From Thalassotalea sp. (GTDB taxonomy: Bacteria; Pseudomonadota; Gammaproteobacteria; Enterobacterales; Alteromonadaceae), in NCBI GenBank assembly GCA_029237915.1, contig JAQWHD010000006.1, positions 1-51,455 of the forward strand: a DNA stretch of 51,455 bases, read 5' to 3'. Made by a program: the position numbers and the translations under genes. A model generated the notes under the pieces. The model did no database searches. It saw only the letters and a program-made list of their open reading frames with translations, and was not told the DNA's origin. Below are positions 1-51,455 of the stretch, in pieces (the first letter of the stretch is position 1; each line of letters opens with the position of its first letter).

Positions 1-128
1 ACTAAGTAAAGTGGCAATTGATATAAACAACAATACATATCAATATCCGGTAAGTCGATTTATTAAAAGTGAACTGTTTAATTAATGGGGTAAAAACTGT
101 TTGAATTAAATTAGGGTAGACACACTTA

Positions 129-881
129 TTGGGACGGTACCTAAAATTTTCGATCGTATCCCTTTTATTCACCAGTTTATTAGCCATTAGTTCTAGCGCT
201 AATGCTACCGTAGTTTTATTTAAAACCAACATGGGTGACTTTGAAGTTAATCTGTTTGATAAAGAAACACCTGAAACAGTGAATAACTTCTTACGCTATA
301 TTGAAACTGGCGCTTACCAAAATTCAATAGTGCATCGTTCAGTACCTAACTTTATCGTGCAAGGTGGTGGTTTTACTTACAACATTGAAAACAATAATGT
401 TGTCGATGAAGTTAAATTTACTGCAGTTCAAAATGAGCCTGTATTCTCAAACGTACGTGGCACTATTGCTATGGCGAAGTTAGGAAGTAACCCTGATAGT
501 GCAACCAATCAATGGTTTTTTAATGTTGAAGATAACGGCGGAAATTTAGATAACCAAAATGAAGGGTTTACCGCTTTTGGTACTGTTACCGGTAACGGCA
601 TGGAAATTATTGATGCCATTAACAACCTTGAGCAATATAGTATCCAAGGTTTATCCGCGTTTACACAAACACCTCTTCAAGCTGAACCGTCAGGCGATGG
701 CATTACTGAAGAGCACTTTGTATTAATTGAATCAATTACTGTGATTGATGCCAATGAAGATACAAGTCCAAACTTACCACCAAAATCGACAGCGAAGAGT
801 GATGATTCATCGGGTGGTGGCACAATCTTTTGGCTATTAACTATACTTAGTCTAGGTCTTATTAGAAGAGCTGCTAAATAG
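129..881 (+). CDS. Exported cyclophilin-type peptidyl-prolyl isomerase with GlyGly-CTERM-like tail
   Basis: Predicted to catalyse cis-trans isomerisation of prolyl bonds outside the cytoplasm. Residues 1-26 form a signal peptide ending in SANA. Residues of about 27-207 are a cyclophilin domain with FIVQGGGF, a Gly-Ser-rich MAKLGSNPDSATNQWFFNV core and the TAFGTVTGNGMEIIDAI strand/helix. The C-terminus (about 226-250) is an acidic Ser-rich linker, then GGG, a hydrophobic helix and Arg-Arg, the layout of GlyGly-CTERM sorting tails. The start is TTG, because an in-frame TAG lies only 12 bases upstream and no ATG or GTG precedes the signal peptide; AGGG lies at 113-116. The next gene begins 6 bases after the stop. 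Fold is certain; the sorting tail is an inference from its architecture. Confidence 0.9.
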   Translation: MGRYLKFSIVSLLFTSLLAISSSANATVVLFKTNMGDFEVNLFDKETPETVNNFLRYIETGAYQNSIVHRSVPNFIVQGGGFTYNIENNNVVDEVKFTAVQNEPVFSNVRGTIAMAKLGSNPDSATNQWFFNVEDNGGNLDNQNEGFTAFGTVTGNGMEIIDAINNLEQYSIQGLSAFTQTPLQAEPSGDGITEEHFVLIESITVIDANEDTSPNLPPKSTAKSDDSSGGGTIFWLLTILSLGLIRRAAK

Positions 882-886
882 CCTTT

Positions 887-1255
887 ATGAAACTAAGAGT
901 GTATATCTTTAAAGCGCCAATTCGAGTTATTCGGATTAGTCGTAAGCGTGGTGTTTTTCGCTTAAGGCGACAAATGGTGCGTGTTAAATGTGCACTTGCG
1001 CAAGAGCATGATGAAACCAAAGAAATGCTTAACATTTATGCTAAATATACACGCCGTAAAGCCAGCCCAGAAGAAATGAAAATTGCTAATGAGCAGTTTC
1101 TCGATATTTTAAAAGGGCTTGGTTTAGGTGTGTTTGCGGTATTACCTTTTGCGCCAATCACTATTCCGTTAGTGGTTAAAGTAGGTAGACTCGTGGGCAT
1201 AGATATTATGCCCAGTTCGTTCAATTCAGAGCAACCGAAAATACCTAAAAAATAA
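887..1255 (+). CDS. Small LETM1-like protein
   Basis: A 122-residue protein with a very basic N-terminus (many Arg/Lys in residues 1-35). Its C-terminal half contains LGLGVFAVLPFAPITIPLVVKVGRLVGIDIMPSSF-type sequence (about residues 72-108), which resembles the end of the ribosome-binding LETM1 domain of mitochondrial ion-exchange factors. Bacterial LETM1-like proteins of this length are known as uncharacterised proteins, so no reaction is claimed. One hydrophobic stretch at about residues 74-98 could associate with the membrane. It starts 6 bases after the cyclophilin stop, so the two are probably co-transcribed. The family call rests on a remembered pattern and is moderate. Confidence 0.6.
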   Translation: MKLRVYIFKAPIRVIRISRKRGVFRLRRQMVRVKCALAQEHDETKEMLNIYAKYTRRKASPEEMKIANEQFLDILKGLGLGVFAVLPFAPITIPLVVKVGRLVGIDIMPSSFNSEQPKIPKK

Positions 1256-1277
1256 CTATTTCAGCAATAGTATCAAG

Positions 1278-3341
1278 CTACTCTGACACTTTATACTTTT
1301 CAAACCAAGCTAAGATATTTCCCACTTTCTGCACTAAATTACTTGGTCTGGCGGCAATACTATGGCCAGATTTTTTGATCTTCACCATGGCCGTATCGAC
1401 TTGTTCCAATTTGAGTGCTTGATAATATTGTTCAGTTTCACTCATTGGCGTTCTGTAGTCATTTTCCCCAGTAAGAAGCATAGTAGGCGTCTCAACATTG
1501 CCAACTAAAGAAAGCGGAGAACGTTGCCATAAATGCATCACATGATCCCAAGGTTTGCCAGGCATCCAATACTCAGTGAAATAAGCGTAACCATCAGCAG
1601 TTAAACTAAAGCTTAACCAGTTAATAACGGGTTTAGCGACAACCGCGGCTTTAAAACGATTTGTTTTCCCTACGATCCATGCCGTTAACGTACCACCACC
1701 AGAGCCTCCGGTAACAAACAATTGCTTATCATCTATGTAACCCTCTTCGATAACGCCATCAACAACGTCCATCAAGTCATCATAATCTTGTGACGGGTAG
1801 TTGTGATGAATTAGGTTAGCAAATTTTTCACCATAAGATGTACTACCTCTTGGGTTAGCCCAAACTACGACATAACCTTTAGCAGCCATAAGTTGAATTT
1901 CCATAGCAAAATTAGGACCATAAGCTGCATGCGGCCCGCCATGTATTTCTAGAATTAATGGGTACTTTTTCTCAGGGTCAAAACCTGGAGGTAATGCTAC
2001 CCAGGCCTCTATACGTTTTTCATCGAATGAAGACGTTACCGAAATACTGCGCACTTTAGCCAAACTTTTATGAGCAAGCAGATCTTCATTTAGGTTCGTT
2101 AATTTTGTAACCTCTCCTTTGGTATTGACCACCGCTAAATCTGCTGGACGTAAAGGGTTACCTTGAGTAAAAACAACTCTACCATCACCAACCGCTTTAA
2201 ATTCACCAGAGGTATAAGGGCGGCCTAATGATTGGCCTCCTAATTTAGTTTTCATTGCAGTTACTTTACCGGCTAAATCAACAAAACCAAGTTGCTCTTG
2301 GCCATGATCAGCAAAACTAAAGTATAAACCAGAGCCATCAGCGGCCCATTGGATATCGTTAACATTACGATCAAGTTTAGGGGTCAAATCTTTACTGTTT
2401 TTACCATTAAGGTCCATTACAAATAAATGACCATTTTGACTACCAAGTTTTCGATCTTCGGTAACTAAGTAGGCAATTTTTTTGCCGTCTGGACTTAATA
2501 GAGGAGAGCTGTCAGGACCAAGGCGCGTAGTTAATTCGGTTATATTGCCATCGGCAATATTAATAGCGTAAATATCTGACTCTACTGGGCGTAATGCCCA
2601 ATCGGCATTTCTATCCGCATCAATAATTAATTGCTTACCATCTTTAGTCCAATTGGTTGGACCTCCGTGATGGAAATCCCCAGAGGTAACTTGACGAGGT
2701 GTCCCCCCTTCGCTTGGTACAATAAATATGTGCATAAAACCTGAAGGCACATACCCACCGCCATCTCGACGATAAGTAACGCTATCAATATAAGTTGCAC
2801 TGCCAGCCCACTCGGCTCCTTTGGGTTGCTTTGGCATATCTTTAAATAATGAATTATTTTTACCCGCAACAAACATAGAAAATGCAATCCACTTACCATC
2901 TGGAGACCATGAAATGGAACCTGGAGATTTTTGTAAATTGGTAACTCGTGTGGTTTGTCCTGTATCTAGCCAACGTACGTAAAGTTGATTATCTCCTTCT
3001 AAGCTCGATACATAGGCCAATTGTTTACCATCGACAGATAATTTGGGCGACCTAAAGTTAGCCTTACCTGATAAGAGGGGGCGATTGTTGCTACCGTCTA
3101 AATTAACTTGCCACAGGTTGGTACGAGTTGAGTCACTCATAATATCCATTGAGCGGCGCTCGTAAATTACTGATTTTTTATCGAAACTAATAATAGGTGC
3201 TGACGCATACTCTAATTCAAAGACATCGCTGTATTGTAAAACATTTTGTGGTTGTTTTGCCTGCGATACATTGGTACTGATTAAGCTAAATAAGCCTAAT
3301 GAAAAAGCAATTAATTTATTTCTATTACATAGGGTTAGCAT
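1278..3341 (-). CDS. Exported S9-family prolyl oligopeptidase / acylaminoacyl-peptidase-like enzyme
   Basis: A 687-residue secreted serine peptidase. Residues 1-28 are a signal peptide ending SQA. Residues of about 35-420 carry repeated TolB/PD40 beta-propeller blades (SPDGKWIAFS, SPDGKKIAYL, AADGSGLYFS). Residues of about 430-685 are an alpha/beta hydrolase domain. The catalytic triad is visible: Ser547 in GGSGGG, Asp628 in TGENDYRTPMSE and His660 in KKSGHSIA; HGGPHAAYG supplies the oxyanion region. Length and order fit periplasmic peptidases of the DPP4/acylaminoacyl-peptidase group, which cut short peptides admitted through the propeller. It converges on the LETM1-like gene with 22 bases between them. 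Confidence 0.9.
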   Translation of the reverse strand: MLTLCNRNKLIAFSLGLFSLISTNVSQAKQPQNVLQYSDVFELEYASAPIISFDKKSVIYERRSMDIMSDSTRTNLWQVNLDGSNNRPLLSGKANFRSPKLSVDGKQLAYVSSLEGDNQLYVRWLDTGQTTRVTNLQKSPGSISWSPDGKWIAFSMFVAGKNNSLFKDMPKQPKGAEWAGSATYIDSVTYRRDGGGYVPSGFMHIFIVPSEGGTPRQVTSGDFHHGGPTNWTKDGKQLIIDADRNADWALRPVESDIYAINIADGNITELTTRLGPDSSPLLSPDGKKIAYLVTEDRKLGSQNGHLFVMDLNGKNSKDLTPKLDRNVNDIQWAADGSGLYFSFADHGQEQLGFVDLAGKVTAMKTKLGGQSLGRPYTSGEFKAVGDGRVVFTQGNPLRPADLAVVNTKGEVTKLTNLNEDLLAHKSLAKVRSISVTSSFDEKRIEAWVALPPGFDPEKKYPLILEIHGGPHAAYGPNFAMEIQLMAAKGYVVVWANPRGSTSYGEKFANLIHHNYPSQDYDDLMDVVDGVIEEGYIDDKQLFVTGGSGGGTLTAWIVGKTNRFKAAVVAKPVINWLSFSLTADGYAYFTEYWMPGKPWDHVMHLWQRSPLSLVGNVETPTMLLTGENDYRTPMSETEQYYQALKLEQVDTAMVKIKKSGHSIAARPSNLVQKVGNILAWFEKYKVSE

Positions 3342-3471
3342 TATGATTTAACTCCATCCATGTTAAATGTTTATTAACTAACTTTAGCTGATCTTGGCAA
3401 AATAGTATATAAACAGAAATATCGCGTAGACATAGAGTAGTTAATAAAATAATCTAATATTTTAAACGTTA

Positions 3472-3693
3472 ATGAGAGAGCAATTAATGAAGTTAATTAT
3501 GAAAACTGAATTTGATAATTTACGTTTAAACGACAAGCATGAATACGAAAATGACAGCAATGGTGATAAACAAACGGTAAAAATCTACTGTGATGACAAG
3601 CTCATTGCTAAGAAATTACAAATTAAAAAATCCATTCGCTATTTTGCTATCAAAGAATACAAAGATTACCTAACCGAAGAAGAGTCGCGATGA
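3472..3693 (+). CDS. Hypothetical small charged protein
   Basis: A 73-residue Lys/Glu/Asp-rich protein with no signal peptide, membrane helix or motif I recognise. Three in-frame ATG codons occur at 3472, 3487 and 3499. The second is preceded by an AGAGAG purine run at a suitable distance and may be the true start. Thirty-seven bases separate its stop from the DUF945 gene, so the two may share a transcript. Coding status is plausible because the frame is open, the composition is protein-like and the spacing suits a small operon, but no function can be given. Confidence 0.5.
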   Translation: MREQLMKLIMKTEFDNLRLNDKHEYENDSNGDKQTVKIYCDDKLIAKKLQIKKSIRYFAIKEYKDYLTEEESR

Positions 3694-3730
3694 TTTTCTT
3701 CCATAAAATTTTAAAGAGATTTAACCTTAG

Positions 3731-5029
3731 ATGAAAAAATTAATTAGCTTAGGCCTGCTAGTCTTATTGGTTGCGATAAGCCCATACTTTATTGGCCAAC
3801 AAGCAGAAACACAAGTCAGAAACATATACAGCAAGATATCCGATTCTACCGGCTATGAATTAGAAGTAACCGAATATCATCGTGGTTGGTGGCACTCAAA
3901 TGCAACGGTAGTGGTAAAGGTACCTATGCCTGCTCAATACGGTACTGATTTTAAGTATTTAACCTTTACTAGCCTGCAAGAGATTCAACACGGTCCTATT
4001 CTATTTAAAGCCGACGGCTTAGGTTTAGGTGTTGCAGATATTGAATATCAAATAAATTTACCTGAACAACTTACAGCTATTTTACCTAATGAATTAGCCA
4101 TTCCTGAAAACACCCTGCAGATAATGTCACGCTTAGCTTTTAATGGTGATATTGATTCAACAACTCACTTAAAAGCATTTGATTTAACCGTTGATAACGC
4201 CTTACTTTCCGTAAAGGAAGCAAAGTTTAGCTCAGCAATAAGCGTGACAGGTGCAATGACCGTAACAGGGAATTGGCAAGGCTTTACTATCTCAGAAGAT
4301 AATATTGATGTGCTTAGCATGACAGATATGAATATTACATCTAAACAACAGATAATACGTGGTGAAGTATTTAGCCAATACGCATTAAGTACTGGTGATG
4401 TGTTGATCGATATAGCCGAGATGAAAATTTACGATCTAACTACTGCAACACAGATGAGTAACAGCAACTCAAAAATTAAACTCGTTAGTAGCGAGCACAA
4501 TGATTTACTTACTATAGATGCCTTGATCAGTAGTAACAAAATTCAGGTAATTGATAATCAGTATAATGACTTTAATTACCAAGTTACTCTCGCTAACCTG
4601 GATATCGATGCTTTCCAAGAAATGCAAAAAATTATGGTGCAAGCACAAGAATTGCCAGAACAAGAAAGAATGATGGCATTTATGCAAATTCAGTCTTTAC
4701 TACCAAAGATGATTGCAAAAAATCCTGAATTTACAATCAAACAACTAGGTCTAAATACCGCTAATGGTGCGATTGCTAGCGCAATGAACTTCCACTTTGA
4801 CCAAACTATTTACGACCCACAAAACCCAATGAGTTTAATCATGGCGGTTAATGCTCAAGCTCAAGGTGAAGCCCCAAAAGCCTTCTTTACTGAAATTGGC
4901 AAAGCAGATGATTTAAACGAATATATTTCGCAAGGTCTGCTAATTGAAGAAAATGAAAATGTGATGTTTGAGTTTTCTTTTGTTAATGGCCAAGCATTAC
5001 TTAACGGAATGCCAATTCCATTAGGTTAA
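3731..5029 (+). CDS. DUF945 (YdgA-type) family protein
   Basis: A 432-residue protein with an N-terminal hydrophobic segment (residues 4-22) that is either an uncleaved anchor or a signal peptide. It is followed by the QVRNIYSKISDSTGYELEVTEYHRGWWHS region, where the pattern E-Y-x-R-G-W-W-x-S is typical of DUF945/YdgA proteins. The rest is beta-rich, without recognisable catalytic motifs. YdgA-like proteins are inner-membrane-anchored periplasmic proteins of uncertain role. The gene is followed by a strong hairpin shared with the convergent lipoprotein gene. Family assignment is good; function is unknown. Confidence 0.8.
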   Translation: MKKLISLGLLVLLVAISPYFIGQQAETQVRNIYSKISDSTGYELEVTEYHRGWWHSNATVVVKVPMPAQYGTDFKYLTFTSLQEIQHGPILFKADGLGLGVADIEYQINLPEQLTAILPNELAIPENTLQIMSRLAFNGDIDSTTHLKAFDLTVDNALLSVKEAKFSSAISVTGAMTVTGNWQGFTISEDNIDVLSMTDMNITSKQQIIRGEVFSQYALSTGDVLIDIAEMKIYDLTTATQMSNSNSKIKLVSSEHNDLLTIDALISSNKIQVIDNQYNDFNYQVTLANLDIDAFQEMQKIMVQAQELPEQERMMAFMQIQSLLPKMIAKNPEFTIKQLGLNTANGAIASAMNFHFDQTIYDPQNPMSLIMAVNAQAQGEAPKAFFTEIGKADDLNEYISQGLLIEENENVMFEFSFVNGQALLNGMPIPLG

Positions 5030-5035
5030 AGCTTA

Positions 5036-5063
5036 AACACAGCTAACTCAGGCTAGCTGTGTT
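5036..5063. terminator. Bidirectional hairpin between convergent genes
   Basis: A perfect 10-bp inverted repeat, AACACAGCTA / TAGCTGTGTT, with an 8-base loop lies in the 48-base gap between the DUF945 stop and the end of the minus-strand lipoprotein gene. A-rich sequence precedes it and TTAAA follows, so it could end both transcripts, although the U-tract is weak. Confidence 0.6.
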
Positions 5064-5077
5064 AAACGAATTTTGGC

Positions 5078-6460
5078 TTATACCTTAGGAATAAGCCAAA
5101 TATTTTTTTCTAAATCAACTTGCCCTGCCATCTGCTCAAGTACAATACGATCAATTATTGTAATGCCGCGTTTAGCCATACCTTTGAATGTATCTTCACC
5201 CTCTTGTTCAGGCGTTCTATCAGGGAAGCCCCTGCGCGTTCTATGTATCCAATAAGTGTCAGATAAATTATCTTGTTTAAACGCTGATTCGACCCCTGAT
5301 TTACCAATCATAAAACCTAACAGTCCGCCCCACGTAGCCGTTGGATTATCTGAATCCCAACCGGTTAAAGAACCAATTTGAATAGTACGCACTATGTCAC
5401 CTTCGCCATAAAACCAACTAACCATACTGGCTGCAAAGTTGATCCCAGCTTCAAATGGGTCTTTGTATAAATAGCCATCTGCTTGTTCAATTTGGTAACG
5501 CTGATAAACTTCGTCTCGGGTTTTTTCCCAGTTATTCTTATCTGGATTCTTACTATATGACTGTTTTATATAGTCAAACATTTTAGCTGGATATGTCTCA
5601 TCAGGTAATTGTTTTCTAGCTTGGGTAGCTAACCACATTGTTTGTTGTTGTAATGACAACGATTTATCCACCGAAGATGCAAGCGAGTGCATTACTACAT
5701 AAAATTCAGAAATCCATTGGGCTTCATCTTTCGCTGACGTGCGAATAGGTAAATGAGCAATTTTTAAGGCAATATCAGGGCGTGCTGGCGCTAATAAACC
5801 AAATATTTCTGTGGTTAGCTGCGCATCTATCATCATATATTTATTATTGTTTTTAGGTTCGCTAGTTGCTGGTGGTAACATGCCTTGTGCCATTAAAATG
5901 CGAGCTTGTTGATTAGACTCCCAAAGAAAGTTTTCAACCATAGGCTTGGAGTCCGGAAACTTCTTAAATAGCGGCGCATCGGTTTCAGAATAAATGTGTG
6001 TAAGCCAACCTTCTCGTATCTGCTCAGCACTTAATATGCTTGTTTTATGCTGCTCTAATAGATGGTAATACATATATTCAATATCGGTATCGTCATCAGC
6101 GCCCCATGGTTGCCCTTTATTTACAAAGAAAAAATCTATCGTGTCAGCATGAGGTACTCCTTCCCCCCAAATAGCTGGCAGATCTTTACTACCCCAATCT
6201 TCATCGGTATAAAACGGCATGGTTTCTGGTGTGCCAACTTTATCCATTTCGGTAATTAAGCCAGTCCAGTTGGCAATGTTTTGTCCCAACCAAAAACCAT
6301 AGATTTGTTGTTGATAAGCACTACGCGAGATAACATAACTTGGCGCTTTTACTGTGCTTTTTACTTCGGCAGATGAAATTTCAACTTGGGTTTTGTCATC
6401 ACTACAAGCAGTCAAGAAAAGAGTGCTAAATAGCATTAGAGTTAGTTTAGTTAAAGACAC
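5078..6460 (-). CDS. Lipoprotein with ADP-ribosylglycohydrolase-like domain
   Basis: A 460-residue protein with a lipoprotein signal (LFLTACSDD; Cys at residue 19), so it is probably anchored in the envelope. The body resembles the ADP-ribosylglycohydrolase (DraG/ARH) fold: FWLGQNIANWTG near the N-terminus, DDDTDIEYMYYHLLE (about residues 121-135, the metal-binding Asp-Asp-Thr-Asp), and the C-terminal metal/ribose loop GSLTGWDSDNPTATWGGLLGFMIG. Most characterised ARH enzymes act on cytoplasmic ADP-ribosyl proteins; an exported copy more likely acts on another glycosidic substrate (inference). A perfect LacI-type palindrome lies 36 bases upstream of the start. Confidence 0.8.
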   Translation of the reverse strand: MSLTKLTLMLFSTLFLTACSDDKTQVEISSAEVKSTVKAPSYVISRSAYQQQIYGFWLGQNIANWTGLITEMDKVGTPETMPFYTDEDWGSKDLPAIWGEGVPHADTIDFFFVNKGQPWGADDDTDIEYMYYHLLEQHKTSILSAEQIREGWLTHIYSETDAPLFKKFPDSKPMVENFLWESNQQARILMAQGMLPPATSEPKNNNKYMMIDAQLTTEIFGLLAPARPDIALKIAHLPIRTSAKDEAQWISEFYVVMHSLASSVDKSLSLQQQTMWLATQARKQLPDETYPAKMFDYIKQSYSKNPDKNNWEKTRDEVYQRYQIEQADGYLYKDPFEAGINFAASMVSWFYGEGDIVRTIQIGSLTGWDSDNPTATWGGLLGFMIGKSGVESAFKQDNLSDTYWIHRTRRGFPDRTPEQEGEDTFKGMAKRGITIIDRIVLEQMAGQVDLEKNIWLIPKV

Positions 6461-6495
6461 GCCATTACCTATGAAAAGTTATTTGATACACGAAA

Positions 6496-6509
6496 TGTAA
6501 GCGCTTACA
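6496..6509. promoter_or_regulatory. LacI-family-type operator TGTAAGCGCTTACA
   Basis: A perfect 14-bp palindrome with the central CG typical of LacI/GalR-family operators (form TGTAAnCGnTTACA). It lies 36 bases upstream of the minus-strand ADP-ribosylglycohydrolase-like lipoprotein gene and 150 bases upstream of the divergent acylase gene. No LacI-family gene is adjacent. The distant regulator at 44543-45547 seems to use a GG/CC-flanked variant, so another regulator elsewhere in the genome may own this site. Confidence 0.6.
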
Positions 6510-6658
6510 AATAAATAGTCAACAAATGCAGATACAAGCGATATTAATTATATTTAGGAAAAATTTTCTTTAAGGCTAAATTAAAGTCGGTTTCATTGTA
6601 AAATCAACTGATTAGCTATAAACTTAAAAAACAATAAAAGCAAAGGTCTAGCTAAAAC

Positions 6659-8848
6659 ATGTTTACGTATATTAAGCTTATCGTTACCACCATTATTTTC
6701 TCTTCCCTATTCGCTTGTTCTGAAAATGACATTTCAGAAAGTGAACGATGGCAACAACAAGCGCAAGCAATAAAAATTATTCGAGATGAATGGGGTATTC
6801 CGCATGTTTATGGAAAAACCGATGCCGATGCGGTATTTGGTATGGTTTACGCGCAAGCAGAAGATGACTTTAATCGCATTGAAATAAACTATTTAAATGC
6901 CATGGGTCGACTTGCTGAAGCGGAAGGCGAGCAAGCTATTTATAAAGATTTACGGATGAAGCTTTTCATAGATCCGGAATCATTAAAGCAGCAATTTTTT
7001 CTCAGTCCAGAGCCGATGCAAAAACTCATGATCGCGTTTGCCGATGGTTTAAATTATTACCTATATAAAAACCCACAGGTAACCCCTAAAGTGATTAAAC
7101 GTTTTGAACCTTGGATGGCACTTTCTTTTACTGAAGGTTCAATCGGTGGTGATATTGAGCGTGTCAATTTAACCGATTTGGAAAATTTCTATCAAGGTAA
7201 ACATCAGCAAGAACTCGCCATGCAACAACCTTACCCACATGCTGAGCCAACGGGTTCAAATGGTTTTGCTATCGCACCAAGCAATAGTGCAACTAACAAT
7301 GCATTACTACTGATAAACCCACATACCTCTTTTTATTTTAGAGCTGAAATGCACATGGTGAGCGAAGAAGGTCTTAACGCCTATGGCGCAGTTACTTGGG
7401 GTCAGTTCTTTATTTACCAGGGCTTCAACAGCAAGACAGGTTGGATGCATACTTCAAGTGGCGCTGATGCCATTGATTGGTATGAAGAAACTATCGTTAA
7501 GAAAGATGATGGTCTTTATTATCAATATAATGATGAATTAGTATCTTTAAAAGAAAAAATCATCTCTGTACCTTATAAAACCAAAGCAGGTATAGAGACT
7601 AAAAACATTACTACCTACTTCACTCATAATGGCCCTATCATTGCTGGCAATGATAACAAGTGGTTTAGTATTAAGTTGATGAATGAGCCAGTTAAAGCTT
7701 TGCAACAATCGTATTTAAGAACCAAAACTGTTGATTATGACAGCTACAAACAAACGATGCGCTTTCATACCAACTCGTCAAATAACACCGTTTATGCCGA
7801 CAATAGCGGCAACATTGCCTATTTTCACGGTAATTTCATTCCTAAACGAGATGCAAAATTTGATTGGAGTAAGCCAGTTGACGGTAGTAACCCAGCAACC
7901 CAGTGGCAAGGACTGCATAGTATTGAAGAAACCGTTGGGGTTCTAAACCCAGTTACCGGCTGGTTGCAAAATACTAATAACTGGCCTTTTTCCGTAATAG
8001 GTGACACTAGCCCTAAACAAACTGACTATCCTAGCTACATGGCAACTTTTCCAGAAAACTACCGTGGGATTAATGCCGTTAAGGTATTAAAAGATAAAAA
8101 AGACTTTACTATTGATAGCTTAATAACTGCTGCTTACGACCCATATTTAGCTGCTTTTGATGAGCTTTTACCTATTCTTTTTACTCAATATGAGTCTGCA
8201 GATGAGGTCACTAAACTAGCGCTCGCCCCACAAATTTATATGTTAAAAGACTGGGATAGAAACTCTAATGTTAAGAGTATAGCTACCTCTGTCGCTATCT
8301 TTTGGGGAAGAGAATTACGTGAGCAAGCGCTAGCAGATAAAGCAGGGTTAGCTCGCTATAAAGAGCGCAATATTAGTTTCGATCAATACCTGCTAGAAGT
8401 AACCCAGCAGCGTGCTATAGCAAGCCTACAAGTTGCCGTTAGCAAGCTAACAAAAGATTTTGGCAAATGGGATACTCCTTGGGGTGAGATCAATCGCTTC
8501 CAACGTTTAACTGGCGATATAGTACAACCTTTTGATGATACTAAGCCGAGCCTTGCCGTAGGTTTTGCTTCTTCACGTTGGGGCTCTTTAGCCGCTTACG
8601 GTCAGCGTACTTTTAATGGTACTAAAAAATTCTACGGTACTCGCGGCAACAGTTTTGTTGCTGTAGTAGAATTTGGCGATAAAGTAATAGCTAAAGCAAT
8701 TACCGCAGGCGGTCAGAGCGGCGATCCAAAATCACCGCATTTTAACGATCAAGCCGAGCTTTACGCAAAAGGCCAACTGCGTCCAGTACATTACTATAGA
8801 GTAGATGTAGAAAAAGCTGCAACGCGTAGTTATTTTCCAGGAGAGTAA
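6659..8848 (+). CDS. Penicillin-acylase-family Ntn hydrolase lipoprotein (acylase)
   Basis: A 729-residue secreted amidase precursor. The lipobox is SLFAC (Cys20). The alpha-chain region begins with IKIIRDEWGIPHVYG, a hallmark of this family. The predicted self-cleavage site is Gly199-Ser200 in TGSNGFAIAPS, which would free Ser200 as the N-terminal nucleophile of the beta chain, followed by LLINPHTSF and the conserved oxyanion Asn region NSSNNTVYAD. Family members hydrolyse beta-lactam side chains, acyl-homoserine lactones or other N-acyl amides; the sequence does not tell which. It is divergently transcribed from the lipoprotein gene on the left and ends before a strong hairpin. Family call is confident, substrate unknown. 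Confidence 0.88.
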   Translation: MFTYIKLIVTTIIFSSLFACSENDISESERWQQQAQAIKIIRDEWGIPHVYGKTDADAVFGMVYAQAEDDFNRIEINYLNAMGRLAEAEGEQAIYKDLRMKLFIDPESLKQQFFLSPEPMQKLMIAFADGLNYYLYKNPQVTPKVIKRFEPWMALSFTEGSIGGDIERVNLTDLENFYQGKHQQELAMQQPYPHAEPTGSNGFAIAPSNSATNNALLLINPHTSFYFRAEMHMVSEEGLNAYGAVTWGQFFIYQGFNSKTGWMHTSSGADAIDWYEETIVKKDDGLYYQYNDELVSLKEKIISVPYKTKAGIETKNITTYFTHNGPIIAGNDNKWFSIKLMNEPVKALQQSYLRTKTVDYDSYKQTMRFHTNSSNNTVYADNSGNIAYFHGNFIPKRDAKFDWSKPVDGSNPATQWQGLHSIEETVGVLNPVTGWLQNTNNWPFSVIGDTSPKQTDYPSYMATFPENYRGINAVKVLKDKKDFTIDSLITAAYDPYLAAFDELLPILFTQYESADEVTKLALAPQIYMLKDWDRNSNVKSIATSVAIFWGRELREQALADKAGLARYKERNISFDQYLLEVTQQRAIASLQVAVSKLTKDFGKWDTPWGEINRFQRLTGDIVQPFDDTKPSLAVGFASSRWGSLAAYGQRTFNGTKKFYGTRGNSFVAVVEFGDKVIAKAITAGGQSGDPKSPHFNDQAELYAKGQLRPVHYYRVDVEKAATRSYFPGE

Positions 8849-8860
8849 CACACCAAAGAG

Positions 8861-8899
8861 AACATCTTATATTGTAGTGAAACTGGAATATAAGATGTT
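8861..8899. terminator. Bidirectional intrinsic terminator
   Basis: Arms AACATCTTATATT and AATATAAGATGTT (13 bp, perfect) enclose a 13-base loop between the convergent acylase and flavoprotein genes. A TTT follows on the plus strand and A-rich sequence precedes it. Confidence 0.65.
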
Positions 8900-8914
8900 T
8901 ATTACTCTACCTGC

Positions 8915-10105
8915 CTAAGCTACCTGCCCAGCTGCCCAGCCACTCGACCAAGCCCATTGGAAATTGTAACCACCAAGCCAGCCAGTTACATCGGCTACTT
9001 CACCGATAAAATATAGGCCTGCTACTTTTTTACTTTCCATGGTTTTTGATGATAGCTCGTCGGTATCGACGCCGCCTAAGGTAACTTCAGCGGTACGGTA
9101 ACCTTCGGTGCCATTAGGTTTGATTTTCCAGTTATGGAAATAATTATTAAGCTCGTCAAACTCCGCATGGGTTATTTGATTTAATACTTTGTCTGGTAGC
9201 TCATTAGCATCATAAAGACGCTCAATTAAGCGTTTAGGTAATAGGTGACTAAGTGCAGTTTTAAGGGCTTGTTTTGGGCTATCAGTACGAGCTTGCTGTA
9301 AACGTTCTGATAGGGTAAATTCAGGAAGTAAGTTAATGCTCACTTCTTGACCAGCTTGCCAAAATGAAGAGATCTGTAAAATAGCAGGTCCAGATAAGCC
9401 ACGATGGGTAAATAAAATATTTTCTCTAAAACTGGTGCCATCAACACTGGTTACATCGCAATCAACACTAATGCCAGATAAACCATCGAAACGTTGTTTG
9501 TCTTGATCTTGCAAAGTAAAAGGTACCAAAGCGGCGCAGGTTGGGAAAAGCTTTAAACCGAACTGTTCAGCAATTTTATAACCGATTGGTGAGGCACCAA
9601 GTTTTGGCATAGTTAAACCACCCGAGGCAATAACCAAAGACTGACACTGATAATCTTTACCTGAAGTAGTCACAATAAAACCATCGTCAGTTTTAGCTAT
9701 TTTAACGACTTCACTTTGTAAGTGAATGGCAACACCAGCCCAATCACATTCAGTGGTCAGCATATTCACAATATCGTGAGCGCTGTCATCACAAAATAAC
9801 TGCCCTAAGGTTTTATGATGATACTCAATGCCATGGCGTTCAACCATATCGATAAAATCATATTGGGTGTATCGACTTAATGCTGACTTAACAAAGTGTG
9901 GATTGTGACAAAGGTAGTTTTCAGGTGTAGCATTTTGATTGGTAAAATTACAACGACCACCACCACTGATGATGATTTTGCGACCCGGCTTTTTACCCAT
10001 ATCAACAACCGCAACACTGCGACCTCGATACCCGGCATTAAGCGCGCACATTAATCCTGCAGCGCCAGCGCCGATCACTAATACATCAACAGTTTGTAGA
10101 GTCAT
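8915..10105 (-). CDS. HI0933/YhiN-family FAD-dependent flavoprotein
   Basis: A 396-residue cytoplasmic flavoprotein. Residues 7-30 hold the Rossmann dinucleotide motif VLVIGAGAAGLMCA, followed by KKPGRKIIISGGGRCNFTN, the signature of the HI0933/YhiN (BaiN-like) family. The C-terminal GLYFIGEVADVTGWLGGYNFQWAWSSG segment is the conserved FAD-closing motif. The physiological substrate of this family is poorly known. Its start lies 15 bases after the ferritin stop, so it is the last gene of a peroxiredoxin-ferritin-flavoprotein operon, which suggests a link to redox or iron handling (inference). Confidence 0.88.
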   Translation of the reverse strand: MTLQTVDVLVIGAGAAGLMCALNAGYRGRSVAVVDMGKKPGRKIIISGGGRCNFTNQNATPENYLCHNPHFVKSALSRYTQYDFIDMVERHGIEYHHKTLGQLFCDDSAHDIVNMLTTECDWAGVAIHLQSEVVKIAKTDDGFIVTTSGKDYQCQSLVIASGGLTMPKLGASPIGYKIAEQFGLKLFPTCAALVPFTLQDQDKQRFDGLSGISVDCDVTSVDGTSFRENILFTHRGLSGPAILQISSFWQAGQEVSINLLPEFTLSERLQQARTDSPKQALKTALSHLLPKRLIERLYDANELPDKVLNQITHAEFDELNNYFHNWKIKPNGTEGYRTAEVTLGGVDTDELSSKTMESKKVAGLYFIGEVADVTGWLGGYNFQWAWSSGWAAGQVA

Positions 10106-10120
10106 AATTATACCTAAGCT

Positions 10121-10654
10121 TTATGCGCCAGCTGCAGGCTCTGGAACGGCAGAGGTTGAAGCGCCTTTAGCCATTTCAGCTAAATCTTTATCAACGAAGA
10201 ACAAGGCATGGCCGTCATTACCAACCAGCTCTATTTTATCGATAATTGACTTAAACAAGGTTTCTTCTTCGTGTTGCTCTGATACAAACCATTGTAAAAA
10301 GTTAAACGTTGAGTAATCTTGACTGGTAAATGCGGTATGGGCTAGCGCATTGATTTTTTCAGTAATTTCACACTCATGTTTATAAGTTTCTTGGAATACT
10401 TCAACTAATGAAGCAAACTCATGTGGCGGCGCATCAATTGCACCAAGAATAGGTAATGCACCGGTTTCACTTACGTAAGTGAATAAACGATTCATGTGCT
10501 GCATTTCTTCAATGGCGTGCTTACGCATAAATTGCGCGGCACCTTCAAAGCCGGCGTCTTCACACCATGCACTCATTTGTAAGTACAAGTTTGATGAATA
10601 GAATTCAAGGTTAATTTGAGCATTTAATTGCTCGATCATTTCTGCTTTTAACAT
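10121..10654 (-). CDS. ftnA: Non-haem ferritin
   Basis: A 177-residue cytoplasmic iron-storage ferritin of the bacterial FtnA class. Ferroxidase ligands fall at the positions expected from E. coli FtnA: Glu17, Glu50, His53, Glu94 and Gln127, with Glu130. The [19 protein letters not shown] start is typical. The C-terminus ends in an Ala/Pro-rich tail of about 15 residues. It oxidises Fe(II) and stores the mineral inside a 24-mer. It sits between a peroxiredoxin gene upstream (56-base gap) and the flavoprotein gene downstream, an oxidative-stress/iron grouping. Confidence 0.93.
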
Positions 10655-10710
10655 AATACTTCTCGTAACTTTATTGATAGTGGAACTCTTACTTGTCTTA
10701 TAGCTTTCGC

Positions 10711-11184
10711 TTATAAGGCTGCAAGTACGTTTTCTGCTTTACTTACTTCAAATTCTTTTGGCGCTTCAACATGTAGCTGAGTTACCACGCCATTTTCAAC
10801 AACCATAGCGTAACGCTGCGAACGTAAACCACCAAAACCACCGGTTTCCATACTTAAACCAAGCGCTTTAGCTACTGAACCATCGCCATCACCAAGCATT
10901 AAAATATTTTCTGCATTTTGCGATTTACCCCAAGCATCCATAACAAAGGCATCGTTAACTGATGTACAAATAACCGCATCAACACCCTTGGCTTTAAACT
11001 CGTCAAAATTAACTACGTAACCTGGTAAATGGGCTAATGAACACGTTGGCGTAAAAGCACCGGGAACGGCAAACATTACTATTTTTTTATTAGCAAATAG
11101 CTCTGCTGTATTGTGATTAGTCATACCATCAGCTGTTAGCTGTTGCAGTTCGCCTGCTGGAAATTTATCGTTAACTTTGATCAT
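10711..11184 (-). CDS. Prx5-type peroxiredoxin
   Basis: A 157-residue thiol peroxidase. The active site PGAFTPTC places the peroxidatic Cys at residue 48, with Pro41 and Thr45 conserved. A second Cys (residue 73, VICTSVND) lies outside the usual C-terminal resolving position, so resolution may use glutathione or another thiol (inference). Prx5-like enzymes reduce H2O2 and organic hydroperoxides. It is the first gene of the peroxiredoxin-ferritin-flavoprotein set and is divergent from the NYN gene, with a 124-base shared promoter region. Confidence 0.92.
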
Positions 11185-11308
11185 AGGTTGCCCTTAATTT
11201 TTAGATTGGATAATTATTAAAAGATTATAAGCCCTAAGTTAACATTTGTCTGAATTAATATGGGATTAGCGTTACACTAAACTAAATAAAGTAACCAGAT
11301 TTACACTT

Positions 11309-11803
11309 ATGACTGAGCTAACAACACCAGCAAAAACCGTGGCGATTTTTGTCGACGTACAAAATATTTATTACACTTGCCGACAAAAGTACGGTCGTAG
11401 TTTTGATTATAACGCACTCTGGGCTTTAGCCACACAAGGTAAACAAGTTCACAAGGCATTTGCTTATGCCATTGATTCAGGCAATGAAAAGCAGCGTCAA
11501 TTTCAAAACATTTTGCGTGCAATTGGTTTTGAGGTAAAGCTAAAGCCTTACATTCAACGCAAAGACGGTAGTGCTAAAGGTGATTGGGATGTGGGCATTA
11601 CACTTGATGCAATCGAGTACGGCGCACAAGCGGATAAAGTCTTTTTACTATCCGGCGATGGTGATTTTGATTTGTTAGTTACTAAGCTACGCACTAAACA
11701 TAAATGTGACGTAACTGTTGTTGGTGTTGAAGAGTTAACCGCGACATCACTACTTATTGCCTGTGATGACTTTATTGGTATTGATGATAATTTATTGTTG
11801 TAA
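11309..11803 (+). CDS. NYN-domain (LabA/DUF88-like) putative nuclease
   Basis: A 164-residue cytoplasmic protein with a PIN-like NYN fold. Acidic metal-site residues are visible in AIFVDVQNIYY (Asp near residue 15), DWDVGITLDAIEYG and LLSGDGDFDLLV. NYN proteins of this type are thought to cleave structured RNA. It is monocistronic and converges on rsmJ with 24 bases between them. Fold is confident; the RNA target is unknown. Confidence 0.85.
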   Translation: MTELTTPAKTVAIFVDVQNIYYTCRQKYGRSFDYNALWALATQGKQVHKAFAYAIDSGNEKQRQFQNILRAIGFEVKLKPYIQRKDGSAKGDWDVGITLDAIEYGAQADKVFLLSGDGDFDLLVTKLRTKHKCDVTVVGVEELTATSLLIACDDFIGIDDNLLL

Positions 11804-11827
11804 CAGGAGCGGTAATAAGAGTATCAA

Positions 11828-12691
11828 TTAAGCTTTAGGAATACCTTGGTTCACATAGACATCAAAACGGTTCTTTTTCATTTTAATGCTGGTGGAAGGT
11901 TTTTTACCATTAAGAGGTTCAGCGTAGCTTGGGCGTTTAACTACTACGCGGTATTTTGCTAATGCGAGTGCTTTGTCGAGCAGGTCATCGGCATCAGGGT
12001 CACTGCCAACTAAGGTTTGAAATACGCGCATTTCTTTTTTAACTGCGGCTGATTTCTCTCGGTGTGGATACATAGGATCTAGGTAAACTACGTCGATATC
12101 TGTAAGTTTTTCCATGCCTGAAATTGATGACTCATTTATAAGAGTTAAGCGTTCGCCTAACCACTCACCTAATTCAGCATCTTGTTTGCCACGTTCAAGA
12201 CCATCATCGAGTAAAGCGGCAACGGGTAGTTGTCGCTCCATCATAGTGACTTTACAACCTAAGCTTGCTAGTAAGAACGCATCGCGCCCTAACCCTGCTG
12301 TTGCATCGAGCACACTAGGTTCAAAACCATGTTTTAAGCCAATAGCCTTAGCAATATCTTGGCCTCTGCCGCCACCAAACTTACGGCGATGGGCGACTGC
12401 GCCACTAACAAAATCAACCACAATGCCGTCAAGCTTTGGTTCGTCGGTTTTATGCAGTTGTAATTGCTGATCAGTAGATAATAAATAGAAAGCACTTTTT
12501 ACTTTGTTTATATCACGCAGTTCGCCGCCAAAAGGTAGCCCCCACTTTTTAGCTACATCTTCAGCGCGCATTAAATTATTAAAGCTGTCAGCAAAGACAA
12601 TACAGTGTGCATCTTCATGACTAACAGAAGTAGACTCTGAAGTCTTTGCTGTGTGAAATGATGTGCTATGTGATGATGGCGATTTAGACAT
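11828..12691 (-). CDS. rsmJ: 16S rRNA (guanine1516-N2)-methyltransferase
   Basis: A SAM-dependent methyltransferase that modifies G1516 of 16S rRNA. Family landmarks are [25 protein letters not shown], the SAM loop [34 protein letters not shown], and the catalytic [14 protein letters not shown] followed by [12 protein letters not shown]. At 287 residues it is longer than E. coli RsmJ (250). The extra is a Ser/Thr/His-rich N-terminal tail of about 27 residues, so the true start may lie downstream. The start codon overlaps the stop of the upstream glycosylase-like gene (TAATG), implying translational coupling. Confidence 0.93.
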
Positions 12692-13407
12692 TAGTTACTT
12701 TCAACTTGTTCTGCGTGTAAATAGTTATCGCCAATGCTGAGCGCAATAAGGCGGCTTATTTTCATTAAACTATAGCCGCTTTGTTGCTGCCATTCATTAA
12801 AGCATGCTTGAATTGTATTTAAACTCGACTTGGTATTGATACCACCACTGATCAAATCATAGTTACGAAAGTAGCTTTCAACATCACGGCCTAGTAAGAA
12901 AGTATCTTTACCTAAGGCGCGCAGTGCATAAGGGCCAGTATTGCCACCTAAGCGTTGACCATGTTTTTTCAAGTAGGCCCACAAGCCAATAATGTCTTCG
13001 CTTGGCCAGTTAGCAACAAACTCAGCAAAGTTGCCTTGCTCTATGTTTACGTCATAGATCATATGGGCATTAGCTTTGATAGTTTTAACTTTATTAAAGT
13101 TGCGGATAATTTTGGGATCTTGCGCTTTGGTTTCTAACATTTCATCGGACATCATTAATATTTTTTCAATATTAAAGTTAAAGAAATGCTCTTCAAAGCC
13201 CGGCCATTTATTTTCAACCACACGCCAGACAAAGCCAGATTGGAAAACTTTCTTGGTAAATTCAGCTAAGAAGCGGTCATGACTTAAAGCAGCTAATTCG
13301 GCAGTTGAGTTAGTTAGAGTTTGATAAGGTGTAAGTAGTAGCTCTAAGTGGTCTTCACTACCCTTTCGCTCTAGTGCTCGTTGATATATCGCTGCAATCT
13401 GTTCCAA
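12691..13407 (-). CDS. DNA-3-methyladenine glycosylase I-like protein
   Basis: A 238-residue protein resembling Tag-type glycosylases: [29 protein letters not shown], then [18 protein letters not shown], then a LWAYLKKHG segment. Tag enzymes excise alkylated adenine from DNA. The classical N-terminal Cys motif for zinc is not visible, and the protein is longer than E. coli Tag (187 residues), so it belongs to a divergent branch and activity is not certain. It overlaps rsmJ by one base (TAATG). Confidence 0.78.
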
Positions 13408-13495
13408 AACTCTACCTCATGGTGATCTGTAAAATCATTTTATCGGTAAAGCGGCACAATTAAAATAGAAATTAGTTTATTACTAAAGACTTAAA

Positions 13496-14584
13496 CTATG
13501 CGATAGAAGTGATTAACTCATCGTCAATTTGCTGAATTTGTTTAGCGATATAAGTCGCTAAATATTGAGCATCAACAGCAACACCGCCTAAGGTGGCCGA
13601 ACCACGAGTATGCATCCATGGCAAACCAATAAAGTACATGCCCTGTGTATCACCAATACCTCGGTAGTTACTTGGATAGCCATCATCGGTAAATTTGATA
13701 TTTTCTAGCCCTTTGCCACTTAACCAAGAAAAATTTGGTTTATAGCCAGTTGCCCAGACGATATTTTTTATTGAAGAAACTTGTCCATCACTAAACGATA
13801 TCTCTTTGCCATTGGCACTAAGCGTTCTACCTAAAGCTTTTACATTGTCTCGAGCAAGAAGTTCTTTAACATTGGTACCAATAACTGGTTGCATGCGTTT
13901 TTTAATTTGCTTGCCCAAGTATGAATAACGTGACAATGACAAAATACCTAAGCTTTTCAACCACCACCATAAGGTTTTGCCTAAAAAGGTTTGTGGTAAT
14001 GATGCGGTACTTGTTATACCAGAGCTAAACGCGGTACAACCACTATCAGCAATCTCAGCTAAAATTTGCACGCCAGAATCTCCGCCACCCACAACCAAAG
14101 TGTCACCATCATTAAGCTGTGCTGGGTTGCTGTAGTCGCGGCTGTGCACTTGTTTAATACTAGAACATATGTTTTTAGCAAAACTAGGAATAAATGGCGT
14201 ATGAAATGGGCCAGTGGCAATGACAACATTACGACATTGCAACGCACCTGAGCTAGTATTTAGCTGATAAATATCGGAATTTTTATCAACAGATAAAACT
14301 TGAGTGTCTAACTGCATCGGTAAATCAAAGGTTTTTACATAGCGTTTTAAATAATCGGCGACATCACGTTTATTAGGATATTCGCGATCGCCAGTAAACT
14401 TCATACCGGGTAAGGCGTTGTATTTTTTAGGGGTGAATAATGTAAGTGAGTCCCAACGAGAAAGCCAGGCACTACCAATTTCATCGGCGCTATCAACAAT
14501 AAGAAAATTAAAGCCTAACTGCTTTAATTGATAACCCATGGCAAGACCAGATTGGCTGCCACCAACAACAATAAAATCGTACAT
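13496..14584 (-). CDS. FAD/NAD(P)-dependent flavin monooxygenase-like oxidoreductase
   Basis: A 362-residue flavoprotein of the CzcO/flavin-containing monooxygenase type. The N-terminal FAD motif is IVVGGSQSGLAMGYQL, followed by IGSAWLSRWDSLTLFTPKKY, which matches the W-x-x-R-x-D-S segment of this group. A second Rossmann motif, TLVVGGGDSGVQILAEIA, should bind NAD(P)H, and IVWATGYKPNFSW is the usual ATG motif. It probably oxygenates or oxidises a small substrate that cannot be named. The gene stands alone, with a 200-base gap before the prlC terminator region. Confidence 0.85.
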   Translation of the reverse strand: MYDFIVVGGSQSGLAMGYQLKQLGFNFLIVDSADEIGSAWLSRWDSLTLFTPKKYNALPGMKFTGDREYPNKRDVADYLKRYVKTFDLPMQLDTQVLSVDKNSDIYQLNTSSGALQCRNVVIATGPFHTPFIPSFAKNICSSIKQVHSRDYSNPAQLNDGDTLVVGGGDSGVQILAEIADSGCTAFSSGITSTASLPQTFLGKTLWWWLKSLGILSLSRYSYLGKQIKKRMQPVIGTNVKELLARDNVKALGRTLSANGKEISFSDGQVSSIKNIVWATGYKPNFSWLSGKGLENIKFTDDGYPSNYRGIGDTQGMYFIGLPWMHTRGSATLGGVAVDAQYLATYIAKQIQQIDDELITSIA

Positions 14585-14719
14585 TCATTACTCGCATAAG
14601 AAATTTGCGCAGATAATAACAAACCTGTAGCTAAAAACAGATTTTTAGCGGTTATTAGTGGCAAAACTCATGGAACAATAGATTTACACTTCTTGCTTAG
14701 CAACGCCCAGATACCAGTA

Positions 14720-14753
14720 AAAAAAAAGCCTGAATTAATGAGAATCCAGGCTT
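14720..14753 (-). terminator. Intrinsic terminator of prlC
   Basis: Read on the minus strand: AAGCCTG, 14-base loop, CAGGCTT, then a run of eight or more T. It lies 33 bases beyond the prlC stop. Confidence 0.85.
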
Positions 14754-14785
14754 ATTAGTCAATACATATTACTTAGTAATTAGTG

Positions 14786-16828
14786 TTAAGCACCAATACC
14801 GCAATGTCTTAGTAGCGCATCAACTTTTGGCTCTCTACCACGGAATGCTTTAAACAATTCCATCGGTTCGTCTGAACCGCCCTTTTCAAGCACGTTTTCT
14901 AAGAAAGATTTACCCGTTTCACGGTTAAAGATACCTTCTTCTTCAAAACGAGAGAACGCATCAGCTGATAATACTTCAGCCCATTTATATGAGTAGTATC
15001 CCGCAGCATAACCGCCAGCAAAAATATGACCAAAGCTGTGTTGGAAACGATTAAATGCCGGTGCTTTAACTACCGCATATTGGCTACGCACGTCATCAAG
15101 AATAGCTTGTACTTGATCGCCTTTTGCTGCGTCGTAGTTAGCATGTATTTTAAAATCAAAAATACTAAACTCTAACTGACGTAGCATTTGCATTGCCGAT
15201 TGGAAGTTTTTCGCCGCCAACATTTTATCTAGCATAGCTTGTGGTAATGGCTCGCCAGTTTCAAAATGTGATGACAAGAAAGCTAACGCTTCTGGCTCCC
15301 AACACCAGTTTTCTAAAAACTGGCTAGGTAATTCCACGGCATCCCAAGGAACGCCATTAATACCTGCAACAGAAGCTTCATTAACTTGGGTAAGCATATG
15401 GTGTAAACCATGGCCAAACTCATGGAATAAAGTCACGACTTCATCATGGGTAAATAATGCCGGCTTATCGCCAACTGGCTTAGTAAAGTTACACGTCAAG
15501 AATGCCACAGGTAGTTGAACCGTGTTGGCATCTAGAGCACGACGACCAACACAATCAGCCATCCAAGCACCGCCACGTTTTTTATCACGAGCGTATAAAT
15601 CTAAATAAAAGCTACCACGTAAGTTGCCATCCACGTCAAAAACGTCAAAGAAGCTCACGTCTTTGTGCCAGGTATCTACATTTTCACGGGCTTTAATTTC
15701 TAAACCGTATAAACGATGTACAACTTCAAATAAGCCTGTAATTACTTTATCTTCTGGAAAGTAAGGGCGTAAATCTTCATCTGAAATTGAGTATTTTTCT
15801 TGTTTCAGCTTTTCGCTGTAATAACCAAGATCCCATGGGTTAAGATCTGCAACGCCATGCTCTTGCTGTGCAAAGGCTTGTAGCTGCGCTAAATCTTCAC
15901 CACCTTGAGCTTTAGATTTTTGTGCTAAGTCTTCTAAGAAACTTAATACCTGCGTTGTGTTTTCGGCCATTTTAGTGGCTAGTGACTCTTCTGCGTAGTT
16001 AGCAAAACCTAATAAGTTTGCTACTTCGTGGCGCAGGCCTAATGTTTCAGTAATAAGTTCTGAGTTATCAAATTCGCCTGCATTAGGCCCTTGATCAGAG
16101 GCGCGTGTAACAAAAGCTACATACATTTTTTCACGTAGGTCGGCGTTATCTGCATACATCATAATAGGCAGGTAGCTTGGAATATCTAAAGTAAACGACC
16201 AACCTTGTTGTTCTTGCGATTCAGCCAGTTGTTTAGCGCCAGCAAGTGCGCTTTCTGGCAAACCTGAAAGCTCACTTTCATCAGTAATATTTACGGTAAA
16301 TGCACCTGTGGCATCAAGAAGGTTGTTACTGAATTTTGAGGCTAATTCTGAAAGCTGAGTTTGAATGTCGCCATAACGCTTCTGTTCATCTTCTGGTAAG
16401 GCAATACCTGATAATTTAAAGTCGCGCAGTGCATTTCTAATTACTTTTTGCTGTGCTTTGTTCATCGCTAAAAATTCAGGGCTATCGGCTAATTGCTGAT
16501 AAGCATTGAACAAACCTTGATGTTGTCCAACCCAAGTACCGTACTCTGAAAGCATCGCTAAACATGAATCATAAGCATCACGCAGTTCGTCGCTATTTAC
16601 TACAGAATTCATATGCGATACTGGCGACCAAATACGCTCAAGCTTGTCATCGACTTCATCTAAATGGGCAACTAAGTTATCCCACGTATAAGGTACATCT
16701 AGGGCAACAACAGCGTCTATCGCTTTTTTACCTTGATCAATTGCTTGCTCAACCGCAGGCTTAATATGTTCAGGTTTAATTTTTGAAAATTCAGGAAGGT
16801 CTGTTTTCGTTAATAACGGATTGCTCAT
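14786..16828 (-). CDS. prlC: Oligopeptidase A
   Basis: A zinc metallopeptidase of the M3 family that degrades signal peptides and other oligopeptides in the cytoplasm. The zinc site HEFGHGLHHML (HExxH) is present, with the downstream Glu in the ELPSQFLENWCWEPEAL helix. The frame is open 20 codons further upstream, but I choose the ATG at 16828. From there the protein begins MSNPLLTKTDLPEFSKIKPEH, as in known PrlC, and its length is 680 residues, equal to the E. coli protein. A good intrinsic terminator follows. Confidence 0.95.
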   Translation of the reverse strand: MSNPLLTKTDLPEFSKIKPEHIKPAVEQAIDQGKKAIDAVVALDVPYTWDNLVAHLDEVDDKLERIWSPVSHMNSVVNSDELRDAYDSCLAMLSEYGTWVGQHQGLFNAYQQLADSPEFLAMNKAQQKVIRNALRDFKLSGIALPEDEQKRYGDIQTQLSELASKFSNNLLDATGAFTVNITDESELSGLPESALAGAKQLAESQEQQGWSFTLDIPSYLPIMMYADNADLREKMYVAFVTRASDQGPNAGEFDNSELITETLGLRHEVANLLGFANYAEESLATKMAENTTQVLSFLEDLAQKSKAQGGEDLAQLQAFAQQEHGVADLNPWDLGYYSEKLKQEKYSISDEDLRPYFPEDKVITGLFEVVHRLYGLEIKARENVDTWHKDVSFFDVFDVDGNLRGSFYLDLYARDKKRGGAWMADCVGRRALDANTVQLPVAFLTCNFTKPVGDKPALFTHDEVVTLFHEFGHGLHHMLTQVNEASVAGINGVPWDAVELPSQFLENWCWEPEALAFLSSHFETGEPLPQAMLDKMLAAKNFQSAMQMLRQLEFSIFDFKIHANYDAAKGDQVQAILDDVRSQYAVVKAPAFNRFQHSFGHIFAGGYAAGYYSYKWAEVLSADAFSRFEEEGIFNRETGKSFLENVLEKGGSDEPMELFKAFRGREPKVDALLRHCGIGA

Positions 16829-16908
16829 ATGGAATTCTTTTATTGTAAATGATGTTATAGAAATAAGACCTTTGCAGGGATTTATCAAGGGCTAAGGTTA
16901 ATAAGATC

Positions 16909-16938
16909 AAAAAAGCGCTAGGATATTATCCTAACGCT
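16909..16938 (-). terminator. Intrinsic terminator of the DAACS symporter gene
   Basis: On the minus strand, AGCGTTAGGAT / ATCCTAGCGCT (one mismatch) with a short loop is followed by TTTTTT. It lies 58 bases after the symporter stop and upstream of the prlC start. Confidence 0.85.
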
Positions 16939-16995
16939 GTATTTTGTTTTTGTTTTAATTTAGTTTTGTTTTAGTTGTTTATGTTGTTTATGTTG

Positions 16996-18228
16996 TTATT
17001 TAGCAGCAGATGACTTAACGACTTTATCCATAATTACCGCACAAACTGCATCACCTGTGATATTTAATGATGTACGGATCATGTCAAAAATTCTATCTAG
17101 AGCAAATAATAACGGTAACCCTTCAATTGGAATACCGGCAGCTAATAGTACCGCGACCACTAAGAAAGACGGACCAGGTACACCGGCTTGGCCAATAGCA
17201 CCAATGGTTGAAGTAAAGATAATGGCCACATAAGCTGCAAAGGTTAATTCGATACCAAACATCTGCGCAAAGAAAATTGCCACTAAACCATAATAAATGG
17301 CATTACCACTCATGTTGATTGTTGCACCTAAAGGCAATACAAACGACGCCACTGAATTAGATACATTCATTTCTTTTTCACACACTTCTAGCGTTACCGG
17401 CAATGTTGCCATAGAAGATGCTGTTGATAGTGCAACCGCTTGTGGTTTTTTCATTTTTGACATGAATTCACGCACTGGCACATCAGAGAATAATTTAACC
17501 AGTATAGGGTAAACAACAAAGCCAAAAATAATGATGGCGATTACAAACACAACCACTAGTTTTAAGATAATTCCTAACACTTCAAAACCAAACGTTCCGA
17601 CCGCATCAGCCATTAAGCCAAATACACCAATTGGGGCGATAATCATCACTTTGTTTATCATCCACACAAACGCATCAATAATAGTATTTACACCAATTAA
17701 GAAATGCTTGGAGCCTTCATTACCTACTTTAGCAATAGCAATACCAAAGAACATACAAAATACAATAATTTGTAGAATGTTACTGCCATTTAAAGATACA
17801 AAAATATTGGTTGGGATCATGCCAATAATAGTATCGAAGAAACCTGGCATTTCACCTTTATCGGCATAGGTATTAGCAAACATGCTAGACACACCCGAAG
17901 TATCAACACCAACTCCAGGCTCAAGTAATACGCCTAAGATAATAGCTAAAAATACCGCTAACGCTGAGGTTGCCATAAAGAAGAAAATAGTACCAAAGCC
18001 AACTTTACCCGCTTGTGGACTAGATCCTAAGTTAGCCGCACCAGCAATAATTGATACCGCCACTAATGGAATTACCAACATGGTTATTAGTTGAATAAAA
18101 ATAGTACCTAGTGGTTTAAACATAGAGCCATCTTCGCCCATAAACGCACCAACAGCGGCACCTATTACCATTGCTATTACTACTTGTAATCCAATGTTGT
18201 GCATAAGGCCTTGTTTTGCTTGTGTCAT
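16996..18228 (-). CDS. Dicarboxylate/amino acid:cation symporter (DAACS family)
   Basis: A 410-residue inner-membrane symporter with the GltPh/SLC1 layout: several N-terminal helices, then hairpin HP1 with STASSMATLPVTLEVCEKEM, the LPLGATINMSGNAIYYG segment of TM7, hairpin HP2 with IGQAGVPGPSFLVVA, and TM8 with FDMIRTSLNITGDAV. The Asp-x-x-Arg of TM8 is the feature that binds acidic side chains in aspartate/glutamate carriers. Unusually, the canonical NMDGT sodium motif reads NMSGN. It is monocistronic with its own terminator. Acidic amino acids or C4-dicarboxylates are likely substrates, not proven. Confidence 0.9.
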   Translation of the reverse strand: MTQAKQGLMHNIGLQVVIAMVIGAAVGAFMGEDGSMFKPLGTIFIQLITMLVIPLVAVSIIAGAANLGSSPQAGKVGFGTIFFFMATSALAVFLAIILGVLLEPGVGVDTSGVSSMFANTYADKGEMPGFFDTIIGMIPTNIFVSLNGSNILQIIVFCMFFGIAIAKVGNEGSKHFLIGVNTIIDAFVWMINKVMIIAPIGVFGLMADAVGTFGFEVLGIILKLVVVFVIAIIIFGFVVYPILVKLFSDVPVREFMSKMKKPQAVALSTASSMATLPVTLEVCEKEMNVSNSVASFVLPLGATINMSGNAIYYGLVAIFFAQMFGIELTFAAYVAIIFTSTIGAIGQAGVPGPSFLVVAVLLAAGIPIEGLPLLFALDRIFDMIRTSLNITGDAVCAVIMDKVVKSSAAK

Positions 18229-18554
18229 AATTTGTCTCGGTTGTATAAATTAAAATTAAGTATCAATTTAAAAATGCTCTAGATGGTAACGGGTATATAA
18301 ATCGATTTACTTGATACTAATCGTATTTAGCCAAGGTAAGTGTTTCATTATGTAATCCTCTAAAATATCTTGTTATTTTTTTGCTATAGTGAAGGTCATT
18401 AGCTAAACGCTTTAAACGCTAGACTAATAATAGTCCATATAAATAAATTATCTTTACCCTTGAGTTTTCAGTAGGTAAGCATCAAATAGTAAAGATAATA
18501 TTGTTATACCAATGTCATTAATTGGCTTGGTATTAGAACTTTTCGGAGAAATAC
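18229..18554. promoter_or_regulatory. Divergent intergenic region with gor leader stem-loop
   Basis: This 326-base AT-rich gap separates the divergent symporter and gor genes and must hold both promoters. I cannot pick them with confidence. Close to gor, arms ATACCAA (18506-18512) and TTGGTAT (18527-18533) form a 7-bp stem whose loop contains a nested CCAAT/ATTGG pairing. The stem ends 21 bases before the ATG and could affect translation. No OxyR-like site was recognised by eye. Confidence 0.4.
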
Positions 18555-19904
18555 ATGACTCAACATTTTGACTATATTGCACTAGGTGCAGGTAGTGGTG
18601 GTATCGCCTCAATCAATAGAGCAGCAATGCATGGTAAAAAATGTGCAATTATTGAAGCAAAAGCTTTAGGTGGTACTTGTGTAAATGTCGGTTGTGTACC
18701 GAAAAAAGTAATGTGGTATGCCGGTCAAATTGCTGATGCAGTTCATTATTCAGATGATTACGGCTTTGATTTAAAAGCGGGTAAATTAAACTGGGCAAAA
18801 TTAGTTGAAAGCCGTGAAGCGTATATCTCACGGATCCATGCATCATACGATAGCGGTTTAGCCAAAAACAACGTTACCGTGATTAATGGCTTTGGTAAGT
18901 TTGTTGGTAAAAATGCCATTGAAGTTAATGGTGAAATTTACACGGCTGACCATATATTAATTGCTACAGGCGGACGCCCTACTGTGCCGGCTATCCCAGG
19001 TGCTGAACATGGTATTACGTCTGATGGCTTCTTTGCTTTAACAGAGCAGCCAAAACGCGTAGCTGTTATTGGTGCAGGCTATATTGCCGTTGAGATTGCC
19101 GGAGTATTAAATGCTCTAGGTAGTGACACCACATTATTGGTTCGTAAACATAAACCACTGCGCGAATTTGACGATATGATGTCCGATACTTTAGTCGAGA
19201 TTATGGCTGCTGAAGGTCCAACATTAAAAACTCAATGTACGCCAAAAGAAGTAGTAAAGAATGCCGATGGCAGTTTAACGCTTGAACTAGAAAGCGGTGA
19301 AGCAATCACTGTTGATACGCTTATTTGGGCAATTGGCCGTGAACCAGCAACAGATAACATTAATCTTGAAGCTGCTGGCTTAGAAACTAATGCTCGTGGT
19401 TTTATTGAAACCGATAAATTCCAAAACACCACAGTAGAAAATATCTATGCGGTTGGCGACAATACCGGCCGAGCACAACTTACTCCGGTAGCCGTGGCTG
19501 CAGGTCGTCGTTTATCAGAGCGTTTATTCAACGGTAAAACAGATTTACACTTAGATTATAACTTGATCCCAACAGTAGTATTCTCGCACCCAACCATAGG
19601 TACTATAGGTTTAACAGAGAAACAAGCTACTGAGCAATTTGGTGACGATGACGTAACTGTGTACACCTCACAGTTTACCTCTATGTATACCGCGGTAACT
19701 CAACACCGTCAGCCATGTCGAATGAAGTTAATTTGCCAAGGTAGCAATGAAAAAATCGTTGGTATGCACTGTATTGGTTTAGGTAGTGATGAAATGCTAC
19801 AAGGTTTTGCTGTAGCCGTTAAAATGGGCGCAACTAAAGCTGACTTTGATAACACTATTGCTATTCACCCAACTGCTGCTGAAGAGTTTGTAACTATGCG
19901 ATAA
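18555..19904 (+). CDS. gor: Glutathione-disulfide reductase
   Basis: A 449-residue flavoenzyme that uses NADPH to reduce glutathione disulfide in the cytoplasm. FAD motif [10 protein letters not shown] is at residues 11-20. The redox pair Cys42/Cys47 sits in [13 protein letters not shown]. The NADPH fold is [13 protein letters not shown] with Arg in [11 protein letters not shown]. The C-terminal active-site His is in [15 protein letters not shown]. Size and residue positions match E. coli Gor (450 residues). A canonical intrinsic terminator follows. Confidence 0.95.
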
Positions 19905-19930
19905 GTGTTCGCTAATATATTTGTTTTAAT

Positions 19931-19953
19931 AGCCCAGTTTATCTGGGCTTTTT
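19931..19953 (+). terminator. Intrinsic terminator of gor
   Basis: AGCCCAG, short loop, CTGGGCT followed by TTTTT, 26 bases after the gor stop. Confidence 0.88.
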
Positions 19954-20263
19954 AATGTTTGTGATAACACGTAGTAGCCATAAAACATTCAATTTAATTT
20001 AGTCACAGTACGCTCAATGAGGTCCCTGATGTCGCTAGTGCTCGACAACAGCTCCTGCGTTGTTCTACCAAGTGCATCCTTGCACAAGTCCTCAAGGATG
20101 ACGTGGTGTAAGTTAACTAACTTACCTACGTATTATCAGAATAATTATGCCGTCATTCTGTACGAGTTTAAGCGATATACAGCACCTCCTTCAGCGTATA
20201 GTGCATATATTTTCTTACGGTGTTCTTTTTCTAATTTTGTATCGTTGATATTTATCACGCTAC
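19954..20263. repeat. Intergenic stretch with imperfect inverted repeat
   Basis: This 310-base gap between gor and the AGCS gene shows no convincing gene. At 20067-20107 two arms, ACCAAGTGCATCCTTG and CAAGGATGACGTGGT, form a long imperfect stem with a 10-base loop. The GC content is higher than in neighbouring spacers, which suggests a dispersed extragenic repeat. Whether it is repeated elsewhere in the genome cannot be seen here. Confidence 0.4.
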
Positions 20264-21763
20264 TTAAGTGCTTACTTTAATTAGGTATTTTTCTTGATAT
20301 GTATGTAAGTCTTTTTTCACTAGGGGCGCTAACATATATAAACCAACAATATTGGCAATTGCCATTGAAAAGAACATTGAGTCAGAAATCGCTATCACCG
20401 CATCTAAACTCGTCGATGCACCAATAATAGTGAACATACAAAATACAAACTTATAGGCTAAATCTAAGCTCTTGCTCTCACCCACTAAAAAACTCCAAGC
20501 AATTGAACCATAATAAGCCCATGAGATCATGGTTGAAATAGCGAATAACAATACCGCAACACTTAACAAATAAGGGAACCACCAAATAACGCTAGCAAAG
20601 GCTCTAGAGGTGAGTGCGACGCCATCAATCCCTTCAACGCCTTGATAAGCACCGGTTATTACAATCACCAAAGCAGTGATGGTACAAATAACTACAGTAT
20701 CGATAAATGGCTCTAGTAAAGCGACGTAACCTTCGCGAATTGGCTCTTTAGTTGATGCCGTTGCATGAGCAATAGATGCAGCGCCAACGCCAGCCTCACT
20801 AGAAAAGGTTGAGCGCTTAAAGCCTTGGATCATTACCCCGACCATACCGCCGACTACGCCCTCCGCAAAGAAAGCACCTTCAATTATCAAGCCAAATGCA
20901 GGAATAATCGCATCATAATTTACCGCTAATACAAACATAGCCGCTAGTAGATATATACCAGCCATTAACGGCACTACTTTTGCGGTAACTTTAGCGATTG
21001 ATTTAATGCCGCCAATAATCACAACAGCAATAACGACAGCGAGAATAGAACCAAACAACCAGCCTTTATCTGCCCAAAAACTACTACTGCCACCCATAGC
21101 AATAACAAATTGCTGATAAGCTTGGTTTGATTGCAGCATATTACTGCCACATAAAGAGGCAACTACGCAGCAAATAGCAAAGAACACCGCGAGTATCTTG
21201 CCAAGTTTTTGATGACCGAGTTCGGCTAAGCCATCTTTTAAGTAATACATTGGCCCACCAAGTACTTTGCCTTGCTTAGTGATCTGGCGGTATTTAACTC
21301 CTAAAGTACATTCTAAAAATTTGGTCGACATGCCCATGAAACCGGCAAACATCATCCAAAAAGTTGCCCCTGGACCACCTATGGATACAGCAATAGCAAC
21401 ACCGGCAATATTGCCTAAGCCAACCGTGCCTGATAACGCAGTACTTAACGCCTGAAAGTGGCTAACTTCTCCGGGGTCATTAGGATCGGAGTAATCTCCT
21501 CGGATAACTTTGCAAGAGTGTTTAAAGCCTTTGATATTAATAAAGCCAAAGTAAGCAGTAAAGGCCAGAGCAGCAAGGATAAGCCAAACAACGATCACTG
21601 GGATCTCAACAGAATACACATTCAAAGAATAGAAAATAATACTGGTAAAGAGTTCACCCACAGGCATAAGCCATGCATTGATTTGTTGATCGATACTTGT
21701 TGCGTGAGCGCTAAAACTTAAAGTCGATATTAATAAGGCAAAGCTGGTGAGCCATTTCATCAT
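20264..21763 (-). CDS. Sodium:alanine/glycine symporter (AGCS family)
   Basis: A 499-residue membrane symporter. The family signature region is clear: GFKHSCKVIRGDYSDPNDPGEVSHFQALSTALSGTVGLGNIAGVAIAVSIGGPGATFWM, with the conserved GxVGxGNIxG Na+/substrate motif, then FKRSTFSSEAGVGAASIAHA and EPFIDTVVICT. Residues 1-22 look like a cleavable signal peptide (SAHA), as in many marine AGCS proteins. AGCS carriers import alanine, glycine or related small amino acids with Na+. Two adjacent Met codons leave the exact start open. No terminator was recognised after it. Confidence 0.93.
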   Translation of the reverse strand: MMKWLTSFALLISTLSFSAHATSIDQQINAWLMPVGELFTSIIFYSLNVYSVEIPVIVVWLILAALAFTAYFGFINIKGFKHSCKVIRGDYSDPNDPGEVSHFQALSTALSGTVGLGNIAGVAIAVSIGGPGATFWMMFAGFMGMSTKFLECTLGVKYRQITKQGKVLGGPMYYLKDGLAELGHQKLGKILAVFFAICCVVASLCGSNMLQSNQAYQQFVIAMGGSSSFWADKGWLFGSILAVVIAVVIIGGIKSIAKVTAKVVPLMAGIYLLAAMFVLAVNYDAIIPAFGLIIEGAFFAEGVVGGMVGVMIQGFKRSTFSSEAGVGAASIAHATASTKEPIREGYVALLEPFIDTVVICTITALVIVITGAYQGVEGIDGVALTSRAFASVIWWFPYLLSVAVLLFAISTMISWAYYGSIAWSFLVGESKSLDLAYKFVFCMFTIIGASTSLDAVIAISDSMFFSMAIANIVGLYMLAPLVKKDLHTYQEKYLIKVST

Positions 21764-22296
21764 TGAACAATCTTATTATTTTTTTAGATATTTAGTTAGG
21801 TTAACAAAGTAGCCATGTAAATAGAATGTGAATTAATTTATCGGGAACATTTTTCAAGTTAACTATCAACAATCTTTTCTACAAGCCTTGCTACATGCGG
21901 TTGATTAAAAAAACAATTTAAAAGAGTAAATAACAATCAATTTAATTTATTAAAAAAATGTTAAATAATGATACTTTTTCTAAAATCATTCTGCTAATAT
22001 CGTTGCGCTGATGAAAAAACAATCAAAAAGAATTGTACATAAATTGGCATTAACGGAATAATTATCCACATCTATTTTACCAATAATAATAAATAGAAAC
22101 GGTCATTTGTATCTTCCTAAAACTTTACTATCAAAGCCTTACAGGCTATTTACACTTGTCATTTTTTCTTTATGACAGGTGGATTTACTAATTCCACTAA
22201 CAGAGTTATCCACAATTCTTCTTTTATTTATATAGTCAGCATTTGCTATCTATGGCATTCTATTGGCAGTAATTTTCAGCCAATAAATCAAATCTT
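21764..22296 (+). promoter_or_regulatory. polA upstream region with two perfect DnaA boxes
   Basis: This 533-base non-coding, AT-rich region lies between divergent genes. TTATCCACA, the consensus DnaA box, occurs twice in the same orientation, at 22062-22070 and 22206-22214. Between them, CACTTGTCAT (22153-22162) and ATGACAGGTG (22172-22181) form a 10-bp stem with one G-U pair and a T-rich loop. In E. coli, DnaA is reported to stimulate polA transcription, so these boxes may control polA here. There are too few boxes for a convincing replication origin. Confidence 0.6.
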
Positions 22297-25053
22297 ATGA
22301 CACAAACTTCTCCTTACATCCTTGTTGACGGTTCATCGTATCTTTTTCGCGCATACCATGTGCCCTATTTACAAGCGCTTAGCACCAAAGATGGTCACCC
22401 TACCGGTGCCATCACTGGCGTTTTAAATATGATAAAAAGCCTACAAAAAGATTATCCAACAGGGAAAATCGTGGTGATTTTTGATGCGAAAGGCAAAACC
22501 TTCCGTAATGATTTATATCCCGAATACAAAGCTAATCGTCCTCCAATGCCTGATGACTTACGTTGCCAAATCGAGCCATTGCATAAAATAATCAACGCTA
22601 TGGGTTTACCTATGTTGGTTATTAAAGGGGTTGAGGCCGATGACGTTATTGGTACTTTAGCAGACCAAGCAAGTAATTTAGGTTTAGAAACGGTTATATC
22701 TACTGGCGATAAAGATATGGCGCAGTTAGTTACCGAACACGTAACCTTAATTAACACCATGACTAATGTCGCTATGGATGTTGACGGTGTTATGGAAAAG
22801 TTTGGCGTGCGCCCAGATCAAATCATTGATTACCTAACGCTAATGGGTGACAAGGTAGATAACATTCCTGGTGTCGACAAGTGTGGACCAAAAACTGCAG
22901 TAAAATGGCTAGCGGAACACGATACGTTAGACAATGTGATAGCTAATGCAGGAAACGTAAAAGGTAAAATTGGTGAGCATTTACGAAATGCATTAGAACA
23001 ACTGCCTCTTTCTCACGAACTTGCCACGATCAGACTAGACGTTGAATTAGACCAAGCAATTAATGAGATTGAAGCTAGCACGCCTGATACTGACACCTTA
23101 CGAGAAATGTATACCCAGTTTGAATTAAAACGATTATTAGCCGAACTCGATGGCACAAGCTCAGCTCCATCGGCAAGCAAAAAGAAAACGACAGCACCAA
23201 GTAATGATGAAGACGAAGATGAAGTTGTTGCTGTAGATATTGATGCCGAATATGACATTGTCCTTAACAAGGAACAATTTAATACTTGGCTAACAAAACT
23301 ACAAAGCTGTTCGAGTTTTGCCTTTGATACTGAAACCACTAGCGTAAATTACATGCAAGCTAAATTGGTTGGTGTTTCTTTTGCCATTGAAGTAGGTAAA
23401 GCAGCTTACGTACCATTAGCCCATGATTACATCGATGCACCACAGCAATTAGATTTAGACTGGGTACTTGCGCAATTAAAACCTCTTTTAGAGAGTGAAA
23501 CAATTGGCAAGATCGGCCAAAATTTAAAATATGATGCTAATGTATTAAGTCACTACGACATAAATTTAAAAGGTATTGCTTTTGATACCATGCTTGAGTC
23601 GTATTGTTTAAACAGTGTATCTACCCGTCATAATATGGACGCACTAGCAGCTAAATATTTAGGCTATAACACAGTACATTTTGAAGATATCGCTGGTAAA
23701 GGTGCGAAACAATTAACTTTTAATCAGATAGAAGTTGAAAAAGCAGGACATTATGCTGCTGAAGATGCCGATATCACCCTAAGATTACACCAAGCTATCT
23801 GGCCTAAGTTAGAAAAAAATGGCGATCAAAAAGCCATCTTCAGCGATGTGGAATTACCGCTATTAACTGTTCTAGCTAAAATGGAACAAGGTGGTGTGTT
23901 AATTGACCCTGACTTATTAATTGAACAAAGCAGCTTAATTGGCACGCGATTAGATGAACTTGAATTACAAGCACATAACTTAGCAGGCAAAAGCTTCAAC
24001 CTAAGTTCACCTAAACAATTACAAGTGATCTTGTTTGAAGAGCAAGGTATTCCAGTAATTAAGAAAACCCCTAAAGGTGCACCTTCAACAGCAGAAGAAG
24101 TACTGCAGGAATTAGCCCTTGATTACCCTCTGCCAAAATTAATTATTGAACATCGCGGTTTAAGTAAGCTTAAATCGACTTACACGGATAAACTGCCACT
24201 TATGATTGATAGCAAATCAGGTCGGGTGCATACTTCATATCATCAAGCAGTAACCGCAACCGGACGTTTATCATCATCCGATCCAAACTTACAAAACATT
24301 CCAATTCGTAGTGAAGAAGGCAAAAAAATCCGCCAAGCGTTTATCGCACCTGATGGTTATAAGATTTTAGCAATTGATTACTCACAAATTGAATTACGCA
24401 TTATGGCGCATTTATCTAAAGATGAAGGTTTACTTACTGCGTTTTCACAAGGCCGCGATATTCACCAAGCGACTGCTGCTGAAATATTCAACTTGCCACT
24501 AGATGAAGTTACGACTGATCACCGCCGTAGCGCCAAGGCTATTAACTTTGGTTTGATTTACGGTATGTCGGCATTTGGCTTAGCAAAACAATTGAATATT
24601 GCTCGTGGTAAAGCCCAAGATTATATGGATGCCTACTTTGCACGTTACCCAGGTGTATTAGAGTATATGGAAGACACTCGTCAACTTGCTAGTGAACAAG
24701 GCTATGTTGAAACTATCTTTGGTCGTCGCTTATTCTTACCTGAAATTAAGTCTAAAAATGGTGCTCGTAGAAAAGCAGCTGAGCGCGCCGCAATCAATGC
24801 TCCTATGCAAGGTACTGCAGCCGATATTATTAAAAAAGCAATGATAGCTGTTGATAAATGGATAACTGAAAACAACGACCCACGTATAAAAATGACCATG
24901 CAAGTGCACGATGAACTGATTTTTGAGGTGCCGGAAAGCATACTTTCTGAAACAACACAAAAATTAGTACAAATAATGGACAATGCAGTGCAGTTAGATG
25001 TGCCATTAACCTCTGAAGCCGGCACTGGTGATAACTGGCAACAAGCACACTAA
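22297..25053 (+). CDS. polA: DNA polymerase I
   Basis: A 918-residue repair and primer-processing polymerase. The N-terminal 5' nuclease (residues 1 to about 290) has VDGSSYLFRAYHVP, VFDAKGKTFRNDLYPEYKANRP and LMGDKVDNIPGVDKCGPKTA. The 3'-5' exonuclease begins at FAFDTETTSVN (catalytic Asp-x-Glu present) and includes NLKYDANVL and YAAEDADITLRL. The polymerase domain has TATGRLSSSDPNLQNIPIR, IDYSQIELRIMAHLS, the O-helix RRSAKAINFGLIYGMSAFGLA and QVHDELIFEVP. Length is close to E. coli Pol I (928). All three active sites appear intact. Two DnaA boxes lie upstream and an intrinsic terminator downstream. Confidence 0.98.
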   Translation: MTQTSPYILVDGSSYLFRAYHVPYLQALSTKDGHPTGAITGVLNMIKSLQKDYPTGKIVVIFDAKGKTFRNDLYPEYKANRPPMPDDLRCQIEPLHKIINAMGLPMLVIKGVEADDVIGTLADQASNLGLETVISTGDKDMAQLVTEHVTLINTMTNVAMDVDGVMEKFGVRPDQIIDYLTLMGDKVDNIPGVDKCGPKTAVKWLAEHDTLDNVIANAGNVKGKIGEHLRNALEQLPLSHELATIRLDVELDQAINEIEASTPDTDTLREMYTQFELKRLLAELDGTSSAPSASKKKTTAPSNDEDEDEVVAVDIDAEYDIVLNKEQFNTWLTKLQSCSSFAFDTETTSVNYMQAKLVGVSFAIEVGKAAYVPLAHDYIDAPQQLDLDWVLAQLKPLLESETIGKIGQNLKYDANVLSHYDINLKGIAFDTMLESYCLNSVSTRHNMDALAAKYLGYNTVHFEDIAGKGAKQLTFNQIEVEKAGHYAAEDADITLRLHQAIWPKLEKNGDQKAIFSDVELPLLTVLAKMEQGGVLIDPDLLIEQSSLIGTRLDELELQAHNLAGKSFNLSSPKQLQVILFEEQGIPVIKKTPKGAPSTAEEVLQELALDYPLPKLIIEHRGLSKLKSTYTDKLPLMIDSKSGRVHTSYHQAVTATGRLSSSDPNLQNIPIRSEEGKKIRQAFIAPDGYKILAIDYSQIELRIMAHLSKDEGLLTAFSQGRDIHQATAAEIFNLPLDEVTTDHRRSAKAINFGLIYGMSAFGLAKQLNIARGKAQDYMDAYFARYPGVLEYMEDTRQLASEQGYVETIFGRRLFLPEIKSKNGARRKAAERAAINAPMQGTAADIIKKAMIAVDKWITENNDPRIKMTMQVHDELIFEVPESILSETTQKLVQIMDNAVQLDVPLTSEAGTGDNWQQAH

Positions 25054-25090
25054 TTTGTAGTTTTATTACAAAAAAGCGTTCTGAGTGACA

Positions 25091-25118
25091 AAAAAACAGG
25101 CTTTATGCCTGCTTTTTT
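25091..25118 (+). terminator. Intrinsic terminator of polA
   Basis: A-run, CAGGC, short loop, GCCTG, then CTTTTTT, starting 38 bases after the polA stop. It isolates the downstream twin units from polA transcription. Confidence 0.8.
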
Positions 25119-25152
25119 CATTTTTTTGTTAAAAAATGTAATAAAAGTTAGA

Positions 25153-25189
25153 GTAAAGACTTTACAACATAGAGTTAACACTCTATTAT
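25153..25189 (+). promoter_or_regulatory. Promoter with overlapping inverted repeats, twin unit 1
   Basis: A -35 TTTACA (25161-25166) and -10 TATTAT (25184-25189) are separated by exactly 17 bases. GTAAAGACTTTAC (25153-25165), an inverted repeat, overlaps the -35. ATAGAGT (25169-25175) and ACTCTAT (25180-25186) form a 7-4-7 inverted repeat filling the spacer and touching the -10. Such placement is typical of a repressor operator. The same arrangement recurs 310 bases downstream. Confidence 0.65.
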
Positions 25190-25196
25190 AACTCTC

Positions 25197-25288
25197 GTTC
25201 CTTACGGAACTCTTGTTGTAATAACTTTTGTTTTCTAGCTTCCCCATAAGCTTCTTACCGACTTTGCATTGTGAAGTCGGTTTTTTTT
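25197..25288 (+). ncRNA. Candidate small RNA, twin copy 1 (about 92 nt)
   Basis: Predicted transcript from about 7 bases after the -10 to the end of a T8 tract. Visible structure, in order: a 5' hairpin GTTCC-TTAC-GGAAC (25197-25210); an unpaired U-rich stretch containing TTGTTGTAATAAC; a short stem AGCTT-CCCCAT-AAGCT (25237-25252) with a C-rich loop; and a terminator ACCGACTT / AAGTCGGT followed by eight T in all. There is no open frame of note. A near-identical second copy follows. The gap between polA and engB is where E. coli carries spf (Spot 42), but I see no sequence resemblance to Spot 42. Coding of a regulatory RNA is inferred from promoter, terminator and duplication. Confidence 0.6.
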
Positions 25289-25371
25289 GCCTGAAATTTA
25301 GTACAAACGACTAACCGCGACGATTTATATGCGACCAAGTCCAATACACTTCCTCCACGAATAGTTGTCGC

Positions 25372-25386
25372 AGCTGAGATTCAGCT
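25372..25386. repeat. Short inverted repeat between the twin units
   Basis: AGCTGA-GAT-TCAGCT, a 6-3-6 inverted repeat in the otherwise unremarkable 170-base stretch separating the two RNA units. It has no U-tract; function unknown. Confidence 0.3.
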
Positions 25387-25462
25387 TAGATAAAATTTAT
25401 CAAAAGAACGCTATACAACGTCAGTTTTATGTAAAGAATGCATTTTAAACTAAAGTATTAGA

Positions 25463-25499
25463 GTAAAAGCTTTACAAAATAGAGTTAACACTCTATTAT
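25463..25499 (+). promoter_or_regulatory. Promoter with overlapping inverted repeats, twin unit 2
   Basis: A second copy of the arrangement: -35 TTTACA (25471-25476), a 17-base spacer, -10 TATTAT (25494-25499), GTAAAAGCTTTAC (25463-25475) over the -35, and ATAGAGT/ACTCTAT (25479-25485, 25490-25496) in the spacer. The seven bases just after the -10 differ almost completely from copy 1, while promoter boxes and inverted repeats are kept. This argues that those elements are functional. Confidence 0.65.
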
Positions 25500-25506
25500 T
25501 GTTTTT

Positions 25507-25599
25507 GTTCCCTACGGAACTCTTGTTGTAATAACATTTTGTTTTCTAGCTTCCCCATAAGCTTCTTACCGACTTTGCATTGTGAAGTCGGTTTTTTTT
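25507..25599 (+). ncRNA. Candidate small RNA, twin copy 2 (about 93 nt)
   Basis: This differs from copy 1 by one substitution in the 5' hairpin loop (TTAC to CTAC) and one inserted A in the U-rich linker. From TTTTGTTTTC onward, including the AGCTT-CCCCAT-AAGCT stem and the terminator, the two are identical. It ends in eight T and faces the convergent engB terminator. Two active copies could adjust dose or answer different signals through their different discriminators (inference). Confidence 0.6.
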
Positions 25600-25614
25600 G
25601 CCTAAAATTTAGTT

Positions 25615-25646
25615 AAAAAAAAGCCCCTATATTATCAATAGGAGCT
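25615..25646 (-). terminator. Intrinsic terminator of engB
   Basis: On the minus strand, AGCTCCTAT / ATAGGGGCT (one G-U pair) with a 7-base loop is followed by a run of T. It lies 31 bases after the engB stop. Confidence 0.85.
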
Positions 25647-25676
25647 CTTCATCTTATAAAACTTTACTGCTAAGAA

Positions 25677-26351
25677 TTAATCTTCTTCAGTTTTCACTTC
25701 ATCGTCTAATTCAACCAACTCTTGCTTTTCAATAGTTGAAAACCATTCACTTATAATGTTGGTGGTAACTTCTAAGCCAACTCGAGTTAATGAAGAGAAC
25801 GCTTGCACTTGGATGTTGTTATGCATAGTTTTGCATTTTTTACGTACTTGCAAAACTTCACTATTACGTTTGCCAGGCTTCAACTTATCAGCCTTAGTTA
25901 ACAATACTAAAGTAGCTAAGCCTGAATCATTAGCCCAATTGATCAAATCAACGTCTAAATCTTTTAAAGGATGACGAATATCCATAAGGATAACTAAGCC
26001 TTTTAAGCTCATTCGGCGCTCTAGATATTCCGCTAAGGCTTTTTGCCATTTTTTCTTCATTTCTAAAGGTACTTTAGCAAATCCATAACCAGGTAAATCA
26101 ATTAAGCGGCGATCTTCGTTTATATCGAAGACATTAATCAATTGAGTACGACCAGGGGTTTTACTTGTACGCGCCAAACCTCTTTGGTTAGTTAGCGTAT
26201 TTAGTGCACTAGACTTACCTGCATTTGAACGCCCAGCAAAAGCTACTTCTATGCCGCTATCGGCTGGAAGCCTACGGATATCAGGGGCACTAAGGGTAAA
26301 TTTTGCAATATGTAAATTAACTACAGGAGCTGTCAAAAGTGGTTCCACCAT
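25677..26351 (-). CDS. engB: Ribosome-biogenesis GTP-binding protein
   Basis: A 224-residue TRAFAC GTPase (YihA/YsxC) needed for large-subunit assembly. GTPase motifs are complete: G1 GRSNAGKSS, the G2 region [12 protein letters not shown]3 [11 protein letters not shown] and G4 TKADKLKPG, followed by the basic C-terminal helix. An acidic tail ([15 protein letters not shown]-like) ends the protein. The position next to polA matches E. coli (yihA) and other gammaproteobacteria. It is divergent from the cytochrome gene. Confidence 0.96.
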
Positions 26352-26540
26352 GGTTTAAAGATTAACTGATTCAATTATATCCTGTTTTTAACAATTAGAC
26401 GCAGTGTTTTTATGTAATTTTTTTAAACAATAACCATTACACAAGCGCGGGAATTGTGTAAAATAGTGTAAGATTTTATTCCAAACGCTATAAAAAGAAA
26501 TACAAAACGATATTTCCGAGCATTAACAGGCAGAAATTCA

Positions 26541-27797
26541 ATGAAAAAAATTATACTTTTAGCAATATTAAGTTGCGGCTTTATTAGTAATGCATTTGCA
26601 GCTGGTGACGCTACCGCTGGTAAAGCAAAGGCAGCAGCATGTGCAAGTTGTCATGGTGCCAATGGTATTGGTATTGCTGATAACTTTCCTAACCTAGCAG
26701 GCCAACAAGCTGATTACATTGCTAAACAGTTAGCAGCCTTTAAAGATGGTTCTCGTGTAGATCCTCTTATGGCGCCAATGGTTGCGGGCTTATCTAGCCA
26801 AGATATGGCGGATATTGCGGCTTACTTCTCAAGCTTTTCTCGCAGCGGCGAAGCACCTGCTGGTTCAGCAACGTCTGGTGACACTCCAAGTGCAGCAGCC
26901 CCTGTAGCAACTGCACCTTCTGTTGTTGCAAATGCGGCAGCAGGTAAAGAGTTATACAATAACGGTGATACGGCTCGTGGCATTACCGCTTGTGTTGCTT
27001 GTCATGGTGACCAAGGTGATAGCGAAGTGTTAATTAACCCTAACCTTTCTAAACAGCATCCTGAGTACATTGAAAAGCAATTAAATGCATTCCGTGACGG
27101 TTCTCGTATTGACCCATCAATGAATACCATTGCTAAACACTTAAGTGAGCAAGACGTTTTAGATTTAGGCGCTTATTTTAAAGACCCTAAAGCTGTAGCA
27201 TCTGCACCAGCACCAAAAAAATCAGCTGCTAAATTAACTTTCATCGGTGACGTTGAAGCTGGTAAAGCGAAAGCTATGGTTTGTGCATCATGTCACGGCG
27301 CTGACGGTAATAGCTTAATTGCTGTTTACCCTAAACTTGCTGGCCAACATGAAAAATATTTAGCTAAGCAATTAGCAGATTTTAAAGCAGCAACAGTAAA
27401 CGCTGACGAAGGCCGTAACGATCCAGTTATGGGCGGCATGGTTGCAACTCTTTCACCAACAGACATGCAAGACATAGCAGCTTACTTCGCTAGCCAAAAG
27501 ACTTCAGCATCTAATGTAGCTACAAATGCAACTGGCGAGAAACTATATAATGGTGGTGACGCAAGTCGTGGCATTACAGCTTGTATCGCGTGTCACGGTT
27601 CTGAAGGTAAAGGCGCGGCATTAGCTGGCTTCCCTACAGTAAACAGCCAAAACCTTGATTACTTAAAAACTCAGCTTAATAAGTTCCGTGACGGCTCTCG
27701 CCATAACGATATGAACTCTATGATGACAACAATAGCATCTAAACTAACAGATGATGATATTGCAGCGGTTGCTGAGTACATGTCTTCGTTAAAATAA
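26541..27797 (+). CDS. Tetrahaem cytochrome c4-like protein (tandem duplication)
   Basis: A 418-residue periplasmic electron carrier. The signal peptide ends NAFA (residue 20). Four haem-c sites are seen: CASCH 34-38, CVACH 151-155, CASCH 248-252 and CIACH 348-352, each followed by a downstream Met that may be the axial ligand. Ordinary cytochrome c4 has two haems in about 200 residues. Here domains 1 and 3 resemble each other, as do 2 and 4 (both contain a G-D-x-x-R-G-I-T-A-C lead-in), so a whole dihaem c4 was duplicated in frame, joined by Ala/Pro/Ser/Lys-rich linkers (about 105-130 and 215-232). It probably passes electrons to terminal oxidases. A degenerate copy of its 3' end lies downstream. 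Confidence 0.93.
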   Translation: MKKIILLAILSCGFISNAFAAGDATAGKAKAAACASCHGANGIGIADNFPNLAGQQADYIAKQLAAFKDGSRVDPLMAPMVAGLSSQDMADIAAYFSSFSRSGEAPAGSATSGDTPSAAAPVATAPSVVANAAAGKELYNNGDTARGITACVACHGDQGDSEVLINPNLSKQHPEYIEKQLNAFRDGSRIDPSMNTIAKHLSEQDVLDLGAYFKDPKAVASAPAPKKSAAKLTFIGDVEAGKAKAMVCASCHGADGNSLIAVYPKLAGQHEKYLAKQLADFKAATVNADEGRNDPVMGGMVATLSPTDMQDIAAYFASQKTSASNVATNATGEKLYNGGDASRGITACIACHGSEGKGAALAGFPTVNSQNLDYLKTQLNKFRDGSRHNDMNSMMTTIASKLTDDDIAAVAEYMSSLK

Positions 27798-27820
27798 CGA
27801 TTAAACGACAATAACTAAAA

Positions 27821-27846
27821 AGCAGCGTTAATCGCTGCTTTTTTTT
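27821..27846 (+). terminator. Intrinsic terminator of the cytochrome gene
   Basis: AGCAGCG, 5-base loop, CGCTGCT followed by eight T (TT completing the stem plus the run), starting 23 bases after the stop. Confidence 0.9.
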
Positions 27847-27900
27847 GCTTAAAATAAACCTCCTCTGCTCTGGTTTTTGCAATACAGCCACCTCAACAAG

Positions 27901-27992
27901 ATGAACTCGATGATGAAACTAAGGCTTTCACACCTAAACTAACAGATGATGATATTCCAGCGGTTGCTGAGTATATGCCTTATTTAAAATAA
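27901..27992 (+). pseudogene. Degenerate copy of the cytochrome c4 gene 3' end
   Basis: About 92 bases closely repeat the last ~88 bases of the cytochrome gene (27710-27797). The match starts at ATGAACTC, runs through the shared CTAAACTAACAGATGATGATATT and GCGGTTGCTGAGTA blocks, and ends with the same TTAAAATAA stop. A central stretch is rearranged with a net gain of about five bases, which breaks the frame, and no haem motif or start region remains. It is best read as debris of a former tandem copy or a recombination product. Confidence 0.8.
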
Positions 27993-28290
27993 GACATATG
28001 AATAATTAAAAGCAAGATTAGCAACTCATCAGTTAATGAATCTTTGAACAGAAAATAAAATTTTTTCTTTACAATTCAATACACTTGATAAAAACAAGAC
28101 ACATGGATTGCTGATAAAATAATCTTCTCACTTTGAGGTTTTATCAGGCAAATTGAGCATGCGTAAACACATTTAAATACGCAGTTAAGTCGGTCGCCTT
28201 TAAAATTTGAATTCTAGTGATAGACTTAATAGTGTTTCAAGATCATCAACTTGAGCTTTACCAACATAAAAACAGAGGTAATAATTTAAA
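27993..28290. other. Intergenic region upstream of the GMC gene with two inverted repeats
   Basis: This stretch holds no gene I can support. CTGATAAAA (28111-28119) and TTTTATCAG (28139-28147) form a perfect 9-bp inverted repeat with a 19-base spacer. TGCGTA (28160-28165) and TACGCA (28178-28183) form a second, 6-12-6. Either may be a regulator site or leader structure for the GMC-transporter-aminotransferase cluster. I could not identify a BetI-type operator. Confidence 0.35.
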
Positions 28291-29973
28291 ATGACAAACA
28301 AAACTTTTGATTACATCATTGTTGGGGCTGGCTCTGCCGGCTGTGTTTTAGCGAATCGTTTGAGTGAAGATGGTAAAAGCCAAGTGTTATTACTTGAAAC
28401 AGGCGGCACCGATAAAAGTATATTTATCCAGATGCCAACCGCATTGTCTATCCCGATGAACACTAAAAAGTATGCTTGGCAATTTGAAACTCAGCCAGAG
28501 CCTCACCTTAACAATCGCCGCATGCATTGCCCACGAGGTAAAGTATTGGGTGGTTCGTCTTCTATTAACGGCATGGTTTATGTGCGTGGACACGCTAAAG
28601 ATTTTGATGAGTGGCAGCAACATGGCGCTGAAAATTGGGATTACGCCCATTGTTTACCGTATTTTAAAAAAGCTGAAACTTGGGCTTTCGCCAGCGATGA
28701 GTACCGTGGAAAAACCGGTCCACTAGGTGTAAATAACGGCAACCAAATGAAAAATCCACTCTACCGTGCATTTATAGATGCCGGTGTTGATGCCGGTTAT
28801 TTAGAAACTAAAGATTCTAATGGCGCGCAGCAAGAGGGTTTTGGCCCGATGCACATGACCATAAAAAATGGACTGCGCTGCTCTACCTCAAATGCTTATC
28901 TTCGACCTGCCATGAGCCGAAGCAATTTAACCGTTGTTACCCATGCCTTAGTACATAAAGTATTGTTAGAAGGTAAAAAAGCAGTGGGCGTTCGTTACGA
29001 GCGTAAAGGCAAAATTGTTGATGTCACAGCCAATAAAGAAGTGGTGCTGTCAGCAGGTCCGATTGGCTCTCCACAAATTTTACAGTTATCAGGCATTGGC
29101 CGTAAACAAACACTAGAAGCTGCAGGTATAACGGTTAAGCATGATTTACCTGGGGTGGGCGAAAACCTGCAAGATCATCTTGAGTTTTATTTCCAATTTA
29201 AATGTAAAAAGCCGATATCGCTTAACGGTAACTTAGGCTTGTGGAATAAATTTTTAATTGGTGCTCGTTGGTTTTTTACCAGAAAAGGACTTGGTGCAAC
29301 TAACCACTTTGAGTCTTGTGGTTTTATTCGCTCAAAGCCCAGTGTGGAGTGGCCAGATTTACAGTATCACTTTTTACCAGCGGCAATGCGTTATGATGGT
29401 AAAGAAGCTTTTGACGACCATGGTTTTCAAGTACATATTGGCCATAACAAACCCAAAAGCCGTGGCACGGTAAAGGTTAAATCGGCTGATCCGAAAGCTC
29501 ATCCGGAAATATTATTTAACTACCTTGAGCACGAAGATGACCGCGAAGGTTTCCGTGCTTGTGTACGCTTAACTAGAGAAATTATTCATCAGCCTGCATT
29601 TGATCAATATCGTGGCGATGAAATACAGCCAGGTAGCCATATTCAAACCGATGAAGAGATAGACACCTTTGTTCGTGAGTTTGTGGAAAGTGCTTATCAT
29701 CCATCTTGCTCATGTAAAATGGGCACAGATGAGTTAGCTGTAGTTGATTCAGATACTAGAGTGCATGGTATTGCAGGGCTACGTGTTGTCGACTCATCAA
29801 TATTCCCGACGATTCCAAATGGTAACCTTAATGCGCCAACGATTATGGTAGCGGAGCGTGCAGCAGATTTAATACGAGGACAAGAAATGCTTGAGCCATC
29901 GACAGCCCCAGTATTTGTTTCTCCTGACTGGCCATCAAAGCAGCGTTCCAAGCAACCAAATCGAGTTGTCTAA
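28291..29973 (+). CDS. GMC-family FAD oxidoreductase (choline-dehydrogenase-like)
   Basis: A 560-residue flavoprotein that oxidises an alcohol to an aldehyde. FAD motif [19 protein letters not shown] at the N-terminus, then [21 protein letters not shown] (GMC signature 1), [17 protein letters not shown] (signature 2), and the C-terminal catalytic pair in [12 protein letters not shown] (His) and [11 protein letters not shown] (Asn). The protein resembles BetA choline dehydrogenase, but no betB or betI is nearby. The next genes are a BCCT-like transporter and a class III aminotransferase, so the substrate may be another amino alcohol or quaternary amine (inference). An AGAGGTAA ribosome site precedes the ATG. 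Confidence 0.88.
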
Positions 29974-30026
29974 GACACAGAAATAACTATGCATCTTGCT
30001 TTAACAAAAACAATAAAAGGGTAATC

Positions 30027-30080
30027 GTGACTATCTTTATAGAAATGTTTATTGAACGTATTTTCAAGAAAAAATTATGA
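30027..30080 (+). CDS. Possible 17-residue leader peptide coupled to the BCCT-like gene
   Basis: A GTG codon with a good ribosome site (AAAGGG, spacing about 5 to 6) opens a 17-codon frame encoding MTIFIEMFIERIFKKKL. It ends in ATGA, sharing bases with the start of the transporter at 30077. The transporter start itself has only a weak AAGAAA upstream, so it may be translated by coupling to this frame. The peptide is amphipathic with a basic end. It could be a leader, a small membrane peptide, or a remnant of a longer N-terminus. Confidence 0.35.
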   Translation: MTIFIEMFIERIFKKKL

Positions 30081-31294
30081 CCAGCTGGTTATCTGCGGGG
30101 ATCATATTTACATTTATTGCAATTTTTCTTGTGTTATTTCGCTGGGGAAATATTCGCTGTGTCGGCGTAACGCCAGTGAAAACATTCACCTTTATTGCTA
30201 TTTTATTTACCTCTGGCCTTGATGTTGGTTTGATCATGTTTCCGTTGACCGAGTTTGCTGGATACGCTGATTTAACCACAAGTCCGGAATATAGTTTTAC
30301 TAACCCTTTAGCTATTGAATTTGGCTTTTGGGCTTTTCTTATCTGGGGCTTTTATTTTTTAACTTGCTTCTACTTCTGCGTTATTGAACCTAAAGTACAG
30401 TTTTTTGAGTTACCTTTAATTAAGCTAATTAATAACGTTGTGATTATCGGTACTTGTGCTTTTACTGCCTATTTATTGCTTAGTAATTTACCTTGGTATT
30501 TGCCAGAGCTTGGCGATGGTGAGTCTATAATAGGTAGCTTTTATTTGGTGGTTTTATTAGTGATCGCCACTTCGGTATATTCAAGCACTAACATACGTTA
30601 CGTACGTTTTTTAAGCTTGGCAACAACCTGGTTATTCCTTGGTCTTATCGCTTTAATGTGGGCAGGTGCTTTCTTGTCGGCAGATTCCAATATCAGCGAA
30701 TTTGCTAGCACTCTAAGCTTACTTGGTGGATATTTCGGTAATATCCAAAAGTTTGCCCTGCCACTAAATGATTATCATGAATTTTATCTGTACTGGTGGT
30801 TTGCTTGGAGCATTATGATTGGCCAATTTACTGCCCGCTTTGTCAGTGGTTTACGCACTTATCAAGTGTTAGCCGCTATGTTGGTATTTCCATCCATACC
30901 TATCGCTATTTGGTTTGCCGTATTGTATTACTACAGCGCTAATGGCATTGAAACGGCAGGCTTTTACAATATAACTATGGCGATTGTTGGCATAACCTTT
31001 GTTATCAACTCGCTTGATTCATTAATTCGTTTATATACCGATAACTTAAATCTTGGCGTAGCGCGAGTCGGCCGAGTAAAGTATTTTTTAGGGAACGTTA
31101 TAGCTTTAAGTTTATTAACACTATTATTTAAACTCGACTTTCTACAAATTCAATGGGTGGGCGCAGTGGTTATTGGACTTTTCTTTACTTGCTTTGGTTA
31201 TATTTTAGTTAGAAGGTTTAACGCGGTTAGGGAAATTAGTTCGGCACCGGTAGAAAACAAATTAGACTTTAATAAAATTAATTTAGTTAGCTAG
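30077..31294 (+). CDS. Shortened BCCT-like transporter
   Basis: A 405-residue polytopic membrane protein, about 11 hydrophobic helices. Several segments align by eye with BCCT (betaine/choline/carnitine) carriers: FRWGNIRCVG (the TM2-end S-R-Y-G-K-I-R-L-G), FTSGLDVGLIMFPLTEFAGY (the TM3 G-M-G-I-G-L-x-F-x-G-V-x-E-P region), YLYWWFAWSIMIGQFTARF (the F-Y-W-x-W-W signature) and FVINSLDSL (the F-V-T-S-x-D-S motif). BCCT proteins usually have 500 or more residues and 12 helices. TM1 and the N-terminal extension appear to be missing. It starts by ATGA overlap with a 17-codon frame. It probably imports the substrate of the neighbouring GMC enzyme. Confidence 0.7.
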   Translation: MTSWLSAGIIFTFIAIFLVLFRWGNIRCVGVTPVKTFTFIAILFTSGLDVGLIMFPLTEFAGYADLTTSPEYSFTNPLAIEFGFWAFLIWGFYFLTCFYFCVIEPKVQFFELPLIKLINNVVIIGTCAFTAYLLLSNLPWYLPELGDGESIIGSFYLVVLLVIATSVYSSTNIRYVRFLSLATTWLFLGLIALMWAGAFLSADSNISEFASTLSLLGGYFGNIQKFALPLNDYHEFYLYWWFAWSIMIGQFTARFVSGLRTYQVLAAMLVFPSIPIAIWFAVLYYYSANGIETAGFYNITMAIVGITFVINSLDSLIRLYTDNLNLGVARVGRVKYFLGNVIALSLLTLLFKLDFLQIQWVGAVVIGLFFTCFGYILVRRFNAVREISSAPVENKLDFNKINLVS

Positions 31295-31306
31295 ATAACT
31301 AGCTAA
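31287..31306. repeat. Hairpin at the end of the BCCT-like gene
   Basis: TTAGCTAG-ATAA-CTAGCTAA, an 8-bp perfect stem that includes the transporter stop codon. No U-tract follows, so it is a poor intrinsic terminator. It may protect or process a transcript continuing to the aminotransferase 120 bases downstream. Confidence 0.4.
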
Positions 31307-31426
31307 TTAATGCCAAGGACGGTAAGTAATCGTTGAAAACATTACATTTTAATACGTTCGGTCATTGCCATATGCTGTATTATCGGCCGAACAAAACTGA
31401 CCATTATTAGATTAGCTGGAGACACC

Positions 31427-32749
31427 ATGACAACAGAGAATAAACCCAACAGTAAAGCTATGCTAAAAAGAGCTCATCAAAACATGCCTATGGGAGTAGC
31501 CGATAGCTACCGTTATTGGGGTGAAGAAAATACCGTCTTTTTAAGTAGTATGAAAGGTTGCTCTATTACTGATTGTGATGGGCAAACCTTTGTTGATTTT
31601 CGTATAGCCTATGGACCAATTATTCTTGGTTACCGCGATCAACGTATTGATAATGCCGTGATTGATGCCATTACCAATATTGGCGCGATATCAGGCTTTT
31701 CAACTAGCCTTGACTCTGATGTGGTTGAGCTGATTAAGTCAATGTGCCCTAACATTGAAAAGATGCGTTTTGCCAACTCAGGTACAGAGGCTGTTATTGG
31801 TGCGGTTCGAACTGCACGTGGTTACACCAAGCGTAAAAAAATCGTGGTGGTTGAAGGTGGATTCCACGGTTTACACGATGAAGTAATGTGGAAATCAGAT
31901 GTTGATAACTGGAATACGGATGCAGAACAAGACCCACAAATCATTCCATTTGGCGGCGGCATTCCAGAAAGCACTCGTGACAACCAAGTAAGCATACCGC
32001 TTAATGATTTCGCTGCACTTGATGCAGTTTTCGCCGAACATGGTGATGATATAGCCGCCATTTTAATTGAACCTATCATGGGTAATTGCGGTTCAATCGC
32101 ATCAACTCAAGAATATATGCAAAAGTTACGTGATGTATCTGATGCAAACAACTCCTTATTAATACTCGATGAAGTTAAAACCGGATTCCGTGTAGCTAAA
32201 GGCGGTGCGCAAGAGCTTTACGGTATTTATGCAGATTTAACCACCTACGCGAAAGCTATGGGCAATGGTTACCCTGTTGCGGCATTTGGCGGTAGCGCGA
32301 AAGTAATGGATACTATTTCGTTTGCAACTGGCGGCGTCACCCATGGCGGAACTTACACTGCCAACATGATTGCCCTAAGTGCAGCAAAGGCAACGCTAAC
32401 GGTATTAAAAGATACCGATGCATTAGCAACAATTAATCGCGTCGGTAAAGATATTCAAGCGCTATTATCACGCGTATTTAGCAAGTTTAATATTGAGCAT
32501 TGTTTTGCTGGGCCCGATTCAATGTTTGGTGTGCACTTAGGTAGTACAGTGCCGCAAAACTATCGCGACTGGAAACAAACTAATAGCGAACTTTATACTG
32601 CTTTTGCGATGAATTTAATTGCCAACGGTGTAATGCTAGAACCAGATTCACGTGAACCTTGGTTTATTTGTGAAGCACATCAAACTGTCGATTTTGTTTG
32701 GTTAGAAAAAATAGCTGAACAGTCAATGGCTGCAGCGCTTAAATCATAG
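31427..32749 (+). CDS. Class III PLP aminotransferase (glutamate-1-semialdehyde aminomutase-like)
   Basis: A 440-residue PLP enzyme. The fold-I class III landmarks are DCDGQTFVDFRIAYGPIILGY, FANSGTEAVIGAVRTARGYT, EGGFHGLHDEV, LILDEVKTGFRVAKGG and the PLP lysine Lys276 in YAKAMGNGYPVAAFGG, then THGGTYTANMIALSAA. It resembles HemL, but the context (GMC oxidoreductase and BCCT-like carrier) points to transamination of an aldehyde or amino acid made by the GMC enzyme rather than to haem synthesis (inference). The start is preceded by a good ribosome site (GGAG). Confidence 0.87.
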   Translation: MTTENKPNSKAMLKRAHQNMPMGVADSYRYWGEENTVFLSSMKGCSITDCDGQTFVDFRIAYGPIILGYRDQRIDNAVIDAITNIGAISGFSTSLDSDVVELIKSMCPNIEKMRFANSGTEAVIGAVRTARGYTKRKKIVVVEGGFHGLHDEVMWKSDVDNWNTDAEQDPQIIPFGGGIPESTRDNQVSIPLNDFAALDAVFAEHGDDIAAILIEPIMGNCGSIASTQEYMQKLRDVSDANNSLLILDEVKTGFRVAKGGAQELYGIYADLTTYAKAMGNGYPVAAFGGSAKVMDTISFATGGVTHGGTYTANMIALSAAKATLTVLKDTDALATINRVGKDIQALLSRVFSKFNIEHCFAGPDSMFGVHLGSTVPQNYRDWKQTNSELYTAFAMNLIANGVMLEPDSREPWFICEAHQTVDFVWLEKIAEQSMAAALKS

Positions 32750-32766
32750 CCGACATTTTAATTATT

Positions 32767-32813
32767 ATTAACCCTTAACTTAGTCACACCGAGTGTATTA
32801 ATTAAGGGTTAAT
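32767..32813. repeat. 12-bp perfect inverted repeat after the aminotransferase gene
   Basis: ATTAACCCTTAA (32767-32778) and TTAAGGGTTAAT (32802-32813) pair perfectly around a 23-base spacer. They lie 18 bases after the stop codon, so they may end or stabilise the transcript, although no U-tract follows. Confidence 0.5.
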
Positions 32814-32827
32814 GTAATCCTCTCCTG

Positions 32828-32851
32828 CCTCTAACCTCTAACCTCTAACCT
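32828..32851. repeat. Short tandem repeat, CCTCTAA x3
   Basis: Three exact copies of the heptamer CCTCTAA plus CCT lie in the spacer before the sulfatase gene. Likely replication slippage; too far from the start (about 120 bases) to affect translation directly. Confidence 0.7.
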
Positions 32852-32973
32852 GGGCAACATACAAGCCCTGCCTGTATACATACATATAAAAACGCAAAGT
32901 TATGTAAAGTTTATGATATTCTTTAAAAATACACATATGCTAATAAATACCGTATTTCATAAAATAATTAACC

Positions 32974-34554
32974 ATGAACAAAATAATAACATCGAGTTTG
33001 CTACTGGCACTGACATTACTATCTAATCTAGTCAGCGCCAGCGAGCAGCCACCAAATATTGTGGTTATTTTTACCGATGATCAGTCTTATACCGCAATGG
33101 GTGCTATGGGGAATAGTGAGATAAAAACCCCCAATATGGACCAATTGGCCGCCGATGGGGTCATGTTTAAACGTCACTATAACAATACCTCTATTTGTAT
33201 GGCATCAAGAGCCACATTAATGACCGGGTTGTTGGAGTATAAGCACGGCACTAACTTTCATCATGGTTCGATGAGCCAGGATATTTTTGCGCAGTCCTAC
33301 CCTGTTTTATTGAAGAAAGCCGGTTATTACACAGGGTTTGCCGGCAAGTTTGGTTTCCCGGTAACGAAACAAGCCATGTCGAGTATCAAGCACAATACTT
33401 ATGACAAATTGCCAGTTAATGAATTTGATAATTGGGCAGGAGGTACAGATCAAACTAAGTATTTAACTAAAGATAACAAGTATATTGCTAAGTATGCTGC
33501 AAACAACCCTCATTCAACGCAAGCATATGCGGCGTGGGCAAAAGACTTTATAAGCCAAGCCAAAGCATCAGGTAAGCCGTTTAATATGTCACTGTATTTT
33601 AAAGCGCCACATTTACCAAGTAAGCCTGATCCTGCTTTTGATGATGTGTTCAAAGATGCTGTATTCTCCAAGCCTGAAAATTTTGGTCAACAGGCCGGTA
33701 AACATTTAGCTAAGCAAGCCAAACTTGGTCGCCAATATTTATCGTATAATAAAAAGTATAAATTATTTACTGATTACAACGAAGTTAAACGTAACTACTA
33801 TCAACTGTTATACGGTGTAGATGTTGCTCTTGGTAAAGTTAGAGCCGAATTAGAAAAGCAAGGTGTGGCTGACAATACAGTAATTATTTTCACCTCTGAT
33901 AACGGCTACTCACAAGGCGCTCATGGCTTGTCTGGTAAAACATTACCTTATGAAGAATCGACTCGAGTACCTTTGGTTATTTACGACCCAAGAGTTAAAA
34001 AGCAAGGGCTGGTAAGTTCAGCTTTAACGGCGGGTGTTGATTTAACGGCGACTATATTTGATTTAGCCAATGTTGCTGCGCCAAGCAATATTGATGGCAC
34101 CAGCTTATTACCTTTATTAGATAACCCTGAAAGTAAAGTAAGAGACTCAGTAACACTGATTCAAACTTATGGCAGCGCCGCAACCCATAGTTTGGCGGTT
34201 ATTTATAACGACTGGAAGTATATTTACTGGCCATTCCAAGAAGATAACTTACTAGCAGGTGAAGAGTTATTTCACTTAAGTAAAGATTCGTTAGAAATGC
34301 AAAACGTTGCCAACAACCCAGAAAATAAACAACAGTTACAACAATTGAAAAATGTTTATGACCAAGCGGTTATCAAGTGGCAAGAGCAAAGCTTAGCGGT
34401 AAATGAATACAGCCAATATGGGCAGATATTCAGTCGCCATGTAGACTGGCAAACTAAACGTCCTTTATACACAAAAGCGGCTATGGGATCATATCAAAAA
34501 GAAATAAACCCTAAGCCTAAGAAAAAGAAGAAACCAAAGAAAGATAAGAGTTAA
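32974..34554 (+). CDS. Exported S1-family sulfatase
   Basis: A 526-residue periplasmic or secreted sulfatase. The signal peptide ends near VSA (residue 22). Metal ligands begin with FTDDQ (Asp35, Asp36). The formylglycine site is SICMASRATLMTG: Cys75, and Arg79 in place for C-x-x-x-R, but Ala instead of the usual Pro (CxAxR, not CxPxR). FTSDNGYSQGAHGLSGK carries the second Asp/Asn metal pair. The C-terminus ends in a Lys/Pro-rich tail. With the GH29 fucosidase 161 bases downstream, a sulfated fucose-containing algal glycan is a likely target (inference). Confidence 0.9.
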   Translation: MNKIITSSLLLALTLLSNLVSASEQPPNIVVIFTDDQSYTAMGAMGNSEIKTPNMDQLAADGVMFKRHYNNTSICMASRATLMTGLLEYKHGTNFHHGSMSQDIFAQSYPVLLKKAGYYTGFAGKFGFPVTKQAMSSIKHNTYDKLPVNEFDNWAGGTDQTKYLTKDNKYIAKYAANNPHSTQAYAAWAKDFISQAKASGKPFNMSLYFKAPHLPSKPDPAFDDVFKDAVFSKPENFGQQAGKHLAKQAKLGRQYLSYNKKYKLFTDYNEVKRNYYQLLYGVDVALGKVRAELEKQGVADNTVIIFTSDNGYSQGAHGLSGKTLPYEESTRVPLVIYDPRVKKQGLVSSALTAGVDLTATIFDLANVAAPSNIDGTSLLPLLDNPESKVRDSVTLIQTYGSAATHSLAVIYNDWKYIYWPFQEDNLLAGEELFHLSKDSLEMQNVANNPENKQQLQQLKNVYDQAVIKWQEQSLAVNEYSQYGQIFSRHVDWQTKRPLYTKAAMGSYQKEINPKPKKKKKPKKDKS

Positions 34555-34715
34555 TACACCGCAACTCTAGGTTACGATAATGGCAAAATCGTCTTAGATT
34601 TCATCCTTGAATATTTTGCTACTATTGTTTTTACAGTAGCGAACTTAGATAAAAATAATTAAACATCGAAAGCGACAATTACGCTTTGGAATAATAATAA
34701 CAAAGGTTTAATAAA

Positions 34716-36551
34716 ATGAATTCATTAGCCCAAATGATATCCCTTTTTTTACTGCTTAGCATTGCACTATCAAATCAAGCACAAGCATCGGCAAAGATGC
34801 ACGATGATGGTATAACATTCCCGTATTCACCTCCTAGTAATCATACCAAGACATTAGCTAAGATAGATCCAGAATACTTGCCTTATATGCAAGCTCAACC
34901 AGAAATGATTGCAGCTTGGCAAGATGACAAATTTGGGTTTTTTATCTGTTTTGATCATTCATCACAAAATGAAATAAGCATGAGTTGGGGACGACATGGT
35001 CCAAGACCACACCACTCGAGTGATGGCAAGGTGACTAAAGGCATGCCTGAGCAAGCCTACAATGATCAAGCAAAAACATTGAACCCTGTTGATTTTGATG
35101 CCTCAGAGTGGCTGGATGTAGTCGAAGATTCTGGAGCCAAATATATTGTATTTACTGCTAAACATCACGCTGGTTTTTCAATGTGGGATTCAAAGGTAAC
35201 TGACTTTGACATCATGAATACGCCTTATGGCAAAGATATGACCAAATCTTTAGTTGCTGAAGCACAAAAACGTGGCATTAAATTTTATTTCTATTATTCT
35301 CAGCCTGATTGGTATCACCCGCTCTATCGCGATATAAAAGATCGTGAAAAATATTTACGCGAGTTTATGTACCCACAACTACGAGAATTAGTAACCCAAT
35401 ACGGTAAAATAGATGGTCTCTGGTTTGATGGTTTAGGTAAAAACATTAATACTTGGCATGGCGCTGAAATGGTAACAATGTTGCGAAAAATCCAGCCGCA
35501 CTTAGTAATAAATCATCGTTGGGCTAACCCGGTTAATCGTATGGGCGACTTCGATGGTCCTGAACGAATGGTTGGTCGCTTTCAAATTAATCGTCCTTGG
35601 GAGTCATGTACCGTGATCGGTGGCGGTTGGGCCTGGACTGGGGATACTCCACCAATGTCATTTACCGACGCGATAACGTTACTTACCACAACAGTAAGCC
35701 GTGGCGGTAATTTATTACTCAATACTGGTCCCGATAGCTCTGGTGTGATCAATCCAGAACACGCTCAGCGATATCGTGAAATTGGCCAATGGCTTAAGAG
35801 CTATGGTGAAAGTGTTTATGGTACTCGAGGCGGACCTTACATTGATGGTACTTGGGGTGGTTCAACTCGCAAAGGTAACAACATCTATTTACATATCTAT
35901 GGTCAAGTTGGCGATACATTGAACTTGCCTAAGCTACCTGTAGCAATTAAGGAAGCCAAACTTTTAACTGGCGGTAATGTAGCTTTTAGTAATTCTAAAA
36001 ACCATTTAACCCTTAACTTTTCAGCTTACCCTGAAAAAAGTGATACACACCCAACTCGGGTAGTTAAACTAACTATGGCGAGTAATGTTGATAAAATTGA
36101 TGTCATTACAACATTAGGAGAGCTAGTTTCACTGAGCGCTAAGGCAACATCTTCTTCAGATAAAAGTAAAAAGTTTAGTGCTAAATCGATGGTTGAGGGA
36201 ATTAATGCAAGTTTTTCTGAAGGTATTATGGTTAAAAGTAGTTGGTCTCCAAACAATCAAGATAAGAAACCTTGGATACAGCTAACACTTGATGATACTC
36301 AGCCTATTCAGTCTCTCTTTATTGGTACTAGAAGATTTAGTAATAATATTCCAAGGGATATTTTATATAGCTTAAAGTTAAAAGTAGATGGTCAGTGGCA
36401 AACTATATTCGAAAATCAGCCTTATAATTTTACCAATGGTATTTCATTAGCTAGAACCTATTCAGCAAATGCTATTAGGGTGGAGTTTAGTAACTTTACT
36501 AACAAAAACTATGTAAAAGTTGGTGAGATAAAAGCCTACTCAGTTATGTAA
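34716..36551 (+). CDS. Exported GH29 alpha-L-fucosidase with discoidin-like tail
   Basis: A 611-residue secreted glycoside hydrolase. The signal peptide ends QAQA. The GH29 barrel (about 50-390) has KFGFFICFD, YIVFTAKHHAGFSMWDS, KFYFYYSQPDWYHP, and the catalytic nucleophile Asp238 in IDGLWFDGLG; VSRGGNLLLNTGPDSSG closes the barrel. After a beta-sandwich, residues of about 485-611 resemble an F5/8 (discoidin) carbohydrate-binding domain (KPWIQLTLDD, IRVEFSNF, VGEIKAY). The acid/base Glu is not conserved across this family and was not assigned. It pairs with the upstream sulfatase. Confidence 0.9.
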   Translation: MNSLAQMISLFLLLSIALSNQAQASAKMHDDGITFPYSPPSNHTKTLAKIDPEYLPYMQAQPEMIAAWQDDKFGFFICFDHSSQNEISMSWGRHGPRPHHSSDGKVTKGMPEQAYNDQAKTLNPVDFDASEWLDVVEDSGAKYIVFTAKHHAGFSMWDSKVTDFDIMNTPYGKDMTKSLVAEAQKRGIKFYFYYSQPDWYHPLYRDIKDREKYLREFMYPQLRELVTQYGKIDGLWFDGLGKNINTWHGAEMVTMLRKIQPHLVINHRWANPVNRMGDFDGPERMVGRFQINRPWESCTVIGGGWAWTGDTPPMSFTDAITLLTTTVSRGGNLLLNTGPDSSGVINPEHAQRYREIGQWLKSYGESVYGTRGGPYIDGTWGGSTRKGNNIYLHIYGQVGDTLNLPKLPVAIKEAKLLTGGNVAFSNSKNHLTLNFSAYPEKSDTHPTRVVKLTMASNVDKIDVITTLGELVSLSAKATSSSDKSKKFSAKSMVEGINASFSEGIMVKSSWSPNNQDKKPWIQLTLDDTQPIQSLFIGTRRFSNNIPRDILYSLKLKVDGQWQTIFENQPYNFTNGISLARTYSANAIRVEFSNFTNKNYVKVGEIKAYSVM

Positions 36552-36590
36552 GAAACGTTAACTTATTAAGTTATAATCATCTTTACTGCG

Positions 36591-36627
36591 CATTTCAGCT
36601 ATTAACAACAATAGCTGAAATGTCTTT
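36591..36627. terminator. Bidirectional intrinsic terminator
   Basis: CATTTCAGCTATT / AATAGCTGAAATG, a perfect 13-bp stem with a 6-base loop followed by TCTTTT. It lies 40 bases after the fucosidase stop and faces the convergent kinase pseudogene. Confidence 0.75.
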
Positions 36628-36697
36628 TAAATCTTTAACTCATCAAATATGAATCAATCGCTACTTATGGCTACAGTACGCATTATATTCATAAAGC

Positions 36698-39600
36698 CTA
36701 ATGGCTAGTATAAGAATTCAATTCAACGTCAAACTCTTCTACTAGCTGCTTTGCGCCATCAAAATCGTACGACTCAAGAGCATTAGTTAGCTTTGTTGTT
36801 ACATCAGATAACTGTTCAGTCTGTATGTAGCTGAGTATTTCCTGCAAGGTATCTGTTGCAGCCGAGTCAAAACCGTCAATTTGTTCTTTCAAATTTGTAA
36901 GTAATTGGGCTATAAGATTAGCATCGAACGATTTATTTCCAGCCTGGGCTGTTAAATTTTGTTGATCGTTCTCAATTGCACTGACCATTTGCATTAATTG
37001 AGCTTCACACTCAGTAAGCAGTTTTTCAACTTCATCAGCAACTAATACTCCACCTTTCTCAACTTTGGCAGTAAATAATAATTCAAGCTGTTGAGCTGAT
37101 GGCATAACAAAAGTTGCACCGATATTACCAGTCAAACCTTTTAAGCTATGCGCAATTAGAATAGCCGCTTGGTAGTCTTTTTCCTTAATAGCTGTCCTGA
37201 TACGCTGAACCGCATCGGCTTCCGATTTAACGACTTTGTTAAGGGTATTTCTATAGGCTTGTACATTGCCAGCCATTCTTGATAGCGCACTTTCAACATC
37301 AAATTCGGCTAAACAAGGTAACTCAACCTGATCTAATTCAATTGGCTGGACCTTTGCTTTACTACTTTTTTTCCCTGTCGGCTTAATCCATTTAGCCAAG
37401 GTTCTGTACATTTCTTGCGGGTTGATGGGTTTAGCTAAATGTTCATTCATACCGGCTGCAATGCATTTTTCTCTGTCGCCACTCATCGCATTCGCGGTCA
37501 TGGCAATAATAGGTAAAGAGGCATTTTTATTATTCTTTCTAATTTCTCTGGTGGCGGTATAACCATCCATTACCGGCATTTGAATATCCATGAGTACCGC
37601 ATCAAATGTGGTGTTCTCAATGGCATCAACGGCAATTTTCCCGTTATCAGCGACAGTAACTATCAATTCTGCCATTTCAAGTAACTCAACAGCTATCTGT
37701 TGGTTTATCTCATTATCTTCAACCAATAAAACATCCGCACCAACAATGTCTTGAGCCGCGGTCAGATCTATTCGTCCCGCTTGGCTGTCATCAATATTTA
37801 TGATTTTTTGGCCCATACTTTTAAGTATGGTATCGAGTAAGGTGGACGCCGATACCGGTTTAGTCATCGAGCCATCCAACTTAATATGGCCTGCATTTTT
37901 TAGCATTACGTCACGATCAAAAGCGGTGATAATGATAAACTTCGGAGGAGCAGACAAAAAGTCATCTCCAGTGACTATTTCTCCTAATTGAATACCGTCC
38001 ATATTCGGCATTTTCCAATCTGCAAGGACAAGCTTGAAAGGCGTGTTATTTTTTTCAGCAAGCGTTAACTTCTCTAACGCTTCTTTGCCTGATGCCGCCA
38101 GCTCAGGTTTAAAACCTAGGCTTTGCGCAAGATTAAATAGAATATCTCTTGCTGCGACACTGTCATCAACAATTAACACCGGCAAATTAACTAGAGTTTC
38201 TTTTAAGGTATTGCTCAGGCTACTATTTTCATTTGCCAGACCAAATGTTGCGGTAAAGTAGAATTGACTACCCTCTCCATAGGTACTTTCAACCCAAATA
38301 TCACCTTGCATAAGGTTAGTTAATGTTTTACTAATGGCTAAGCCTAAACCGGTGCCGCCATACTTTCTCGTGGTAGATGCATCGGCTTGGCTGAATGATT
38401 GAAATAAGCGGCTTAACTGCTCTTCGGTCATACCAATACCCGTATCGCAAACAGCAAATTCAACGGTTATATTAGTCTCATCACGCTTAAGCTCTTTAAC
38501 CTTGATGATCACCTCACCATTATCGGTAAATTTAAGCGAGTTATTGGTAAGATTGATCAGTATTTGTCCTAATCATAGTGAGTCACCAACCAGCTCCAGT
38601 GGTAATTCAGGATCTAGGTCAATTAACAGCTCTAGCCCTTTTTCTTCACTTTTGTGGGAGATGGTTTGCACTAAGAGTTTTAACGTTTCATCCAAGAAAA
38701 AAGGTTCAGTTTCTATTTCAAGTTTGCCGGCTTCAATTTTTGACAAGTCTAAAATGTCGTTAATAATACCTAGTAGTGCATTAGCGGAGCTATGAATTTT
38801 ATTAACATAATCGGCTTGCTTGGGATTTAAATTGGTTTGCAGCGCTAAATAACTCATGCCGACAATAGCGTTCATTGGCGTGCGTATTTCATGACTCATA
38901 TTAGCTAGAAAGTCAGCCTTTACTTGCGCTGATGCTTCCACCTCTTCAATCGAATCTTTGAGTGAAGCGGCCATTTTATTAAAAGCGCTTGCTAGAGTGA
39001 AAAGCTCATCTTTTGAACTGACCATTATCTTGGTATTTAAGTCGCCAGCAGCTATTTTTTTAGTACCGGTTATTAATACTTTTAAATTTTTAATAATGCC
39101 TGAAGCTAATAAATAACCAATAAATGTTGCAATAATTATTGTCAATAATGTGCCAAAAGTTATGGCTTTTAAGGTAAATGCTTGCGCCTGAGTAGCCTCT
39201 AATTGGCGACTGGTCATTAACGCTTGTTCTGCATCAATAAACTGCTGTTGAATCGACCTTATTTGATCGATAATTATTTTGCCAGTTTGTCTTTCTATTA
39301 AAGCGATCACGTCGGCTTTCTTTTGGCTAGTATCTGCAACTCTTCGTGCCGAAATTGCAACATTAGCCGCTTGTTCAAGCCACTGCGTTTGTAAACGATC
39401 TATTTCATCTAAACGCTTAACCTGAACAGGATTGTCTTGTACATGTTGTTTTAAGTTTCCTACCTTTTCGCTCCAATTCTTTTGGGCACGATAAAAAGGG
39501 GCTAAAAACTCCTCATTACCCGTAATTAAAAAACCTCTTTCGCCAGTTTCCATATCGATAAGTAGAGTGAGTATTTCTCGACTATCAGCAATGGCTTGAT

Positions 39601-39751
39601 GCGTGTGTGTAACCCACTCAGTCGTTTCTGCTTGCTTAGTTATACTGTCATATACAAAAACGGAAACAGCCGACATAAGTAATAGTGGCAGAGTCAGCCC
39701 CAGAATAATTCTGTTGCGTAGCTTAAGGTTGTTAATAAAGGGAATATTCAA
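36698..39751 (-). pseudogene. Hybrid sensor histidine kinase interrupted by an in-frame TGA
   Basis: The undamaged protein would be about 1017 residues, BarA-like in layout: an N-terminal membrane helix, a CHASE3-type sensor (DMETGERGFLITG), a second helix, HAMP, a dimerisation/H-box (SHEIRTPMNAIVG), an ATPase domain (N-box [27 protein letters not shown]), two receiver domains ([24 protein letters not shown]) and an HPt domain ([10 protein letters not shown]). A TGA at 38573-38575 falls between VGDSL and LGQILINL in the same frame, where relatives have Arg, so CGA to TGA is the simplest cause. It separates the phosphorylated His from the ATPase domain. The start is TTG, because TAA lies three codons upstream. 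A GTG at 38512 could restart the second half, but without the N-box. Confidence 0.88.
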
Positions 39752-39920
39752 AATAAGTTACTCATACCACTAGTTTATTATTATTTTTTGTAAGGTATTT
39801 ATCTTATTTAATATAAGCTTATTGCCCTAAAAACTCTAGCTTTATTCAGAGCTACTAAAGTAAATATGCCATGTTTACTTCAATAGTTTTATTCGGGGAT
39901 ATATATTACTTGGATAAAAG

Positions 39921-39983
39921 TGGGCTGCTAATGGGATTTGAACCCTCGGAAATTGATAGTCGGAATCATCTGGGATTCTGTCG
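39921..39983 (-). pseudogene. Degenerate tRNA 3'-half remnant
   Basis: On the minus strand this ends GGGTTCAAATCCCATTAGCAGCCCA, a T-loop, acceptor and CCA-like 3' end almost the same as that of the tRNA-His remnant at 40036. The T-stem has a mismatch and no anticodon or D arm can be built upstream. The 5' side contains a GATTCCGAC stretch also seen in the neighbour. Confidence 0.55.
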
Positions 39984-40006
39984 TGCTTTATAAATAAAAT
40001 ACTGGC

Positions 40007-40025
40007 CTTCGTCAGTATGACGAAG
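40007..40025. repeat. Short inverted repeat between tRNA remnants
   Basis: CTTCGTCA-GTA-TGACGAAG, an 8-3-8 perfect inverted repeat. Its flanks (GGCC and GCGGGG) resemble dispersed extragenic repeats of the GTCAT...GACGAAGGCCAG type seen in many bacteria. The match is from memory and was not searched. Confidence 0.5.
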
Positions 40026-40035
40026 CGGGGAAAAA

Positions 40036-40109
40036 TGGGGTGGCTAATGGGATTTGAACCCACGACAACCGGAATCACAATCAGGCCAGCAGTATAACCT
40101 TTAGCTATA
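40036..40109 (-). pseudogene. tRNA-His pseudogene (anticodon GTG)
   Basis: Read on the minus strand, the 3' half matches bacterial tRNA-His: anticodon loop TTGTGAT, GGTTGTCGTGGGTTCAAATCCCATTAGCCACCCCA. The 5' half keeps TATAGCT, but the 5' acceptor strand that should pair with TAGCCAC is replaced by TTTAAACG. The D stem cannot close, and the anticodon stem (CCTGA/TCCGG) has a central mismatch. It is therefore a decayed tRNA, not a working gene. tRNA ends are common integration sites, which fits the mobile surroundings. Confidence 0.75.
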
Positions 40110-40315
40110 TTTAAACGTAATAACGTAGATAATTTATCGGGCTAACTTAGCTTAGTCTAGATTAATGTGTAATGCCGTATTTGTGAAAACTCACAGAATA
40201 TTATCAGTATCAAATTTCACCTCTTTTTGTACTTCTGGAAAATCTGCTTACAGAAAAAATAACTCTTTACTTAATGGTACGCTTTGCTCCTTTATAAACA
40301 ACTAGAGTAAAAGTT

Positions 40316-40513
40316 ATGCCTTTAAATACTATAACGTGGCAAGAAGCCAAAGCGATATTATTGGAACACCTTAGTGCTTTTTTATTTCCTTATGAAGCTG
40401 AGGATAGTGAAGAAATTGTTTTTTTCTTTCCTTTAATAGATGTAATTATGGAAAACCCCGATGTTGATATTGATGATTTATGCGTAGCTGCACTAGAGAA
40501 CGACTGTCATTAA
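40316..40513 (+). CDS. Hypothetical small acidic protein
   Basis: A 65-residue acidic protein (many Glu/Asp) with a hydrophobic middle (IVFFFPLIDVIM). No family recognised. It starts at an ATG after AGAGTAAAAGTT and is followed 47 bases later by a good intrinsic terminator, which supports it as a real monocistronic gene. It lies between the tRNA remnants and the IS110-like element. Confidence 0.55.
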   Translation: MPLNTITWQEAKAILLEHLSAFLFPYEAEDSEEIVFFFPLIDVIMENPDVDIDDLCVAALENDCH

Positions 40514-40559
40514 TATTATATTTTAAAATTATTAAATCAAAATTAAACGCCCATCATGG

Positions 40560-40583
40560 CCACACGTTTTTTGTGTGGTTTTT
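40560..40583 (+). terminator. Intrinsic terminator after the small acidic gene
   Basis: CCACAC, 7-base loop, GTGTGG followed by TTTTT. Confidence 0.8.
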
Positions 40584-40699
40584 GCGATACCTCATTATTG
40601 ACTAGTTTAAGTTGGCACATAGAAAATTGTGAGCTAAAAAATCAACTTTAGACTATATACTCTATGGCGCTTCGCCCCCTAACCGTATATGGACTCCAC

Positions 40700-40925
40700 G
40701 TATTTTACAATTAATAATTTAACGTTAAACAGATTAAGATGCGGTCGTATATACGGCTTTTATTGAGAGAGCTACCCTCTAGCCTAAGATGTTTGCGCAC
40801 CTATTATCCTTTTCGCCATAACAGTCTTGATGACTTTCGCTTTGGTCAGGTTTTTAATAGGTTGGTCTTACCGTTTATGCTTTATCATTATTGTAAAATT
40901 TTGCCTGTTGTTATTACTTGTTTTT
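40700..40925 (-). ncRNA. Candidate bridge/seek RNA region of the IS110-like element
   Basis: This 226-base non-coding stretch runs from the transposase stop to the left inverted repeat. IS110/IS1111 elements are known to carry a structured guide RNA in a non-coding end, and in the IS1111 branch it lies downstream of the transposase. The upstream end here has only about 50 bases, too little for it. Short possible stems are visible, for example AGAGGGTAGCTCT and AGTCATCAAGACT on the minus strand. No guide loops were assigned. Confidence 0.4.
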
Positions 40926-41960
40926 CTATATTGCTAATAATGGTTGTTGTTTATATTTATTTTCATGTCGTAACATTGCCCAAGCTGTCCTAACCGTTTT
41001 ATTGGCTAAAGCTATACAGGATCGTTTAATACCTGCTCGTTGAACTAATTTTATCAGCCATGCTTGTTTGGCTGTTTTAGGCTCATCGGGTAAATTGCAG
41101 ATATAAGAAAGCGCACCTTGGTATAAAGCCGACCTCAGCTCCCTTATTCCACCTGCTCTATCAATTCCAGTCATGAACACTTTACCTCCTGAGCTATGCT
41201 GTTTAGGCGTTAGCCCAACAAATGCCGATGCCTCCCTGCCATTTTTGAATTGTTTTCCATCACCTATTGATGAATACAACAAACCAGCACACACCTCTGC
41301 AACGCCCTCTAAATCCATTAGTTTTTTACACGGTTGCAATTGGCGAACAAGTGCATTTTTTGTTTTTATTAACTGAGCTAACTCTTCTTTTAAACGTAAA
41401 TAGGTTAACCACAATTGGTTAACGGTTGAACGTAAACATTCTGGCATTGAATCCGCATCATTGAGTGTATCCAAGACAACTGTCTTTAATGCTTTAACGC
41501 CTCTCGCACTCACTATGCCGTACTCATAAAGCATGGCACGTAGGTGGTTACTTAAAGAAGTAATGCTACGAGATAAATGAAAGCGACTTGTTTCTAATGT
41601 TTGTATGGTTTGTTGTTGTTCAGTTTTGGGTTTACTCGATTTCATGCCTATTTGTAACGACGCATTGGCAATGGCCAAAGCATCATTAGCATCTGTTTTA
41701 TGCCCTTGGAGAAAGCCTTTTACTTTTTTAGGACTTATGATCCGAACGTCATGGTTAAAGCTCTGTGCATATCGTCCCCAATAATGGCTGCTACCGCAGC
41801 CCTCTATCGCCACAACAGCTGGCTTTGCCTTTGCCAATAGCTCTTTCAGTTTTTGACGACTAACGGCTTTATTGCTAACTAATTCACCATGTTTGCTAAT
41901 TTCGCAAACCTGAATAATATTCTTAGCTAAATCAATTCCAAAGATAGTAGATTTCAACAT
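40926..41960 (-). CDS. IS110-family transposase (DEDD)
   Basis: A 344-residue recombinase. The N-terminal RuvC-like DEDD domain is visible: FGIDLAKNIIQV (Asp), VAIEGCGSSHYWGR (Glu), KTDANDALAIA (Asp-x-x-Asp). The C-terminal Tnp20 domain has LMDLEGVAEVCAGLLYSSIGDGKQFKNGREASAFVGLTPKQHSSGGK, where the Ser near the end is the expected nucleophile. A strong AAGGAGA ribosome site precedes the ATG. Length and both domains are complete, so the enzyme may be active. Confidence 0.95.
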   Translation of the reverse strand: MLKSTIFGIDLAKNIIQVCEISKHGELVSNKAVSRQKLKELLAKAKPAVVAIEGCGSSHYWGRYAQSFNHDVRIISPKKVKGFLQGHKTDANDALAIANASLQIGMKSSKPKTEQQQTIQTLETSRFHLSRSITSLSNHLRAMLYEYGIVSARGVKALKTVVLDTLNDADSMPECLRSTVNQLWLTYLRLKEELAQLIKTKNALVRQLQPCKKLMDLEGVAEVCAGLLYSSIGDGKQFKNGREASAFVGLTPKQHSSGGKVFMTGIDRAGGIRELRSALYQGALSYICNLPDEPKTAKQAWLIKLVQRAGIKRSCIALANKTVRTAWAMLRHENKYKQQPLLAI

Positions 41961-41995
41961 AATATGGTCTCCTTAATAGTTACTGTAACTCTAGA

Positions 41996-43072
41996 CTAGT
42001 TGCTAGGGTTGTGGAGTCCATACATCGTCCAACAACCAGTCGAAACCCATGATGGTTCCCAATAAACGACTCCAAGTCCACCACGAGTTTTAACTTCATT
42101 TGAAAGGTCTATTAACCAGTCACGCTGAGCTTCAGGGCTAGCTACCCCATAGCCTTCTGAAGTATAATATTGTTCAGAGCCCATCATGTTTGTGCCATTG
42201 TCATTCCAGTCATGCGTCCAAATAACACCTGTTTCAACGATCATTACATCTTTATTAAATGTAGTTTTTAAATTTGTAATAATGTCACCTGTCTGGGTAA
42301 TAGTTCCTGGATGCCATTCTGGGTAGTAAGATAGTCCGATAATATCGAAATCAATAACACCATTTTGAGTGGCATCTCCAAACCACCAAACAGCATTATT
42401 AGGATCTGCGATATGTAGAATTATTTTGGGATCAATTGATGATGCTTCTCCTGCAGCTCTAACAGCATTAATTCCTGCGTTTAGTAATGCACTATTTCGT
42501 GCCCAATCTATAGGGAAGCCTGTAGAGCCATCTAGCATCATTATTTCTCGATTAGTTTCATTGCCTACTTGAACGTATTCAGGCATTAACCCATCAGCAT
42601 TTAATGACATTAAAGTATCATATGTATAATCATAAACCGTTGAGGTTAGGGCAGGCGTATCGTTGATTAATGATTCCCAAGCGCTAGGAATTGTTTGATG
42701 TCCTGGGTCCGTCCATTCATCAGAGTAGTGGAAGTCAAGCAGGACATTTAAACCAAGAGCTTTGGCTCTGGCTATTGATATTTTTGCATCAGCAAAATTT
42801 GAGAATTGATTAACTGTGCCATCCATCGCTTCCCAATCAGGAGTATGCCACAGTCTAATGCGTACGATATTTGCGCCATGTTCTGCCATTATTTAGTAGT
42901 TATCTTTGGTTACGCCATTATCTGTATACGTTACCCCACACGATTCCATTTGATTTACATATGACAAATCAGCACCTTTCAAAAAGGTTTCTGCGAAAGA
43001 TGAAGTACAAAATAATGTTGCAATAAGATAGATCAGATTTTTAATTTTCATAGAACTTAGTTGTTTATTCAT
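41996..43072 (-). pseudogene. GH53 endo-beta-1,4-galactanase, nonsense-mutated and truncated by an IS
   Basis: A secreted galactanase that would cut beta-1,4-galactan. The ATG at 43072 gives a signal peptide ending SSFA, then FLKGADLSYVNQMESCG as in GH53. A TAA at 42893-42895 interrupts TKDNY-stop-IMAEHGANIVRIRLW in the same frame, where relatives have Gln or Lys; CAA to TAA is the simplest cause. The rest holds the acid/base Glu in YVQVGNETNRE and the nucleophile Glu in VMIVETGVIW. After STGCWT the frame runs into the IS110-type inverted repeat and stops at 41996, so the C-terminus (usually a further W-x-x-G...W-E-N region) is lost. Two LacI-type operators lie upstream. Confidence 0.9.
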
Positions 43073-43175
43073 AAAATGTTCTCTTTTATTTAGTGAATTA
43101 TTCCTAGATATAGTTTCCATTGTGATATCCATTAGTAGTTAAGCTGATCAAATACTTGTTGGAAGTCAATATGAA

Positions 43176-43191
43176 GGGTAAGCGCTCACCC
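43176..43191. promoter_or_regulatory. LacI-type operator 1 upstream of the galactanase
   Basis: GGGTAAGCGCTCACCC, a 16-bp palindrome with one mismatched pair and central CG, flanked by AA/TT. About 104 bases before the galactanase start. Confidence 0.7.
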
Positions 43192-43281
43192 TTAACAGGT
43201 CAATAGTGTAATTTATATACACATATTATTGCATTTTATCTGTTTTACGGATTTCTAATGGAGTTTTTAATGGTAGTTGAT

Positions 43282-43297
43282 AGGTAAGCGGTTACCT
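43282..43297. promoter_or_regulatory. LacI-type operator 2 upstream of the galactanase
   Basis: AGGTAAGCGGTTACCT, palindromic except for the central pairs and sharing the GGTAAnCGnTTACC core with the galT site. About 106 bases from operator 1, roughly ten helical turns, which would allow looping. Confidence 0.75.
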
Positions 43298-43479
43298 TGA
43301 TCCTGCTGTGAACCATTATTACGTTAATAATTCTAAGGCATTTTATGGAAGGATTATCTCCAACCGACATAAATAAAATCATCTAAAGTATGATATATAT
43401 CATTACAATCAATAATCAAAAAGGTTTGGGTTAGTCTGTAAAATATGGAGTTTAGAGTTCAAATATATTAAAAAATAAT

Positions 43480-44499
43480 GGCTATGTTCCCGCTAAGTGT
43501 TGCTGAGCTTTGAACAGATTGTTTTTGTTAGGATTTTCATTTGTATCTAAAAATCGAAACCAACCTAAGTAATTTTCTAAATACTTAGTCGCCACACCAT
43601 GAAATCTATCCATCCAAGCCTTTAAGCGGCTGTGGTATGCATTAACATTCTGAATATGAAATACCTTTTCAATCACCTGTACACCCGCAGCTACATCTAG
43701 CCGTTTGTGAATTAAATCATTACCTTGTGCAAACTTGATATAAGATCTAAATCCATCGGTGCACAAGACGCTATCTTTTAATATTTTACCTTGTAGCTCT
43801 TTATTGAGTTGCTCTGTAGAGACAGAAGGAATAATAGCCTCATAAGTATGCTTACCCCTATCTCTTACTGTTAATACAGGCACCCAATCTTCTTTAGAGC
43901 GTCCTCGTTTTTTTGCTTTCATTCCTCTTTTTCTTGGCTTTCGCTCAAGTGTGCGATTTCCTTTTTCTGAGCGTGCAAATAAGGTTTCATCAGCTTCAAC
44001 GATACCTTCAAGTAAAGTCGCCTTCATGGTTGCAGGCATTTGAAGAAAGCGGTGTCGCCATCTAAACGATGTTTTTAAGTTAATATCACAATCGGTTGCT
44101 GACGCTCTTAGTACTTTGCCATTGATCATGCATTGTAAGTAATCTAGCCACTTTTCTTTATGCTGTAACCGAGCCAAGGGCGTTTTAGTCACAGCATTGA
44201 AAGTTTTCGTACAATTTTTACAACGATACCTTTGCATGGCAGATGCTTTACCATGCCTATTGATCAAACCACTATGACAATGAGGGCACTCTGGCTCATC
44301 AATCATACGCTGCTCAAGCTCAGCAATGATTGGCTGAATTAAGTTATCACCTTTTAAAAACTTCTCTACATCCTTAGCTTGCTTATCTGCCAGGTGCTCT
44401 AACGCTACTAATAGTTTTTTAAATTGTGCTGGTATCATAATGAAATACTCAAATACTGATGTTATATACAGTGTAGCAACAATTTAAGGGAACATAGCC
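43480..44499 (-). mobile_element. Complete IS1595-family insertion sequence
   Basis: A 1020-base element. Terminal inverted repeats of 25 bp (43480-43504 and 44475-44499) match at 21 positions, with a perfect outer GGCTATGTTCCC. An exact 8-bp target duplication, AAAATAAT, flanks it (43472-43479 and 44500-44507), as expected for this family. It lies between the galactanase control region and the LacI gene. The perfect duplication and full transposase suggest recent arrival. Confidence 0.95.
43482..44438 (-). CDS. IS1595-family transposase
   Basis: A 318-residue DDE transposase. The N-terminal zinc ribbon has Cys pairs in ECPHCHSG and RCKNCTKTF. The DDE domain (ISXO2-like) shows EGIVEADETLFARSEKG (first Asp), LCTDGFRSYIKFA (second Asp), VNAYHSRLKAWMDRFHGVATKYLENYLGWFRF (the N-x-H segment and Glu region). 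The last codons lie within the left inverted repeat. Complete and probably functional. Confidence 0.95.
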   Translation of the reverse strand: MIPAQFKKLLVALEHLADKQAKDVEKFLKGDNLIQPIIAELEQRMIDEPECPHCHSGLINRHGKASAMQRYRCKNCTKTFNAVTKTPLARLQHKEKWLDYLQCMINGKVLRASATDCDINLKTSFRWRHRFLQMPATMKATLLEGIVEADETLFARSEKGNRTLERKPRKRGMKAKKRGRSKEDWVPVLTVRDRGKHTYEAIIPSVSTEQLNKELQGKILKDSVLCTDGFRSYIKFAQGNDLIHKRLDVAAGVQVIEKVFHIQNVNAYHSRLKAWMDRFHGVATKYLENYLGWFRFLDTNENPNKNNLFKAQQHLAGT

Positions 44500-44542
44500 A
44501 AAATAATATATCTATAATCGATTATGCTGTTGCGTTGTAGCT

Positions 44543-45547
44543 TCATTTAAAACTAGTTGATTCGCGCTTAACCAATCTTGGAATATATTTATAGTTTTGC
44601 TTTTTATCAATAGCTAATTCTGACACAGATAAATCTAGTGCTATGTTGGCTGCTTGCATTGCCATTTCTTCAATAGGGTAGTTTAGTGTGCTCAACTTAG
44701 GTCTAGAATAGCTTGATAATAAAACATCATCAAAACCTAGAACTGAAATATCTGAAGGTACTTTAAAACCGTTATCTTCTAAGGTGGAAATTGCACCAAT
44801 AGCCATTGCATCGTTATAAACGAATACCGCTGAAAATGATTTTCCTGATGCTAATAGTTTTTGTGTAGCAAGCTCGCCACCTTGTAGTGTTGGCTCCCCA
44901 TATTCAATTAACACAGGCTCAATTTTAATATCTGCAGCTTTTAGTTCGTTTTGAAAACCTTGTAACCTGAGTTTAGGATCGTCTATTTGATATTTACTGG
45001 AGATACAGGCGAAATTCTTATGTTCTAACGCTAATAAGTGACGCGCGGCAATTCTACCTCCTTCTAGATTATCTAGCCAAATACAGCGATGTGCTATTTC
45101 TTCAATATAACGATCGATTAGTACTAAGCCGCTAACTTTTGATGATAATTCTATTAAAACTTGGTCAGACAGTTTTTTACTGTGTACTACCATGACATCA
45201 CAACGTCTTTCTATTAATAAATTGATCGCCTGCATTTCTGATTCGGCAGTGACCAATGCGGTACTTAATAGCAGTTGCATATTTTTTTCACGGGCTACTT
45301 TATCTACGCCACTGGATAGTGATGCAAAAAATGGATCGAGTAAATCGGGTATCACAACCCCTAGTGTGCTGCTTTTTTGAGTAACTAAGGCGCGTGCATT
45401 GGCATTTGGAGAATAGTTTAGCTCCTTCATCACCTTAGTGACTTTCTCAATGGTCGCTTTGCTAACTTTAGGTCCGTTATTTAATACGCGAGAAACTGAT
45501 GCTACAGAAACACCTGAAAGTCGAGCTACATCTTTTATTGTTGCCAT
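44543..45547 (-). CDS. LacI/GalR-family transcriptional regulator of the galactose locus
   Basis: A 334-residue repressor. The helix-turn-helix and hinge are textbook LacI: TIKDVARLSGVSVASVSRVLNNGPKVSKATIEKV and ELNYSPNANARALVTQKSSTLGVV. The effector domain (about 60-330) has periplasmic-binding-protein folds (VIPDLLDPFFASLSSGV, GFDDVLLSSYSRPKLSTLNYP). It is divergent from galT, and palindromes of its family's type lie at the galT promoter, at its own start and before the galactanase, so it probably responds to galactose or a galacto-oligosaccharide. The ligand is inferred from context only. Confidence 0.92.
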   Translation of the reverse strand: MATIKDVARLSGVSVASVSRVLNNGPKVSKATIEKVTKVMKELNYSPNANARALVTQKSSTLGVVIPDLLDPFFASLSSGVDKVAREKNMQLLLSTALVTAESEMQAINLLIERRCDVMVVHSKKLSDQVLIELSSKVSGLVLIDRYIEEIAHRCIWLDNLEGGRIAARHLLALEHKNFACISSKYQIDDPKLRLQGFQNELKAADIKIEPVLIEYGEPTLQGGELATQKLLASGKSFSAVFVYNDAMAIGAISTLEDNGFKVPSDISVLGFDDVLLSSYSRPKLSTLNYPIEEMAMQAANIALDLSVSELAIDKKQNYKYIPRLVKRESTSFK

Positions 45548-45550
45548 AAG

Positions 45551-45564
45551 GGTAAATGTTTACA
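45551..45564. promoter_or_regulatory. Candidate autoregulatory operator at the LacI gene
   Basis: GGTAAATGTTTACA, four bases upstream of the regulator's start codon. It keeps the GTAAnnnnTTAC half-site spacing of the stronger sites but has TG instead of CG at the centre, so it may be a weak site for feedback control. Confidence 0.45.
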
Positions 45565-45686
45565 TTTATTTAAATTTTTACTTTGGGTGAATATACACTT
45601 AAAAGTATCTTTATATCAAGTGTATCCTTTTAAAAATAAACGCTTGAATACAAAGTTACGATCTATTACTCTCTATTTTATTGTTG

Positions 45687-45702
45687 GGGTAATCGATTAC
45701 CC
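45687..45702. promoter_or_regulatory. LacI-type operator at the galactose operon promoter
   Basis: GGGTAATCGATTACCC, a perfect 16-bp palindrome, 39 bases before the galT ATG. A possible promoter TTACGA / TATTGT (17-base spacing) lies immediately upstream, which would put the operator over the transcription start, the right place for repression. Confidence 0.8.
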
Positions 45703-45741
45703 TTATTCTTCATTTTAATTAAAAATATTGTGGTAAGTAAT

Positions 45742-46785
45742 ATGAATATAGAATTTGACCCAGCCGAACATCCGCATCGTAGATATAATCCACTGATAGA
45801 TGAGTGGGTCTTAGTTTCACCTCACCGAGCAAAACGACCTTGGCAAGGACAAGTGGAAAAACTTGATGAAAAAGAAAAGCCTGCATATGACAAAGAATGT
45901 TTTTTGTGTGCGGGCAATACACGGATAAATGGTGAAGTGAATGATGACTATAAAGATACATTTGTTTTTACTAATGACTTTGCTGCAATAAAACAAGATA
46001 CACCTGTAGTTAGAAGTGATGATCCACTTTTTAAAATGGCGACAGAGCAAGGTGAAAGCCGTGTTATTTGTTTTTCTCCAGATCATAGTAAAACACTACC
46101 TCAGCTTTCAGTTAAAGAAATTAGCAGTGTTGTTGATACTTGGCATAGTCAGTGTGAGGAACTGGGGAAAACGTATTCATGGGTGCAAGTTTTTGAAAAT
46201 AAAGGCAGTGTTATGGGCTGCTCTAATCCTCATCCTCATGGCCAAATTTGGGCGCAACAACAATTGCCAACCTTAGTGATGAAAAAACAAAAAGCGCAGT
46301 TGGCGTACCTTGAGCAACATGGCAGTAATTTATTGCAAGACTATGTTGTCAGGGAAGTAGAAAATAAAGAACGAGTTGTCGTGTCTAATGATGATTGGCT
46401 TGTTGTTGTACCTTATTGGGCTGCTTGGCCATTTGAAACCTTGTTGCTACCTCGTTTTTCTGTATCTCGCATTACTGAACTAAATGATAAACAAAAGTTA
46501 TCACTTGCCGATATTCTTAAGCAAATCACTATCAAATATGACAATTTATTTAATTGTTCTTTTCCTTATTCAATGGGTTGGCATGGTGCTCCTTTCGATA
46601 GTGAGCAGCATGATGAGTGGACTTTGCATGCAAGCTTCTTCCCACCACTATTAAGATCGGCGACAGTACGTAAATTTATGGTCGGTTATGAAATGATGGC
46701 TGAAGCCCAACGTGATCTTACTGCAGAACAAGCAGCTCAGCGATTACGTGATTTACCAGCAACACATTACAAGGATAAAAACTAA
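45742..46785 (+). CDS. galT: Galactose-1-phosphate uridylyltransferase
   Basis: Transfers UMP between UDP-glucose and galactose-1-phosphate in the Leloir pathway. [28 protein letters not shown] opens the protein. CFLCAGNTR carries the zinc Cys pair, and NPHPHGQIW holds the catalytic His-x-His-x-Gln. A GTG at 45730 could extend it by four residues, but I prefer the ATG at 45742 because GGTAAG lies just before it and the length (347) matches E. coli GalT (348). The stop overlaps the galK start (TAATG). Confidence 0.96.
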
Positions 46786-47942
46786 TGACTGAGTCACTAT
46801 CAGAACAAAAAGACCTTGTACAAATTTTATTTGAACAGCAGTTTCAGCGCTCATCCGCGATAGTTTGTCATGCGCCTGGTCGTGTTAATTTGATTGGCGA
46901 TCATACTGATTATAATGACGGCTTTGTTTTACCAGCAGCGATTAACTACGGCACTACTATTGCTGCATCACAGCGTGAAGATAATGTAGTTAGGGTTTAT
47001 GCCCATGACTGTGACCAACAAACCTGTGAATTTGCCTTAAGTGAGATAGTGTTTGATGAGCAGATGATGTGGAGTAATTATGTTAGAGGAACTCTACAAG
47101 CACTAATGAAAAAGCACCCTGATATTAAAGGTGCAAATTTAGTTGTTACTGGTAACGTGCCGCAAGGAGCAGGGTTAAGCTCTTCTGCTAGTTTTGAAAT
47201 TGCTATTTTAAAGGCATTTACTGATCTTTATCAATTAACGTTAGATGGTGTTAATGCCGCGCTTATTGGCCAACAAGCTGAAAATAATTTTGTTGGCTGT
47301 AACTGTGGGATTATGGACCAACTAATTTCAGCAATGGGGCAGCAAGGACATGCTATGTTGTTAGATTGTAGAGATTTGTCTTTTGAAGATGCACCAATTC
47401 CTGATGATTTAACGCTGTTTATTGTTAACTCAAATGTAAAACGTGGCTTGGTTGACAGTGAATACAATTTAAGAAGAGAGCAGTGTGAAGCGGTTGCCAG
47501 TCATTTTGGTGTAACAGCTTTGAGAGATGTTACTTTGGCACAATTAAACGCCGCTAAAGAGCAAATAGAACCCGTATTATTTCAACGTGCTCGACATGTT
47601 ATTAGTGAAAATGAACGTGCTGTTAATACATTAACGGCTCTAAAAAATAATGATATGCCAACAATCAGCGCGGCAATGAAGGCTTCTCATATTTCTTTAC
47701 GAGATGACTTTGAAGTCACAACTAAGGAAATGGATGGTTTGGTTGAGATGATTGACGATGTAATAGGGGATAAAGGCGGTGTTCGTATGACCGGAGGTGG
47801 TTTTGGAGGTTGTGTGGTTGCATTAGTACCTACTGAACTTGTTGCACAGGTAGAACATGTTGTGAACAACAAATATGAAAGTAGATATGCTTTAAAGCCG
47901 AGTATTTATATTTGTACTGCAAGACAAGGTGCGTTTCGATAA
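46785..47942 (+). CDS. galK: Galactokinase
   Basis: Phosphorylates galactose to galactose-1-phosphate with ATP. A 385-residue GHMP kinase with the galactokinase signature GRVNLIGDHTDYNDGFVLPAAI, the ATP loop PQGAGLSSSASFEIA, GCNCGIMDQLISAMG (catalytic Asp) and C-terminal GGGFGGCVVAL. One-base overlap with galT indicates translational coupling. Confidence 0.97.
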   Translation: MTESLSEQKDLVQILFEQQFQRSSAIVCHAPGRVNLIGDHTDYNDGFVLPAAINYGTTIAASQREDNVVRVYAHDCDQQTCEFALSEIVFDEQMMWSNYVRGTLQALMKKHPDIKGANLVVTGNVPQGAGLSSSASFEIAILKAFTDLYQLTLDGVNAALIGQQAENNFVGCNCGIMDQLISAMGQQGHAMLLDCRDLSFEDAPIPDDLTLFIVNSNVKRGLVDSEYNLRREQCEAVASHFGVTALRDVTLAQLNAAKEQIEPVLFQRARHVISENERAVNTLTALKNNDMPTISAAMKASHISLRDDFEVTTKEMDGLVEMIDDVIGDKGGVRMTGGGFGGCVVALVPTELVAQVEHVVNNKYESRYALKPSIYICTARQGAFR

Positions 47943-48012
47943 TTTATTCATTTAAACAACTAACTTAAACAACTAATTAAAATAAAGAATGATAACTATA
48001 AAAAGGTAACAA

Positions 48013-49590
48013 ATGATGGAATTTGCAAATAAATTGGGGACGTTGGACAGCACGATTTTTGTTGTTTATGTCATAGGACTATTGTGTCTTGCCTTATGGA
48101 TTTCTCGTAGTGAGAAAAAAGAAGGGGCGAATACCGAAGACTATTTCTTAGCGAGTAAATCTTTGCCGTGGTGGGCGATCGGCGCTTCGCTCATTGCCGC
48201 AAATATTTCGGCAGAACAAATTATCGGAGCATCAGGCTCTGGTTACGCTATGGGTTTGGCAATAGCTTCGTATGAGTGGATGGCAGCTATTACCTTGATT
48301 ATAGTTGGTAAATATATGCTGCCTATTTTCTTAGAAAATAAAATATTCACCATGCCACAATATCTTGAACAGCGTTTTGACAATAAAGTTAAAACCACCA
48401 TGGCGATATTTTGGTTGGCGGTTTATACCTTTGTTAATTTAACAGCGGTGTTATGGTTAGGTGGCATGGCCATTGAAACTGTTGCTGGGGTTGATTGGAT
48501 GTTCGGTATGATCTTCCTCGCGGTATTCTCTGTTGCTTATTCATTATACGGCGGTTTAAAGGCCGTTGCTTTTACCGACATTTTACAGGTGGTTTTATTA
48601 ATATTTGGCGGTTTATTACTGAGTTATTTAGCTTTAGATGCTGTTTCAGATGGTCAAGGTATATTGGCTGGATTTGGGGTGTTGAGTGAACAAATGCCAG
48701 GACATTTCGATATGATTTTAAGTCCTGAAAATGAGCATTACATGAGCCTGCCAGGTATTTCTGTATTAATTGGTGGTATGTGGGTGATGAATTTTAGTTA
48801 TTGGGGCTTTAACCAATACATCATTCAGCGTGCATTGGCCGCTAAAGATATTAAAGAAGCACAAAAAGGTATTGCTTTTGCTGCTTACCTTAAATTATTA
48901 ATGCCGCTTATAATTATATTACCAGGTATTGCTGCAGTAGTGCTTTATCCTACATTAACATCTCCAGATCAAGCTTACCCATCGATGATGTTATTAATGC
49001 CTGTTGGTATAAAAGGATTAATTTTTGCTGCCTTAGTTGCTGCAATAGTATCTTCATTGGCTTCAATGACCAATAGTATTTCGACCATCTTTACAATGGA
49101 TATTTATAGAAGCTATAAGCCTAATAAAAGCCAACGTCACTATGTACATATTGGCCGGATTGCCGCATTGGTTTCTTTATGTATAGCCCTAATTACTGCT
49201 GAGCCATTATTGGGTAAGTTTGACCAAGCATTTCAATATATTCAAGAGTTTACTGGTTTCTTTACCCCAGGTATTGTGGTGATATTTGGTATGGGGATGT
49301 TTTGGAAGCGTGCAACATCAATGGGTGCTTTATCGGCAGCATTAGGCTCTGCAGTATTTTCACTTGTACTTAAGCTTGCTTGGCCAGAACTACCTTTCAT
49401 GGATAGAGTTGGCTTAGTATTCTTACTATGTTTAGGTTTATGTTATTTCGTTTCTTTAGCTGGCAAACCAAACACTGAAGATAGTAGTGTTGATTTAGAC
49501 AAAGTGAGTTTTGATACAACTAAATCATTTAACGTTGCTTCAGTAGGGGTGGTACTTATCCTTACTGCTTTATATGCTACTTGGTGGTAA
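48013..49590 (+). CDS. Sodium/galactose symporter (SSS family, vSGLT-like)
   Basis: A 525-residue membrane symporter, about 14 helices. It closely follows Vibrio vSGLT: EDYFLASKSLPWWAIGASLIAANISAEQIIGASGSGYAMG in TM1-2, NFSYWGFNQYIIQRALAAK (the sugar-contacting Asn and Tyr region), and AALVAAIVSSLASMTNSISTIFTMDIY (Na+ site). It lies inside the gal operon, so galactose is the likely substrate. Start is one of two adjacent ATG codons after AAAAGG. A strong hairpin separates it from galE. Confidence 0.93.
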   Translation: MMEFANKLGTLDSTIFVVYVIGLLCLALWISRSEKKEGANTEDYFLASKSLPWWAIGASLIAANISAEQIIGASGSGYAMGLAIASYEWMAAITLIIVGKYMLPIFLENKIFTMPQYLEQRFDNKVKTTMAIFWLAVYTFVNLTAVLWLGGMAIETVAGVDWMFGMIFLAVFSVAYSLYGGLKAVAFTDILQVVLLIFGGLLLSYLALDAVSDGQGILAGFGVLSEQMPGHFDMILSPENEHYMSLPGISVLIGGMWVMNFSYWGFNQYIIQRALAAKDIKEAQKGIAFAAYLKLLMPLIIILPGIAAVVLYPTLTSPDQAYPSMMLLMPVGIKGLIFAALVAAIVSSLASMTNSISTIFTMDIYRSYKPNKSQRHYVHIGRIAALVSLCIALITAEPLLGKFDQAFQYIQEFTGFFTPGIVVIFGMGMFWKRATSMGALSAALGSAVFSLVLKLAWPELPFMDRVGLVFLLCLGLCYFVSLAGKPNTEDSSVDLDKVSFDTTKSFNVASVGVVLILTALYATWW

Positions 49591-49630
49591 TAACGTTGTC
49601 GGAATATAGCCATAAGAATATGTAAATAGT

Positions 49631-49654
49631 AAAAGGCCAATTTATTGGCCTTTT
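49631..49654 (+). terminator. Hairpin between the symporter gene and galE
   Basis: AAAAGGCCAA-TTTA-TTGGCCTTTT, a perfect 10-bp stem ending in T4, only 21 bases before galE. It may partly terminate the upstream transcript or act as a processing site that sets different galE/galM levels. Confidence 0.7.
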
Positions 49655-49674
49655 AAACTTTTAGAGGTAAGAAA

Positions 49675-50700
49675 ATGAAAGTTTTAGTCACAGGTGGTGC
49701 TGGGTATATCGGATCCCACACGGTTTTATCATTATTAGAAAATAATTATGATGTTGTTGTTTATGACAACTTGTGTAATTCAAGTGTTGAGTCTCTCCGT
49801 CGTGTTGAAAAACTAACCGGTAAATCGGTTAAATTTATTCAAGGTGATATTTGTAGTAAAGATGATTTAACCAAGGTTTTTAATCAATTTAATATTGATG
49901 CTGTTATCCACTTTGCCGCACTTAAAGCCGTTGGTGAATCTGCCGAAATACCATTAAGTTATTATCAAAATAATGTTCATGGCACAGTGTGTTTACTTGA
50001 AGTGATGCAACAGCAAAAGGTTCATAACTTTATTTTTAGTTCATCTGCTACAGTTTATGGCGAAGAAAGTGACGTGCCTTATGTAGAAACGATGAAGTTA
50101 GGCACACCTTCAAGCCCTTATGGCGCTAGTAAAGTAATGGTTGAACGGGTGTTAGCTGATACAGCGAATGCGAATAAAGAATTTCGAGGTGTTTCTTTAC
50201 GTTATTTCAACCCTATTGGTGCCCATGAAAGTGGTGCAATAGGTGAAGACCCTAAAGGCATTCCAAATAACCTTCTACCTTATGTTGCACAAGTTGCGGT
50301 AGGTAAACGTGATAAATTGAGTATTTTTGGTGATGATTACCCAACACAAGATGGCAGTTGCGAACGTGATTATTTACACGTGATGGATTTAGCACAAGGC
50401 CATGTTGCGGCTTTGAATTGGTTAAATCGAAACGATGAATTTCGTGGCGTTGAAGCGTTCAATTTAGGTACGGGTAATGGGATTTCGGTGTTTGCTATTG
50501 TTAAAGCATTCGAGAAAGCCATTAATAAAACAATTCCTTTTGACGTTTCACCAAGAAGAGCAGGGGATTTACCAGCGTTCTGGGCTAATGCTAGCAAAGC
50601 AAATAAAGAACTTAATTGGCAAGCAACTAGGAGTTTAGAGCAAATGATGGCAGATACGTGGCATTGGCAGTCAAATAACCCTAATGGATATTTAGTGTAA
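49675..50700 (+). CDS. galE: UDP-glucose 4-epimerase
   Basis: Interconverts UDP-galactose and UDP-glucose. A 341-residue extended SDR enzyme: NAD motif VTGGAGYIGSHT, VYDNLCNSS, HFAALKAVGES, the catalytic Ser-Tyr-Lys in SSSATVYGE and SPYGASK, and RYFNPIGAHESGAIGEDPKGIPNNLLPY for substrate binding. A good RBS (AGAGGTAAG) precedes it. Its stop overlaps galM by one base. Confidence 0.97.
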   Translation: MKVLVTGGAGYIGSHTVLSLLENNYDVVVYDNLCNSSVESLRRVEKLTGKSVKFIQGDICSKDDLTKVFNQFNIDAVIHFAALKAVGESAEIPLSYYQNNVHGTVCLLEVMQQQKVHNFIFSSSATVYGEESDVPYVETMKLGTPSSPYGASKVMVERVLADTANANKEFRGVSLRYFNPIGAHESGAIGEDPKGIPNNLLPYVAQVAVGKRDKLSIFGDDYPTQDGSCERDYLHVMDLAQGHVAALNWLNRNDEFRGVEAFNLGTGNGISVFAIVKAFEKAINKTIPFDVSPRRAGDLPAFWANASKANKELNWQATRSLEQMMADTWHWQSNNPNGYLV

Positions 50701-51455
50701 TGGTTACAATAACTCCAGCGTCTGAAATATCGATGCAAACTGTTCTTTTGCATAATGATTATGGTATGACAGTAGAAATTATTAACTTTGGTGCCAGAAT
50801 CAAGTCTGTTAAGTTCCCGATAAATACGTTGTTAGAAAGTAAAAAATCGACGGAAATGATTTTAGGTTATGATGATGCCGTTGATTACCTAACGGACGAC
50901 TTTTACTTAGGGGCAACTTGTGGACGTGTATGCAATCGTATTGCTGGTGGCAAGTTTGAACTTGATGGTAGGCAATATCAATTACCGCTAAATGATGGTG
51001 AAAACTGTTTACATGGTGGTATTGATAATTTTTCAATGCGCTACTGGAAAGTAGATGAAGAAACAGTCACTGATACTTCAGTAACTTTATCTCTTATTTC
51101 CCCAAATGGAGACCAAGGTTTTCCAGGGAAACTAGCGCTATCTGTGACTTATCAGTTAAGTGCTGACAATAAACTAACCATAGAGTATTCGGCCAATACT
51201 GACCTAGCTACACCCGTTAATTTAACTAACCATGCTTACTTTAATTTGGGTGAAGGTAATTGCGAATTATTACAACTGCAGATAATGTCATCGGAGTATC
51301 TAGAAACTAACGTGGATAATATACCTACGGGTAATATTCTTTCGGTAGCTGGAACAGATTATAACTTTAAAGAGCCAACTTCGATTGGTTATCGACAACA
51401 ACACACTGAAGATGAGTCCCTTAAAACAAAAAACGGTTACGATCACTGCTTTGTT
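50700..51455 (+). CDS. galM: Aldose 1-epimerase (galactose mutarotase), 3'-truncated by window edge
   Basis: Converts beta- to alpha-galactose before phosphorylation. The ATG shares its A with the galE stop (TAATG). The visible 252 residues include INFGARIKSVKFP, YLGATCGRVCNRIAGGKFELDGR, NCLHGGIDNFSMRYWKV with the family Gly-Gly region, and TPVNLTNHAYFNLG, which carries the catalytic His, and end at KNGYDHCFV, just before the usual C-terminal Glu. The gene is open to the window end; the remainder lies outside. Confidence 0.94.
   Translation, partial: MVTITPASEISMQTVLLHNDYGMTVEIINFGARIKSVKFPINTLLESKKSTEMILGYDDAVDYLTDDFYLGATCGRVCNRIAGGKFELDGRQYQLPLNDGENCLHGGIDNFSMRYWKVDEETVTDTSVTLSLISPNGDQGFPGKLALSVTYQLSADNKLTIEYSANTDLATPVNLTNHAYFNLGEGNCELLQLQIMSSEYLETNVDNIPTGNILSVAGTDYNFKEPTSIGYRQQHTEDESLKTKNGYDHCFV

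Follow-up and report, generated by a model that had tools for sequence, protein, structure and literature searches.

In Escherichia coli, the gap between polA and engB holds spf, the gene of the small RNA Spot 42, which is repressed by CRP-cAMP. In vibrios, PMC3295665 describes a second small RNA located 3' of spf, VSsrna24, which is glucose-repressed, about 60 nt long and limited to the Vibrionaceae. In the case of Pseudomon-1/ErsA (RF01719), a review (PMC8395346) states that sigma 22 drives the RNA, which had originally been described as functionally orthologous to Spot 42. In Neisseria, NgncR_162/163 (NmsRA/B) are adjacent, similar and Hfq-bound small RNAs with three stem-loops; according to PMC9973317, they use stem-loop 2 and the single strand next to it to pair with metabolic targets, for the most part at the ribosome-binding site.

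In the window, i.e., the whole analysed stretch of 51,455 nt from Thalassotalea sp., the polA-engB gap spans positions 25054-25676 and contains two complete cassettes, 25149-25288 and 25459-25599 (Table 1). Both units thus lie in the Spot 42-like position and, similar to Spot 42, would produce short, terminator-ended RNAs; however, they differ from Spot 42 in the absence of a covariance-model match and of the GTAGGGTACAG 5' end, and in their hairpins and loop. VSsrna24 likewise represents a second small RNA of the spf gap, recognised here by position only, but the TTAGAG box described below was not seen with it. ErsA has in common with the window RNA a location 3' of polA and C-rich loops (locus L249), but its body is different. 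The Neisseria siblings resemble the window twins as adjacent, similar RNAs with three stem-loops, but belong to another genus and another locus, and the likeness in working is an analogy only. Judged from the sequence, the twin cassettes are genuine small-RNA genes: promoter-like sites, terminators, three hairpins, conservation, class-specific loops and a HexR-type box can all be read from it. As near-identical copies, each with its own promoter and terminator and with a conserved structure, they would be sibling small RNAs. The explanation preferred here, in which twin small-RNA genes of a family that replaced Spot 42 act by loop pairing under HexR and dyad control, is given a probability of roughly 0.7 as a whole.

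Table 1. Features in and around the polA-engB gap (positions of the window).
Feature	Position	Strand	Remark
polA (DNA polymerase I; upstream neighbour)	22297..25053	+	NCBIfam
HexR-type box TGTAGTTTTATTACA, just 3' of the polA stop	25056..25070	.	exact match to TGTARTWWWAYTACA
Terminator-like hairpin, 3' of polA and 5' of unit 1	25097..25117	+	
Unit 1 upstream dyad TAGAGTAAAGACTTTA	25149..25164	.	overlaps -35
Unit 1 -35 TTTACA	25161..25166	+	
Unit 1 second dyad TAGAGTTAACACTCTA	25170..25185	.	between -35 and -10
Unit 1 -10 TATTAT	25184..25189	+	17-nt spacer from -35
Unit 1 small RNA	25196..25288	+	5' end predicted from -10
Unit 1 RNA hairpins	25197-25210; 25237-25252; 25258-25288		second with loop CCCCAT; third is the terminator
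Unit 2 upstream dyad TAGAGTAAAAGCTTTA	25459..25474	.	one mismatch to the searched pattern
Unit 2 -35 TTTACA	25471..25476	+	
Unit 2 second dyad TAGAGTTAACACTCTA	25480..25495	.	
Unit 2 -10 TATTAT	25494..25499	+	17-nt spacer from -35
Unit 2 small RNA	25506..25599	+	5' end predicted
Unit 2 RNA hairpins	25507-25520; 25548-25563; 25569-25599		third is the terminator
engB/yihA/ysxC GTPase (convergent downstream neighbour)	25677..26351	-	NCBIfam

The twin cassettes of the original prediction, each with a promoter of TTTACA, a 17-nt spacer and TATTAT, hairpins and an eight-T terminator, were confirmed. Both terminators consist of an 11-pair stem followed by eight T, ending at 25288 in unit 1 and 25599 in unit 2, and the predicted RNAs, counted from starts placed by the -10, are about 93-94 nt long. 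The region contains five terminator-like sites, compared with 0.2 in shuffles, and four promoter-like sites, compared with 1.7; hence, the promoters by themselves are weak evidence. In folding, units 1 and 2 beat all 200 shuffles (z -4.1 and -4.7, respectively). One substitution and one inserted A are the only differences between the two RNAs in the span that begins with the first hairpin and ends with the T run, as had been noticed beforehand. The inter-unit DNA and the discriminators had also been described as non-matching, which holds for the most part: five of the seven nucleotides after the -10 differ and the inter-unit DNA is unlike, except for approximately 20 nt past the terminator, which are alike.

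No family of Rfam (release 15) matched the whole window at gathering cut-offs, which agrees with the earlier statement that the units are not an E. coli-type Spot 42; at E up to 10, the gap alone gave 21 weak matches, none of them convincing. A genus-wide search detected one to three copies in each of 15 genomes, the source genome included, with 23 copies in total. In 14 of these genomes, polA and/or engB is situated within 1.5 kb of the copies, and the remaining one (G407) contains three copies with neither gene within that distance. An alignment was made of 35 copies (34 distinct), of which 23 derive from the genus and 12 from nine genomes of other genera. In this alignment, 96.3% of the stem cells are paired, compared with 22-45% for slid structures; 9 of 16 pairs are changed on both sides, and 81 double-changed cells are counted vs 25 +/- 5 in shuffles that ignore relatedness. 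Two of the three predicted hairpins contain compensatory changes (helices 1 and 3), and helix 2, which bears the C-rich loop, is nearly invariant with zero compensatory changes, so that it says little for or against its own pairing. Conservation within the RNA is among the highest in the linker TGTTGTAA, which never varies, and in the C-rich loop, which is largely invariant. The covariation and the presence in all 15 genus genomes uphold the view of two conserved small-RNA genes under selection. Furthermore, in the most similar species (G404), units 1 and 2 carry the promoter traits that separate units 1 and 2 of the window; the pair is therefore older than the split between the two, and more than the simple recent duplication that the original prediction had argued against.

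A covariance-model search, which the prediction had proposed for related polA-engB gaps, was run on related genomes, and the same RNA family is found across related genera. In the GTDB family, the model R1, built from the 35 aligned copies, matched 67 of 196 genomes, which represent 19 of 52 genera; 17 of the 67 supplied training rows and match by construction. Two matches exist in 50 of these genomes, one in 14 and three in 3; the match in one of the 67, the outgroup G499, is a distant relative of the window RNA. When a named species collection was scanned with a DNA pattern, 54 stretches were obtained, under the titles Colwellia, Thalassotalea, Cognaticolwellia, Litorilituus, Thalassomonas, Colwelliaceae bacterium or Alteromonadaceae bacterium; the window genus's own form of the RNA, which the scan pattern does not fit, is not among these 54. 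The RNA family is absent from Rfam release 15 and common in Colwellia and Thalassotalea genomes. Spot 42, spf, polA, engB and yihA are unmentioned in the one paper on Colwellia and small RNA in which these terms were sought.

Two promoter classes exist outside the window genus. The sample comprises 58 copies on 56 stretches; of the 59 non-genus genomes with matches, 31 were used, picked to cover genera. Only two of the 58 copies lie between polA and engB (in G412 and the outgroup G499), both of the TTAGAG type, and two copies on one contig can be as close as 0.6 kb (G558) or as far apart as about 350 kb (G459). With narrow search offsets and a rule fixed after the data had been seen, 21 of the 22 polA-side copies (within 1.5 kb) possess a HexR-type box 5' of the -35, the other being unclear, and 20 of the 22 engB-side copies (within 3 kb) possess a TTAGAGTAAnnACTTTA (TTAGAG-type) box, the other two, both in G558, being of the HexR type; a first classing with wider offsets, under which the second dyad could be taken for the upstream box, had assigned 8 of the 22 polA-side copies to TTAGAG. 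The 12 copies with neither gene near enough comprise four of the HexR type and eight of the TTAGAG type. Two exceptions to the two-class rule are the G558 locus L189, where two tandem copies near engB both have HexR-type promoters, and G412, with its single TTAGAG-type copy between polA and engB.

The loop bears the base that separates the promoter classes in these genera. Among these copies, whose relatedness by descent keeps a Fisher value from being a fair probability, the loop reads CCUC in 25 of 27 of the HexR type, with one CCCC and one unread; of the 30 TTAGAG-type copies, outgroup included, 29 have CCCC and one is unread. The linker base 5' of UGUUGUA, where readable, is U in all 24 copies of the HexR type and C in 24 of 27 of the TTAGAG type. 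In the named collection, which was classed with looser offsets and overlaps in species with the 58-copy sample, CCUC occurs at 38 of 38 HexR-type loci and CCCC at 13 of 15 TTAGAG-type loci, with one locus unclassed. A tree of the RNA bodies (the 58 copies plus the 23 of the genus, with L174, unclear in the classing, hand-labelled as polA class) is grouped by promoter class, with 5 and 7 changes vs about 24 in shuffles. The window genus forms a single clade of its own (100/99) in this tree, which has few columns and many open forks and does not place that genus between the two classes. The window units themselves are mixed, combining the TTAGAG promoter and the CCCC loop of the engB class with the CUUGUUGUA linker of the polA class.

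The box just past polA matches TGTARTWWWAYTACA, which we take to be the HexR consensus, as supported by a box at the hexR/zwf/pykA locus. Six exact sites of this pattern exist in the source genome, compared with two per strand for the reversed pattern: one in the polA-engB gap, one each 5' of pckA and of asnB, one in the gnd-gapA interval, one in the zwf-hexR interval and one within an ORF. The hexR gene is situated between zwf and pykA, with the box present, and both of these are named as HexR targets in PMC5343134. In all 13 genus loci that include polA, the box lies at most 21 nt past the polA stop, matching at 15 of 15 positions in 11 loci and at 14 of 15 in two. The distance from this box to the promoter box is 91-93 nt in ten loci, 83 nt in one and 102-104 nt in two; these distances, few as the cases are, form steps of roughly one helical turn. 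Five of these polA-containing loci have a second copy, which in three of them has a HexR-type box of its own (14/15 or 15/15), at 83-93 nt, and no HexR-type box of at least 13/15 was found at unit 2 of the window or of G404. The window genus has kept the HexR box, yet its units are of the TTAGAG type, and with some 90 bp separating the HexR box from the promoter box downstream, an effect there is doubtful. In other genera, with the box above the -35, activation by HexR would fit.

A gap survey of the engB loci of 59 of 60 genomes, from other genera and families of the order, detected the starting 9-mer of Spot 42 in 33 of the 59 loci. In 13 loci, a second RNA is situated 5' of engB, with a TTAGAGYAAANACTTYA-like box, a hairpin TAGCTTCTCCCC or AAGCTTCTCCCC, and a terminator. 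In 11 of these 13, it shares the gap with Spot 42, which adjoins polA, while the distant relative adjoins engB; in the remaining two, polA is away from engB. The R1 model matched the engB-side relative in 13 of 13 places with weak scores (22.8-38.9 bits, E 0.0001-0.08) that overlap those of other matches, from 25.0 bits, one of them on Spot 42, so the score by itself is not decisive; position, promoter box and hairpin agree with the call. The exact pattern of box and hairpin was found in 24 of 394 genomes and 5 of 115 genera of the order, with 0 for the reversed pattern. An exact TGTAATTTWATTACA HexR-type box is also located 56-59 nt 5' of the first base of Spot 42 in 16 of 196 family genomes and 7 of 52 genera (0 reversed), a distance similar to that in the HexR-type copies of the window RNA, where the box lies 53-55 nt ahead of the first R1 position. 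Loci L335-L338 and 12 further family genomes have this box before Spot 42; a literature search for HexR with Spot 42 returned, in the partial texts available, nothing on such a box or on this locus.

Several lines of evidence bear on the readings of these units. One holds that they are strongly diverged Spot 42 genes, spf having been duplicated and having drifted past recognition, in favour of which are the same gap and neighbour, the HexR-type box 5' of both Spot 42 and the polA-side copies, and weak R1 matches on Alteromonas-type Spot 42 (21.4-25.0 bits in three of four loci). This reading is nonetheless quite unlikely. The Spot 42 covariance model (RF00021) gave no match of at least 80 bits in the window and none at E 0.001 in the source genome and nine other-genus training genomes, although the latter search also missed plain Alteromonas-type Spot 42 genes (e.g., L197) and its silence proves little. 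The GTAGGGTACAG start, defined as the 5' end seen in matched Spot 42 genes of this analysis and sought as the 9-mer GTAGGGTAY, is absent from the window and from all 15 genus loci; the 9-mer occurs in 5 of 55 related stretches, none of which proved to be Spot 42 on reading. Moreover, Spot 42 and the engB-side relative stand together in 11 outgroup gaps and are therefore separate genes there. Spot 42 and the window RNA may share a very old origin. That the engB-side family is the VSsrna24 of the Vibrionaceae is also unlikely. Both lie 3' of spf and 5' of engB and contain a C-rich stretch, and VSsrna24 is reported as glucose-repressed in PMC3295665; however, its length and its family limits speak against identity, and R1 at E 1 had no match at the engB-side RNA in 12 loci of presumed Vibrio type. 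Inspection of such loci by eye showed no promoter box, and the gap of L222 seems by eye to hold a VSsrna24-like stretch plus a separate TTAGAG-type box. VSsrna24 was rejected as the window RNA on the R1 result, in which its identity rests on position.

It is quite improbable that the units are transcribed remnants without a pairing role, maintained near polA only because of their promoters or terminators. The contents of the gap near polA do differ between lineages, as this reading would have it, but the linker and loop are highly conserved and change in a class-specific manner, and both window units retain promoter and terminator. The suggestion of a dispersed repeat or mobile element (REP/ERIC/MITE-like) instead of an RNA gene draws on two copies close by and on conserved inverted repeats. 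Against it, the source genome contains only two full copies, both in this gap, so that they are not a dispersed repeat; copies adjoin polA or engB across genera, and the stems covary. The known dispersed repeat that the original prediction had named as its counter-case is hardly credible. ErsA was also tried as the window RNA and rejected, the link being limited to position and C-rich loops: its model gave 17 bits (E = 1) on unit 1 only, vs a 50-bit cut-off, and R1 gave 19.1 bits (E 0.29) on the ErsA locus L249. In the class, the ErsA model matched 22 of 274 genomes at E 0.01, one of them above the cut-off. From the comparisons with VSsrna24 and ErsA, the window RNA seems to be a further RNA of a gap whose RNA content differs between lineages.

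Under the preferred reading, twin genes that replaced Spot 42, two independently promoted genes would each encode a trans-acting small RNA of ~93 nt. The ancestral order would have been polA, HexR box, Spot 42, TTAGAG box, window-type RNA and engB. Spot 42 would then have given way, in the line of Colwellia and Thalassotalea, to a copy of the engB-side RNA that gained the HexR-box promoter; in most genera, insertions or rearrangements would then have parted the two copies, and the window genus would later have made both units alike, renewing the tandem pair. Since the class boxes follow the neighbouring gene and Spot 42 and the relative occur together in 11 gaps, Spot 42 was apparently replaced by its neighbour's copy, placed as far as the boxes indicate under Spot 42's own control box. 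The fuller account, in which the replacement was in place, the loops diverged into CCUC and CCCC tied to their promoters, each of two carbon-status inputs thereby had a seed of its own, and re-fusion in the window genus gave twins with one seed, has in our view slightly better than even odds.

By analogy with the Neisseria siblings, the RNAs most likely act by base-pairing in the manner of Hfq-type RNAs, the C-rich loop blocking the ribosome-binding site. In line with the original prediction, the CCCCAT loop could be a pairing seed and the U-rich linker could contain an Hfq site. Hfq would assist the C-rich loop UUCCCCAU and the linker CUUGUUGUAAUAAC, which is single-stranded, in pairing near the ribosome-binding site of mRNAs, and translation would mostly be repressed. 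The amount of RNA would be set by HexR, which responds to the sugar intermediate KDPG, and by a putative regulator binding the TAGAGTNNNNACTCTA dyad. If the swap with a kept control box is true, a regulatory input could outlive the RNA that it drives. A gap long thought to hold Spot 42 as a fixture appears to have swapped its RNA, and the HexR-type box before Spot 42 in part of the GTDB family suggests a sugar input to Spot 42 other than CRP. The paired changes of promoter and loop across the family make the proposal directly testable.

The original prediction could not have revealed that the RNA has Spot 42 as a neighbour elsewhere, nor the part of the HexR box or the existence of two promoter classes; it was also silent on the exact HexR-type box in the window and on the dyads. 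Two dyads frame each promoter, with starts 21 bp apart, one over the -35 and the other between the -35 and the -10. A box of the upstream-dyad type also exists 5' of most engB-adjacent copies in other genera and of the distant relatives, and the second dyad scores at least 14/16 (four positions free) in 52 of the 58 other-genus copies. With at most one mismatch, TAGAGTNNNNACTYTA occurs 61 times on both strands of the source genome vs 37 for the reversed pattern, a small excess; exact sites number three in the twin promoters and one elsewhere.

In the gaps of L193, L194, L197, L204 and L208, a GAACTT promoter-like stretch, by eye presumably of the sigma-E type, precedes a short stretch that ends in a terminator and may represent a third small RNA. 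In other Gammaproteobacteria (L250-L256), several C-rich loops are located beside polA and/or engB, with weak ErsA-model scores of 30-37 bits. The sole exact TAGAGTNNNNACTYTA site outside the twins (C54:54140-54155, L269) lies between a 3-oxoacid CoA-transferase gene and a gene resembling that of an acyl-CoA dehydrogenase, and sites with one mismatch are situated near pckA, serA/rpiA and gltB; the genes near such sites might hint at a regulator of the Lrp type.
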